Source: Henricia sp. BOLD:AAB3569 (taxonomy: Eukaryota > Echinodermata > Asteroidea > Spinulosida > Echinasteridae). From it: a DNA stretch of 64,000 nucleotides. Below, one piece after another: positions 1 through 64,000 of the stretch. The notes under the pieces are model-generated. The model was given only the letters and a program-made list of their open reading frames with translations. It was not told where the DNA came from and searched no databases. Numbering within the stretch: position 1 is the stretch's first letter; each line of letters opens with the position of its first letter. The stretch lies in assembly GCA_037783545.1 (NCBI GenBank), contig JBBELK010000006.1, forward strand, positions 384,501-448,500. Reading direction: 5' to 3'. Position numbers and translations under genes: made by a program.

Positions 1-79
1 GAAAAAGCTGCTGGCTTATTACCCTTAAATGTTTTGTTGCAAAATTCCAAGAGCTGGAGATTTAGAACTACTTAGCTTT

Positions 80-540
80 TTGAGGCACACACGTAGCTCG
101 GTCACTAGGATTGACATCAATTGGGAGAGGATCGGATACTTTATTGTTGAAGCAAGGATCAGTAAGATCTAAAGGCAGCTGCTCAGTTTTGCCAAGAAGG
201 TTACTGAAGTGGGTGAACCAGGTGTTAAGACACTCGGTGTCAGCCCCCTTAACTTTAGTAACAGGTGATGCTTTCTTATTGGTAAGATTGCGAAGGGCAT
301 CCCAGGCTTCTGTATGCTTGTTCTCAGAGTGAGCTCTCTCGATTACCTCAGTTTTGGTCTTAACTGCTTTCTAATTCTCCATACAGTACTCTAGTAGGCC
401 TATAAGTATCGTCAAGTGCAGATTTGGCTTTATCTAGTCTGGTTTGAGAGCCTCTGGTTGGACGATTGCTGTGTACCTCAGAAGCTCTCTTCAAGTTGTC
501 TCTTGCAATCGAAACCTCGGAACTCCTCGACAGTTCTGTT
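80..540 (-). pseudogene. LINE retrotransposon fragment (endonuclease-RT linker region)
   Basis: Read on the minus strand, this stretch encodes a run with the look of the linker between endonuclease and reverse transcriptase in CR1/L2/Jockey-type LINEs. It has a basic stretch (RLDKAKSALDDTY), then after a frameshift near position 362 a segment with the pattern W-x2-LRNLTNKK, then WFTHFSNLLGK. No catalytic RT motif is present. The 5' end is cut at about 540, where the foldback repeat begins, and the reading frame is lost by about 85. Family assignment rests on pattern recognition only. Confidence 0.6.
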
Positions 541-755
541 AACTCGGCGTCTCGGGAAATCGTGTTAGTGTAACAGATCTGTTCACTCGGCGTCTTGGGA
601 AATGTCAAGGCGGTACGGTTGTGCACGACTTTAAACACTAACACTAACATAGAATTATGACCTCCGGTCCGTATTACACGAGCATAAATGTAGAATACAT
701 GATTGGTATCTCGAAGAATCAGAATTGTTCACAGGTTTACACATATCTTACACAA

Positions 756-957
756 CAGGGGCGGATCCAGGGGCGTGGGGGCGCACGCACTCACACCACA
801 GAGCATCTAGAATCCAACACTTTTAGGGGCCCTTAAGCGGGCCCCGGACCCCACGCCGTTAGGGCTTCGCGCTACGCGTTTCCCATTTTATCGTCTTCAC
901 CATTTCTGGCTTAAACATTTCACGCCCCCCGTTTGGAAAATCCTGGATCCGCCCCTG
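756..957. mobile_element. 202-bp MITE with CAGGGGCGGATCCAGG ends
   Basis: The terminal inverted repeats read CAGGGGCGGATCCAGG at the left and its inverse at the right. The 5-bp sequence CACAA flanks both sides (751-755 and 958-962). The related element at 32005-32489 has a single CACAA at this point (CTTACACAATATAAA, inverted), so the empty site is visible in the same window. The interior is GC-rich and non-coding. Confidence 0.85.
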
Positions 958-1074
958 CACAATATAAATACGATGACGGTAGAAGACTTCCCCTGAAATG
1001 GTTTTGTCTGAAGTGCTATAGTTTTTGAGAAATGAGCAAAACAATTATTTTTCGTCTCGCGAGACGTAAATTCA

Positions 1075-1235
1075 TTTTGCCCCAAAACCACCTCGCCCTG
1101 AAGAACTTTACCCAAAGGCCATTTCGCCCCAAAACCACTTCGTCCAAACACTACCTCGCCCAAATGCCACTTCGCCCAAAAACATCTTCGTGCGCAGGCC
1201 GTGGTTCAGGTCGAAGTGGTTTTGGGGCGAAGTGA
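1075..1235. repeat. Degenerate 19-20 bp minisatellite (CACTTCGCCCCAAAAC)
   Basis: Seven or so diverged units of the type CACTTCGCCCCAAAAC stand head to tail, and the last ones turn over into the inverse (TGGTTTTGGGGCGAAGTG). The same array, inverted and with a different number of units, lies at about 32135-32315 inside the other copy of the parent element. It is therefore an internal variable repeat of that element. Confidence 0.75.
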
Positions 1236-2690
1236 CTGCAAACCACTTTTTGACTGTTTTCTCAAAGGTTAGACGAAGTACGCAGCTGATTTTTGCTCAG
1301 GTTGGTTTTAATCATGCATACCTTCAATCACACAGGGGGATGAAACTACTTGTAACGGTTTACCAATCATGTATACTAGCTTTAACCACTAAGTGATTTA
1401 AATTTGCAGAATCTTCATCACGGAGCCAAACAGTTGTCTCAATTGTGGGTAGAATGCAAGACCGAACACATTTATAAGTTGTGCTGAAAACTGAACCTCA
1501 ATTTATTGAAAATTACGAAAGTTCTAAAATAATCAAAATTATAACACCACCCACTTCGTTCAGATTAACTTAACAGATCTGTTACACTAACACGATCTGT
1601 ATCATGAGCTGTTGAACTCACATAAGATGCAACACTAACGCGTCCTAAACACCATGTTAACATCGAGTTAACACGGTGTTTGTTCTGGGGTCACAATTCT
1701 GATTAAGTTAACATATGTTACACTAACAAGCAACACAGAGTTATGACTTGGCTCTGTGTACAGTGCTGAGAATTAACATGGTGTTAACAGATCTGTTAAC
1801 ATGTGTTAACCTAGACATTCAATTAGAGTTTAACAGATATGTTAATAGATCTGTTAACACGGCATTAATATCGACCCCTAACTGAACGTCCAGGTTAACA
1901 CCGTGTTAACAGATCTGTTAACACGGTGTTAACACCATGTTAATTCTCTGCACTGTACATTGGGCGAAGTCACAACTCTGGGTTGCGTGTTAGTGCAACA
2001 GTGTAACAGATCTATTAACTTAATCAGAATTGTGACCTCGGAACAAACGCCGTGTTAACTCGATGTTAACATGGCGTTTAAGACGTGTTAGTGTTACATC
2101 TCATGTTAGTTCAACACCTCGCTACATATCGTGTTAGTGTAACAGATCTGTTAAGTTAATCTGAACGGAGTGGGTGGTGTTCATTTTTGAACTTCCGTGA
2201 TTCTCAATAAATTGAGTGTCATTTTTCAACACAACTTATAAATGTGTTGGATCTTGCATTCTACCCACAATTGAGACTTTTTTGGGCTCCGTTAAGATTT
2301 TGAAAATTTCAATCACTTAGTGGTTAAGCTCGTGTAACACGGACCGGAGGTCACAATTCTGCGTTAGTGTTGAAAATCGTGCAGAACCCTATGCCGACTT
2401 GACATTTCCCAAGATGCCGAGTCAACATATCTGTTACACTAACACTAACACGTTTTTCCGAGACGCCGTGTTAACAGATCTGTTAACAGATCTGTTACAC
2501 TAACACTAACACGTAGTACAGAATTGCGCCCTCACTCACTGGAATTTGCGGTTCTGCGCACGACTTTCAACACACACTAACACTTCGTGTTAACACGGCG
2601 TTTGTTCTGAGGTCACAATTCTGATTAAGATAACAGATCTGTTAACAGATCTGTAACGCTAACACGTAACACAGACAGAATTGTGACCTC

Positions 2691-3046
2691 ACCCATTGTC
2701 TTTCCTGCAGGAGTAAGATGGCGGGCAGTTGCTTCATGAGTGGCTTTATGTTACCAGTCCACTGTAGGCCTGTATAGGTCAGTGGTTTTGTGTTTTGTTT
2801 GAAGTGGAGGTTGAGTGCAGACCATCAGAGGTCAATTTCATGGCGTTGTTTTGTATAAAACACATTTGCTTTGGCGCAAAGCCAACTATATACTGGTTGA
2901 TTTCCTCTCAGGACCCAATTTCCTTCTGGGTGTTGCATAACTGAGTAAAATATCAAACAATAGAGAACTAAAGTGAAAGCGTCACCCTTTGTGTTGCCAA
3001 GGTCTACCTTGGTCTGGACTTAAGCGAAATTTTAGACCCAGTTACA
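2691..3046. other. No feature seen
   Basis: Unique-looking intergenic sequence; no reading frame with coding character, RNA gene or repeat recognised. Confidence 0.4.
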
Positions 3047-3791
3047 CCAGGGGGCATCAGAAAAAAATTGATATCAGGTGGGGGTAGGTGGGTCTGTCGG
3101 CCAAATATTTTGGGGGAAAAATACAGTTTTTATGAAAAATAAATTGGGGGGTCTACGGCCTCACGAATTTTGTTTTAGCTCGTTCAAAAAAAAATGGGGA
3201 GTCTAAGGCCTTGCTGGAAGAAAATTCAACCCCCTATAAAATGAAAAATGGGTAGGAGACCATGGAAGCCAAAGGGACAAATGGCCCAATGCACCCAACA
3301 TATAAGCAAGGGCTCCAATAAACCGTTTCACTAAGGGCATTTTAGGAAGGTGGTTGGTACCAGATGTGAGACCGTTTCGCTTCAGAGGCCCTTTCTCCAC
3401 ACTAGCCATAGCGCAATCTCAAGAATGGTCCCCTTGCACCCGTGGGTGGACGGGTGGTGGTTGGGAGCATAGAGGGTGGGTTTTAGAAATTGGTTTTCCA
3501 GGTCTTACAAGCAACACTTTTTTCATCGTGTTAAAATTTGAAAGGGGGAGGTGTTTTTAATGTAGTATACATATAGACGGGCACATTTTCTTACGTAAGA
3601 TTTTCGACGGGGGGGCGGGTGGGAGTGGGGGTTGTCTCTTTCAAAATGGGTATTTTGTTTGTTTTGTCACGTCAAAATATCCGGGGGTCTAACTGATCTG
3701 AACAACCAAAACAATGTTCACGTAGGAAAGTTGACTGAGTGGGTCTGACACAGTTTTTCAACCCGATATCAATTTGTTCTGATGACCCTGG
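3047..3791. mobile_element. 745-bp non-autonomous TIR element (CCAGGGTCATCAGAA ends)
   Basis: Left end CCAGGGGGCATCAGAAAAAA and right end (inverted) CCAGGGTCATCAGAACAAAT, both followed by TTGATATC, are flanked by TTACA at 3042-3046 and 3792-3796. The interior is purine/pyrimidine-skewed (many GGGGTCTA-like pieces) and non-coding. Confidence 0.75.
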
Positions 3792-3796
3792 TTACA

Positions 3797-4143
3797 CCGA
3801 CAGCTGATACACTTTAGTCGTCTATTGACAAATTTTAAATTAACACGGGCAGCCTCGTTTCAGATGTTGAGCCATTGTATTACGTCACGTGCCTTTTCAT
3901 TTGCAAATTTTATCAAAAACGAAAGCTGTACTGAGACCCTCGTTTTTGACGGCAATTTGAAATTCCTATACACACCACGTTGGCAATGTTCCATTGTAAT
4001 AATGCACGGCCATACGCTCAGCTAAAATACCGACTTTGGTGATTTATAATTATATAGTTACAAGTCATCTCCCGTCCCCTAAAGAACAGCTCTCACATCC
4101 TACATGACCTTGAATATTAATAATAAACGGCTGTTTTTGCGTA
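3797..4143. other. No feature seen
   Basis: Intergenic sequence without recognised gene or repeat. Confidence 0.4.
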
Positions 4144-4145
4144 TA

Positions 4146-4307
4146 CAGTGAAACCTGCTATTAAGGCCACCTGCATATAGTGACCACCCACCTTTGGTCC
4201 CAAATGCCATGTGTATAATGCTTGAGAGACCTCTATAAAGAGGCCACCTCTTTATAGTGGCCAGTTTTTACGGTCCCGAGGGTGGCCACTATAGACAAGT
4301 TTCACTG
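4146..4307. mobile_element. 162-bp Tc1/mariner-class MITE (pogo-like ends)
   Basis: Ends CAGTGAAACCTG and CAAGTTTCACTG are inverted repeats flanked by TA on both sides (4144-4145, 4308-4309), the target rule of the Tc1/mariner superfamily. An internal palindrome around GGCCACCTCTTTATAGTGGCC repeats the end sequence. Too short to encode a transposase. Confidence 0.8.
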
Positions 4308-4960
4308 TAATCGCATGTTTGCCAAGAAGGTAACAACCGATTTGGGTGTTTCATTTACCGTATGTGTACTGTGTTTCGCTGACGCAAATGTAGTATTCCT
4401 CCATAGTAATTAGACATACTTTAGCAGACTGAGATATGAGCGTATAATGGCAAGCGGTTGTGGATGTGTTTAATTATTGTCTGACATAACGCTTTGGGCA
4501 CTGCTATTATGTAGGTCGGGCTTCCTGCGTGCGCATGTCCGTTTGTTCCAGTAGCCGAATGTTTCCTTACTGATAAACAAACCGGTCCAAGATTAGGGTT
4601 CTGGAAACTTTTTCAAAAGAATTTGACAAAATGTAGAGGTGCATTGCATTTTGACAAGGCCTCATAGCATGGATTAAACATTTCGTGCATGGTATGTGGC
4701 ATCCGACCCCTCACTTTGTCCCCACCATCGATATCTAACCACTGGATGCGACAACGCTATCTAAATTTACCGTCCAACATCTTAGTACTCTCAGTCTCAG
4801 TCTTGCCTAGACTTGTCTTCAGTAGTCTACATGTGTAAGGGGGATGCAAGCGATCGTATGGACCAGGGAGCAGTTTAGGCAAAACATTGTCTTGGGAGTA
4901 CTAAATCCAGTGTATATATACATCAGTGGTCCCTGGCCCTCCACTCTATCACGTGGGGGT
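4308..4960. other. Intergenic, with a decayed TAGACTGG-type MITE at about 4796-4905
   Basis: Mostly unique sequence. The part around 4800-4905 (GCCTAGACTTGTCTTCAG to GGGAGCAGTTTAGGC) resembles the middle of the MITE at 38212-38372 and is probably a degraded copy. Confidence 0.5.
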
Positions 4961-5150
4961 TCAGTTCAATCGTGTTCCCAGCATCAGTCCTATAGAGTCC
5001 AAACTGCTGATTAGAAAAGTGCCAGGCTATTTATGCTTCCCAGTCCTCGTTTTGACGACGAGATTTGAAACGCACTGCGGGTGTAGCTGGCATCTTGCCT
5101 ATACTGGCTGTTTGCATTCTACAGAACTGATTCAGAAACACGATTAAATT
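4961..5150. mobile_element. Palindromic MITE (GTTCAATCGTG ends)
   Basis: The two halves are near inverted copies: GTTCAATCGTGTTCC and CTGCTGATTAGAAAAGTGCC on the left, ACTGATTCAGAAACACGAT on the right. A better preserved copy is at 23594-23809. Confidence 0.65.
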
Positions 5151-5165
5151 GTGTAAATATTTAGG

Positions 5166-5595
5166 TTTATATACCTCATACATTGAGTCTCGTTAACTGA
5201 TTGGTTAAAAGCAGATCACCTGACATGGAATAGTTTAACCATTTCCGACGGCAACTAAAAAAAGTACTATTGTTTGACCTTTGCGTCATAGGTCAAAGGA
5301 TAGTACAATTTTGGGCAACTGAAAAAGTACTATTGTTTGACCTCTGCGTCATAGGTCAAAAATACCAATAATTTTGACACATAAAATCAATGTATGAGGT
5401 ATATAAAACAAATATTGACTGCTCTTTATTCGGGTTATGGAGCAAACTATCGTCCCTCGGTTATTTTGAGACGGCAGGCCTGCTATTTTCCCTCGGCCTA
5501 CGGCCTCGGGAAAATAGCAGGCCTGCCGTCTCAAAATAACCTCGGGACGATAGTTTGCACCATCACCCTCATGAGCAGTCAATATTTGTATACTA
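5166..5595. mobile_element. Composite element: TIR segment plus perfect hairpin
   Basis: Segment 1 (about 5169-5405) is bounded by TATACCTCATACATTGA and its inverse and holds two roughly 60-bp direct repeats (AAAGTACTATTGTTTGACCT, 5255-5360). Segment 2 (about 5408-5590) starts CAAATATTGACTGC, ends with its inverse, and is almost entirely a palindrome centred near 5501 with CCCTCGGCC/TACGGCCTCGGG at the tip. The same two-part plan, inverted and with a different palindrome, occurs at 41064-41817. Confidence 0.8.
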
Positions 5596-5754
5596 TTGTT
5601 GCTCAAGCATCCAGGGACTTTAAAATGATTTTTCGGTTTTGGGGAAGGAGTTGGTTCGTTAACAAAACGCCAGAGTGTGTAAAGGTATAAACACAGACTC
5701 TTGGTAGTATACCGGCGGCCACGATAAGGGCCGGGGGAGGTTTTCATATTTAAA

Positions 5755-6063
5755 GGCCCATTGAATCATTTGCAATAATGACTCAATTTCGTTTTCCATG
5801 AGTTGACAAGAAAAACCTTACTCAAAGTGTTTATAGCAATGGTAACAGACACCAAATGAATGTATTTCCGTCCAAAATTGTATTTCATGCTGGAAATTGA
5901 CAACCGAAGTGGTTTTCAAAAAAAAAGTCCCGTGCACGAAAATCCATATATAGATTTTCAAGGTTTTCTGAAGCATTGATGCATTTTTGTAGCTAAAATT
6001 TCTTCAGGCTAGTTTACCAACATTATTTATCCTTATATATGTTACACTCTTATTCCACGAATC
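5755..6063 (+). repeat. Dispersed repeat family A, plus-oriented copy
   Basis: Family A has the conserved order ATTTGCAATGAC, GAGTTGACAAGAAAAAC, GATAGCAATGGTAACAAACA, GGAAATTGCCAACTGAAG, GGTTTTCTGAAG and GGCAGTTTATCAACA. This copy sits inside another repeat (5695-5754 plus 6064-6155). A copy of that outer repeat without the insertion is at about 32890-33035 (GGTTTTCATATTTAAATGA). Confidence 0.75.
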
Positions 6064-6155
6064 TGATTTAACAATAGATCCACAAAGTACCTACTCGTGC
6101 ATGACGCACGGTGAACATGTGACTGCCCCTGACATGGCCGCCGTGCAAAGGGTCA

Positions 6156-7337
6156 CTAGGTATGGACTACTTGCACGGTTTCATTCAAAAGGAGGCTCCG
6201 TATGCAAACCCCATCTTTTTGTAATGGATCACAGCGGGTTTGGTTCACGTTCGGTTTAATTGCGTAACTTTTACAATTAATGTTCGGAAATGATTCGGTA
6301 AAGAATTCACTCGACTCGGACTTGAACAAGCATGACAATTAAATGACTCGCCTTGACTCGAGTGACGTATCCAAAATAACTCCACTGGTGGTTGCGTATT
6401 GGAACGTTTTAGGACTGGAACTTTTAAAGTCTATGGAGATAAAATTAAAGGCTGCCAAATATCTCAGACTGCCGGAAAGGTTTTGTTTACATTGTACAAA
6501 ATAATAACAGCATCATTTCAGATTGAACGGCTTTGTTCGGTTTCTGGAAACCGGTGCGGAAGCTTGGCAGTGCGATTAAATATTGTCATTGTTTGAGTAA
6601 ATTGGCCCTTTGTCAAGTGCGTTTCCCCTGTGTGCCGGATGGCTCGGGGTCTTGCTTTCAGAGTAGCACGGATGTGGCTGATAACTGGACAAAAACTTGG
6701 CTTGATCAAAGGTTACTTACCCCTGTTGTGTAAACTTTTGTTGAAATAAAAGAGATACAAATAAACTGTTTTCCGCATCATTTTCAAAAATAGATAGATT
6801 GGGGGTAGAGTTACATCTAATGATGTTCGTGCTAATGAAGTTCGTGCTCATGGATGTTAAAAAAGCAAGAAAGGAGTTTTAGGATACATTTCTCATTTTG
6901 CCAAAGCAAGCCACGTATGCGTTTTCTTGACTGGTCCACTTGTACTGCTTTAAACAAAACGAGATATTGGGGGTTGAACGCAACTGCCTCGGAGGAAAAA
7001 TGTGTACTTGAAGAAAACAATGCGAGCTGATTAAATTTGTTATTTAGAAGCACGTTTTCCAAAATATAATGCACAACTTAATGTAATTTCCCCCCTTGAA
7101 AATTACACCATACTTTCCACCATCTTTTCGATGTTTCAGACTATCATACAGTATACTTGTTATTGGTGTTTGCAAACTCTGTGGGTTTTGTTTTTGTTTT
7201 TGGTATTGGTATTTTATTTCATACACCTCGTGGCCAAACGGCCAAATTACATGTATGTTACAAAGAAAATACATCAAAAGATAAGACACCACATAACCAC
7301 ATCACGTCCAAAGTGCAAACATCATAATAATAATAGC
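6156..7337. other. No gene seen
   Basis: Intergenic AT-rich sequence. Short open frames are present on both strands but none shows a recognisable family, splice structure or biased composition. Confidence 0.4.
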
Positions 7338-7395
7338 CTGGCACGAATTTGGCGCGCGCGCATTGCTGACGAGCCTGTGCCTTTAACTCACAGTG
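7338..7395. mobile_element. Half of a palindromic MITE (GGCACGAATTTGGCGCGCGCG)
   Basis: The arm GCACGAATTTGGCGCGCGC followed by CATTGCTGACGAGCCTGTGC matches one arm of the complete palindromic element at 26322-26458. The other arm is missing here. Confidence 0.6.
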
Positions 7396-7429
7396 GATGC
7401 AGTGTGAAGCTGCTCCCCGCTGCTCCCCA

Positions 7430-8222
7430 CACTGATACAAAAATTTGGCAAAATTTGCCCAACTTTTTACCCAACGTTGGTTCAAATATCAACATACCCA
7501 TCTTTGGGGCGCATAATGCCCAACTGGTGTTGGGTAACAGCCTATACCCAAGCCATCGGTGATACTTATGCACAATTATTGGTTAAATTCTATAAACCAA
7601 TCTTTCGGTGAATGTGCATGTCCAATTATTGGTTAAAAGTTAATTATCCAACGTTTGGGTAAATGTGCATGGCCAATTGTTGCTTAAATTCAATTATCCA
7701 GGGTTTGGGATTGCATAGCCAGTTGTTGGTTAAAATAATTCATCCAAGGTGTAGGTGAATGTTTAATAAATGGACACCATTTGACCAACGTAACTTCAAA
7801 CGTTACCAACGTTGGTCGCTTGGATGGTTTACCCAACAGAACGTTTTTGCATATGTCGAGGAAATATGACCCAACAAACGTCTACTAACATGAAATTCCC
7901 CAACTTTATTTTACCCAGAATGTTTTACAGTATACTTTGAAGCGCCCTCTCTTGTCTTCACAATCTCCAACAGATGGAGAAAATATTGTTTGTCTGTATA
8001 ATATGCCCAACCTTTCAATACTTTTAGCAAGAGGAAAAAAAATACCTAATAAATAGCCGCTGTTTTCCCAATTTACAGAACTTTGCATGTAACCAACGTT
8101 GGTGTTCGGGATGTTTTACCCAACAGAACATTTTCTGCATATGTTGAGAAAATATGACCCAACAAACGTCAAAATGAAATTCTCTAACTTTATTTTACCC
8201 AGCATTTATTTTACAGTGCACT
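7430..8222. repeat. CCAACGTTGG-rich repeat with 49-bp minisatellite
   Basis: About five diverged units of roughly 49 bp (CCAATTGTTGGTTAAATTCA then ATCCAACGTTTGGGTAAATG) run from 7518 to 7765. They are followed by a direct repeat: 7806-7928 and 8091-8222 share TTTACCCAACAGAAC, ATATGACCCAACAAACGTC and CAACTTTATTTTACCCAG. Related sequence (ACCCAACGTTGGGTCAAATA) is at 14490-14580. Non-coding. Confidence 0.7.
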
Positions 8223-9957
8223 GCATGCTCCCCAAACTAATTATTTACTTTAGGACTCACCCGTCCCTATATAGTGTGTTCGCACAATATACGTGTGCAG
8301 CAGCAGCTACGCGAAAACAAGGTAGCTCCACAACGAAATCAATGAAATTCTCATTCAAGAGCTACCCAAGATTGTTTGGAGGTGGGCAATACAACTTTCC
8401 TAACAGTCAGACCGAAGTGAACACTGAACCAAGAAAAGTGAACAAAGTGCCTTTCGAGCACCACTATTTATACTTTTCAATCGCGCTCTCACGCGCTAAA
8501 AACTTCACGCGCACATAGTAAAATTGCAAAACTAAGTGCTTCTATCTTCAAAACATCTCTTAAAAGTCACATTTTTCTGCACTAAATTCTAAAACAAAGC
8601 ATCTTAAATAATCCTGAATATGTACTCTCATATTCTAGTACTTAAACTTGCTAATAACTTGCAATAATCGCATGAAAGCAGGTGTCAAATTAGCATGTAC
8701 CAAAACGTAAACAAACTACAGGTGCCATTCATAAATATCCTATATGACATCATCCTTAATGACCACTTTCCCGCTCTGCAGACGACTTCGTAAAACTGTT
8801 CTCCAAAATTACACCAACAATTGTAATTCTGTAAAAACACTAAAATTAGCATGAGATAAATCCTAAACAGACTTCTCTATAATAAAATCTGCATTTCCAG
8901 CTCTACTTTTCAAGGAAATCATTTACAATTTTAAACCAATCATGAGCCTGAAACTCATGTCGAAAACGGCTGCCATTTTGGATTTTCCCAAACTATATTT
9001 ATAGCACACAAAAACTACACGTGTTTGTTAACTGAATGCATAATCATCGATGCATAAACGCTGTCTAAACACATGTTTAGCTTAAATTTATCGTGACAAA
9101 ACGCTGACAAAAATGCAGTTAAACATCATATTACTCTTCAAGCCTTAAAGGTAAGAATATTTAGACTAGGATGGGGCATTTTTGTCACAGTTGCTACAAA
9201 TTGACACAGAAGATCCGCCTTTCCTGAAAATGAAAGCACATCATTTCTCACGATGGTACAGGCTTATCATTCACTTGCAGTCAAAACGCATTGCAACATA
9301 GGCCTACATGATTGCTTTTTGCCATTAGTCGTAACGGATGCATCTGGGTGGGTAGTATAATATTACATCAAAACAACATTTTGATAATGTTGTGTTCGTG
9401 GATCATGGGAAAAAAACCAAGAAAACAGCGCGATTATCGTATGGTCAGGATTCCTGACGCGCAAACTGATAATTAATAAGCCGCTGCGACTTTATTATAT
9501 AGTGACATGCCCCAAACAACGCCCTCTTTATGTGAGTTTCTGTGGAGAAATTGTTTAAAGTTGAAAAAACCCTACCTTTAGTCCATTTCAAACACCAACA
9601 TGAACAGTGGTAATGTCAACCTTTAAACAGCAAAAACTATGCATAGAGTTATTTATAGCGTTTCAGGCCCTTTAAACCTTGCAAACATCATTTGACACAA
9701 TGTGGTCGACTATGAATTATGTGTGTTATACAAATTGAGTTCCGGTATTACACGTGTAACCATTAGCTGTGAAATATTGTTCACTGTGCGAGGTATAACT
9801 GCCATTAAGTTCAGAATACGACGGGTCTGTTGCAAGTGGAAAATGTATTATTTATACGGCTAATTGTGAGTACTATAGCAACCAGGCTGCCCACGCTTGC
9901 GTGCGGTAATACTATGCAAACTTACAAACAATACTAGATGGTATCAAAATTAGTACT
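8223..9957. other. No gene seen
   Basis: An open frame of 139 codons covers part of 8099-8518, but its first third lies in the repeat above and it has no recognised domain, so it is not called. The rest is AT-rich intergenic sequence. Confidence 0.4.
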
Positions 9958-10271
9958 TTGGGTATACTATTTGCATATTGGCTGGTGCCCTGAATTCTTC
10001 ACTTTCAAATGGAGGTGCAGTTTAGAAAGTCACATACTATATGATATTGTTGCTACGTGCATGGCGCACGCCATTGCCTAGCAATCAACGATCTGGTTGC
10101 TGTATACCATTCTATTCTACGGTTAACACAATACATTGGTTCTGTACTTCACACCTGCCGCGTGCACCACATAGCAACAAAAATAGTCTGGTCAAATAGC
10201 ACTAAGTGTGCATGTGAAATGAAGTACGTCAGTACACCAGACGCTATTCACGTGTGTGCAGAAGGCTAATC
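9958..10271 (+). mobile_element. Family C MITE copy
   Basis: Family C (about 300 bp) has ends ATTAGCCTTTTGCGTGTAAC and internal blocks GGAGGTGCAGTTTAGAAAGT, CCGCGTGCACCACATAGCAA and ACACCAGACGCTATTCA. All are recognisable here, the left end weakly. Other copies: 30608-30921, 35800-36275, 44296-44571, 63222-63531. Confidence 0.7.
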
Positions 10272-11879
10272 AGTATTTTGCAATACTTTACTTTCTCTCC
10301 ATAGCAGGGTCCATTTCCATGGCGCTGCTTAACAGCCAATTTTTCTGTTTGTGCATGGATACTAACCGTAAACATTGCAAAACTTGCAGATAATGACGCA
10401 ACAATGGCCGTTTCTAAGAAATTCTACCAAAGCAGGAGAGTTATTTCCATCCTGGAGTAAAATTTACTTGCCGTATCTTTGTTTGTAATGTACTATTGTA
10501 TAGTTTTGAATTGATGCACAAATTGTGACCATGTCGATCTAAACAAAAATTTGGCATTCGGTCAAAATACTCGATTATAATACTTGAATAGTAATAACTT
10601 GCACAGCCCTATACAAATAGTGTAAGGAAGGAATTTATTTGACAACCTTGTCTACAGACAAATATTATATTAACGAACTTGTTGAAAAGAATATTAGCCG
10701 CCACTCCCTTATTTCATTACATAATGGCCAACAGAAAGAGTTTATTTACATGTATTTACAAATTACAAATTGGTTATGCAAACAAAATTGCTTGTGTCGA
10801 TTTACTTGTTTAAAAAAAACATGAAATAAGGTGTTTCGTGAATGTGCATGGATGATTCATAATTTTGAATTCTGCAACGCCAGACAAACTCTAGATAAAC
10901 GTTCGTTCGTTCCAGGAAATCATGGGTGTTTCAATCATGTGTGTTCCATCGCGATATCGCCGGAAGATTCTTTAATTCATATCACCATAAAAATACATCC
11001 GCCCCACTGATTATAAGCTTAACACGTTGCTGAACTTTCACAGATACAGTTTTCGGTTTTAAAGTTATACAGAATGGCAATAAAAGAAGAATACCAATTT
11101 CAGAAGAAAAAAAATACATTTATGTGAAAATGTTAGAATGTCCTCTATATTATAAATGTCTTGTAGGCCTATGTTCAGTTTTCCATGGAAATGACATAAT
11201 GAACCTAGTACCAATAGATAAATTAAAAGGACATTCCAATCTTTCCACATGTTTGTCTTATTTGAAAATTTAAAGGGTATAGAATTCTTAAATTGTAGTT
11301 TTTACCAACTGCAAATACCTTCAGTTCAAGGTATACTTTAATAGAACAGCCATTTTGACGCCATTCACTATAGGTTTTCTCGCTCGAATTCACCAGAAAT
11401 GCATTCGATTACGTTTGCGGGAAGTACGTATTCAAGTGATTTTGATCAGGACGCAATTTCTCTGGTTCTTAATCATTTGCACGTTATTCAATTTCGTTTA
11501 AAGACATTCACATTTGCTCGCTATAAGACATCCAGATTAGTATTTGCGTCATTCAAATACAAAGCATCGAATCTTCATTCAATTAGCACAAGTTTGGGGC
11601 TTGGGCGAATTTGAATGATTTGCGCTGGTATTTCAAAATTGAATGCGCGTATAGTTTTTAATTTGAATGGGAATTATCCCGATTGCGTGCTTGAAAAACC
11701 AAATTGAATGCTCTCTTTATAAATAATTGAAGGATGATCCCAAACGGCATTCATATTTGCGCTAAATCGAATGCATCTGCAACGAACTTGGGAGGTACTT
11801 TGTTAAAACTGAACGAGAAAACCTTGGTGGTTTTGGTTGATGAAAAAAATTGACTTTAAAGAAAACGGACTTTAAAGAT
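10272..11879. other. No gene seen
   Basis: Intergenic. A short piece near 10300-10340 (CCATTTCCATGGCGCTGCTTA) resembles the end of the MITE at 40161-40398. Nothing else recognised. Confidence 0.4.
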
Positions 11880-12371
11880 AAACTCCTCAAACAAAGTTCG
11901 GAAAGTCAAGTTTGACTGACGATTTCTCTCTTGTTGCAAAATAATTTTCCTTGAATTTTATATCATTGGAAAACCCTGTTATTCCTCTTTACGATGATGT
12001 GTCATTTGTTATGATTAAGCAATTGGGAGATGTGCAGCACAGCTGAATACGGGGGCGTTATTAAAGTGAAATGTCACAAAATGCATTGCTATTGTCAAAA
12101 ATTGCATTGACACATTCCCATCCTCCAAGCAAAAGGGGAATGCACTGCATGACAATAGCAGTGAATTTTGTGACATTTCACTTTCCACCCACCCCTGTAT
12201 TCCGCTATACTGCACATCCCCCAATTTATTAATCATAACAAATGACACATCACTAGTGTAAAGAGGAATAATAGGGCTTTCCAATGATACCAAATTCAAG
12301 GGAGATGATTTAGTAACAAGAGATAAATCGTCAGTCAAACTTGACTTTCCGAACTTTTTTTGAGGAGTTTA
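11880..12371. repeat. Foldback element, arms about 240 bp
   Basis: Left arm AACTCCTCAAACAAAGTTCG, AAGTCAAGTTTGACTGACGA, GTGACATTTCAC-type blocks reappear inverted on the right, ending at 12371. The centre is near 12125. Arms match over most of their length with scattered differences. Non-coding. Confidence 0.8.
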
Positions 12372-13034
12372 GATAGGGCCAGAAAACGTACAAACAACGT
12401 TATGTTTGATTGAGGATGTGTGAATAAAATGTTCAAATGGTTGATTAAAATTTGGTGACATTGCAAATTCTGTATATGGGCTTTAGGCGGCCGTGGAATT
12501 TCAATGCATTCTGCATGCAAAAACCACGGAAAGATTTCCTTCTGCCTGGTTTATTATGGCTGGTCTGTTTATTGGCCAGGCCCTTCGACTCCATCCTGCA
12601 CAAGGTGCCTGGGCATTAGCGCAATTTTACGTCCAGATCACCAAGCCCATATAGGTTTGCTATGGTTTGATAGGGATTAAACGTCCAATGTAAATTTCTA
12701 TATTACAGAAAGTACCATCTTGGACAGAGATAAACAAAAAAACCAGTTACGCCCTTCTGCCAGGCACTGGTTTTTTTGGCACCAGAGCGCTGATATGCCA
12801 TTCTGCCAGGCACACGAGTTACTCGTAAAGTAAAATATTTTGGGTAACTGCAAATGTTGTATTTGGGCTTTGAGACAGCACCACTAAGTACAGTACCATT
12901 ACGGATCTGAAGCTAATGGACGTCACTAGCAACCTATCACGTGGTAAAGCTTCCGCTCTAGTCCCCATACTGTGTTCATGTACAAGCTAGGATGCCAGCA
13001 TTTAGTCAGTTTAGCAAGTGAAAGTCATCAGGCA
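12372..13034. other. Region upstream of the receptor gene
   Basis: No gene recognised. A short partial inverted repeat with CCTTCTGCCAGGCAC occurs near 12750-12810. It would contain distal promoter sequence if the exon at 13247 is the first exon. Confidence 0.4.
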
Positions 13035-13043
13035 ATATATATA
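13035..13043 (+). promoter_or_regulatory. Candidate TATA box of the receptor gene
   Basis: ATATATATA in the context GGCAATATATATACTAC lies about 210 bp upstream of the predicted start codon at 13247, so transcription would begin near 13065-13075. Position and sequence fit, but there is no other evidence. Confidence 0.35.
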
Positions 13044-13246
13044 CTACAACTTTAGGAGGAAGTAATGTTTCTAGCCCCGGCACAGCGCGTGCAGTGTGCG
13101 CAGCCACAAACGATTGAAAAGGCTCGGGCGTTGCGCGTCTCACGAACAAGTTGCTTGGGATTTTCATCCCGAAATCGTGCACTTGGATTCTTATAGCAGG
13201 CTTTACTGGTGTGAGCTATAGGAGTTAGTTGCCGTTCTGCACCACG

Positions 13247-13331
13247 ATGAGGCATGTTGTATATTCGTCACTTGTGCTACTGCTATGGATATCTCTAGAA
13301 CTTGTTGGATTCGTTAATGGCGTACAAAACG
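13247..13331 (+). CDS. Receptor gene exon 1 (signal peptide)
   Basis: The frame opens at an ATG in the context CACGATGAGG and codes for 28 residues plus the first base of a split codon. The peptide has the form of a secretory signal: a short basic start (MRH), a hydrophobic core (SLVLLLWISLELVG) and a likely cleavage after VNG at residue 25. It ends exactly at a strong donor (ACG|GTGAGT, intron phase 1). The acceptor at 26857/26858 restores the same frame and joins this peptide to the IgGFc-binding-like ectodomain, which otherwise lacks a start and a signal. The pairing of the two exons is inferred from phase, splice sites and protein logic; no transcript has been seen. Confidence 0.7.
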
Positions 13332-13543
13332 GTGAGTAATACGTCTAAGAGCACGTCTTGGTAAACAGTGTCAGATCACTGACATCATTATGCAATATAG
13401 TTGCACTACAAATAGGCTATACACTACTCCAAGCACATTGGTGAAGTTTCGGTGTGCACGGTTAGTGATTACGACTACCATTTAATAGCCAAACCTGAAA
13501 ATCTTTATTAGGACTATACCTTTCGCTGTCCGTTTTTCACTTA

Positions 13544-13996
13544 AGCGGGCCTCCCACTGTGCGATTTTTTGATACGATTTGCTACGATTAGCTACGATTA
13601 AGTACGATTGTGTGTAGAGTCTATAGACAGTCTCTTGTAATCGTACCAAATCGTACCAGTGGGAGGCCCGCTTTAAGCGGGCCTCCCACTGTGCGATTTT
13701 TGCCACGAATTTCCTACGATTAGCTACGATTAAGTACGATAGTGTGTAGAGTCTATAGACTGCAGTCTCTGGTAATCGTACCAATTCGTAGGAATTTCGT
13801 AGCAAAAATCGCACAGTGGGAGGCCCGCTTTAAACGCCACAAGTTCGTATACGAATTCCCTGCGATTAGTTCAGGTTTTGTTTAGATTACTTGACACTGT
13901 GGACATATAGGCCTAGACAGTCTCATGTAATCTCGACAAATCTTATACCTAATCTTAGGAAATTCATAGCAAAAATCACACAGAGGGAGGTCAGCT
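13544..13996. mobile_element. Three tandem TIR elements sharing TTA target sites (PIF/Harbinger-like)
   Basis: Copy 1 (13544-13672) and copy 2 (13676-13829) have the ends AGCGGGCCTCCCACTGTGCG and its inverse. A third, decayed copy (13833-13996) ends in GAGGTCAGCT. The copies are separated by a single TTA each (13541-13543, 13673-13675, 13830-13832, 13997-13999). TTA is the usual target of PIF/Harbinger elements. The bodies share GATTAGCTACGATTAAGTAC. No transposase. Confidence 0.85.
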
Positions 13997-14043
13997 TTAA
14001 CCAAGACATGTCAAGATATAGAAAGCTCAAATTGTGACATAAG

Positions 14044-14177
14044 GTTGTTGTTGTTGTAGTTTTTTATGGCATCTTCGGCAATTTATGCCATCAACTATAT
14101 ACGGTATAGTTTTAACTTTACTTTCATCTCAAGGTGACGAAAGATGCAGTTTTAGAAGTGGGAGGAAAAAACCCCAA
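14044..14177 (-). mobile_element. SINE 3' fragment
   Basis: Matches the tail half of the SINE at 51755-52042: (GTT)n, TTTTATGGCATCTTCGGCAA, TTATGCCATCAACTATA, GCAGTTTTAGAAGTGGGAGG. The tRNA-like head is absent. Confidence 0.75.
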
Positions 14178-14439
14178 CTATATTTGTGTTACCCCAATAC
14201 ATTAACACACTCTAACCCTTACCTTCTATTGATGAACCAACGCACCCAAAAACCTGAAAAGAATCCTTGGATTCCTTGGTTCTGAGACAATGAATCGGGA
14301 GTACCATTTGCTACATAATTTTGTAGCCAAATGTATCCAAAGTTGTTGAGCGTAAAAGGACTGCACAGATACACCAGATGTGTCACATACAATGCATACA
14401 CGTGCACGTTCATGTATGTGTGAGAGGACACCCTCCTAA

Positions 14440-14945
14440 TGTTTTCCTTTGAAAACAAAAGCTTACTGCAAATCTTGTTGGTCAAAATGGGTTGATATTT
14501 GACCCAACGTTGGGTCAAATATCAACTGTTCCAAAAGTTGGGTAAACATTTTAGCCAACATAATTGGTCAATATATAATTAATGCAGTTATTTACAATTA
14601 TTCAGATATTTTGGGTGTTGAATCTTTTGTTATCAGACCAAGTAGGCCTACATACTGGCCACTGATATACCATTTAAATTCCATGATCGCTCAGTGAACA
14701 GCCGACCATATTTTACCAACAGCAAGTCATTTGCCCAACATCAAACATGACCAACAAATTTGCAGTGCGTTTATTCGACAGGAACAAACAAACTTTACCT
14801 TATTAAAAATTGTAGAAAGAAAGATATGGCACTGCCTTTATCCACTGCCAATGGAATGCCTTGTCCTTTGGAAGGCCAAAGGATGTTTTTGTTCCTGTTG
14901 AATAAACGTTTATTAGATGTTTTGTTTTCAAAGGAAATGCAAAAC
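14440..14945. repeat. Decayed palindromic element with CCAACGTTGG block
   Basis: TTTCCTTTGAAAACAAAAGC at the left is inverted at the right (TTGTTTTCAAAGGAAATGC). An inner hairpin runs from CGTTTATTCGACAGGAAC to its inverse near 14905. Between them are ACCCAACGTTGGGTCAAATA and related blocks also found at 7430-8222. Confidence 0.6.
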
Positions 14946-15124
14946 CCATCTGTTGTGTAGTTCATCACTCATAGCTTTTAACTTGGAGCAATTTTCATTT
15001 AACCCTCTCAGTCAAACAATCATATTTAATTCATTCATGCATGGAAAAAGTGATCGGCTTGCAATTGGTATACCAAAATGAAGCTTAGGACGTAACATGA
15101 TACCAAATTTAGGCAGATGTTGTA

Positions 15125-15435
15125 TTGGGGTTAAATACATTTTACTTTACGACTAAAAAGTGTTGATAGCAATGGTAACAAACACCACATGATTTTTCCG
15201 GTGTCAAATGGTACAGTGGGAGAAATTTCCAACTGAAGGTGTTTTTATTTTTAGAAAAATTGACAGAATTTTGTTTACAATTCATTTAACACAAATAAAA
15301 ATGCATGAATTTTCAAGTTTTGTATTACTGCATCTATGTGGCTGAAATGTCTACAAGGCAGTTTATCAACATTTTCCTTTAGTTATGTAATGCTGTTGTT
15401 CCTGTTTTCGAAAGTTTTCCAATCATGTAGAAATT
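15125..15435 (+). repeat. Dispersed repeat family A copy
   Basis: Carries GATAGCAATGGTAACAAACA, GAAATTTCCAACTGAAGG, TACTGCATCTATGTGGCTGA, GGCAGTTTATCAACATT and TGTAATGCTGTTGTTCCTG in family order. Confidence 0.8.
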
Positions 15436-15439
15436 TGGT

Positions 15440-15500
15440 CGAGTCTCCGGTTTAACGTGCAAGCGCTCTGTACCAACTGAGCCATATACGATCCTATTCA
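15440..15500 (-). ncRNA. Truncated tRNA-like sequence
   Basis: The minus strand reads ATGGCTCAGTTGGTACAGAG then CGCTTGCACGTTAAACC, a good D-arm/A-box and anticodon-stem pattern. The T-arm (B box) is missing, so this is a tRNA pseudogene or SINE head, not a working tRNA. Confidence 0.45.
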
Positions 15501-15948
15501 TTTTGTGGCGTTATTTCCCGAAATGCCTAGCTTGCATGCTCGTTTTTATCTAAGTGTTAACTGTTATACCCAGCTGCAACTCGCTCCCTGTTTAATGAAT
15601 GTTGTCAGTATCTTGAACTGATGTTAACATGACCGGTGTTAAAGAGAACCAATCGTGCATAAGATGACACTAATAGAGGTTACGCCCGGACAGTGTTGGC
15701 GGTTCATGTACTTTTAGTTGCGCGTCAATTGGAATAATTTAAAGCACATTACATAATTTGCAGTAACCCACAATTTTATTTCATGAGTTGACAAGAAAAT
15801 CCTGACTAAAAGTGTCGGTAGCAATGGTAACAAACACCACGTGATTTTTTTCCCGTGTAAAATGGTAGCTTTGTGGGAGGAATTGCCAACTGAAGTGCTT
15901 TTTTTCTTAAATCATTCAACACGAAAACCATTACTGCTTCTATGTATA

Positions 15949-16522
15949 TGTAACCGAGTCGGTGTACAATAAAAATTCATGACAACAGAGGGCATTCAAA
16001 CCAACAGGTATACATTTGATTTATTTAATAAATTTATTTACATTGGCAATTCAAGCTTAACTTTATTATCAAATTGTTTAGCTCAATGTGCTCAGGCAGG
16101 TACTTTCACAAATGCAGAAAGTTAAAAAGGATTGTAAAACGGCACTATCAAACGATACCGTAGCTTATAAGTGTTAAATGACAGTCAAATAGCAGAAACT
16201 TGGCAGCACTACGGCTCAAGCACAGCCCGAAAGGCAGTGTCACGGGCAGTCAGGACAGAAAGAACTCACTAGACCAGCAAGTAGCACTCCCTTATATCTG
16301 GTGTACAGTCATGGTGGATAATAAATAACAAAACATATTGTATCAGGAGGACATACCAAAAATACAAAAGCATTCTACAAGATGGTCACCACCCTCCAGC
16401 AATCAGGGTAGTGGCACAAATAACAATGAATGATCGGTATGTGCATATTTAAAAGATAAAACCTAATGGCTACACTGGGGCTGAACTGTGACCGACCATG
16501 CATGAATGTAGGTCCGGTCACA
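15949..16522 (-). repeat. 3' LTR of the minus-oriented element
   Basis: 574 bp. On the minus strand it starts TGTGACCGGACC, has a TATA-like AGATATAAGGG near 16290-16300, and an AATAAA signal region near its end, as expected for a promoter-bearing LTR. Confidence 0.8.
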
Positions 16523-18047
16523 CTCGCCCCCTAGAAAAAACGAAATAAAAAATTGCATTCATTATACATGTTGCACTAGCTCAACATTGTATACATGCAG
16601 GTCTATCAATATAGTGGACTAACCAGCATTTACACCGGAAAAAGAGTTTACCTCATTATAATCCAGTACACGGCGAGACTAACTGCAGATATGGAATTAA
16701 TTGGAAAATGTTAATGCATTTACAAATAATGTTATGTTATCTGGATAGGCTTTGGAGATATCGGGTGGATATAAGGTCAAGAGGAAAACATACCAAAACG
16801 TCCACCTCCAGGATGTCCCTGGAGAAAACGAGATTATCTCAAAATGGACAGGTACAAAATAATACCTCTTAATTCGGCCTATGTGTCACCACAACTCCAA
16901 ATTTCCTACAAATCTGGCTACATATCGTATTTAAAAATTAATATTCTCCTGCAGTCCAAATTCGGACCATGAAAAGGAATAAATTTACCGAATCTTGTAA
17001 TTCACAAGAACATACGGCTGCAAATACACTTGCGTTTAAAAAGATATTCCAAATAGGATCATTTGACCCCTAACCAATGTCAAATACTCGATCTGGGCTT
17101 GCTAATTCCCAAATGATACGAGTAAGAGACAAGGATCAAGAGAATAAAAACACCACATCTATAGTTTTAACCAATACCAGGCATTAACAACATCTCTCAT
17201 GCTATTAATAAAAGCCCATGGTCTAAAATTGTAAGAAAACATTTTAGACAAAATTGGATACAACCAAGAGAAAATTGACAATTGTATAATTACCAAAATT
17301 TGTGAACTGCATTGTTCTAAAATCGTATCAAAAAATTTGTCATTTCTTTTTTAAAAATAGGTCAGTCTCATTGACACAATCTGTATAATTATAAAACACC
17401 AAGATCAGTTTACTTTAAATAAACTACGCACCATGAATGCACACCAGAACAAGAGTCCTTAAATACCCTTCCAGTCCATGTACTTCGAGCACGCCAGAGC
17501 CGCAGTCAACAGCCAAAATCTGCAATAACGAAACAATTATTAATGGTAAAAATGGTCACATTAAACATATTACAGTAAACTTGGACAATTTACAAAACAG
17601 ACATTTAACTCCGTCATATAAAGCACGTAATGGACGTTAATTGTACCAACATTAAATATTCAAAGAAAATATTTGATAAAAATATTAAGGTAAATTAGTT
17701 GAGTTCCCCTGTCCTGACCAAGAAAATTCAAACCACCGCATGCACTTATCTGATTATGTATGCCGTAGTGCTACAAAGTTCTACTGCACAGCTGTTGTAA
17801 TGCCCCGCGGGTTGTACCAACTTCTCAGTCCGTCATCCATCCTGGCCAGGAAAAGTGCAAGCTTCATTGGACACAGCTCCTCGGAACTTGGTAGCAGCAC
17901 TCCAACGATGATCTCGTAACAATATGACTGTCTTTTAACAACTTTTAAATTATTCTATATATTTACTTTTTTTTAAAGGATGTGATTATTTTATCAACAT
18001 ATAAACCAAATGTATTTTTGAACACCCACCCTGCCGACTACGCCAAT

Positions 18048-18621
18048 TGTAACCGAGTCGGTGTACAATAAAAATTCATGACAACAGAGGGCATTCAAAC
18101 CAACAGGTATACATTTGATTTATTTAATAAATTTATTTACATTGGCAATTCAAGCTTAACTTTATTATCAAATTGTTTAGCTCAATGTGCTCAGGCAGGT
18201 ACTTTCACAAATGCAGAAAGTTAAAAAGGATTGTAAAACGGCACTATCAAACGATACCGTAGCTTATAAGTGTTAAATGACAGTCAAATAGCAGAAACTT
18301 GGCAGCACTACGGCTCAAGCACAGCCCGAAAGGCAGTGTCACGGGCAGTCAGGACAGAAAGAACTCACTAGACCAGCAAGTAGCACTCCCTTATATCTGG
18401 TGTACAGTCATGGTGGATAATAAATAACAAAACATATTGTATCAGGAGGACATACCAAAAATACAAAAGCATTCTACAAGATGGTCACCACCCTCCAGCA
18501 ATCAGGGTAGTGGCACAAATAACAATGAATGATCGGTATGTGCATATTTAAAAGATAAAACCTAATGGCTACACTGGGGCTGAACTGTGACCGACCATGC
18601 ATGAATGTAGGTCCGGTCACA
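18048..18621 (-). repeat. 5' LTR of the minus-oriented element
   Basis: 574 bp; no difference from the other LTR was found on reading the two side by side. Confidence 0.8.
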
Positions 18622-18690
18622 TATAGCTGACATTTCTACAACGTTAAGGCAGTTTATCAACAGTATTCTTTAATGATGTATAATGCTGTT

Positions 18691-19261
18691 GTTCCTGAAA
18701 CTTGTATTTAAAAAAAGTTCATCTGCAAATGATGTTGGCCTTCAAACGCGATTTAGCTATTTTCTTTGGCTGATCCAGCCTTATTATAATACAATATAAT
18801 TAGTGTTTTCTTCAATAATTTAGATTCAGTGTGACCAATCGCCGGGACCAATCGCGATTCGCCACTTATTTTGTAGGCCTTTTGATACAATTTTGCCGGC
18901 GAGTTAAAAGTTCATTGCATCATAAGTTTGCAGTGATCCAAAATATTACATCTATTTCACGTTTGCTAAAAAGGCGATTGCTATACGTAGAGTATTCGGA
19001 ATATCGAGCCCAAGGTGTCATTCCTTTATAATTATATAGACATCCACGTGCAATCCCACCCACACCCCTGCAGTTTACGTGTTGCTGCGTACTATGCAAT
19101 TACACAGCTAAAACTCAAGGCTAAGGAATTATGCAAATTAGGTATTAAATATTCATTGGCAGTTTAATTATTGATAGAGCCTGTAAGTGGTGCCTTCGTG
19201 TTGCGCGATAAATTTTCTTTGAATTAAAAATGGCATGGTCCTATTGCACCCGTAAATAGCC
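18691..19261. other. No gene seen (intron)
   Basis: Intronic sequence with no recognised exon or repeat. Confidence 0.4.
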
Positions 19262-19597
19262 ATTATCACAGATGAAACCTTTCTGCACAAATTCCCGGTC
19301 AGTGAAATTGGTATACTAGTATACATAACATGCAGAAATTTCAGCTATATACGTACGCAGCATTATTTCAGAAAACCTTCAGAATCGACATAAAGTTTTT
19401 TGTGTGTGATAAGTGAATTATAAAACCATATCCAGTTGTTAATTTCCTGCAGAATGGTGCAATTTTCGGTAAAAACAAATTATGGCAGTGGTGTATGCTA
19501 CATTAACACTTTTAAGTAAGGTTTTTTCTTTTTTCTTGTCAACTCAAGAACTAAAATTATGGGTCATTGCAAATGATAATGGCCTTTAAAGGTCCAT
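19262..19597 (-). repeat. Family A copy, minus orientation
   Basis: Shows the inverted family order: GCAGAAATTTCAGC, CAGAAAACCTTCAGAATC, GTTGTTAATTTCC, TTCTTGTCAACTC and GTCATTGCAAATGAT, ending GGCCTTTAAAGG. Confidence 0.75.
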
Positions 19598-20516
19598 TTG
19601 CACATGAAACTGAAAATGATTCTTAACGAAGGAGGAATATTGGTAAACTAGAACATTCCAGCTCCATATATAGATACAGCATTGTTTTAGAAAACCTTAA
19701 AAATCCATGCATGCATAGGTTTTGTGCTATAGTGAAGCCTACACTGCATGTTAACAATTGCCCGTAAACTTTACGGTGGATAGCTGTGCAGCGAGTTGCC
19801 ACCTACTACCGTAATCTTAACGGTTATCCCGTAAATTGTTTAACAGGAAATCCCGTAAAATTCTACATTATTCCCGTATTTTTACGGTGCTTTCCCCGTA
19901 GCTTTTCCCCTGGTGCTCTAATTGCCCCATCCAGTACTATAAACTTCTTCTGATTCATGTAAGGTCCGTGGCTTGACACCAAATCAACTATGTACATTAA
20001 CCTGTAGTGATTTATATTTATTCCCCGTAGTCCGTACATTGCATAGCCCACGGTTGCACACATCTACATACAAAATTAATTTACTATTAGTCGTTCATCC
20101 GATGATAGCTTAAGGTATACCTTTTACGCAACAGCCGTAAATTCTGCATCTTTTCCAAGCAAAAACTCAACTACAAAATGCAAAACAACTGAAAAATTAA
20201 GAAAACTACCATCTTCACGAGGGAAATATGTTCAGTTACGCGCGATCCCACAATGCACTGTGAAAGGAATTTTTTACGGGTTCGGCCGTAAATATTTATT
20301 TACGGGCACTTCCCGTAAACATTTACGTACTTTCTATCGTAACAAATACGGTAATTGTTTACAGTGTAACGTCCACGCTTAAAAAAAAAACCTCCAGTTG
20401 TCAATTTCCTACATTTAGGGCCTATATGGTGTTTGTTACTATTGGTATCAACACATCTAGGCTTTTCTTGTCGACTATATAATGTTAAGTTATTACAAAT
20501 GATACAATGGACCTTG
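19598..20516 (-). repeat. Family A copy split by a CCGTAAA element
   Basis: The left part ends at GTTTTGTGCTATAGTGAAGCC and the right part resumes with CCTCCAGTTGTCAATTTCC, CTTTTCTTGTCGAC and TTACAAATGATACAATGGAC. The element between them is at 19740-20368. Confidence 0.7.
19740..20368. mobile_element. TIR element rich in CCGTAAA motifs
   Basis: Bounded by TACACTGCATGTTAACAATT and, inverted, TACACTGTAAACAATTACCG; both ends carry TA. CCCGTAAA/TTTACGG occurs many times in both directions, more densely near the ends. No transposase. Confidence 0.75.
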
Positions 20517-20702
20517 AAGCTAATGCTGCAGTGCTGATACCGCCAATTGTAATGGCCATTTACGTTTGGTAGAAAGATAATTACGAGTAGAAAGATAATT
20601 TGTTTAAGCAAACGACATTGTACTGAATAAGTGCAACTCGTATGAGCCACTGGAAAGTGTATTCGAACTCCGCGCGCAAAGAACGGCTATTGCAGCGATG
20701 CA

Positions 20703-20778
20703 TCATTTTTATACGGGCGTCGCCATTTTTATATAATGGGCATCGCCATTTTTATATAATGGCATCGCCATTTTTTCC
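20703..20778. repeat. Short tandem repeat, 22-24 bp x 3
   Basis: Three units of the type GGGCATCGCCATTTTTATATA stand in tandem. Confidence 0.75.
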
Positions 20779-20889
20779 GAAAACCGGACAATTAACGAAA
20801 AATCTGTTGGCCTAGATGAGTGAATTTTGAATCGAATTAATTGACACCACGCAGTTCGTAATAGCATGCAATTCGCGTTGAGAACAATA

Positions 20890-21041
20890 TAGACCGTATA
20901 TCGAAATGCTGCCATCTTGTATTTAGGACAGTTTCTTTGTTCCTTGGCGACATGTATGGTTGCACATTTTGTGCTTACATTGTTCACCAATTTAAATTTC
21001 AAAGGCTGCCCTACAAGATGACAGCTATTCGACGCGGTCTA
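20890..21041. mobile_element. MITE, TAGACCGTATCGAATAGCTG family
   Basis: Ends TAGACCGTAT and its inverse (GACGCGGTCTA), with CTGCCATCTTGT next to each end. Preceded by TA. Further copies at 30433-30582 and 36311-36454. Confidence 0.8.
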
Positions 21042-22149
21042 TTACGCTCTTTATTACCGCTGCGAAAATTGATATGTGAAAACTAGAATACATGTATTAT
21101 GATTGGTCAGATGACTTGTACAGCTAATTTTGTGTTTTGAACCGCATAAGGGTTGGCCTATGGTCAAATATCACAGCACTATTCCAAGCAGGAAATTAAT
21201 GTGGGTAGGCCTATACATGTAATTGATTGAACAATTTATTGGGTAATTATTAACTCTTCAAATTTGTTTTAAACTGTAAAACTTTCCCTGCATGCGCATA
21301 ATCAACATCCTGTAAAAGGGCCTTGAAATGCTTAGCTACTGTTCCTATCAGAACCCACGTACTTCTAGGCGTTGTTTTAAAAGTGTATTTGATGGTAATT
21401 TTCCATATCCCCTTCGATAAAAGAATCCCTTTCAAAAATACATGCATAAATGTACACATGTGATCGAGGGGGATATTCATGAGCAGAGTTGTGTTGTCAC
21501 ACTCACAATAATTCCTCATTGGTTTGTGCACAGTATCCGTTCTGTAGGCCTATTTTTCACTTGTTTCAATTGTTTTAAATTTTGTGTAATCCTCCGTAAT
21601 TTGTTGGATTAGAAGGTTTTGTGTTTTTAGTCAATGGAAAACAGAGTAAAAACTGCAGTAGTTTGCGGCAATACCTGTTTAAATTGAAGTAACATGACAC
21701 AAACAGCGCCCTCTCTTGGCAAAACAGTTTCAAATTACAAAAGGTGACTCGTTTTGATTGCAAACGAACATTAACATTTCCAGTGTCTTGTTTAAATATA
21801 AAAAAATTTGCATATTGCAAAGAATAAGCATGAATCAACTATAAACATTTCAGGGCCCTTTAAAGCCAAAGATAGTACATGACGGGAAATTAGCAATTTG
21901 AAGACAGAATAAAAACGTTGCCATTTCCGGGTCGTATTTCCTTTTCCTCGTCCCCTCTGCTCAACAGTGATAGAGCAGTATTTTCAGTCCCATTTCCTCG
22001 GTTATCTGTTTATATTTCTGAGATGCAAACTGATCAACGGAAGGATGTACACTGACATTCGAAGGACCCCATACCTGTTGTCTTACTGGAACAATGCGAT
22101 TTATTCGAATGACCTGGAAGTCTAAAGTATTTTGGGATCAGGAATTATA
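21042..22149. other. No gene seen (intron)
   Basis: Intronic sequence; no recognised exon or full repeat. Confidence 0.4.
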
Positions 22150-22245
22150 GGCCGATTGTATCATTTGCAATGACCCAAAATTTTACTTCACGAGTTGACA
22201 AGAAGAAAAAAAATACGCAATTTGTTGATAGCAACAGTGTATTAT
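22150..22245 (+). repeat. Truncated family A copy
   Basis: GTATCATTTGCAATGACCCA, GAGTTGACAAGAAG and TTGTTGATAGCAACAG are present; the remainder of the family is missing. Confidence 0.65.
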
Positions 22246-22277
22246 TAGGAAGCGTGTTGCGGCCAACTTTTAAAAAT

Positions 22278-22300
22278 AAAATTATTTCATTTCATTTCAT
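22278..22300. repeat. (CATTT)n tract
   Basis: Three to four CATTT units followed by TTATTGTAAAATATT, the kind of tail seen at the 3' end of some LINEs and SINEs. A similar tract is at 48491-48512. Confidence 0.5.
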
Positions 22301-22982
22301 TTTTATTGTAAAATATTTCGTAGCCCTAAGGCCAAATTAAGATTTTGTTTTACCCCCCCAAAAAAAATAATTACACCAAATCACCAATTACACAGTACCA
22401 CCATTTTCGAAATTATAACCCAAGTACAGAACTATCATTGTTTAAGTATTAACAAAATTAAAATTAAAACTGTAAAATATTGCACATTCTTCTTTTGTAC
22501 ACGAGTTAATGATGAATTCCTCTGTTGTTGGTGACATGACATCACGGCCTAGCTCATGAACATGGACATTCTCATTAGCATATTAAGAATAAACAAAACA
22601 TATAGCTACAAACAATTATTAAATTCACTAAAATTTATTGAAATGTGCAAAACGTATGTATAGCATGTTTTTATGTAATAAAATCCTATCGTTTTAAATC
22701 AATAAAAAGTGTCCACAGGCTTATAGAAAACAAATTTGGCTGCGATGTTCCCTTTAAAATGCACACGAAAAGACTGGAAGCTAATTGGTTTGTTCCGTGG
22801 TTGTCAGGTTCTATTGGCATTTTGTTTAATATGATAATCATGTAATTGGTTCATTTAGAATACCTATGTTTAGCTGGGAGTAACTGGGCAGTAAGGACGT
22901 AGACTACTGACCTTTTTCGCTCCGAAGTAATTTTAGCTGCACCTCCTTGAATCAGTTATAATTGCTTCCTTAAAAAATGTTA

Positions 22983-23110
22983 ATATTGATTATTGAAATG
23001 GTGCCAACTTTTTGGGATTTTTCTGTTGTGTGGGATGTGTTTTCTCTTATTGAAATGGTGCCAACTTTTTGGAAGGATTTTTCTGTTGTGTGGGATTTGT
23101 TTTCTCCGCT
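22983..23110. repeat. Tandem duplication, about 63 bp x 2
   Basis: The unit TATTGAAATGGTGCCAACTT followed by TTTTTCTGTTGTGTGGGAT and TGTTTTCTC occurs twice in a row, with a small length difference. Confidence 0.8.
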
Positions 23111-23299
23111 CTTTCTGCTTTCAAACAAACATTTTTATTGGCTCGCCGTGTTAAGCTCTGTGTGAGTGGTCGACTGACGTCCGATGAAAGTTAAGCTCTG
23201 ATTGCCCAATGGGATTTACTGGCAGAAGACCGTTCTTTGGACGCAATCTGATTGTCAAAGTAACGAAAATGGCAACGGGTTACCCGGCTATCCTGACTT

Positions 23300-23547
23300 A
23301 GTGGGGTTGCATCCGAATTAATGGCTTTGGCTGTATAGACAGTACCTGTGACATCTGCTGTTGCTATGCTGTTGCTATTGTCCACCCGTAGCAATAACAT
23401 AGCAACAGCCATATTAGTGTGAATCCACCCTAATGGTGTGATACGCTGGAGTGAAACGAGGCACTGAAAATCACAGCATCTTTTCCTCAAAGCGCGCGAC
23501 GCGCGTCGAATTTACGCGCGAAAAGGCTCAGTGTGAATCCACCCTAA
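23300..23547. mobile_element. Overlapping MITE remains (GCATCCGAATTA and GGGTGGATTCACAC types)
   Basis: 23305-23412 resembles the palindromic element at 40402-40535 (TTGCATCCGAATTAATGGCT, ATAGCAACAGCC) but lacks a proper right end. 23415-23432 and 23529-23546 both read AGTGTGAATCCACCCTA in the same direction, so at least two insertions are mixed. Confidence 0.55.
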
Positions 23548-23593
23548 AATTATCAAGCCGCATAAACACTGCTGTATCACTGACGTCGACCCT

Positions 23594-23809
23594 ATTCATG
23601 CGTTTGAACTGTTCAATCGTGGCTCCTGAATTACTTCTATTGAATTCAAGCTGCTGATTGGAAAGGTGCCACGCTACTTATGCGTTCCAACCCTCGTCTT
23701 CAGGTCGAGGCTCAGGAACGCATACGTAATTGGCACCTTTCCATACAACCAGCAGTTTGCATATAGAACTGATTCAGGGGACACGATTGAACTGTTCAAA
23801 CGCGTGAAT
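23594..23809. mobile_element. Palindromic MITE (GTTCAATCGTG family)
   Basis: Ends ATTCATGCGTTTGAACTGTT and its near inverse, with GCTGATTGGAAAGGTGCCA and its inverse further in. 216 bp, symmetric, non-coding. Compare 4961-5150; a more decayed relative is visible near 24380-24560. Confidence 0.75.
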
Positions 23810-25591
23810 AGAGTGCATAAACAGCCGAAGTGTGACGTTTTGCCATGGTAATTGGCTCTAAACATCATGGCTGTCGGAAAAAGTATTATTGCAAAAGCAC
23901 AGGGACACGGTTCAGTGATTTTTAGTGTAGAGCCATTTCCTAGGGAACTAACAAAAGATGACGTATTCACTTCGGCAGTCTATTGTGAACGTTCTATGCA
24001 TCAGCGCGTCTTCCAAAATGGATACGTGACTACACGTCCGCTTGAAGGTTATCAGTACGCGTTATACGCCCTCTGGCGGTAACTGAAAGTTTGAAATCGG
24101 ATATTGTGGTTATTATTTTGACCCAGATTTTGACATGCCGCATTTCCTTTTAATTATTTACAGTCACAATCACAATACATTAATTATTGTGTGTGCAATT
24201 GGAATAAAAACAAAATATATACAGAACTGTAAAAGGTACAAGGCTCATCTGTACAGAAAAAAACATCGCCATCTTAATTGCTTGCACAAGACATGCGCGT
24301 TAGGCCATCTATTACAGTTGACTCGATAACTATAAGTCTATTGTTAGAAATTTGCCACGATTAGCCTCCTGTTCAGTGTTCAGTCGAGGCATGAACACGC
24401 ACGTATCTATGCGTGAAACGTGATCTCAGCACCTACCATTGATTCTTGCATAATGTCGAGCCCCAGCCATTTATTTCGGGCGCGTCCGAGGTTTTGGAAC
24501 GCATAAATAGTATGGCAATTTCTCAGTCGACAGGTTACATTTTACAGAACTGACTCGATTACTTCCGCACGAGGCGTGTTTGGGTGGGCTTTCCGGGGGT
24601 GTCAGGAAGGGCAAAATGGAACCTTTAACTTGAATAGGAGTAACTTCTCAGCAGTGCATGGCCTCGATGAAGTCTATGCCACACATGGGTCGGTCTCCGG
24701 CCATTTCTTGACCAGTTTCCGGCTTCTTAAAGATATATTCCAGGATCTGAAAACTGTTACACGTAGCGTTATCTCCACGTGTGATTCACGTGTATGATGA
24801 AAAACCAACCTGTGCATTAAAGTCAGCTCAGTACCCCATCTACGTTTCAAGAAAACAATGAAAAACTATGTCCACGCTTTCAAGAAAATGTGCGAACCAT
24901 TCGTCAGAGTCCCTGCTTGGCTATACAACTGCATGCACGAGAAAATGGGGCTTTCATCGAGGCCTAGTCTCGTTCACATGAGTGGTATGTGGTTAATTAT
25001 TGCACGGATACGTTCGAAACGAGGCTGTGCACGCATACGTCAAATTTTACTTAACAACCGCTACAGTTATTGCGTGGTCGGCCTCGCCGCTCGGCCAATA
25101 TGGCGGTTCCGTTCTTGCCTATATATCGTAAACGTTGGTGCGATATAATGAGGTGCATTATGGGCTGTTGAAACAAACGGTAGGTTACTCATTTCAACAT
25201 AATAGTGAGGTTTCGGTCGCACACGGTTAGGCAAAACGCCGACTATTAGTAAATGTTGCGTCATCGGTATGTGCGTACTTGTGGCATTTACACAAATATC
25301 CCAAGTGTGGTTTTGTTGTCTACACTAACAATGCTTGTACACCTTGGCTAAAAACGGGTAGCAAATAGTAAATATTTTGGGGTTTAGGCCACTAACCGTG
25401 CACACCGAAACCTCCCTAATGTTTCTAGGCAAACTGAGGTGTACATGAGATCCCTGAACGTATGCGTCAGACTCCCTTGTCTCATCCCATAAGCATTGCA
25501 CAGTGATGAAAACATGACCAAGATCCAGTCTTGTAGTGAAGTATAAAGAAGAAAACAAACACGCACAAAATGAAGCAAACAAAACTCAAAG
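23810..25591. other. No gene seen (intron)
   Basis: Intronic sequence with only short open frames and a decayed copy of the preceding MITE family near 24380-24560. Confidence 0.4.
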
Positions 25592-25845
25592 TTTAGGGTG
25601 GATTTACAATGAGCCTTTTTGCGCGTATAATTGCAACGCGCTTCTCTTTGAGAAAAAGCGGTGAGGAGGGAATTTGGAGTGAAACGACAAACTAGAAATA
25701 AGAGAATTAAAAAACAAAATTCCGCCCAAGTTGATTCTGTGATTTTTGGTGCACTGAAACCACAGAATCAACTTGATTTTGTGATTCTGTTGTCTTCAGT
25801 GCGTCGTTTCACTCCAAATTCCCTCCACATCGCTTTTTTGTGCTA
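25592..25845. repeat. Foldback element with GGGTGGATTTACA end
   Basis: GAGGGAATTTGGAGTGAAAC at the left is inverted near 25795-25825 (GTTTCACTCCAAATTCCCTC), and AAGTTGATTCTGTG is inverted around 25760-25775. The outer left end matches the GGGTGGATTCACAC type near 23529. Confidence 0.65.
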
Positions 25846-26321
25846 ACTACACAGATCTGCATTACTCAAAATTGGCCCTAAAATGCCAACGGGTTACAGA
25901 CGCCTTCGAATTAGTTGCCATGGTGGCAGGTAATCAGCCGTGTCTCCTGGCCAATCCCATGACGCCAGTGACATGACGTCATCAATCAATCGTCCATTCA
26001 CAGTGGATGCGTTTAATCTAGGACGATGGGCCGGGCAGAAGTAAAACTAGCCTGTTTTTCCTTGTAGATAGTCGCGTGTTAATGTGGCAATAACGCGTGA
26101 CGCCATGTTTAAACACAGTGTTCCTGGAGAGACACGAGAAAAAAAGAAGATAAATGCTTGATATATCTGAAGGACGTGGGTATAAATAATTGCGAGTCTT
26201 TTTATAGACTATAGATAATGCTGATATTTTAATAAATGACGTTCATCCGTTGACTTTCCCCATTGAAGCATAATATATTCTTATTTGAGGAGGAATTGCA
26301 TGGACTTAGGTCAACGAGCAT
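25846..26321. other. No gene seen (intron)
   Basis: Intronic sequence; nothing recognised. Confidence 0.4.
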
Positions 26322-26458
26322 TAAAGACACATGCTCGTCAGCAATGTGCGCGCGCTAAATTCGTGCCACAAATTACGCAGCTCCATAGCAAAGGCATGGA
26401 GCTGCGTATTTCGTTGCACGAATTTGGCGTGTGCGCATTACCGACGAGCCTCTGCCTT
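26322..26458. mobile_element. Palindromic MITE (TGCTCGTCAGCAATGTGCGC arms)
   Basis: AAAGACACATGCTCGTCAGC to the centre near 26390 is inverted to GACGAGCCTCTGCCTTTAAA. The middle repeats GCAGCTCCAT and its inverse. One arm alone occurs at 7338-7395. Confidence 0.75.
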
Positions 26459-26469
26459 TAAATGCCCAT

Positions 26470-26775
26470 TATCATTTGCAGATGAAACTTTTAATAGGAA
26501 TTCCAGGAGCAACAACATTACATACCTAAAGCATAATGTTGATAAACTGCCTTGTACATATTATGCAGTATTACTTCAGAAAACCTTTAAAATCTATTCA
26601 TTTTTGTGTGTGTGAATGAATGGTAAAGAAATTTGTGCGCCCACATTTTTTTTCTTTTAGTAATTTATAATTTCTCCCACAAAAATATACATTTTATACA
26701 GAAACAAAATCATCAACTCCTTTAGGAGGGTTTTCTTGTCAACTCATTATATAAAATTTCAGGCTATCAGGCAAA
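26470..26775 (-). repeat. Family A copy, minus orientation
   Basis: AACAACATTACATACCTAAAG, GATAAACTGCCTTGTA, CAGAAAACCTTTAAAATC and GGGTTTTCTTGTCAACTCA stand in inverted family order. It ends about 80 bp before the splice acceptor of exon 2. Confidence 0.75.
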
Positions 26776-26857
26776 ATCAGTGGACGTTCAAAAGTTACCT
26801 CCATTTTACAATATGTGGGCTTGTTTTAAAAATGTGTCATCTTTTCCCGTTATGCAG

Positions 26858-29358
26858 GACGTACTCAATGTCCGTCAGCAAACAGCAAAGGTAGGGAGTT
26901 CGTAGTAGCCTTTATGGAGACAATGACTCCCTCAGCAGACCCCAGGCTCTACATCATCGGTGCTTCAGCTCGCCCTACTCGGGTCACCATCCAATCACCT
27001 CGCAATCCGGACCTGAGCGTGTCCATCTCGCACGAGTCCTGGATCAAGGTGATCGATGAGGAGGGACCGAGCACATCGGGCATCCTGATCACAGCAGACA
27101 ACGAGGTAACAGTGTACGGGGTCGAGGAAGGAAACTCGATGGATTCCTTCCTTGCGCTACCCACTAACGCCCTGGGCATGGAATATTATGTAGCCTCTTA
27201 CAGCATCTCGACTAGATTGACGAGGGATCAAAGGAAGTCCCAGTTCACACTGGTTGGGGTTCTGGACGACACCATGGTAGATATAGCCCTCTCCGGCTCG
27301 GTGATGTATCAAGGCCGGATGTACAGAAGCGGAGAGCAGATCCTACTCACGCTGGATAGACTGCAGGTTTTACACTTCGCGAGTGAGGATGATGACCTCA
27401 CAGGCACGCATATTATAGCCACTAGGAATATCGGTGTGTTGTCGGGCAGCAAATGCACCGATGTCCCGGTCAATATGAGATACTGCGACCACCTGGTTGA
27501 GATGCTTCCTCCGGTGAAGAGCTGGGGGAGGGCTTACATCACCTCGCCTCTCTACGGACGATCATACGGAGACGCCTTCCGCATTCTTGCCGCTCGCGAT
27601 CGTACCACGGTCACGGTGTCCTCGCACGGTGGTGCCACTCTACATGCTGGTCAATTCTACGAGATCGAAATATTGTCCAATTCCAGCAGCACCATCACCG
27701 GTGATAAGCCATTCCTCGTGGTTCAGTACAGTCTTGGTGGCGACGCCGATCAGACCTCAGGAGACCCATTCATGACCCTGGTGCCTTCTGTCGAGCAGTT
27801 TTCTAGTAATGCCGTGTTTTATACAATCGAGTCGACTTTCTCCCATCTGACCAACTACGCCAATGTGATCATCGAGTGCCAAAATGTGAGGGGACTGCAG
27901 CATAACCTATTCGAAATCCCTATCTCGCGGTTCAGCAAGCTGGACAAGCTGAGGCAATCTCTGGATGGCCGCGAGTATTGCACCGCCCAGATGATGTTAG
28001 CTAACGGTGTGCACTTCCTGCGGCACACTAAACCGGAGGTCCGGTTCTCACTCACCCTGTACGGCATGGGCGCCAGCAGGGGAGCAATCGCTTACGGAAT
28101 GCCGGCTGACTTGCGATTACCTGATCTCGCTTGTGAGTCTCTTATCCCCGTCTATGAAGAAACCTCCACCATTTTGACATCAGAAACCCACAACCCCACT
28201 CCTCAATGCCCAACTGCAAACGTTGGTTTGCCGGATCTTAGTATCTCACCGCATCCGTTGGGGCCGTCAGTCAACGAGTCTCCGGCCAACTCCTCCTCTG
28301 GGAAGTACCTAGCGCTTGCCGTTTTTGTAGCACTCTTTTCGCTCGTCACCATATTAGTCTTGGTCGTGTATATAATCATCTTGCGGAGACGCATCAGCAA
28401 ACTCGAAGCAGAACGCAAGACGTACAGTCGCTTCCACATGAGTCCCGTGGTGGTGGGAGCGGATGGTTACATTGGCCTAGATGGCAGCCAGCACCCGGAG
28501 AGGGATTATATGACGCTAAACAACCCTCAGGGAGTCTGGCGACTAGGCAGAGTGCGTCGCACTGGCCGTTCGCCAACTGGGGTCCCCTACGTGGCCAATG
28601 CAGCCATCAACACGAATTCAAATGGAATATCGCATATATCGGAGCCTGTGCTGTTGCCCAGCACCAGAAACAGTGTTAACGGCTCTGTTTCCGGGAGAAA
28701 ACGCAGCGCGCCGGAGAGCTTCAACCGTACTCTGAGCATGGACAGCAGCCATGCACTGCACTTCTCCCGTCGACACAGCAGCATCGACGTGGTGAGTATT
28801 AACAGTCAGCAGAGTCGCAACAGTACGACGGACTCACCGCCTGCGGAGAGCCGCCAAAATGGCTTGCACACAGCTCCCGAAAGCTCTGCCCCGCAAGTGA
28901 CTCGTAAGCAGAGCTTTCAGGAGCTTCATGACATTGCCGAGTGTCCGGACAAAGAGCCACCTCCGAGGTCTAAACATCTAGTACGTAGCGTCAGCCAGCC
29001 GTCCTACCAGACCTCACTCAAGACGCAAGCGCCAAAGGTCTATTACTCAGTCCCCAAGAACAGCAGGGCACGCGTTCTCTACGACAGACCCAGGAAGCGG
29101 TCCAGCAGCGTAGAGGAAGGGTGCCCGGTCATATTCTCCATGAAGGAGTCGTTGATAAAACAGGACGATGGGTACATGAGCATGAGGGACCACAGAACTT
29201 CAGTGTCTAGCCAGGGTAGCTCCAATGTGTCCCTTAGTTCCAGCCCTGTGGCCGTGTCTCCACCGGACACGCCGTGCAATGTGGAGCCAGATGAGGACGC
29301 CACCGCAGGTGCTGATAGTGGGGAAACAGATTCCACGGATTACACAGAGTTATTTTAA
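26858..29358 (+). CDS. IgGFc-binding-domain receptor, exon 2 (ectodomain, TM, signalling tail)
   Basis: With exon 1 the protein is 861 residues. Residues about 130-440 form an IgGFc-binding-like domain (the N-terminal domain type of FCGBP, widespread in marine invertebrates): seen are SGSKCTDVP (Cys228), YCDHLVEMLPPV (Cys238), SWGRAY and GDAFRILA, in the family order. A Ser/Thr/Pro-rich stalk with NES and NSS sequons leads to one hydrophobic helix at about 512-535, then RRR. The tail (about 325 residues, Ser/Arg-rich) has DGYIGL (Tyr566) and RDYMTL (Tyr579) with nine residues between the two YxxL boxes, DDGYMSM (Tyr801), TDYTEL at the C-terminus (Tyr857), RSVSQP (738-743, a 14-3-3 mode-1 pattern) and basophilic sites such as RRHSS. 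Everything after the signal peptide is in this one exon. The acceptor is TTATGCAG|GA; an internal ATG at 26914 would lose the signal peptide. Ligand unknown; IgG binding itself is not expected in an invertebrate. Confidence 0.85.
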
Positions 29359-30245
29359 TAAGCAAATAGGTGTATATATTGTATATGTACTACAGTGTAA
29401 AAGACATACATTTTTTGTTTTCCAATCGACTGATCATCGGCTGCATTGTATCCTTGTCTAAAGTCAGTGTTTTAGAGTTAATCACAAGTCCATCACGAGT
29501 CTCTGAAGTCCACATTATTCACGTGTAACAAAATATAAAAATGATCGTTGTGGCAGCTCATTTAATAAAGAGCAAGGGGATTCAAATCAAGACCCTATTG
29601 ATGGACTTGTAAGGACTTACAGAAACTTGTTAGAGACTTGTCCTGCACTACACTGGCCAAAAATCTCGTCAAATCCCAGTGGAATTCATGATTTTAAAAT
29701 GAGCAAGGTTCCAGGCTACATATATTAAAGATAGGAATGAGGTATTTCAGGTAAGCAGATCAAGATTTCGGTTGTGAACATTTGAGCTCACTGTATTTCA
29801 AAAAACGCCTTAAAAGTTTTCAACTGATTCCAAGTGCCTGTATCCAGTTTAGTTTCGAAGCTCGAAGTACGTTTAACTTGTATTTATGTGGTACTTTATA
29901 AAGTAAATAAAGTGTAGGTCCTTTGTGTATTTCAGCAAGTGTATAGACTGATAATTTTGGTAAATTGTTGATTTGTCTTTGTAAGGTTTGGTAAACGTTC
30001 TGCACAAATAGTGACACATTTTGTCCAGGACGCGTATTTGTTTCCCAGCATGGTTAAGGGCATATTGCTTCTGACTTGTCTATGTGTTCTGTAGATTTAT
30101 TAGCCTTTTTCTTTGAAGTATGGCGAAACAAAAAGAGAGGGCGCAATTGTATTTTGGTATTATTTTTGTAAATGAAAATGTATTTCTTTCCTAAATCTTT
30201 ATTGACCTAATGTAAATATGCTACAGAGATAGAATTATAAATAAA
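29359..30245 (+). other. 3' untranslated region with poly(A) signals
   Basis: AATAAA occurs at 29564-29569 and again at 30240-30245 downstream of the TAA stop. Either could end the receptor transcript. No other gene is seen in the stretch. Confidence 0.5.
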
Positions 30246-30432
30246 ATAAGTGATAAGTGAAAATGCAATTATTTTTCATTTAATTGGAATTCATACCCAA
30301 AGTGCACCCTCATATGTCCGCCATACTTCAAAAGGGGTAATTCCCAGGGTTATGAACTGGTTCAGATTTTCGTAATTTAATGAAAACGATTGTCAGAATA
30401 TTATACCATAAGCGGAATTGAGTTCGGTAATA

Positions 30433-30582
30433 TAGACCGTATCAAATGGCTGTCATCTTGTGGGGCACATTTTGTTACTCAAACTGTTCAACAATGTAAG
30501 CACAATGTGCAACCATGCATGTCCCCAAGGATCAGGAACAAAGAAACTGCCCCACAAGATGGCGGATATTCGATACGGTCTA
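30433..30582. mobile_element. MITE, TAGACCGTATCGAATAGCTG family
   Basis: TAGACCGTATCAAATGGCTG at the left and its inverse (GCGGATATTCGATACGGTCTA) at the right; middle GAACAAAGAAACTGCCC shared with the copies at 20890 and 36311. Confidence 0.85.
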
Positions 30583-30607
30583 TTGGTTGATAGTCCTGCG
30601 CATTTCG

Positions 30608-30921
30608 TAATTAGACTTAAATTTGCACATGAATAGCGTCTGGTGTACTGACGTACTTCCTTTCACATGCACACTTAGTATCCACTTAACCAGACTGAAT
30701 TGTTCTTGCTATGTGGTGCACACGGCAGGTGCGAAATACAGAATCAATATCATGTTCACCGTAGAAGAGGATGGTATAAAGCAACCAGACTGCTGGTTGC
30801 CAGGCAATGGCGTGCACCACATGCACCAACAGTATGTCGACTTTCTATACTACACACCTATTTAAGATTGAAGAATTCAGAGCGCTAGACACTATGCAAA
30901 TGTTACACGCAAAAGGCTAAT
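30608..30921 (-). mobile_element. Family C MITE copy, minus orientation
   Basis: TAGCGTCTGGTGTACTGACG, TTGCTATGTGGTGCACACGG, TGGCGTGCACCACATG and the terminal TTACACGCAAAAGGCTAAT are in inverted family C order. Confidence 0.75.
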
Positions 30922-32004
30922 TTAACATATAGAGAATATAAATATTCAATTTCAGTGCACCAATAACAGCCACTAAACACATTTTCAATGGCTTTTACCA
31001 TGTTGGGAAAAAGTACACGTATACCTGGTATGACTTGAACGTTGTAAGCTAGCTGCTTAAACTCCCGCCGTGGTTTTCCGGCCACTCCCTTCGGCTTAAG
31101 CAGCAAAATCAGTAATCTATCACAATCCGGGATTAAGCCTAATTCCATACCCGGACGTTCTGGATTTTGACCCGTGTTCTAGTTAACCACATTTACCTTT
31201 TTTTGGGGGGGAGTATGTTCGCTGAATATGTGTACTGTGGGTCAGCAGTCTGGTCGGACTCGACATCGCGAGTATGGAATATGGCGGCGCCCATAAGTAC
31301 GCGCGTGCGCAGTAACAACAATCGTACTGGTGTTTCTGTGTTTTTGAAGCCCGTTATATTTTGTGTTGTAGGAAAAATTGTCTGAAGGTGAAATAATACT
31401 TGCACACACTCAATTATATAAATAAAATCTTCGGTTATCGTTTTCTTAATAAAAGATGTAATCTCGGACGGAATCACTGCGTTGGACAGTTAGAACCACT
31501 GCCAATGTTCATTTGAGTAAAGTTAGTATTTCTGGTCAAACGGTCGTTTAAAATATTGGAATATTGAACATGTTTACGGGCTTCAATTTATACGAAATTT
31601 CGTTGAGATGGCCCTCCTAAAAGATACAAACATTCCAAAGCAGATTCACCTTTAACGCAACCTCAAAACGAACACTTGAGTGTATCCCCCAAAACAAAGC
31701 ATTGTCTTCTGATGTTATGAGATGACGTCATTCGAATAGGGCTTATTGGCACAATACTTAGCAATGCATGGATATCCACATGAGCATTATCTTTACAATT
31801 ATGACTCAAGCCGCGCATTAAGGAAACCTGTTATTAACTCAATTAAATCCATCGTGACAAAGGTGTCAAAGCCGACCAACCATTGTGTTTCATTATTCAG
31901 TTTAATATCAGGCATGTTAATAATTTACTTTTGTCAGGTGTGTTATGGACAGGCACATCGTAATTTTGTCCATGTAATTAACCTGGAAACCTGTATTTAA
32001 AGAT
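30922..32004. other. No gene seen
   Basis: Intergenic; short open frames on both strands without recognisable content. Confidence 0.4.
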
Positions 32005-32489
32005 AGTATACATGATTGGTAAACTGTTACAAATAGTTTCATCCCCCTGTGTGATTGAAGATATGCATGATTAAAACCAACCTGAGCGAAAACCAGCTCC
32101 GTACTTCGTCTAACTTTTGAGAAAACGGGTTTGTAGTCATTTCGCCCTGAACCATTTCGCCCTGAACCACGGCCTATGCACGAAGTGGTTTTGGAGCGAA
32201 GTATAGCATTTGGGCGATGATGTGTTTGGACGAAGTGATATGGGGCGAAATGGCACTCGGGCGAAGTGGTTTTGGGGCGAAATGGCACTTGGGCGAAATG
32301 GTTTTGGGGCGAATTTAATTTCCGTCTCATGAGACGAAAACTAATTGTTTTACTCATTTCTCAAAGACTATAGCACTTTAGACAAAACCATTTCAAGGGA
32401 AGTTTTCTACGGTCATCATGTTTATATTGTGTAAGTTAGGCGTAAATCTGTGAACATTTTTGATTTTCGAGATACCAATCATGTGTACT
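32005..32489. mobile_element. TIR element (ATACATGATTGG ends), inverted copy without the MITE
   Basis: Ends AGTATACATGATTGGTA and ATACCAATCATGTGTACT. It is the inverted relative of 684-1377, with its own CACTTCGCCC-type minisatellite (32135-32315). At about 32430 it has the single CACAA (inverted) that is duplicated around the MITE in the other copy. Confidence 0.8.
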
Positions 32490-33350
32490 GCCTTTAAAGT
32501 ATTATGCAGAGTATTATTATCAAGGCATAATGTAAATTTACCCCAGGTGCGCGTGCATGTGCCGTTTGACAAGTATCAAGGTTTCCATCACGCACATTAT
32601 AATACCATGGAGGAGGAAATACTAAAGGTGTTCAATTTGTTTACGTTAACTAGGCTTGGCTTTTATTTAATTTGGTGCATCCAAGCCGATATTATCTTTA
32701 ATTTGTAACGAAATAACCGTCGATAAAATTAGTTATGTGATGTAGTTTTTGAGTACTTCGTATTTCAAATTCACTATGCAAGTGAATTCAGTATTACATG
32801 TAATATACAGTACAATAATATATGGTCATTTTCTTATAATAACGGTGGCCTTATGTAAGTCGTTGCTTGTTGTTGGTCATTTGACAGTATAAACTCTGTG
32901 CACCGGCGGCCATGACAGGGGACAGGTTTTCATATTTAAATGATTTGACAATAGATCCACAAAGTGCCTACTCGTACATGGCGCACGGTGACAATGCGAT
33001 TGCCTCTTGCCATGGCTGCCCGTGCAAAGAATCTATATGATGCAGGATAGGTTCTTTAATTCTCCGAAAATTTTACATTCAGTGGAGGTTTGAAGTCTGT
33101 TTGATCGAGTAATATATTTTGTTTGTTTAGTTTAAAAAGACATACAATTGGAAAAACAAAAGAATCCTTTACCGTGCTTAGCAGAAATTTCTTAGAATGT
33201 GCCGCTGGTCAATCGGAAAAAAAGTCATATCACCATGGCACAGACATAGGGCGTTCATACGCCAACCGAAACGCACGCGTGGGACCATTGTAGGCCAGAA
33301 TCTCATACATGCAACAGGCACTGTATAAATACGTTATATTAAACCCTAGA
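32490..33350. other. Intergenic, with an uninterrupted relic repeat at about 32890-33035
   Basis: CCGGCGGCCATGACAG, GGTTTTCATATTTAAATGA, AATAGATCCACAAAGTGCC and GGCGCACGGTGA match the sequence that surrounds the family A copy at 5755-6063, here without that insertion. Nothing else recognised. Confidence 0.6.
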
Positions 33351-33581
33351 GCCCATTTCACGACGCTGTTTGGCACAAAAATTTCATTAGCACATAATTT
33401 ATTTGCTTTATTTTGCAAAAATGGGTTGCTATCCAAAATCGTATGTGATGTACATTCTGCCACTGTTTCTAAAAACACAATAAATTTGACATACAATTTT
33501 GAAAGGTAGCTTATTTTACAAAGCAAATAAATTATGTGCTAAGCAAATTTTTGTGCTAAACAGAGCCATGAAAATTAGCCC
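33351..33581. mobile_element. MITE, GGGCCAATTTCATGGCGCTG family
   Basis: Inverted ends (GCCCATTTCACGACGCTG at the left; GAGCCATGAAAATTAGCCC at the right) with TTGCTTTATTTTGCAAAAATG inside. A better copy is at 40161-40398. Confidence 0.75.
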
Positions 33582-33583
33582 AT

Positions 33584-34027
33584 GGGCCTTTTTCCAAATC
33601 TTGGCTTCGTCTCCGTCTCCGGCTCCGTCTCCATTCCGCCATCTTGTAGCCGCATACCAAACTTTGGCTCGGCTTCAGGCTTAATTTTGAGGCTTCGTTT
33701 TGGCTCAAATGAGGCTCCAAAACGAAGTCAACTAAAGAGGTGACTTCGGCCGGCTTCGTGACGTCATGAACTGGAAAATCACGTGACAGCAACAAAAACT
33801 TTGTGAACTTTTGCAGGTTTGCTAAACTTTGCCGCCGACAAAACTCGTCTGCTAGCGCTTTTAAAAAACCGGTGAAAAAGAGTGGTAGGCCTACTATGCC
33901 CGACTAGTGTTCCAAACGGTTTTCGGTTTGGCTTCGCTAAAGTGAAGCCGGAGGCAGTTAGAGCCGGAGCCGCATGAAGCCGGAGCCTGGAGCCTGAAGA
34001 CGGAGACGAGATTTTAAAAAGGGCCCT
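33584..34027. mobile_element. TIR element with CGTCTCCGGCTCC ends
   Basis: GGGCCTTTTTCCAAATCTTG followed by GCTTCGTCTCCGTCTCCGGC is inverted at the right (GACGGAGACGAGATTTTAAA then AAGGGCCC). The interior repeats GGCTTC/GAAGCC motifs. It abuts the MITE at 33351-33581. Non-coding. Confidence 0.75.
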
Positions 34028-34619
34028 GGTTTCTTTTAAGTGGGTGCTAAATGTTGTGGGTCGAGTCAAATGCTTGAAATTTAATATCAGTTACAGTTAT
34101 TTGTTATTCTCAAAGTAAAATGACACAGAAGCTCAAATCCCGTATTATTTGTATATCTTTGATATAGGGAGACAAAATGGCGCATAATCGGTATTTCGGG
34201 GAATTCTTTGTGTGTATATATAATGGCTCCAATGGACATATAAATGTTTTTTTTTTTTCGGGCGTGGAGTACGTGTATATTTTTATAGTACTGTGACGGA
34301 TGTTTAAGTTATTCAGTGCCTATACAGTTAAGTTGCTTCAATTAATGGTATTTCAATGATATTTTTTGTTTACTATGGCTTTCAACATGAATCTTAATTT
34401 AACAGAGAAAATTACCAAATTTGAGTTAGAGCTAGCGTACCAGCTGCATTGCTAGACCTTCCGAAGTGAGAAAATGGTGTCATGTCACTTTAGAGGAGGA
34501 ACAGTAATTTCCCCCCAAATAGCTTAAATCAGCTTATTACAGCTTATACTATACAAAGCTATTTGGGAGTTGGATAGGTGGCACATAGGGGTACGACACT
34601 TTCAAAGGCTATTACATAA
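34028..34619. other. No feature seen
   Basis: Intergenic; includes a T-run near 34245. Confidence 0.4.
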
Positions 34620-34866
34620 TATTTTTCAGATGAAACATTTTACGAATTCCAGGTCTGGACCAACAGCATTACATAACTAAAGAATAGTGTTGATAAACTG
34701 CCTTGTAGAAATTTCAGCAACATAGATGTAGTAATACTTCAATTGTTTTAATGTACCTTCAGTTGGCAATTTATCCACAGGAAAATCATGTGGTGTTTGT
34801 TACCATTGCCATCAACACTTTTAGTCAGGTTTTTCTTGTCAACTCGCAAATGATGTATTGGGGCTT
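34620..34866 (-). repeat. Family A copy, minus orientation
   Basis: ACAGCATTACATAACTAAAG, GATAAACTGCCTTGTAGAAA, TACCTTCAGTTGGCAATTT, TGTTACCATTGCCATCAACA and TTTTTCTTGTCAACTCG are present in order. Confidence 0.85.
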
Positions 34867-34919
34867 TAATGATTAAACTTTCCATAACACAACACGGTCG
34901 TCGAACAAACCAAGGTCTA

Positions 34920-35183
34920 AAATTAGCATTCTTTTTTTTCTGGGGAACTTGCTCTTCATGAAAGAATGCTCCAGGATCTTTAAAGTGCGTTACCGTTACC
35001 TAACATACTGGAGCAACGGCTTTACATTCGGAAGGATGGAGCAAGTGTGGTTAAGCTAGTGCCTTGCTCAAGGGCACACGTACCGCAGCCGGGGGGAGGG
35101 TGGTGGGGTTCGAACCCGCAACCCCAAGTTTTCACCTATGATTGCGAGTCAATGACCCAAACCACTCGGCCACGGTACCCCAC
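34920..35183 (-). mobile_element. tRNA-derived V-SINE
   Basis: Read on the minus strand from 35183: a class-II tRNA-like head with A box TGGCCGAGTGG and B box GGTTCGAACCC, then the V-SINE core CCCTTGAGCAAGGCACT and TTGCTCC, then a tail with TGGAGCATTCTTTCATGAAG. The head is most like tRNA-Ser/Leu (long variable region). The Pol III boxes look intact. Confidence 0.8.
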
Positions 35184-35269
35184 TAGACTGGTTCCCTTGT
35201 CCACATATTTACTTCCCCTTCGTCGTATAGCGAGAGCAGCGTAGTGCACATGGACAGGGGACCAGTCTA
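35184..35269. mobile_element. 86-bp MITE (TAGACTGGT ends) at the head of the V-SINE
   Basis: TAGACTGGTTCCCTTGTCCA and its inverse are flanked by GGTACCCCAC on both sides (35174-35183, 35270-35279). The ends match the element at 37788-38135, which has a 9-bp duplication. Target length suggests a Mutator-like mechanism. Confidence 0.8.
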
Positions 35270-35576
35270 GGTACCCCACATGCTCAACCTTCTATCAAGT
35301 CGGTGCATAAAGATTTATTTTCGGCATCATTGAATTATCACGAGAATATATACACGTTTCGTTTACTATTATTTCATATTTTATTATAAGCGTGTACATG
35401 AATATTGGCTTTGTATTTTTATATTTGGCGAAGAGTTATTAAAATGAATAATATATAAATGTGTGCTGTGTTTGTTGAATTTACTTCAAAGTTTTTGAAA
35501 AGGTGATTCTCCACAATACTGGAAGGTATTCTCGTGACGTCAACAACTATCATATCCGCCATTACTGTGTCCATAC

Positions 35577-35769
35577 TATGGCACGCCGAAGTGGAAATAA
35601 TTCAACACTAATAGTTCTACCATCAAATCTGAAAAACAAGTCTCAACATTTTAAGAAGCTTGCCAACAAAAGCATTTTTAAGTTATGCTAACAACCTTTT
35701 TTGTTGACTTGTTTTTCAGGGTTGACGTTAAATTATCAGTGTTGAATTATTTTCGCTTTGGCGTGCCAT
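35577..35769. mobile_element. TIR element with TATGGCACGCC ends
   Basis: TATGGCACGCCGAAGTGGAA and AATAATTCAACACTAATAG at the left are inverted at the right (GTGTTGAATTATTTTCGCTT then TGGCGTGCCATA); GAAAAACAAGTC and its inverse lie further in. Confidence 0.75.
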
Positions 35770-35799
35770 ACACAGGAAACAAAAGACATTGAGCGCACG

Positions 35800-36275
35800 T
35801 TCTTCGTACTTTCCCGTGGCAATATACAAAAAGTCTAGTATTGTTGCTGCTATGTGGTACACGCGGAAGGTGTGAAGTACAGAATCAACAACGTATTCAC
35901 CGTGGGAGAGAATGTTATAAAGCCACACAGACGATGTGCTCTTTGTTTATATCTAAAGCGCCCTCTGTTGAACATTGGTCGTCGTTATGTGCGCGCATCC
36001 TGTTTTGCATAAATTTGGTTTGGTAATGATGCCAAAGGTCACAAAATTCAAGGCATGCGACCTCATTTCTAAACTAAACTTACGTAAAACATGATGCGTG
36101 CGCATAACGCCGGGCATGATTTGGTTTGTTGTGACTTCGGAGGGCACATCGTCTATTGGTTGCCAGGCATTGGCGTGCACCACGTAGCAACAACGGCGTA
36201 GTATGTGACTTTCCAAATTGCACATTGGCGCCAGCTATAATGCAAAGGTTACAGTCAACAGGTTAATTTTTTCAG
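35800..36275 (-). mobile_element. Family C MITE copy with an inserted TIR element
   Basis: 35840-35928 and 36155-36275 together give the family C order (GCTATGTGGTACACGCGG; TGCCAGGCATTGGCGTGCAC; CACGTAGCAACAACG). Between them, 35929-36154 has ends AGACGATGTGC and GCACATCGTCT and is absent from the other family C copies. Confidence 0.65.
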
Positions 36276-36310
36276 TAGTTTTCAGTATTTGATTTTAGGT
36301 GAAAATGGTA

Positions 36311-36454
36311 TAGACCGCATCGAATAGCTGCCATCTTGTGGGGCACCTTTGTTAATAGAATTGATCGACATATAAGCACAAAATGGGCAACCATGAATAT
36401 CTTTAAGGAACAAAGAAACAGCCCTACAAGATGACAGCTATTCAATACGGTCTA
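36311..36454. mobile_element. MITE, TAGACCGTATCGAATAGCTG family, TA target
   Basis: TAGACCGCATCGAATAGCTG and its inverse (CAGCTATTCAATACGGTCTA) are flanked by TA on both sides (36309-36310, 36455-36456), as in the Tc1/mariner superfamily. Confidence 0.85.
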
Positions 36455-37778
36455 TAGGCAAATTGGGCAAATCTTGCACACCGTCGAGACAAGACGTCGA
36501 ACTTTGACGGATCATGTCTCAAGTCGTAAACAACCGGAGTCTTAGCCGAAGCAGACCGGGTCCCTCCAGGGACTAGACGGGAGATAAACTGGAGGATGTT
36601 GCCAATAAGCGGTGCCCTTAGCAGGCAACAGCTGCTCGGTGCGGCGTATCCTCCCAGCTGGAAGCGCTGGGATATGCGGGGAAGCACTTACTGCATACGC
36701 CCATACACGCCTAACTGTTTATTGCCCCAGTGCTTGCATGACATTGGGCATTTTTGTATGTTGGGCAAAAAAGTAGAGGGCGCATTTTTACTTGGGTGTT
36801 GTTGTTTTTTTTTGCACAAAAATATTACTTTCTAAAACTTTATTTGTCTTTTGTAAGTATAACACAGAGTTTATAAATATAAAATAAAGAAATATGCCAT
36901 CATACACCGTATTCGCGCCAAAAAACTGGCGCCAAAATATTCGCGGTTCGGACTACCAGCGATGCGCTGTGTGATTTTTATACTACGTCGAGGGATACCA
37001 GTTTATCTCAGAGACGGAAATAAAAGGTCAGATGTATTATTTCATGAACTTTTTGTTATAAATGGAATTTTAACAAATTTTAAACTGGACCCTATATTAT
37101 TGCTTGGTGAACATCCTTATTCCGACGTGGAGCCAAAAAGGTACCGAAATAACGGTCGATATTCGAGGTTTTCCCGGAAATTGATGAATCTCGCGGCCAA
37201 CTTACACGGTTTATTGAGTGGCAATAGCAAACAATCTCGGACTTGAATCAGGCCTACGAGTGTTGTGGCTTGGATACAGATTTTGTCCCCGTGTTGATGT
37301 TCGGCGAAAGAATGTATTTCCGAGTAAAAAAATACATGTTCTCATTAAACTCCAATACGTCAACATAACAAGCCATCGTCTTATCTTCAAACGCAGAGGG
37401 GAAACGTACGTGCTTCCACGAATGTGTATTCAAAATAACATGGTTTGAGGGTGGATAGTTTGAAATATTTGCGTGATGTGAAATGGATGCAATACACCCA
37501 AGACACTGAAGTTAAGCTTTGTTTACATGGAATGGGAGTCGCAGGGAACCAGAAGGTTTTGTAGGGCAATATAAAATCACACATGTAAACAAGCGTGACG
37601 TCCCCATGTCTTGGGTCTATTTGTGCATACACTGTATTTGTATTTGAGAGAATTGATCTTTGATAAAATTAAACTGAACCGCAACAAGCAGTAGACCTCA
37701 CGCATGCTCAATATGACGTAAACAATGGAAAAGGACCAGTTTGTTTGCTGCCACCAAGCGTTTCAAAGTTCTCCCATT
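36455..37778. other. No gene seen
   Basis: The part at about 36757-36900 resembles the end of the receptor 3' UTR (30121-30250), sharing AGAGGGCGCA and TTTATAAATA-like blocks. Open frames of 94 codons at most, none recognised. Confidence 0.4.
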
Positions 37779-37787
37779 AGCTAACCT

Positions 37788-38135
37788 AGATTGGTTCCCG
37801 ATCCCTATAGATTGGTTCGCTTATTGCGAAAATATAGGGATCGGTAAAGGGCAGCCATGACGGGCAGAATTCTGCCCGTCACGTGGTTATTATTATTTTT
37901 ATTTTTTTAGTAAGTGCGCAGATTTTGCATTGACATTTGTAACTTGGCCGTGCGTGTCGAACATATCCAATTATGTAAATAAAGTACATTGCCTAAAGCA
38001 GAGGGCTTGGCCATTTTTTTAATATAAAAAACACCATGCGCACGCGCAAAGACGACCAATTACAGATCAAGATGAAGCGCCCTTTACCTGTCCTTATATT
38101 CTCCTGTGTGGAATATGTGGACGGGAACCAGTCTA
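37788..38135. mobile_element. 348-bp MITE (TAGATTGGTTCCCG ends, 9-bp target duplication)
   Basis: TAGATTGGTTCCCG and, inverted, TAGACTGGTTCCCG bound the element; TAGCTAACC is repeated exactly at 37779-37787 and 38136-38144. An internal inverted pair (GATCCCTATA/TATAGGGATC) lies near the left end. Confidence 0.85.
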
Positions 38136-38211
38136 TAGCTAACCGTGCCCTTGATAACCATCGACATGTATACACTGGATGAAGCAACGACTTCTAAAAT
38201 TGAAGCCATCG

Positions 38212-38372
38212 TCCGCCATTGTACCCCACCAAACACAATGCCTTGCCTAGACTGGTCATACTGTCTTCACTAGTCTACATCATGGTCTACATGTGTTAAG
38301 TGGAATGCAAGGGATCGCATGGACCGGGGAGCAGTCTAGGCCAAGCATTGTTCGTGGGGTACAATGGCGGCC
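38212..38372. mobile_element. 161-bp palindromic MITE (CCGCCATTGTACCCCAC ends)
   Basis: CCGCCATTGTACCCCACCAA, AATGCCTTGCCTAGACTGG on the left are inverted on the right (GCAGTCTAGGCCAAGCATTG, GTGGGGTACAATGGCGG). Its inner part resembles the TAGACTGG family ends. Confidence 0.8.
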
Positions 38373-38417
38373 GGCGCGTGCTTCAATTCTCGTATAGCCA
38401 ACTGCTATAGACTATGT

Positions 38418-39340
38418 GGCTGCGTTCGGGCGTGTACTCGTGTTAACACGAGTTATACTCCTGCGCGCGTGAACGGCAAGAATAACGACACTCGGGTCAG
38501 TGAGAGTATGCTCTAGCTACTCCCCAGCAAATGGGGAGTGTGCTCGTACTTCTGTCAAGTGTCATGTGATTTGTACGAAGATGGTGGAATATGGGTGGGA
38601 TTTGTGGTGAATTTGCCCAACGTGTCAACTCAATAACTGAAACAATAACTCACTAAGGTTCGTTTTAGACGGAATCAAAGGTTCTCACGACTTACGGCCT
38701 GTATTTCCTCAGTTTTTTGTGAGCAATGAAACGGCATTTTTTTGTGCAGTGATGGCAAGAGACGGCCATCTTCACTGATTGCCATTCGCGCACGCGGACT
38801 GCGGACTTGCCGTTCGCGTGATGTGACCCGAGTGCAATGCGCACGCATTACTCCCGAGTAACGAGAACTGCACGCCCGAACGCAGCCTGTGGCTGCGTTC
38901 GGGCGTGTACTCCTGCGCGCGTGAACGGCAAGAATAACGACACTCGGGTCAGTGAGAGTTTGCTCTAGCTACTCCCCAGCAAATGGGGCGTGTGCTCGTA
39001 CTCCTATCAAGTGTCATGTGATTTGTACGAAGATGGTGGAATATGGGTGGGATTTTTGGTGAATTTGCCCAACGTGTCAACTCAATAACTGAAACAATAA
39101 CTCACTAAGGTTTGTTTTAGACGGCATCAAAGGTTCTCACGACTTACGGCCTGTATTTCCTCAGTTTCTTGTGAGCAATGAAACGGCTTTTTTTTGGTGC
39201 AGTGATGGCAAGAGACAGCCATCTTCACTGATTGCCATTCGCGCACGCGGACTGCGGACTTGCTGTTCGCGTGATGTGACCCGAGTGGAATGCGCACGCA
39301 TTACTCCCGAGTGACGAGAACTGCACGCCCGAACGCAGCC
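38418..39340. mobile_element. Two tandem TIR elements sharing TGT target sites
   Basis: Copy 1 (38418-38887, 470 bp) and copy 2 (38891-39340, 450 bp) both start GGCTGCGTTCGGGCGTGTAC and end GCACGCCCGAACGCAGCC. TGT stands before, between and after them (38415-38417, 38888-38890, 39341-39343). Copy 1 has an extra palindromic 20 bases (GTGTTAACACGAGTTATAC) near its left end. The bodies are nearly identical and non-coding. Confidence 0.9.
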
Positions 39341-39343
39341 TGT

Positions 39344-40160
39344 AAGTTGACCTCGCGAACGTATACGAGACCACTGTTATTTCCGGGCACAAGACCCTAT
39401 CTCTTCAACGCACGTCGCGAGCGAAATTCTTGGATTATTTTGTTTACGCAGGTTTTTGTAAACTCAGACGGCCCAAAACGCGTATCTCGAAATAAAATCT
39501 TGCATTTCAATTGATGAAGTGGGGTATATAATCAAAAATAAGCAATCGAAATGTAAAAATTCACAATCTTTTCTGAGCCGACAAGTCAATCTTTGAAGAT
39601 CGTAAACTACATGCAGCAAAAGATATGCAACACGCACAGCAGCCGACGTACGTAGGCCTACAGTGTACAAACAGACCTCGCTAGCGATAGGCGAAACGCC
39701 ATCTACCAAAAGTAGAGCTTGCAGACTTTTTTTTTTAGAGTGCCCAAGTTCGAAGCATTTATTTTTACATGAATCCACACTTGGGTCATCCATTCCAAAT
39801 TGGATGAAGAATATGCTAGCAGAGAAATTTATTCAGGTCACGAAATTTTAATAAATTTTTATCGTTTTTAGAGATAATTATGCATGTATTATATATTGTT
39901 AAAAAAAACATTTTAGTTACCCGAATCACTTTCGGGTCGGTTGTATACTTAAGATTGGACACAAAAATGTATATACAAAAAACAAAATCTCGCCCGTGTT
40001 ATAGGAATAGGCGTTTTAGTCGTGTTGTTCCCGGAAGCTCAGATTTGACCTTTGCCGCGAGACTTACATAGTCTATTGCATACTTCATCCAGTGTATATA
40101 TATATCGATGAATGTAACCTGCTGAGTGGGAAGGTGCCAGGCTAATATGCAGTGAGTCCA
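39344..40160. other. No gene seen
   Basis: Intergenic AT-rich sequence; nothing recognised. Confidence 0.4.
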
Positions 40161-40398
40161 GGGGCCAATTTCATGGCGCTGCTAAGCACAAAAATTTGCT
40201 TAGCACATGATTTGTTTGCTTTATTTTGCAAAAATGGATTGCCAGCCAAAATCGTAAGTGATGTGTAAAGGTATTCTCCTACTCTTGCTAAGAACACAAG
40301 TTGGCATATAGTTTTTGCTTGTAATTAATTTTTATAAAGCAAATAAATTCTGTGCTAAGCAAATTTTTGTGCTTAGCAGCGCCATAAAATTGGCCCCT
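40161..40398. mobile_element. MITE, GGGGCCAATTTCATGGCGCTG family
   Basis: GGGGCCAATTTCATGGCGC, TGCTAAGCACAAAAATTTGC at the left are inverted at the right (GCAAATTTTTGTGCTTAGCA, GCGCCATAAAATTGGCCCC). Confidence 0.85.
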
Positions 40399-40401
40399 GG
40401 C

Positions 40402-40535
40402 CTCGGCTGCATCCGAATTACTGGCTTTGGCTGTGTATTTGGCTGTTGCTATGCTGTTGCTAAGGACTGCTATTGTCCGCTCATAGCAACAGCCAAATCT
40501 ACAGCCAAAGCCAGTATTTTGGATGCAGCCCTCGT
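40402..40535. mobile_element. Palindromic MITE (CTGCATCCGAATTACTGGC)
   Basis: GGCTGCATCCGAATTACTGG and CTTTGGCTGT on the left pair with ACAGCCAAAGCCAGTATTTT and GGATGCAGCC on the right; inner arms ATAGCAACAGCC. Lies 3 bp after the preceding MITE. Confidence 0.8.
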
Positions 40536-41063
40536 CTTTGTAACGAGGCTTGGGACGCACACACAGTCTGGCCTCTTGCATCCAACACCATACGTTTTAT
40601 AGGACTGATCGTTTTGGCGAAATTAGTCGGATATCGCGCAGTCTGGGTCAAGTTTTAGCGACAAGTTTTAGAAAACAACAGCTGATCCAGGATCATTTAA
40701 ATACGAAAATACGACAATTTCCGGACACTACCCGAAAATTCAAGGCGGCGCCCGGGTACTGTCTAGAATATCTATTATATTTTTGCATTTTAAAGACAGA
40801 TTACATGATTGAAAAAACGTTTGAAAACAGGAGCAACAGCATTACATAACTAAAGAATGATATTCATAAACTGCCTTTTAGAAATTTCAACCACAATAGA
40901 TGCACTAATACTTCAGAACTAACCTGAAAAAATCCATGCAAATGCCATAGTGTTGGTGCATAAATGAATGGTAAAAAAGGTTGTCTGCAGACAACTTAAA
41001 AAAAAAAACACATTCAGTTGGCAAATTCTCCCACAAAGGTACCATTTGCACGGGAAAAAAGTC

Positions 41064-41817
41064 ATGTATAGTATACAAATATTGACTGCAATGAGGGGCA
41101 TGGTTAAGATTATAGGCCCAAGGTGATCTCGAAGCCATGACTATGCCCCGAGGCGGAAGCCGAGGGGCATAGTCATGGCTTCGAGATCACCGAGGGCCTA
41201 TAATCTTAACCATGACCCGAATAAACAGCAGTCAATATTTGTTTTATATACCGAATGTGTAGATTTTTGTCATCTGGTTGGTTAAAAGTAACGAGACATC
41301 ATACAGTCATGACAGTGGTCCTTCGCGTTTCGATTTCGGAAGCTGGTCTACGGCGGAAAAGTTGTATATTTACAGCAAACATTGTAGCATAATCACCTGG
41401 CACTTTAGTAGCACATTTCACCTGACACAGTTTTCACTGTAGGCCACTTCTCTCACTTTCTTAAGGACTTCATCATCTACGACAGACGACAAAATGACGT
41501 CGAGATTCCGCCATTACCGTCCTGATGAATGTTTACGTGAAGCGCACAGCTGCATAGTTGGTGCACAGCTATAGCTATGCTAACACATGTAATGCGCGCG
41601 TCCGGAACCCGCTAAATGACTATGCCCAGCTGCATAGTTGGTGCACAACTAGCTATATGCTAACACATGTAATGCGCGCGTCCGGAACCCGCTAAATGAC
41701 TATGCCCGGGGCATGGCAAAGACTATTGACCAGTTGGCATACGCGCCGGGTCTAGCCGATTCAATGCCCCCACTTTTAACCAATCAGATGACTGGAATCT
41801 ACGCATGAGGTATATAA
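41064..41817. mobile_element. Composite element: hairpin plus TIR segment (inverted relative of 5166-5595)
   Basis: A hairpin (41073-41251) is bounded by CAAATATTGACTGC and its inverse, with arms of about 70 bp centred near 41160 (tip GAGGCGGAAGCCGAGG). Next comes a segment bounded by TATATACCGAATGTGTAGA and its near inverse TCTACGCATGAGGTATATA, with GGTTGGTTAAAAGT/ACTTTTAACCAATC just inside. Confidence 0.8.
41547..41707. repeat. Tandem duplication, 80 bp x 2
   Basis: The unit CAGCTGCATAGTTGGTGCAC to GCTAAATGACTATGCC occurs twice in direct succession with few differences, inside the composite element. Confidence 0.9.
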
Positions 41818-41925
41818 TGTTTGTTATACCATTGCTATCAACTCTTTAGTTGGGTTTTTCTTGTCAACTCGTGAGGTAAAATTTTGAGTAACTGCAAATG
41901 ATATGTATTGGGCTTTGATAGGCCT

Positions 41926-42781
41926 GGATGCACTGTCGTGAAAATTAACTCGGCCAAGACTGTGCGACATTGGACTACTCGCCAGATAGGGTCAGAATGG
42001 TCACAATTGTTAAAGTTCGCATGAATTTGCGTAGCATGTAGGCTAGGCCTAAGTGCATGGTATAAAAAGGACAAAGAATAAACACAAAGCAATACATTCA
42101 ATACGATAATTTGTACGTGATGCTTTGGTGGCATTTTATGGCGCTTTGGAGACAAATTATCACCTTTGCCGGACATGTTGCCAGCCTTTCTCCTCAGATA
42201 ACGAAACCTTAGACTGACCCCATGCAATGCCCGAGGTCGTACATAGGCCCAGTTTCCTTTCGTACCAGACAGAACTTCCGGGTCAGACCTGCTACAAAGG
42301 CGAGTGGTGGCAGCTACCATGTGCAAAATCTAGGTTTTTAGACAACAATGGCAAAAAGATATCAGATATAAAAGGCCTTCAACTTTACAGGCTTGCGCGA
42401 AGGTTATTGCTAAACCCTTTACACACTAAATACAGATCCATATTGGGGCCCCAAAGCAGCACCTTTTGCACCTGATGAAAATAATTCAGGGTGCTGGGGG
42501 TTATAAAGCTGACCGGTCAATTGCTTTTTAGCACTTTCGCCAAACAAATACAATCTCAGACGAGACCGTTCTTGGGAAGTATTCTGGGTCAAACCTTTGT
42601 ATCAAACAATTAAAGGAACACGTTGCCTTCGGGTTGCGCTTTATTGGGCGTTTTGGGGCTATTACAAGCGTTTGAAGTATAATGAGCAGGATCTGAAAGA
42701 TGTTTAAAACGTAGAATATAATGATCCACACAAACGTGCCTTAGAAATGCTTAAATTTTGCGTAATTTCTCGAAGCAGCAC
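41926..42781. other. No gene seen
   Basis: Intergenic; open frames up to 162 codons cross 41838-42326 on the minus strand but overlap the family A repeat and show no recognised domain. Confidence 0.4.
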
Positions 42782-42832
42782 GCTCCGCCATTTATGGGAG
42801 TCAAAATCTTGACTCCCATAAATGGCGGAGAA
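42782..42832. repeat. Perfect hairpin, 22-bp arms
   Basis: CTCCGCCATTTATGGGAGTC plus AA, a 4-base loop region, then the exact inverse ending GGCGGAG. No terminator or gene context is evident. Confidence 0.85.
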
Positions 42833-43521
42833 ATTATATTAGTCTTATTTCCAGTCGCAGCTGTTGAAATACTTCTGAACAATTATTTCATTAAACAAAA
42901 TTTCCTTCCTCCGTTGCGTGTGATGTGCCTGTTTTTTTAATTCGTGTCTACAATAACCATTGGGTATAAATCATCCAAGTCCTTTCTATCGGTTTGTCCC
43001 ATGACAATATTCTTACCCTGATTGGCGAGGTTTTCGTTTTTTCTTTTTTGACGCGTCTGCTGTGTTCTCTTGACGATCCATTTTTTGACAGCCAGTCGAT
43101 GTGTGTGTATGGGTGTGTTTACATTTCACACATGTCTCGGGAGGCGGAGAATGGTATGGTACCTTGCGTTCATCTGATAGGTTTACCTGACCACTGGCTA
43201 CGGCGCCAGCCTAACTCCTGTTCGTCGCTGCATTTTGCCCACTACCCGGACGATCGTATTGACGGCTTGAAATACGTATACATTTCGCGGGACATGTAGT
43301 GGGGGTCAGAGGTCAGTGTTTGTTTTTTTTAATTACCATTCACTAATTATAACACATTAAATGTGTTTTATTGCAAGAACAACTCTTAATAAGTATAAGG
43401 AACACCCTCAAACGTGAGATTTCGTGAAATCTGAAGGCAACGTTTCCTTTAAGCCGAACTCTCGTACTTCGATTCCGTATACATGTGTTGTTTTCTTGTG
43501 GTAGTTGCCAAAGATGATAAT
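42833..43521. other. No gene recognised
   Basis: An open frame of 101 codons (42994-43299, plus) has no recognised domain and is not called. Confidence 0.4.
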
Positions 43522-44217
43522 ATCTTTGGCAACTTAGGCACTTTATGCCATCAATTATATATACAGTATTAGTTTTTAAAAGAAGGGACAACACTTGTTT
43601 GAAGTTATCGACGAAATTAATCAAAAATATCACCGATGTATTGCCCAGTGCATAAGCCTTCATGAGAATCAGAGAATCTTGTTTTCAACGTCGGCAACCT
43701 ACCCAATTAATTTTGATGATAAACTTTGCAACTAATGCAACTATGTGCTGCGCCGTATTTGAAATTTTGAAAGGGATGGTGACGTCAACCCTGCAACGAC
43801 TGCATGGATGACGTCAAGATTGATGCCTTGTTTCCCGACTCTCATACGCCGTGAAGTATGTGAAAATCTGTTGTGTCCTGGCTTACGTCTTCTAAAGTCC
43901 GAGCGCTGAACTGCAAAAGATGGCGACATACATGAAGCGTACAGAGTTAGGCAACTCTTTGCAAGTGTTGTCCTTTGTTTTAATTTTACTTTATTATCTA
44001 CTCAAGATGACAAAGAAAGGGATTTAGTTTCAGAAGTGGGCGAAAACCCCGGCCCATGGAAATATCAAGGGGGGAACCACGCGGTCAAGTAGGGACTGCA
44101 AACCCAATTCACATACACGCCCAAGAATTGCACCCGAGACGCAAGAGGTTATAAAAGCAAAGAGAGAACCACTATACGCCAACCCGACCGCGCCCCTTCA
44201 TTGTGTATACACTGATC
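43522..44217 (-). mobile_element. SINE (same family as 51755) interrupted by a TIR element
   Basis: Tail part ATCTTTGGCAACTTAGGCAC, TTTATGCCATCAATTATAT at 43522-43580 and body/head part from 43981 (GATGACAAAGAAAGG, AGAAGTGGGCGAAAACCCC, CGCGGTCAAGTAGGGACTGC, CCAACCCGACCGCGCC) give the SINE order. The interval 43581-43980 is extra. Confidence 0.8.
43581..43980. mobile_element. TIR element (AAGGGACAACACTTG ends) inside the SINE
   Basis: AAGGGACAACACTTG near the left end is inverted at the right (CAAGTGTTGTCCTTT). About 400 bp, non-coding, absent from the SINE copies at 51755 and 52054. Confidence 0.75.
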
Positions 44218-44295
44218 CAGAGCGAACATATTATAAGCTCAATGGGTGGCGGGTCGTTTGGTACAACCATGAACCATTGCAGTTACAATATCACA

Positions 44296-44571
44296 ATTAG
44301 CCTATTGCGTGTAACATTTGCATAATAGCTGGTACCCCAAATTCTTCACTTTCAAATGGAGGTGCAGTTTAGAAAGTCATGTACTGTGCTATCGTTGCTA
44401 CGTGGTGCACGCCACTGCCTGCCTTTATGCCACGCCTCCTATGGTGAACACGGTATTGATTCTGTACTTCACACCTGCCGCGTGCACCACATAGCAACAA
44501 AATAATAGTCTGGTCATGTGAATACGTCAATACACCAGACGCTATTCAACTAAAACACGCAAAAGGCTAAT
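44296..44571 (+). mobile_element. Family C MITE copy, complete
   Basis: ATTAGCCTATTGCGTGTAAC and, inverted, ATTAGCCTTTTGCGTGTT bound the element; GGAGGTGCAGTTTAGAAAGT, CACCTGCCGCGTGCACCACA and ACACCAGACGCTATTCA lie between. This is the best-bounded copy. Confidence 0.8.
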
Positions 44572-45304
44572 AGCATACACACAGTTGTGGTACATGTAAT
44601 TCACTGAACTGTTTGTCGTTTTATGTTGCAATTTGCACTTTCAGACATTTTTATTATATCGTTTTCCTTGCCAAATTAACAAGCATTGAATGTAGAAGAA
44701 ATACATAGGCTAGTAATAATAAACCTCCTTTGACGTCACATCGAATCTGTGCTTGAAGTTATTCTGAGTCTCAGTGCAATTCCCCCAAACTCCACTCTCT
44801 GTGTAACACATTAGACGAAGCTGGGAATACGTGAATTGCTGCTGGCTACAAGTGACTCGTCTGCGCATCCGGCTTAGAATGACGTCATAATTCCCACGAG
44901 CCTCTATTCCCATGGGCGAGCTTTGCATGGGCATGCATTTAAGGGGTCCCTAAAAAGATCAGTCACTCAGGTTCAATCTTCGCATTATATGAAAGATCGT
45001 TATAATAGTCAGATATTGCAAATGTTAATTTTGGTTTGAGTTCACTGCGTCCATCTTCCGGTCAGTTACCAAGTGACGTCATTACATGGAGCCTTCCACC
45101 AGAGAACCGCTGAAGAGCTCGGGTAGTGGTGGCTAACACCGGGGCGCGTATTTTTTTTCTACACCGCAGCGAGGGGTACACCCCAATATTTCAACCCGAA
45201 TAGAGTCTAAGTTTCCAATGACTGATACTTCTCAAGTGACAATCTTGGAAATCGTCAGAACTCTTACTCTCACTATATTAGAAAAAAAGAAGAAACCGAG
45301 AAAT
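44572..45304. other. No gene seen
   Basis: Intergenic; nothing recognised. Confidence 0.4.
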
Positions 45305-45400
45305 TTCGAAAAATCCCAAACATTACTGAGATCCGAACCAGGGACCTTATGATTACGAGTCGAGTTCTCTTCTAACCAGACCACGAAGCTGGTTGTAGAC
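45305..45400 (-). ncRNA. tRNA-like SINE head or tRNA pseudogene
   Basis: On the minus strand GTGGTCTGGTTAGAAGAG resembles an A box/D-arm and CTGGTTCGGATCTC a B box/T-arm, with CTCGTAATC in the anticodon position. The acceptor stem does not close, so a working tRNA is unlikely. Confidence 0.5.
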
Positions 45401-45997
45401 ACAAGTATCACGTGATGGCAAATCGATTGCTCTGGTGTAATTTGGTATTTATATTATATATTATATATTTAATAAAATTATTTACAAAATATTTACAAAA
45501 TTAATAAATTACTTAAAATAAAATAGAAAATAACAACACATGTAAATAAAAAAAAATCCTGGTATATACCATATCAAAATCACAATTCTTTGAAAACTGC
45601 AATAAAGGAATAAAATAAAAGTTGACACATGCTGTTCAAGAGAAATGTTAAGCTGAAATATTAATACAGTCTTGAGATCCTTGATGCCATCACTCACATT
45701 TAATAATCAGTGGGTGGTGGCATCACCGACCTCTTGACTGTACAGACAGAAGAGTAGTCATACATGTATGTTGTGTATAATACGGAAAAAAACCTGCATA
45801 ATTAACTGAAGTCATAAACGAACAGTGAGGGAACAATGCCTTGTAATGACTGCATTGTTAAACATGTACATGTACTACTTTTACTAGAGCACATGTGTTT
45901 CGTGGAATATGAACGATTGCACAGCCAGGGGCAAAACCATTTCTGGGACTGACTATATGGTCGACGTGTTGCTTCATTTTTTGCATAACCGTCTTCT
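45401..45997. other. AT-rich intergenic tract
   Basis: 45440-45560 is almost pure A/T (TATTATATATTATATAT and similar). No gene recognised. Confidence 0.5.
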
Positions 45998-46162
45998 GCA
46001 GCCGATTTCACGAATCCTTACGCACTGCGTAAGCCCGCTTGCGCAACTTTTTATTGCGTAAGCTGCGCAACATTTCTGTGATAATTACACGCAAGCCTAT
46101 ATGGGGCTTATGCCATTTTCAAAAGTTGCGCAAGCTACGCAATTTTTCGTGAAATCGGCTGC
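45998..46162. mobile_element. 165-bp MITE (GCAGCCGATTTCACGA ends)
   Basis: GCAGCCGATTTCACGA and its inverse TCGTGAAATCGGCTGC bound a body made of TTGCGCAAC/TACGCAGTGCGTA-like palindromes. Confidence 0.85.
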
Positions 46163-46674
46163 TGTTGTACAATCCATCCATTGTGTAGAGGTCAATGATT
46201 TCAACCTTCTTACGATGTTTACCTTCCCGTTATGTTATAGTCTGGTTCCGCTTATGAACATAGCCTCCGAAGTTTCACGCTCTATTTCAGAGTATTTCCG
46301 TTTATGCGTCTAGGAAATGCCCCGGTCTCCAAGCTCAATAACTCGAGGTGGAGGCGCGGTATACAGTACCACAAGACACTGGCGCTGAGAGAATAATGGT
46401 TCCGTGCTCCCTGCTGCATAATACATGCATTGAGTGACATGTCTACCTTTCTTCCGCAGTATAGCAGGACGAGCTTCATAACATTCAGTGTGCTTTTACC
46501 GTAAATAAAACTTATACAGTGAGTACAAAAAAACATTTTCCTAAAATATTGATTTTTAAAAATCAGAACAGAAGTTTGCTAGGTGATCGTGAACTGAGGA
46601 TAACAATTAAGGCACTGATCGACCAATCACCTTTGGAATCGCTGTCAAGACTGTTCTGCTTCGGTGATTTCATC
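46163..46674. other. No gene seen
   Basis: Intergenic; nothing recognised. Confidence 0.4.
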
Positions 46675-46808
46675 CAGGGGCGCGTTCAATAGCACAATAC
46701 GCCGGTATTGGGTATTTTCATATACCTTTAACGTTGAAGGCATAGACCAATCCGGTTACTAGGGTCTCCTTCCCTGCATATCCGCCATAGCTGGGAGAGG
46801 GGGGTGGT

Positions 46809-46839
<31 letters not shown>
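46809..46839 (+). repeat. Run of 31 G
   Basis: An uninterrupted poly-G tract, preceded by GGGGTGGTGG. The exact length may be uncertain because such runs sequence poorly. Confidence 0.9.
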
Positions 46840-46905
46840 CGTCCAGTGCATGTATTGTGCGTTTTGTGTTGCTGTTAAAACGAAAAGCGCTCATCTAATA
46901 CATAT

Positions 46906-46985
46906 GCACGCGACGCGCCCCCTTCGCGTACACGCGACACGCCCCCTTTGCGTACTCGCGCGACGCGCCCCCTTCGCGTACACAA
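46906..46985. repeat. GC-rich minisatellite, about 24 bp x 3
   Basis: Three units of the type CGCGACGCGCCCCCTTCGCG followed by TACA lie in tandem. Confidence 0.8.
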
Positions 46986-47119
46986 CCCTACAAAGACGCG
47001 CAACTTGTTCAAAGTAAACAATTGCAGCTTCAGCAACAGCAAAAACATACAGTTCATTCAGTGGAAGCCCCCCTGCAGCTATGACGGATATAGGAGACCT
47101 TAGTTACCGGATTGGTGTA

Positions 47120-47442
47120 TAGACCTTTATCACGGTGCGTCCATCTTTGTCTTATTCCCACTGCATGCCTATTACGTGTATATACGTACATGTAAGTGTC
47201 GGGCATGATCAGTGCGTGTGCGTGTCTCCGCGATAGCGCGTGCACTTCTTCCGTTGTTGTTTTGAGAGAATCAATGTCCGCGCTGCGCGTTTTCTTGATC
47301 GCACCGCGCGCATGTCATTGTGATGCACACAATGAAAATTTTCAACACGGGGCCAAACTATTTTTTTCGGCAAACCTCGCTTTGGTTACGTTCATTTTAA
47401 TAGGGGAAAAGAGAAGATGGCCGCACCGTGATAAAGGTCTAT
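47120..47442. mobile_element. Nested MITE C (ATAGACCTTTATCACGGTGCG)
   Basis: TATAGACCTTTATCACGGTG at the left and its inverse (CACCGTGATAAAGGTCTATT) at the right, with CATCTTTGTCTTATTCCC/GGGGAAAAGAGAAGATG inside. TA lies at the left junction. Confidence 0.85.
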
Positions 47443-47562
47443 TGTCGGTATGGATACGTATTGCGCTATTGAACACGCCCCAGGTCTGTCCTGATTTTAA
47501 AAAGTGATTAATCCCGCAGTAATGAAATGTGGCATTTTCCGTTTTAGGAGAATATTTTAGTT

Positions 47563-47870
47563 AAAGCCCCAACATTTTACTTCTCGAGTTGACAAAAGAT
47601 ACCCGACTAAAAATGTTGATAGCAATGGTAACAAACACCACATCATTTTTGTTCTCATGTAAAAAGGTACCGTAGTAGGAGAAATTGCCAACAGACAACC
47701 TTTTACCATTCATTCATACACAAAAACTGTGCATGGAGTGTAATACGTTTTCTGAAGTATTACTGCATCTATGTGGCAGTTTATCAACATTAATTTCTTC
47801 AGTTCTGTAATGCTATTGTAAGTTTACTGTTTTTGAAAGTTTTCCGATCATGTAATTTGTCTTCAAGGGT
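47563..47870 (+). repeat. Family A copy, near complete
   Basis: TTAAAGCCCCAACATTTTAC, GAGTTGACAAAAGATACCC, GATAGCAATGGTAACAAACA, GGAGAAATTGCCAACAGAC, TTTTCTGAAGTATTACTGC, GGCAGTTTATCAACATTAA and GTAATGCTATTG follow in order. Confidence 0.85.
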
Positions 47871-49139
47871 CCCCAGAAAACAAATTTTGTTAGGTTTTCA
47901 ACTGCATGGCGGGAGGCATGAGCTGACCGTACCTCTGGATTCGCGCGAGTCGGCGCGACTCACAAACAACCCTAGAAGTGCAGTAGCTCAATGAGGCACT
48001 TCAGGCAGAGTGGTACACCCTGCCTCGGCGGGACTCTGCCTCAATTAGCTCATAAGATATTTCAAGATGGAATTTTAACGGGGACGAATTATCCTCTGTC
48101 GCATACTTAAGCACAACTGCCTGAAGCGGAAAACTGGCAGCCGAACACAAATGATCAACCTTTTGTTCCATTTACCGTATCAATTGTTTTTCTCGCCTTC
48201 CCAGGAGCCTGCGCACACGTCACGCTTGGATGACATTGCTAAGTCTAAACGCACGCTCGAAGTCTTAGTTTCCAAAATGACAAAACACAAACGGGCCCTC
48301 GTAATTATTGTACGGGGGATTTACAAGGTTAAAACAAACCATTTCCCCGAACCAAAATAAGTACTGACTATAATTATACATTTTTATTACAAAAATAATT
48401 CAGCTTCAATTACATATATCATTATTCCCAGCTGCATGTGGCCATGAAATAATTCGAATAATTTTGCTGCAACGTATGTAACTTGAACATGCATTTCATT
48501 TCATTTCATTTCCGGTTTTATTATTAAAAATAGATACCAAAGACTAAACATATTTGGCTTACAATAAAAGGTATATAAGTCTGTTTTCAATACTGGAGAG
48601 ACTTTTTTTACCAGGGTCATAACTCTGTGCAAAGCCAGTTATCTTCTCTCAAAACAAAAGAAATATCTTCAGACAGATCTAAAGAGATAACTTAAGCAAC
48701 AAATAGTGCGACAACATACCTTTCTGAAAACCATGTGTACAAATTTCCTATTTAACGTATGTAACATAGGACACATACTTTGTGACATTTTTTGGTGTTC
48801 TTAATTGTTACACACGGTATACTGGAAATTTGCACACAGGGCACACTATTCATTGCAGTTCTTCAGCTAAAGTTATCTCCTTAGATCCATCTTAAGATAT
48901 TGATTTTGTTTTGAGAGAAGATGAATGACATTGTACAGAGATATAATCCTGGAGGAAAAGGTCTTTTCAGTATTGAAAAGAGACACATATGCTAAAATAA
49001 ATAAATGGTCAATACAATTTAAACAAAGATGACTTACATATACTGACAATGACGTTACACACAAAAAGACAATAGGCGTCTAATAATTAGACAATCACAC
49101 AAAGCCAAAACCACTACCACAACTACTGAGCGTTAATTA
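47871..49139. other. No gene seen; (CATTT)n at 48491-48512
   Basis: Intergenic. The (CATTT)n tract is followed by CCGGTTTTATTATTAAAAAT and may mark the end of an otherwise unrecognisable retroposon. Confidence 0.4.
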
Positions 49140-49560
49140 ATATATTATCATAAACGAGACGGATGACTCTTTTTTATATCTTTGAGTATTTATATGAGCC
49201 ATAGTAAGATGATTGGAGTTCCTAAGATTCCGGTTGCGTTAGTCAGCAGATGCCGGTGTTTTTTCAGATACAAGCAGGTTTTTAGCAAATCGAATGGCAA
49301 GTTTAGTGCGTCTATTTGAAAGCGACTGGATATTAATTTGATTAAGAACATAATTATATGGTAAAACATTTGGGCAAACAAATTATTATGCGAAGTGCAC
49401 GTTTTGTCAAAGGCTTTACTAAAATCAACTGCACATACATTTACAAAATTACCAGCTTTGTCGAGACCCATGTGTACAGTATCAAGCATGCTACTGAGAT
49501 AATGCTCAGTTAAGCCGTCTTTCATATTTCAAAATTGCTTTGGATCAATAACCAATCGAA
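49140..49560 (-). pseudogene. LINE reverse transcriptase fragment with internal deletion
   Basis: From 49560 on the minus strand: IDPKQF, a stop, then NMKDGLTEHYLSSMLDTVH and VCAVDFSKAFD. This is the RT region around motif A (DFSKAFD) of CR1/L2/Jockey-type LINEs. After about 49390 a different frame gives SLSNRRTKLAIRFAKN and TQRYKKS-like sequence typical of the C-terminal end. The block with the YxDD motif is absent, so the element is internally deleted as well as frameshifted. Confidence 0.65.
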
Positions 49561-49606
49561 TGTCCCTCACGATTCAATTTGCCAAAAAAATTCGGCTTAT
49601 TAAAAA

Positions 49607-49816
49607 GCCGGCCGTATATACACCTTGCGTTCCGACTCCGTTGCGATTGCACAGACACGCAAAATTTCGAGCATGCTCGAAATTCTGCGATTGCGTTTCG
49701 ACAGACACGTACACAAAATCAGTGACCACATCGCCAAAGCCGTACACCTTGTGATGCGACTGCACAACATGCGCTATCGTGATCGGATCATGGACGAGCG
49801 CAAGGTGTACGGCCGG
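49607..49816. mobile_element. MITE (CCGGCCGTAxxxACACCTTGCG ends)
   Basis: GCCGGCCGTATATACACCTT at the left pairs with AAGGTGTACGGCCGG at the right; inner hairpin TTTCGAGCATGCTCGAAA and repeated GCGATTGCxxxGACAGACACG. Confidence 0.7.
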
Positions 49817-49837
49817 ATTTACAGTCGTTATATGAGT

Positions 49838-49925
49838 TTGCTGCCACCAAGTGTTCGAAATTTTGTACACGAAAAAACGAGTTTGCTGCCACCAAGTGCC
49901 CAATTGTTTTACACAAAAACATTGT
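49838..49925. repeat. Tandem duplication, about 42 bp x 2
   Basis: GAGTTTGCTGCCACCAAGTG followed by an AT-rich stretch and ACACGAAAAA/ACACAAAAA occurs twice. Confidence 0.75.
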
Positions 49926-50336
49926 AATATACACAGTACAGGTCCGCTCCACATACAGTAACACTGCCAAAATGTCTTCCAAATTTCCTGCTAAATGTAC
50001 TCTGTTAACCAGCCACTGCAGAATGTCTGTACAAACCTTCTATATACAGTACTTTGAAAGATGGTAACAACGAGGGCTTTACGTGGTACTATTATTGTGG
50101 ATATTTTGACAGTCGTCATTCGAACTTTGCCTAAAGTTGAACTGGTAGAGGGCGTGCTTTGCATTGACTGGCCGCCGCAAAATGAAGGAATAACCGGGGT
50201 GGCTTTGATAAATATTTGTTGGACTTTTCCTTTGGAACAAATTTATTACATATGTATATAAATTATAATCATTTGGTATGATATGAGGCAGAGCCCATTC
50301 CTCAATACATTGTGTCAATGGTAAGAGTGTGTTAGA
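49926..50336. other. No gene seen
   Basis: Intergenic; nothing recognised. Confidence 0.4.
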
Positions 50337-50575
50337 GCCCCATTACACCATGATTAGACAACCTTTGAAAACGGGAACAACAACATTGCATGACTAAAGA
50401 TGTTGATAAACCGCCTTGTAAAAATTTCAGCCACACAGATGCAGTAAATCTTAAAAATCCATGCATGGTGTTCGAGTTAAATAAATGGTAAAATATCGTT
50501 CGTTTGCAAACGAGTTTTATTGAAAAAAAAAGTACCTTCAGTTGGCAATTTTCTTACTAAGTAAGAAAATAGCAT
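50337..50575 (-). repeat. Truncated family A copy
   Basis: GGGAACAACAACATTGCATG, GATAAACCGCCTTGTAAAAA, AAAAATCCATGCATGG and TACCTTCAGTTGGCAATTTT; the remainder is missing. Confidence 0.75.
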
Positions 50576-51099
50576 TTCTTTTCACTATCTTCCTCATTAA
50601 AGGAAGAAGACACAAATAAACTTCAAATAATGCAAAATAGGAAACCAAAACTTGGTTGAACAAGTTGGATTCGGTTGTCAGCACCAACAACAGGTGAATC
50701 GCCAAAGGAAGGATATGTTTTACTGTGCGGCTAATGACTTCGGTGTTTTCCGAAGCGAGTGAACAATAAGAGGCGTACAAAACATCGCGGCGACAAGAAA
50801 AATCGCTGGGCCGAAATGTCAATTGGAAAAACGTTAGTTTAAATGCATAAATTGTAGTAGCCCAAATCGCTGCAGCAGAAACCTCTATTAGATACTCTGG
50901 GAGGTAAAGACAAATCATACCTCAAAGCTATAGCATAAAAAATACTGGATTCGTAGAGAATACTGAAACTCCGCCCAAAGAGGAGGTGTAAAAGACGTGT
51001 GTAAAAGCCTCCAGTCACAAATGTGACGGTCAAAATGAAAACCATCTGGGCATAAAACAGGCCAAAAATATGCGGCCGGCCAGCGCCACTTCGGAACTA
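50576..51099. other. No gene recognised
   Basis: May contain further decayed parts of the retroelement to the right; minus-strand open frames of 60-126 codons show no clear domain. Confidence 0.35.
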
Positions 51100-51700
51100 T
51101 CAAAGTTCCAATAGATTTGGTCGACTTTAACCGTCGAACAACTTGTACAATAAAGGATACCTGTCAAGCCGTAAGCTTGAAATCCGATTGTGGCGCCGGT
51201 GTAGCGACGAAAATTAGACCTGCCAAACATGCCAGTAGGAAAAGGTGTCGCACGAGACCTTGACTTCGCCTTGGATTTCTTGGCGCTCTCCGCTTTTCTG
51301 GCTGCGGCCGACTTCTCGGCCTTGCGTAGTCGCTTCTCATCGGCCGGTCGAGTCGGCACGTATTCTTTCACAGTTACCCAAGCGGTGATCTGTCAGCTAA
51401 TTTAATCAGCTTCTGGCGTTGCTGTAGAGTGTCTAGGGTCTCCTTCAGGTACGATTTGACACCTGAAATGTCGGCTATGTCCAGCGCTGCCAATGCAGAT
51501 TCAATCAGGTTAGCAACCTTAACGGAATTTTCGTACTGTTCCTTGTTGCCCTTACTCTTCAAAACAGCGGGACTGTAGCTTCCGCTTCTTCTGAAGATCT
51601 CGAATAGCGGTAAAAATGTCGCGGTTTGACTGACCGAGATCTTCGTCGCTCATCATCGTCATAAGAAAAGTACATGTACGTGTACGTGTGTATACGAATA
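51100..51700 (-). pseudogene. Decayed gag-like gene of a DIRS/Ngaro-type (tyrosine recombinase) retroelement
   Basis: On the minus strand three frames in succession give MSDEDLGQSNRDIFTAIRD, then KSKGNKEQYENSVKVANLI with LQQRQKLIKLADRS, then VKEYVPTRPADEKRLRKAEK and a Lys/Arg/Ala-rich region ending in PFPTGMFGR. This order (KGNxxQ, RQKxIxxADxS, W-x-TVxEY, DEKRxRKAE, basic run) is what I recall of the first frame of DIRS/Ngaro-type elements of marine invertebrates. Two frameshifts break it. The family call is from memory of the pattern. Confidence 0.5.
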
Positions 51701-51754
51701 CGCGTGTCCCTAGTAAAGCAAGGTGTTGAATGCTCAACCAAGAAGGAACAAGCA

Positions 51755-52042
51755 TGTTGTTGTTGTTGTATATTTTATGGCTTCTTCGGCAACTAAGGCC
51801 CTTTATGCCATCGACTATACGGTTTTAGCTTTAACTATACTATATTATCAACTTGAGATGACGAAGAAGGAGTTGCAGTTTTAGAAGTGGGAGGAAAACC
51901 CCCAGAGAAATGCCCCAGGGGAAAACCCACGCGGTCAAGTAGGGACTGCAAACCCAATCCACATACACGCCCCGCGGATTCGAACCCGGGACCCCAGAGG
52001 TGAAAGGCGAGGAAAGAACCCGTACGCCAACCCGACCGCCCC
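51755..52042 (-). mobile_element. Full-length tRNA-derived SINE
   Basis: Read from 52042 on the minus strand: tRNA-like head GGTCGGGTTGGCGTACGGG and B box GGGTTCGAATCC, then GTGGGTTTTCCCC and GTTTTCCTCCCACTTCTAAA, a conserved body type seen in deuterostome SINEs, and a (TTG)n-complementary (CAA)n tail. Flanked by AGGAACAAGCA on both sides. Confidence 0.85.
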
Positions 52043-52053
52043 AGGAACAAGCA

Positions 52054-52219
52054 TGTTGTTGTTGTTGTATATTTTATGGCATCTTCGGCAACTAAGCCCT
52101 TTATGCCATCAACTATACGGTTTTAGCTTTAACTATACTATATTATCAACTTGAGATGACGAAGAAGGAGTTGCAGTTTTAGAAGTGGGAGGAAAACCGC
52201 CAGAGAAATGCCCCAGGGG
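52054..52219 (-). mobile_element. 5'-truncated SINE in tandem with the previous one
   Basis: Repeats the tail and body of 51755-52042 with one or two differences (TATGGCATCTTCGGCAACTA) but lacks the tRNA head. AGGAACAAGCA lies on both sides, giving three copies of this sequence in all (about 51744-51754, 52043-52053, 52221-52231). Confidence 0.85.
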
Positions 52220-52322
52220 AAGGAACAAGCATTGTGAAATGCACTCTTTATATACCCTAAAAGGAATGCGTAACGCTATGCGTTACCTAACGGCTCAATA
52301 TGAGCATGCATGTCGTACAATG

Positions 52323-52450
52323 CCGAAAAGAAATTCCACTTCCCCCACAAAAATGTTTACACGAAAAACAAATCACGTGGCGTGTGTTACAATTGTTATC
52401 AATTGACACTTTTAGTGGAAGTTTTCTTATCAATTCGTAAAGGAAAAATA
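52323..52450 (-). repeat. Truncated family A copy
   Basis: GAAATTCCACTTCCCCCAC, TTATCAATTGACACTTTTAG and GTTTTCTTATCAATTCG, a diverged end of the family. Confidence 0.6.
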
Positions 52451-52869
52451 TGTATGTAAATACTATGTAAGTAGGCCTAATTAGTATTTCAAAAGATAAT
52501 TTATACAAGTTATATTATTGCAGTTCAGAATAGAATAACCTATCTCCGGAAAGCGTACGAAGTATTTGTGCATCACCAAAAAAAAAAAAGACAAAAGGAA
52601 AATGGAAATATAAACTTTTAAGATGAAGGGCAAATTTTACTGACTAAATTTAGAAAATAATAACAAGAATTAGTAAAGATAAGTGAATAATTGGATTGCT
52701 AAATACACGATTACTATTAGCCTACATTTTGGTGTGTATATCCTTGAATTTAATACGCCGTTTCCGTAATGTATCCGTTTTCGTAATGTATATCCTATCC
52801 TTTCGTAATGTATCGAAATTTATGGATATTTTGTTTTGTGACATTGCCTAGTGATGAGCTATTCCATTC
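52451..52869. other. No feature seen
   Basis: AT-rich intergenic sequence containing the insertion site of the gypsy element; a small direct repeat TTTCGTAATGTAT occurs near 52785-52820. Confidence 0.4.
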
Positions 52870-52873
52870 ATAT

Positions 52874-53784
52874 TGTAACATGGACGCAAATTGAGAATTA
52901 CCTATTTTATTGTTATAAATCAATGATCAGTTAAGTACACCGTAGTTTTTGACGTCACACTTGCGAAGTAGCTAGCGAGCATGCGCGAGTGCTTTGCGAG
53001 CTAGAGCGCATGCGTGAGCCTGCCGCGAGCGCGCGAGTAGGCAGTTGCAGTTGAGACTTCGAGCTGAGCGGAGCTAACGTGCAACCGTGGGTCCGTAGGG
53101 TGGCGACCCGAGGCAGACCCGACGCCTCCTAGAGAGGACGCCCGCTGTATGAGCGGTTGTGTCCTGAGGCGTCGGTGTCGCGAGTATTGAGGCGCCGGGG
53201 CGGGGAGTTGCAGTTAAGCCTTCGAACTGAGCGGAGCGTGCAACCCGAGGCGGCGCTGACGGGTAAGCGACGCCCTTACAGGTGAGGCGGCCCGTGGCAG
53301 ACCCGACGCCCATATAGGAGGACGCCCGGCCCCTAGGTAAACGGTTGTGTCCTGAGGCGCCGGGCCGTGCGAGATCAGCGAAGAGGCGCTGGTGTAGCGT
53401 AGCTAGGCAGCCGCGAGTGAGGCGCTAGGAGTAGAGCAGCCAAACGGCGAGGTGCCGGTGGTAGCGCGGCTGAACGCTCGATTAAGTGTGACCCTCTTTG
53501 AGACGTAGGAATCAGTGAAGTTTGAGGTCGTTAATAAATCATCACTAATTAAAGGAAAATCATAACGCCTGTCATTGTATCAGTCACTTATTTATGAAGA
53601 CCCTTCTCCCGATTTAATCCCGTGGTTGGTTCTACACACGCGGCGGTATATTTCTGGCCAAACGGACTGGCGCTTAGTGAGGCCCTAGACGCTCGTTTTT
53701 CGAGACCTTACTTATGTGACCAACTCAGTAGGGGCAAGGAACCGGGTGGTAGAAAACCACTACTACCACGGATTTTCCGCCACA
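52874..53784 (+). repeat. 5' LTR
   Basis: 911 bp, CpG-rich in the middle, with an internal imperfect duplication of about 140 bp (both halves share GCAGACCCGACGCC and CGGTTGTGTCCTGAGGCG). AATAAA is at 53533-53538. Confidence 0.9.
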
Positions 53785-53862
53785 AATGGTGGCAGCGGTG
53801 GGATAGTGTGTTCAGCCAAACGTCGGTGATCATTTCAAGGAGATCAGAACAAATAGGAGCAA

Positions 53863-54900
53863 ATGACAGATTCGACTTCTATTGAGGCGTCCGGATTTAC
53901 AGGAGGCGCACGACGCACAATGATTGCGGACAAACCAGGAGATTGCATGGGCACCTCCACTCGTGAGCGAGCCATGCAGTAATTAAATGAGAGATTTCGC
54001 CTCCTACAGAGGGAGACGGAGCAAGCAGAGGCCCAAATGAAACAGCTTCTGGTTGCAACTTCGAGCTTGACTCACGTGAGGCCTGATGAGGCCGACAAGG
54101 AGATAGAGTTTAAGCGAGGCGCAAGAGGCGCCATAGAAACCACAGGATATGGCTCTGTGTCGGAACACCCGAGAGTGACGCAGAGGACCAAGTCTGAGGC
54201 GCTACAGCAGAGCGCTATTACGCCCGTAAGGGTGAATGAAGATAGAACGTGGAGGCCGCTGGCGAGGTCCACGGAACAAAGGCAGTCAAAGGACGACAGC
54301 GAACTCAAAGCTGCGCCTCCGACGGACGCAAGAGGCGCAACGAGTACTCCAGATGTGGAGTTAGCACTTGACGGGATGGAGGGCAAGAAGACCTCTCCCG
54401 ATGTCCCATGGGAATTAAGAAGGGACGCGAGATTTCGTGGAGAGCAGCAATGGAAGAAACGCTTCGGTTATGACGTGAGGCGCCCAAGGATTGTTCCAGA
54501 CATATTCAACGGAAAACAACCGTGGATAGACTATAGGGGACACTTCGAGGCCTGTAAGCAGGTAAACGGTTGGAGTGATGAGGAGGCCGCGGCCTATCTT
54601 GCCGCTAGTCTCCAAGGACCGGCCGTGAAAATCTTGACCAGTCGTCAAAGAGAGAAAAAGGATAGACGATTTAGTTACAAGGAGCTAATGGACTTACTAA
54701 CTGCGCGTTTTGGTCCGGGACAGATGGCAGAGAATTTTCTCATCGAGTTGAGAAACCGTCGCCAAGGCCCCAAGGAAACGCTGCAAGAACTCGGCGAGGC
54801 AGTGCGGGAACTTGCCGCCCTGTCTTACCCAGAACTCTCAGATGAGAGTAGAGACAGATTGGCCCGGGGTCATTTTTCTGATGCTACCACCAGACCATAA
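53863..54900 (+). pseudogene. gypsy gag (capsid), one in-frame stop
   Basis: The frame starts at ATG 53863 and is broken by TAA at 53980-53982, then continues open to 54900. The N-terminal part has a coiled-coil-like Glu/Arg/Gln-rich stretch; the later part (VPDIFNGKQPWIDYRGHFEA, LAASLQGPAVKIL, FGPGQMAENF, LQELGEAVRELAALSYPE) is the retrotransposon gag/capsid pattern. A frame change follows the stop at 54900, since the zinc knuckle continues one frame over. Confidence 0.8.
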
Positions 54901-55415
54901 AGGATGAACAGAAGAATCCAGAGACACCTGCGCCTCCGGAGAGGCGACGGGACACACGGGTCTATAGGCAGCGTGTGAGGAGAGCTGCAAACCCGGAGGA
55001 CAAGTGTTATAAGTGCCAGGAAATGGGGCACTTCGCCAGGGATTGCCAAGGAAAAACGCTGCCGGGAAACGACCAACAGCCGACTCTGCGACCGGAGAGG
55101 AGGCTGGACACTAGAAGGGGACGATCAAAGCAGGACATCGTTAGGAAACGCCGCAGTCATTCAAACCAAAAATGGAAACGAATGTCTCGGTGGGAGTCGA
55201 CAGATGGAACGGTGACGGAATGGAAGATTGTCCTACCCGAGGAACTCAGAGAGGACGTGCTTAAGGAACTACACGGTGGTGTAACCGGAGGCCATTTTGG
55301 GGTGGAACGAACGCTAGCCAAGGTGAAGGAGCGGTACTATTGGGCTAACATGGCTGCAGACGTACGGTCGTTCTGCCGGAGGTGCCTAAAGTGTGCCCAA
55401 CGTAAATCGCCTTGA
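54901..55415 (+). pseudogene. gypsy nucleocapsid knuckle fused to integrase start
   Basis: CYKCQEMGHFARDC (55005-55046) is a CCHC knuckle. From about 55185 the frame reads as the linker and H2C2 zinc-binding domain of integrase (LREDVLKELHGG, GGHFGVERTLAKVKERYYW, CRRCLKCAQRK), ending at TGA 55413-55415. Everything that should lie between (protease, RT, RNase H) is gone, so the junction is between about 55090 and 55185. Confidence 0.8.
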
Positions 55416-56318
55416 CGCGCGCCTCTTCAACGTCATCAGAAGAAGACATACGATAGGAGGACGGCAAGGACTGACTTCGCTGAGGGTCGGTTCGTCTGGC
55501 TGTCCGTACATGCTAAGAAGAAGCTCACCTCGCGCTGGGAGGGCCCAGCTATCGGACGTGACATATCGCATACAACGTAGTCCACGAGGGAAGATGCAGG
55601 TGGTCCACTTCGACCGCCTCAAGCCTTACCAGGGACCAGAGCGACAGGCTTGGCATCACACGACAAATGGGGGCGCAAATAGGAGTACTGGTGAAGCAAG
55701 ACCCGAACTGGTGGACAGAGATACTCAGACCCAGGAGGGAAACGATCCGATCGGTCAGTTCTCGGGAGATAGTGGGGGCTTAGAAGGAAGCTCCCCACGT
55801 CTAGAAAGCGACTCGGTCGAGGGCGCACAGGAAACCGGTAGGGAGCGGGCCCCATCGAGACGGAACCCTGCGCGGGCAAGGCAGCTGCCTCACCGTTTTC
55901 GATAGCCCAGTAAACCGGGACTGAGACGAGCACCGAGCTACGTTCCAGAACGGCGCCAAGGTCAAAGAGATCCGAGTAGAGAGAATCTATGACGTGCAGT
56001 TTGACCACGATTTCGAGAGGAAATAGAGATGCTGTAAAATCAACCTGTCGCCGCTTCTACCTGATGTTCCCAAGAACTGATTTATTCCAATGAGAACTGA
56101 TCAAGATTATTGACTGTGATTTCTTGCAATGATTTTCCAAATTGCACACTATTTTTAAGTGTTCTACAAGTATCAACTTGTACGGTAGTTTTTAGACGTT
56201 TTTATGTACGGTTATTAAAGAATAAGAACATTGGACGTTTTTAAAAGTAAATTTGCTCATGTTTTATATTAAGTTAAGCTTTATCTGAACGAGGACGTTC
56301 AGGCTTAGAAGGAAGCCG
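55416..56318 (+). pseudogene. gypsy integrase C-terminal remnant and 3' untranslated part
   Basis: The first 150 bp hold a GPY-like region (GRFVWLS, KKLTSRWEGPA), followed after a frame change by QVVHFDRLKPY, the usual end of gypsy integrases. The DDE catalytic core between this and the zinc-binding domain is missing. The rest, up to the 3' LTR, is Ser/Arg-rich then AT-rich; a short purine run (AGAAGGAAG) precedes the LTR. Confidence 0.7.
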
Positions 56319-57229
56319 TGTAACATGGACGCAAATTGAGAATTACCTATTTTATTGTTATAAATCAATGATCAGTTAAGTACACCGTAGTTTTTGACGT
56401 CACACTTGCGAAGTAGCTAGCGAGCATGCGCGAGTGCTTTGCGAGCTAGAGCGCATGCGTGAGCCTGCCGCGAGCGCGCGAGTAGGCAGTTGCAGTTGAG
56501 ACTTCGAGCTGAGCGGAGCTAACGTGCAACCGTGGGTCCGTAGGGTGGCGACCCGAGGCAGACCCGACGCCTCCTAGAGAGGACGCCCGCTGTATGAGCG
56601 GTTGTGTCCTGAGGCGTCGGTGTCGCGAGTATTGAGGCGCCGGGGCGGGGAGTTGCAGTTAAGCCTTCGAACTGAGCGGAGCGTGCAACCCGAGGCGGCG
56701 CTGACGGGTAAGCGACGCCCTTACAGGTGAGGCGGCCCGTGGCAGACCCGACGCCCATATAGGAGGACGCCCGGCCGCTAGGTAAACGGTTGTGTCCTGA
56801 GGCGCCGGGCCGTGCGAGATCAGCGAAGAGGCGCTGGTGTAGCGTAGCTAGGCAGCCGCGAGTGAGGCGCTAGGAGTAGAGCAGCCAAACAGCGAGGTGC
56901 CGGTGGTAGCGCGGCTGAACGCTCGATTAAGTGTGACCCTCTTTGAGACGTAGGAATCAGTGAAGTTTGAGGTCGTTAATAAATCATCACTAATTAAAGG
57001 AAAATCATAACGCCTGTCATTGTATCAGTCACTTATTTATGAAGACCCTTCTCCCGATTTAATCCCGTGATTGGTTCTACACACGCGGCGGTATATTTCT
57101 GGCCAAACGGACTGGCGCTTAGTGAGGCCCTAGACGCTCGTTTTTCGAGACCTTACTTATGTGACCAACTCAGTAGGGGCAAGGAACCGGGTGGTAGAAA
57201 ACCACTACTACCACGGATTTTCCGCCACA
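56319..57229 (+). repeat. 3' LTR
   Basis: 911 bp. Differences from the 5' LTR seen by eye: one C/G (near 56777), one G/A (near 56890) and one G/A (near 57069). Confidence 0.9.
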
Positions 57230-57418
57230 ATATGTTACGTTAACATTTGATTTCTATGCATGGTTGGAATCATGTTGCACACATTAATTGTTGCTAGGTA
57301 GGACAAGCCACGGACAACCTTTTTTTATATATATTAATGTAGGGCCTATGCATGGAATTTGTATATCTTACAAATATCCGCTATTCGGACAGAGACTGTG
57401 GAGGTGACCTTTGGTGAT

Positions 57419-59508
57419 GTACAGGGTGGATAAAAACCAAACCCGAAACCGAGATATTATAAGGGAGATATCCTCTGTAATGCTACGTTTACACCATGTC
57501 CCCGGCAGTCCCGGCGCCCCGGTAGAGGAGCACCGGGGAGGCACCGGGATGGACGTCGGGGAGCGTAGGGGACCGGGGTGGCGAAACGTGAATAACCGTA
57601 GCTCACCCTTGTCACCGGCCGGTGACCGGCCGGTGAGCAGCTCTGTCAAAAATGTTGCCCCGGCAGTCCCGGCACTAATGAGAATCGTCCTGGGCCGCAG
57701 TGGGACGGGGCTTCCGTCACAGGGCGTGCCTTGAGTCACCGGGTGTGGCACCGTGGGGTGCCGGGGACCTCTGCTTGCCTCACGCTCCGCCACGTTTGGA
57801 AGCCCGGCACCCCACGGTCTGCCAGGGCCCGTCACGGTAGTGGCCACAGCATGGTGTGTATGCGGCCCGGTGAGCTGCGGTGCGCCAAGGTGTGTGACGG
57901 TTGTTGCTCAAGGCCAGTTACGCCTCACTGCGTCGCGCTCCAGGACGAAGTGAAAATGAAGGTGTGGAGCGCACTTTTTATACCCACCGGGGCTCACCGG
58001 GAGACCACCGGGGCGTGAAACGTGACAGCTGCCACTTTCAGTCGCAGGACGCCGCAGCAGACCCTCGCACACCGTTGGGAACGTATTGGGCCGGAACAAC
58101 AAACATGACACGAACGGGACGGACGTGAGGCACCGCATCAGAACTTAGCAGGCCGGCCTGGGACGTGGATCCATCCGTAGTAGAACGGCGCTTGAAACGT
58201 AGCGCGCCGTCCCGGTTCCGGGGCGCGCCGTCCGCCTCGCGTTCCGGAACCGGCACGGCGCGCCACGCTTTCCGTACCGGGACGTAACGCACCGTGGTAG
58301 AACGCAACACATCGGCTCAACTAGGGCCGAGTCGAGCCAAAGTAATAAAAAGACAATAAAAGTTCCACGGCACGCCACGTTTTGGACAAACCGGGGCGCC
58401 GTGACTGTCGGGGACATGGTGTAAACGTAGCATAAGCTACAGTCACATAGGGCTCCCGGCGAGTCACGGCGAGCCACGGCGTGAGAACCGTGACGAACCG
58501 TGGTCGATCGGGGCCACGCCGTCTTGACGCCGTCTTGACACCTTGGCACTCCGTGATAAGCCGTGATGAAACGTGGCGCGCCGTGGGCCAAAAAATAATT
58601 TTTAAACATGCTTTAAACTACCGTGACTCGCCGTGAAGCGCCGTGAGGCGCCGTGACACCGTGATGCTCCGGGACGACACCGTCTCGGCGCCGTATTGAC
58701 GCCGGGAGCACCGGGAACACGCCGGCTTCGATGTGACTGAAGCTTTAGGGCTGAATCTCCTCTTTAAAATGACACCCTGATCATGTCATTATGTTTCCGG
58801 TTGACTGAGCAGTGATCAATGTTATGCAAGGGTCTAGTTTGGGATTTGCGCCACTTTCTTTAATGCGTGTCATAGCCTGTTTGGACGATCAAATATCCAT
58901 TGGTAACCTAGGACGCCTCAGAAATTAACATGCCGATAACAATGTTGGTGGGGAAAAACAGGACACATCCAGTCCTACATGAGAATGCAGCGATTGTTTT
59001 GGTCTGGTCCATATGATGGCCTGGGCGAAGGGAAACTGGTTGGTCATCCGAGAACATTAATGCAATTCATCAGGTCGCAGCATAGCAGGGAGAACGCAGC
59101 AGTCATAGACAAAATGGTTTAGCACTATAGCCCACAACCATGTTCAATTAAATTGTCCGGGGGTACCCTTACGAATTGTGAGACAACATCAACTGCTTTC
59201 TGATGATCTTCAGAGGCGTCTTACGTTTTGTCAATGGATACTTGATCGTCCAAACTAACCGGCTATGCCATGGTTCAGGCCACTGGAGGCCATTAAAGAA
59301 AGTGGCGCAAATACCAAACGAGACCCTTGCATAACATTGATCACTGCTCAGTCAACCGGAAACATAATAACATGATCAGGGTGTCATTTTAAAGAGGAGA
59401 TTCCACCCTATAACAGATGATATCTCCCTTTGATTCATAATGTGCCCTACTGTAGTCACATTAACGATAATATTTCGGTTTCGGTTGTTTTTTATCCACC
59501 CTGTACAT
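57419..59508. mobile_element. Large inverted-repeat element (TACAGGGTGGATAAAAA ends)
   Basis: TACAGGGTGGATAAAAACCA, AACCGAGATATTATAA and GGGAGATATCCTCTG at the left are inverted at the right (GATATCTCCC, ATAATATTTCGGTTTCGG, TTTTTTATCCACCCTGTA). A second arm pair (58755-58935 against 59210-59405) shares TCCTCTTTAAAATGACACCC, GGTTGACTGAGCAGTGATCA and GAAAGTGGCGCAAAT (inverted). The central 59000-59200 part is unique and has one 50-codon frame without recognised domain. Confidence 0.8.
57478..58743. mobile_element. GC-rich insert rich in CCGTGAC/CACCGGG motifs
   Basis: 57478-58433 is bounded by ATGCTACGTTTACACCATGT and CCCCGGCAGTCCCGGCGCCC and their inverses. 58433-58743 is bounded by AAGCTACAGTCACAT and ATGTGACTGAAGCTT. 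Both interiors are full of GCCGTGA-, CACCGGGG- and GGCGCC-type short repeats. The right arm of the host element lacks the insert. Open frames in it are by-products of GC content. Confidence 0.7.
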
Positions 59509-61211
59509 GTAATAGTTTGAAAGTATACAATATTTTAGATTCAACCCATATCGTAACTTGCAGCCAATGGATGTAGGCCTATCATATCGACACGACGGCC
59601 TATCTGCCTCCTGACAACCAATCTTGCTGCGGTATTCTAAATATGCTGTAATATGTTTAATTGATAATCACAGACACAAAAAAGCTGTAAATGATCACAC
59701 TGGATGACGATGATAGCCAAAAAAGTTACGTAATGTGTGAGTCACATCATACGATATTCGATGCGATGTCTCCGACGCCGACATTGCACCAAATATCGTG
59801 TATAGTGTGACCACCAATAATTACTAAACATCTTCAGCAAATTTGTTGCTATAATGAGAGCTTTGCGATAACCAACCCAAACGTATAAGTTTTCGTTAAA
59901 ATGGTGTACTTTTAAAATAAATTGTCGAAAATAATCAGTAAAAACGATGCCACAAGGCGCCGATTTCACTAACATGAAATTTTGCGATCATCGCAACAAC
60001 AATCGCTAACAGAAATATCCATCGCTGTTGTGCGATGGGGATGAAACTTGTTTTACTAAAGCATCGCAATCGCAATGAGCAATTATTATAGTACTGGGGG
60101 AAAAATCACAATGGCAAAAATGATCGCTAAAAAGTTAAGTTACTTTAGCGTGAATCGCAAATTGGTACAGTTCGACGAGTTTACGTTTTGTGTGGCGAAT
60201 GAGTGCGCGCGCATTTACTTCTTGATGAACAATTTTCCTTATTAAAATAGAACAAACCATCAGATGCATTGAGGAAACGCTTTCAATTTAACCAGTGTAA
60301 CTCTGTAAGGCATTCAGAAAACGTGAATAAAATAACCATCTGCAGAAGAAAAAAAACGAACTTGAGGCTATATCCATTTCAAAACGAGGCCGACAAGAAA
60401 GTGGATTTTCTCTAAAAACGTTTTTCAGGCATGGGCGGCCGGATTCGTCACTTCATCAAAACGACGACGAAACCTACCCACCTGTATCGCGATACCCATG
60501 CATGTTTTGAATATTTTCCCAATAGAAAATTACGTTTAATATGTACAGTATTCGAAGTTTTGGGGGAACCAAAATATTCCATATTTTAAGAGATAATGTA
60601 TGTCAAGTAGGGCATGCATTTGTTATCAATTATACCAGTATTTCTACATGAGACCACCTATTAAGTATCCATCTATCACTTAAGGAAGTTTAAGTGAATA
60701 AATACTACCAGAAAACAGTTTTTTTTTCAGTGTTTTTCTAAAGCATACCTTCATGAAACTAGGCTAATTTGGCTGAAACAATGGGAAAATCACCGGAACA
60801 TATTCCATGCTTATTTTCATTGCCTTCGGCAGGGGTTGGCACTATATCCCATACTCCAGAAGAACACATGTTTTCCTATAGGTATAGGGCTTTTGAAGTC
60901 AGAATTTGCATGGTTGCTAAGGACTTTTAATGCCTTAACAGAAGTGCAACCTTCTACGCCATTTTTCTCTAAAGCGCTTCTTAAAAAAGTGTGCTCTTGG
61001 TCATCACGAAAATGGTCATAACTTGGTAAATTTTTGACGGATTGACACAATGTTTGTAGTTTTGTGAAGTTTATAATACATGTATACTCTATCTGCTTCA
61101 GTCATTAGCTCCATTTTCATTTTTTTTTAATGCAAGAGCCTACTTTTGGTGGAGTGGCTTACATTTGTCAGAATTTTCCATTAGGGCAACGTTTATTATT
61201 TTACAACGACA
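59509..61211. other. No gene seen
   Basis: Downstream of the transporter gene. Possible MITE remains with ATCGCAA/TTGCGAT motifs at 59960-60190. Nothing else recognised. Confidence 0.4.
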
Positions 61212-61327
61212 TTATTTTACATATCCACATAATTTAAGATACATTATTGGAAAAATCGTTGCTCCCTGTACGAATCCGATGAACAGGAATGGCGCTATAA
61301 AGTTCCCAGTCGTGTCGGCTAACCAAC
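61212..61327 (-). CDS. SLC16-like transporter, last exon
   Basis: On the minus strand an acceptor (TTTTTATTTTAG) is followed by a frame that continues from the large exon (intron phase 1) and codes for the last transmembrane helix: GWLADTTGN, then FIAPFLFIGFVQGATIFPIM and a short polar end KLCGYVK before TAA (61212-61214). The pattern G-G/W-W-L-x-D-x-T-G-N-Y/F is the TM11-TM12 junction of monocarboxylate transporters. The C-terminal cytoplasmic tail is very short compared with vertebrate MCTs. Confidence 0.8.
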
Positions 61328-62267
61328 CTAAAATAAAAATCATTTAAAGACTGATAAGTCACAGAACTGTCAAGTAATTTTAAACTTGACAGCGTAAATT
61401 AGTCTAGTCAGTTCCCAAGCATGTTCCTTGCGTCACATTCATCGCATGCATTATCTATGTTATATCAGACCAAGCAGATATGGGTCGTTCTATGAAGTTG
61501 GGACACAAAGTGTGACATTTCTTCATTTTCACAAAATGAACAATAAGTGAGCAGCAAGTCATTATCTATATACTAATGTTGTACGATATGGTTGCTTTGC
61601 CTGTTCTGTGATAATTGTTTGATACTTCAGTCTTGATGGAATTTAGCAATTTTGAATTATTTGACAAAATAATGGTCACTGATGTAGCTAGGACGCCACG
61701 CCAATTTATCTCATTTTACTCAGACCCTGAAAGTGATCGTGTTGAATTTGACATTTATGAGCGCACAGTTAACACAACAATCATTTGCAATCTAAATTTG
61801 GAGGATTCTAACTTGAATTTTATGTAGTTTAAATAAATCTGTTGAACACTGGATGCCAAGTAGTATTTTTCAAGACGCCCCTCCCTTCCCCTGAAATATA
61901 CTATAAACAACATTTTTCTGCCAGTACCATAAAACAAACATTATACAGCACACGTAAAGCCTTACACGGCCTTCGACCCCTCTCCCCCTACTCTTTGTAA
62001 ACCGTGAAAATGTTCGGACGGTCCATTGGTTGGCATCCTCTTAAAACAGTGCCCCTTTAACGCACTCCCCGATCGTAACGTCGTAAGAGTGGAAATTCCC
62101 TGAGATATCAGGATGATTAATTGGCTGATGCTCCTATTATTTTGTCATTCAACCGCTTGTATTTCTGAGTACTATTTGGCTAATGAAATGCAAGTCCAAA
62201 AATATAGGGTAAAAGGGTCTACGGTTTATATTTTTTTAACTACAGGCCTAGTCCGATTAAAGCTTAC
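61328..62267 (-). other. Intron between the two transporter exons
   Basis: Starts GTAAGC (minus strand, from 62267) and ends TTTTAG at 61328. Nothing recognised inside. Confidence 0.75.
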
Positions 62268-63074
62268 CCGGTAGAAAGCCGAAGGCCAGGGCTGCTGTAG
62301 CATACGTTACTTCTAACCACGCAAAAGCACCGCGGAGCAACTGGGGCTCAATAACCAGTACGAGGAACACATCGACCTGGCAGGCGAGGATGCCGTCACT
62401 GAAGCCAACCATGAACGATGACGTCAGCACTATCCAATAGGAGATCTGCCACGGAGTTGCGCAGAATGCCACGGTAGCTACCACTGTGAATATAGCCATC
62501 AAACTCGAATTCGATATCAGTCCGCGATCTGTTATTGGTCCTTGCAAGACTTTGGAAATGAAATTCCCGACGCCCGCAAATGCCACGAACGTTCCTGCAT
62601 CATGGGTCGTGTACCCGTTGTCCAGGACCTGCGACACGAAATAGATGGCCCACATGTCCACAGCGAAGTTGGAACCGATTCTGATAAGAGCCACTGCGTA
62701 GAAGCGCACGTCAAAAAGTACTTCAACATCGAACTTTGCAAATAATTTCTTGAGCAGTCCTCCGCAGCAAACTCCTTGATCTCCGGGACTGGATGGGTCT
62801 GGTAACTGGACGTAGTTCGTCCTGGGTATTTCTGGCATTCGAATGGTTGCCGTGAGGGCGCCACACACGGCAAGATGCATTAGAATTCCTCCGTTCAATA
62901 GCATTGCCCCTCTCCATCCATAGGTAGTCAAGAAAACCTGAACAAGCGGTGCGTATACTATCAATCCGATGGAGTAGCCGGTTCGGGAAATCCCGTTTGC
63001 GGTCGCGTAGTTCTCGGTGAACAAGCGGCTAACGTGTTCTTTTAGAAGAATATTGGACACGCCAAGTCCAATTC
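62268..63074 (-). CDS. SLC16/monocarboxylate-transporter-like protein, large central exon (partial gene)
   Basis: Major facilitator superfamily carrier; relatives in SLC16 move monocarboxylates or related small solutes across the plasma membrane, often with H+. The exon (269 codons) starts after the acceptor TTTCGTTTCAG with IGLGV, then SRTGYSIGLIVYAPLVQ and TYGWRGAMLLNGG, the typical TM4-TM6 run, then a hydrophilic central loop (residues PEIPRT to KKLFAKFDVEVL) and further helices with NFAVDMWAIYFVSQ, GVGNFISKVLQGPITDRG and SYWIVLTSSFMVGFSDGI. It ends at donor G|GTAAGC. The first roughly 100 residues (TM1-TM3, including the family signature) are on exons not found in the 926 bp to the window edge, so the gene probably runs past it. 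Substrate cannot be told. Confidence 0.85.
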
Positions 63075-63221
63075 CTGAAACGAAAAGAATATATGCCGAA
63101 TAATATATCTTCCCTACTCTCTAGGTCATGATTCACAAATCATTATAACAGCCAACCTAACCCTTTTCAAGGCTCTAAAATCCATCGTAGCCAACTATAA
63201 AGTTGCCAAATAAATTGGAAT

Positions 63222-63531
63222 ATTGGCCTTTTGCATGTAACCTTTGCACTATGACTGGAGCCCCAAAATCTTCACCTGGAGGTGCAGTTTAGAAAGTCAC
63301 ATGCTATACGCTGGTGATGCTATACGTGATGCACGCCAATGCCTATAGCAACTAACAGTCTGGTTGCTTTGTGTCATTCTCTCCTATCGTAAACATGGTA
63401 TTGATTCTGTACTTTACCGGGTCACGTTACATAGCAACAACACTTTAGTCTGGTCATCTGCATAAGTGTGCTTGTGACAGGAAGTATGTCAATACTTCAG
63501 ACGTTGATGTGAAACACGCAAAATGCCAAAT
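63222..63531 (+). mobile_element. Family C MITE copy (in transporter 5' intron or flank)
   Basis: ATTGGCCTTTTGCATGTAAC and the inverse CACGCAAAATGCCAAAT bound it; GGAGGTGCAGTTTAGAAAGT and GGTATTGATTCTGTACTT lie inside. Confidence 0.75.
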
Positions 63532-64000
63532 CATAAACCTTACCAACAATCTTTCTAACTCATGGTTACATGGTAGCGGACTAGTTAGTTGTATGTTTTC
63601 GTAACTGTATAGGCCTACCCCTAGAACTATGGGGGACACATAATCCCTCATAGGCAGAAGCGTGATTTAGAATATGGCCGCGCAGCAACTTTAAAAAGCG
63701 GACATTAAAACAGGGTTAGCGCAATAACCTGTTGCCCAACCCTCACCAAACTTCGTCTAATAGTTCTTGAGAGCTTTTCCTTGCGCGTGTCCATGGAATT
63801 TTGGCAAAATTTCTACATATAATTCCCAAATATCCACCTTCAGAAGTCAATGACATTTTTATGACAAGGGTGTGTCATGCAAAAAATTGCATGTTGGAAC
63901 TGTTATTGTTGACATCAAAGATGAATTTGTGAGAACTATATGAAAAAATTCTGCAAAACATCTGTAGACGCATGCACGCAAGGTAAGTATTTTAAGAACC
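63532..64000. other. No feature seen to the window end
   Basis: Probably upstream intron or flank of the transporter; no minus-strand exon with MCT N-terminal pattern found. Confidence 0.4.

Follow-up and report, generated by a model that had tools for sequence, protein, structure and literature searches.

We describe here a starfish gene, on the plus strand of the 64,000-nucleotide stretch of DNA that was analysed (the window), whose predicted product joins an IgGFc-binding ectodomain to one membrane span and to a long tail in which tyrosines followed by L or M at +3 and preceded by Asp cluster in a non-random manner. We give roughly even odds (a probability of about 0.5) to the reading that this product crosses the membrane once as a surface receptor of the FCGBP-type (IgGFc-binding) family and that its tail, when phosphorylated, docks SH2 proteins; the more specific proposal that a Syk-type kinase would dock through the motif pair YIGL/YMTL is tentative, and we hold it doubtful rather than likely. 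A receptor with an ITAM-like pair, a PI3-kinase p85 site and a 14-3-3 site had been proposed in an earlier, sequence-only reading, and that interpretation is partly supported by the present analysis.

The gene model consists of two exons. An open frame of 842 codons runs from stop to stop at positions 26830–29358, and an acceptor AG (26856–26857) lies just before its coding part; exon 2 (26858–29358) holds the remaining coding sequence including the stop codon, and the range 28440–29358 to which the sequence-only reading was attached is the tail portion only. The 16.8 kb between 10000 and 26800 were scanned for exons that combine a start codon, a hydrophobic stretch and a phase-compatible donor, which gave two candidates. 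As the residue numbering of the sequence-only reading requires a first exon of 29 residues, the candidate with the fitting length is that at 13247–13331, which has a start codon and a putative signal peptide, encodes MRHVVYSSLVLLLWISLELVGFVNGVQN followed by G (28 codons and the first base of a split Gly) and ends in the donor ACG/GTGAGT, with GTGAGT at 13332. With this candidate exon the gene would extend from about 13247 to 29358 around an implied intron of 13.5 kb. No Pfam match above the cut-off came from ten sense open frames lying between the exons at 20 to 26.6 kb (one match, Ten_N with E 0.06, fell below it), and additional domains between the two exons were set aside for lack of Pfam support in these frames. 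The in-frame codon score of the tail is +0.238, whereas none of the other five frames exceeds 0.155 and the 3' flank scores between -0.21 and -0.11; over the tail's middle third, however, a different frame is slightly ahead (0.242 versus 0.211). Codon usage in the tail resembles that of the domain family and differs from that of the 3' flank. Taken whole, the tail looks coding, and the gene looks genuine. A strong internal donor-like site, GTG/GTGAGT (28789–28797, donor at 28792), is found inside the tail exon; if used, it could yield a shorter tail which keeps the ITAM-like pair and lacks YMSM and YTEL. Elsewhere in the window we noted a broken Ty3/gypsy-type element (53983–55412) with CCHC, integrase zinc-binding and, below the cut-off, gag-like pieces, and on the minus strand an exon encoding part of a transporter of the major facilitator superfamily (PF07690; 62257–63120).

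A Pfam search of the frame identified the IgGFc_binding domain (PF17517) at 27142–28065, frame residues 105–412, with an E value of 5.3e-71 and a score of 239.7 bits (cut-off 25.6), and the match covers all 297 positions of the profile (1–297). It was the only domain above the cut-off, with no match to VWD, PH or PTB. Upstream of it lies an N-terminal part of the ectodomain (26884–27141, starting KGREFVVAFMET), for which structure comparison of the AlphaFold model gave a weak likeness to a beta-sandwich. The ectodomain model is all beta with a mean pLDDT of 71, and fold comparison of this model returned no match strong enough for use. The end of the ectodomain and a Ser/Thr/Pro-rich stalk occupy 28066–28305, judged by composition and by the model, in which most of the final 80 residues ahead of the span have a pLDDT under 50. 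Hydropathy then predicts a single membrane span, YLALAVFVALFSLVTILVLVVYIIIL, followed by RRR (28306–28383, frame residues 493–518), and the claim of a single-pass receptor with an IgGFc-binding-like ectodomain is borne out to this extent. Nine bacterial loci (L050–L058) encode a related ectodomain with 27–38% identity over the matched part; their hosts include Bacteroidetes, Ignavibacteriae, Kapaibacterium and Thiothrix, and a Bernardetia plasmid encodes one with 27% identity. These relatives agree with the presence of the N-terminal domain of FCGBP in bacteria, as stated in a review (PMC9505182).

The distribution of the family in the same genome was addressed by a profile search of the 740.7 Mb assembly (2104 contigs), which found PF17517 in 14 places, that of the window and 13 others. 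A candidate membrane span was found by hydropathy in five of the eight relatives whose downstream DNA was read (L005, L006, L010, L013 and L014) and not downstream of L004, L015 (on contig C168) or L016, with the reservation that some spans may have been lost to the output filter (GC above 0.42 or length above 150) and that the count leaves out L007–L009, L011 and L012, the last two of which lie just upstream of L015. L005 and L006 are identical at 1318 of 1326 bases and may be two haplotypes of one gene; counted in this way, the span is present in four of seven distinct genes. Membrane anchoring is thus common for the family in this genome, and the suggestion that a usually secreted family had here become a membrane receptor holds for the span itself and loses its exceptional character. 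In L010 the span is preceded by AMOP, VWD, MUC4-type C8-3 and Sushi domains (Pfam, hydropathy). Both candidate tails among the relatives are without an ITAM-like pair, that of L010 having no Tyr and the proposed L013 exon no YxxPhi motif, and for L005 and L014 no next exon within 20 kb passed the filter. The window gene differs from its relatives in its long tyrosine-motif tail, which shares an exon with the domain. With regard to arrangement, L007–L010 (G000:C298:3.47-3.59 Mb) are four related IgGFc-binding gene copies about 35–50 kb apart, while L012, L011 and L015 (G000:C168:190321-196664) are three consecutive IgGFc-binding domains within 6.4 kb, perhaps one three-domain gene or a tandem array.

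The predicted cytoplasmic tail is Ser-rich and comprises 324 residues (28384–29355, from hydropathy and codon score), matching the earlier estimate of about 325. Its ten tyrosines are, in the numbering of the sequence-only reading, residues 551, 566, 579, 606, 745, 757, 758, 770, 801 and 857. In four of them the +3 residue is L, I or M, and each of the four has Asp at -1 or -2; the remaining six show neither feature. The four motifs are YIGL (Tyr566, 28468–28479) in the context ADGYIGL, which resembles the hemITAM core, YMTL (Tyr579, 28507–28518), which together with YIGL forms the ITAM-like pair with nine residues between the halves, YMSM (Tyr801, 29173–29184) in the p85-like context DDGYMSM, and YTEL (Tyr857, 29341–29352) close to the C-terminus. 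The 14-3-3-like site RSVSQP starts at residue 738 (28984–29001). All five had been placed at the correct residues, given a first exon of 29 residues.

Each of YIGL, YMTL, YMSM and YTEL also fits the YxxPhi sorting signal. The product could be mucin-like and anchored in the membrane, with a tail that controls endocytosis and recycling through AP-2-type recognition, with Ser sites regulating traffic and with no ITAM signalling, and the presence of a span in several relatives, together with the resemblance of the L010 type to membrane mucins, speaks for it. We judge this explanation unlikely but deserving of serious weight. Asp at -1 or -2 of Tyr is more typical of tyrosine-kinase substrates, and it is found at all four sites; moreover, 324 residues are long for sorting alone, and neither dileucine nor NPxY occurs in the tail. 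The same pattern scan found no ITIM ([IVLS]xYxx[LIV]), ITSM or YxN.

Shuffling of the tail was used to assess whether such motifs would arise by accident. The four YxxL/I/M tyrosines compare with a shuffle mean of 1.0 (P 0.01), and the four sites which also have Asp or Glu at -1 or -2 compare with a mean of 0.2. At least four such acidic sites were seen in six and two per 100,000 shuffles in two runs (P 6e-5 and 2e-5) and in none of 20,000 dipeptide-preserving shuffles, and looser definitions of the set gave P values of 0.001–0.004. The definition was picked post hoc, with the sequence already inspected, and the smallest P values are optimistic since 18 patterns were tried, some of them defined with the sequence already known. 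Within the ectodomain, none of 19 tyrosines fits YxxL/I/M. The ITAM pattern YxxL/I-x(6-12)-YxxL/I, present as YIGL-x9-YMTL, occurs in 1.1% of shuffles (P 0.011); the claim of an ITAM-like pair stands for this wider spacing and for the acidic residues ahead of both tyrosines, but the strict x(6-8) spacing is absent from the tail. The hemITAM core DGYxxL is present with P 0.001 to 0.018 depending on the type of shuffle, and the acidic residue directly ahead of DGY is missing from it, the residues being G-A-D-G-Y. The other individual motifs are less rare. DDGYMSM is the only YxxM of the tail (P 0.17 alone), and RSVSQP fits RSxSxP (P 0.06); as both patterns are common in shuffled tails, these single sites are weak evidence for p85 and 14-3-3 binding, and the two earlier assignments are weakened. 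Two YxxP sites are at chance level (P 0.19 and 0.13), and R-x(1-2)-S sites number 13 against a mean of 8.8 (P 0.065).

It follows that an accidental origin of the tyrosine set is unlikely, the acidic-YxxL/M set being rare in shuffles. The corresponding explanation, in which the motifs are chance products of a long, fast-evolving, disordered Ser-rich tail on an adhesive or scavenging surface molecule devoid of tyrosine signalling, is one we rate as rather improbable. It draws on the P values of the single patterns (YxxM, RSxSxP and ITAM, among the 18 tried) and on the isolation of the tail, for which sequence searches, including that of its own genome, return the tail itself and nothing else, in a single copy in the assembly. 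Its difficulties are the joint acidic-YxxL/M count, which clearly exceeds both mono- and dipeptide-preserving shuffles, and the lack of any YxxL/I/M site among the 19 ectodomain tyrosines. A third explanation, an IRS- or Gab-style docking scaffold in which YMTL and YMSM are sites for a receptor tyrosine kinase and for PI3-kinase and not for Syk, is improbable, for the likeness of DYMTL and DDGYMSM to insulin-receptor-type substrate sites, the slight excess of R-x(1-2)-S sites and the p85 genes of this genome are set against the lack of a PH or PTB match in the frame and the single YxxM.

Under the preferred reading of an SH2-docking receptor, the ectodomain of the expressed protein would bind a ligand on a surface or particle and the resulting clustering would lead Src-family kinases to phosphorylate the acidic-YxxL/M sites. 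Phosphorylated YIGL/YMTL might then dock a Syk-type tandem SH2 kinase, and PI3-kinase might bind phosphorylated YMSM through its p85 subunit. In coelomocytes or epithelium the outcome would probably be adhesion or uptake. We count against SH2 docking the spacing of nine in the pair and its absence from the two candidate tails of the relatives, the fit of the same four sites to YxxPhi, the partly post hoc statistics and the lack of any relative of the tail except itself. To these can be added that neither 'IgGFc' nor 'FCGBP' appears in the main text of a proteomic survey of starfish coelomocytes (PMC13409769). A bolder version, in which an ITAM-bearing activating receptor derived from a mucus family feeds directly into Syk, Src-family kinases and PLC-gamma for coelomocyte uptake, or even acts as a missing upstream receptor for tyrosine-kinase-driven calcium release at fertilisation, seems to us quite improbable; the molecules of that release are described as partly unidentified (PMC11593052).

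The proteins that would read these motifs are encoded in the same genome as the receptor gene. On the minus strand of contig C329, from 2991534 to about 2985500, exons for an N-SH2 domain, a Syk-type inter-SH2 linker and a C-SH2 domain, the last in pieces, lie in order, and further along the same strand are kinase exons with 61% and 68% identity to SYK, the top two values among 139 matches. The queries were a tandem SH2 sequence of human SYK, which aligned at full length with solved SYK, and a SYK kinase sequence. To judge by these matches, the C329 exons are those of a Syk orthologue, the linker resembling that of Syk; ankyrin repeats are the mark of Shark. The p85 iSH2 region was found in two places and 14-3-3 in 18 places, counted exon by exon, and a Syk-type tandem SH2 kinase, p85 and 14-3-3 are therefore all present in this genome. 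A Syk transcript is reported from the egg transcriptome of the starfish Patiria miniata (PMC11593052), and Syk/ITAM signalling has been proposed to be ancient in invertebrates, in passages which do not mention echinoderms (PMC5978004).

Several genes are doubled on separate contigs with the same or almost the same score, and both haplotypes thus seem to be partly present in the assembly. Contig C2104 (16,221 bases) is the mitochondrial genome. In its COX1, AAA encodes Asn at DRNVNTTFFDP and ATA encodes Ile at PEVYILILP, residues which we take to be conserved; this indicates the echinoderm/flatworm code (table 9) and not the general invertebrate one, and the invertebrate host that had been supposed is supported. 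Open frames judged by eye together with tRNA predictions gave the gene order cox1-R-nad4L-cox2-K-atp6-cox3-S-nad3-nad4-H-S-nad5-nad6-cob-F, in which nad1, nad2 and the tRNA block are inverted, the arrangement of Asteroidea. Code and gene order together indicate a starfish. Contig C955 (48,576 bases; L032–L034) holds three COX1 copies at intervals of 16,221 bases, which is the length of C2104 (L035), and probably represents head-to-tail mitochondrial copies that arose during assembly.

Should the tail function as its appearance suggests, the gene would provide a concrete upstream partner for the echinoderm Syk kinase and a testable surface receptor of starfish coelomocytes. Comparison with known systems shows which of its parts are shared. 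Dectin-1 and CLEC-2 have a C-type lectin ectodomain and type II topology; their hemITAM core DGYxxL is matched around Tyr566, but where they have an acidic residue ahead of DGY the starfish protein has Ala. The engulfment receptors Draper, CED-1 and MEGF10 have EGF-repeat ectodomains and NPxY motifs, in contrast to the starfish tail with its zero NPxY. They too are single-pass proteins, and Draper has been tied to ITAM-type signalling via Shark (PMC5978004).

Allorecognition receptors offer a further comparison. One paper describes tails with hemITAM, ITIM and core YxxI/L/V motifs in the tunicate Botryllus and, for the cnidarian Hydractinia, motifs of both the ITAM and the ITIM type, so that the fester co-receptors (FcoR) and Alr are also invertebrate receptors with motifs of this kind (PMC12065747). 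FcoR has Ig and sushi ectodomains and both FcoR and Alr belong to allorecognition loci, whereas the starfish gene has an IgGFc-binding ectodomain and a YxxL pair with no ITIM. The supposed novelty is narrowed by these cases: invertebrate ITAM or hemITAM receptors built on other ectodomains have already been reported, and it is the combination with IgGFc-binding for which we found no description among the literature matches listed (titles and abstract starts), none of the papers searched naming IgGFc-binding together with ITAM. With respect to the ectodomain, IgGFc-binding is among the domains named in a figure legend on sponge pattern-recognition receptors, a legend that mentions no tyrosine motif (PMC8242945), and work on sea star wasting describes an adhesion-related IgGFc-binding protein transcript which is not known to be the same gene (PMC10320347). 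The bacterial IgGFc-binding-like proteins of Bacteroidetes, Thiothrix and others are alike in the matched ectodomain. FCGBP, which has the IgGFc_binding domain (PF17517) in common with the starfish protein, is a vertebrate mucus protein with VWD domains, whereas the starfish protein has a span, a long tyrosine tail and no VWD match. If its tail signals in the proposed manner, echinoderms would have attached ITAM-type signalling to a recognition domain that is common to animals and bacteria and is used in mucus barriers.
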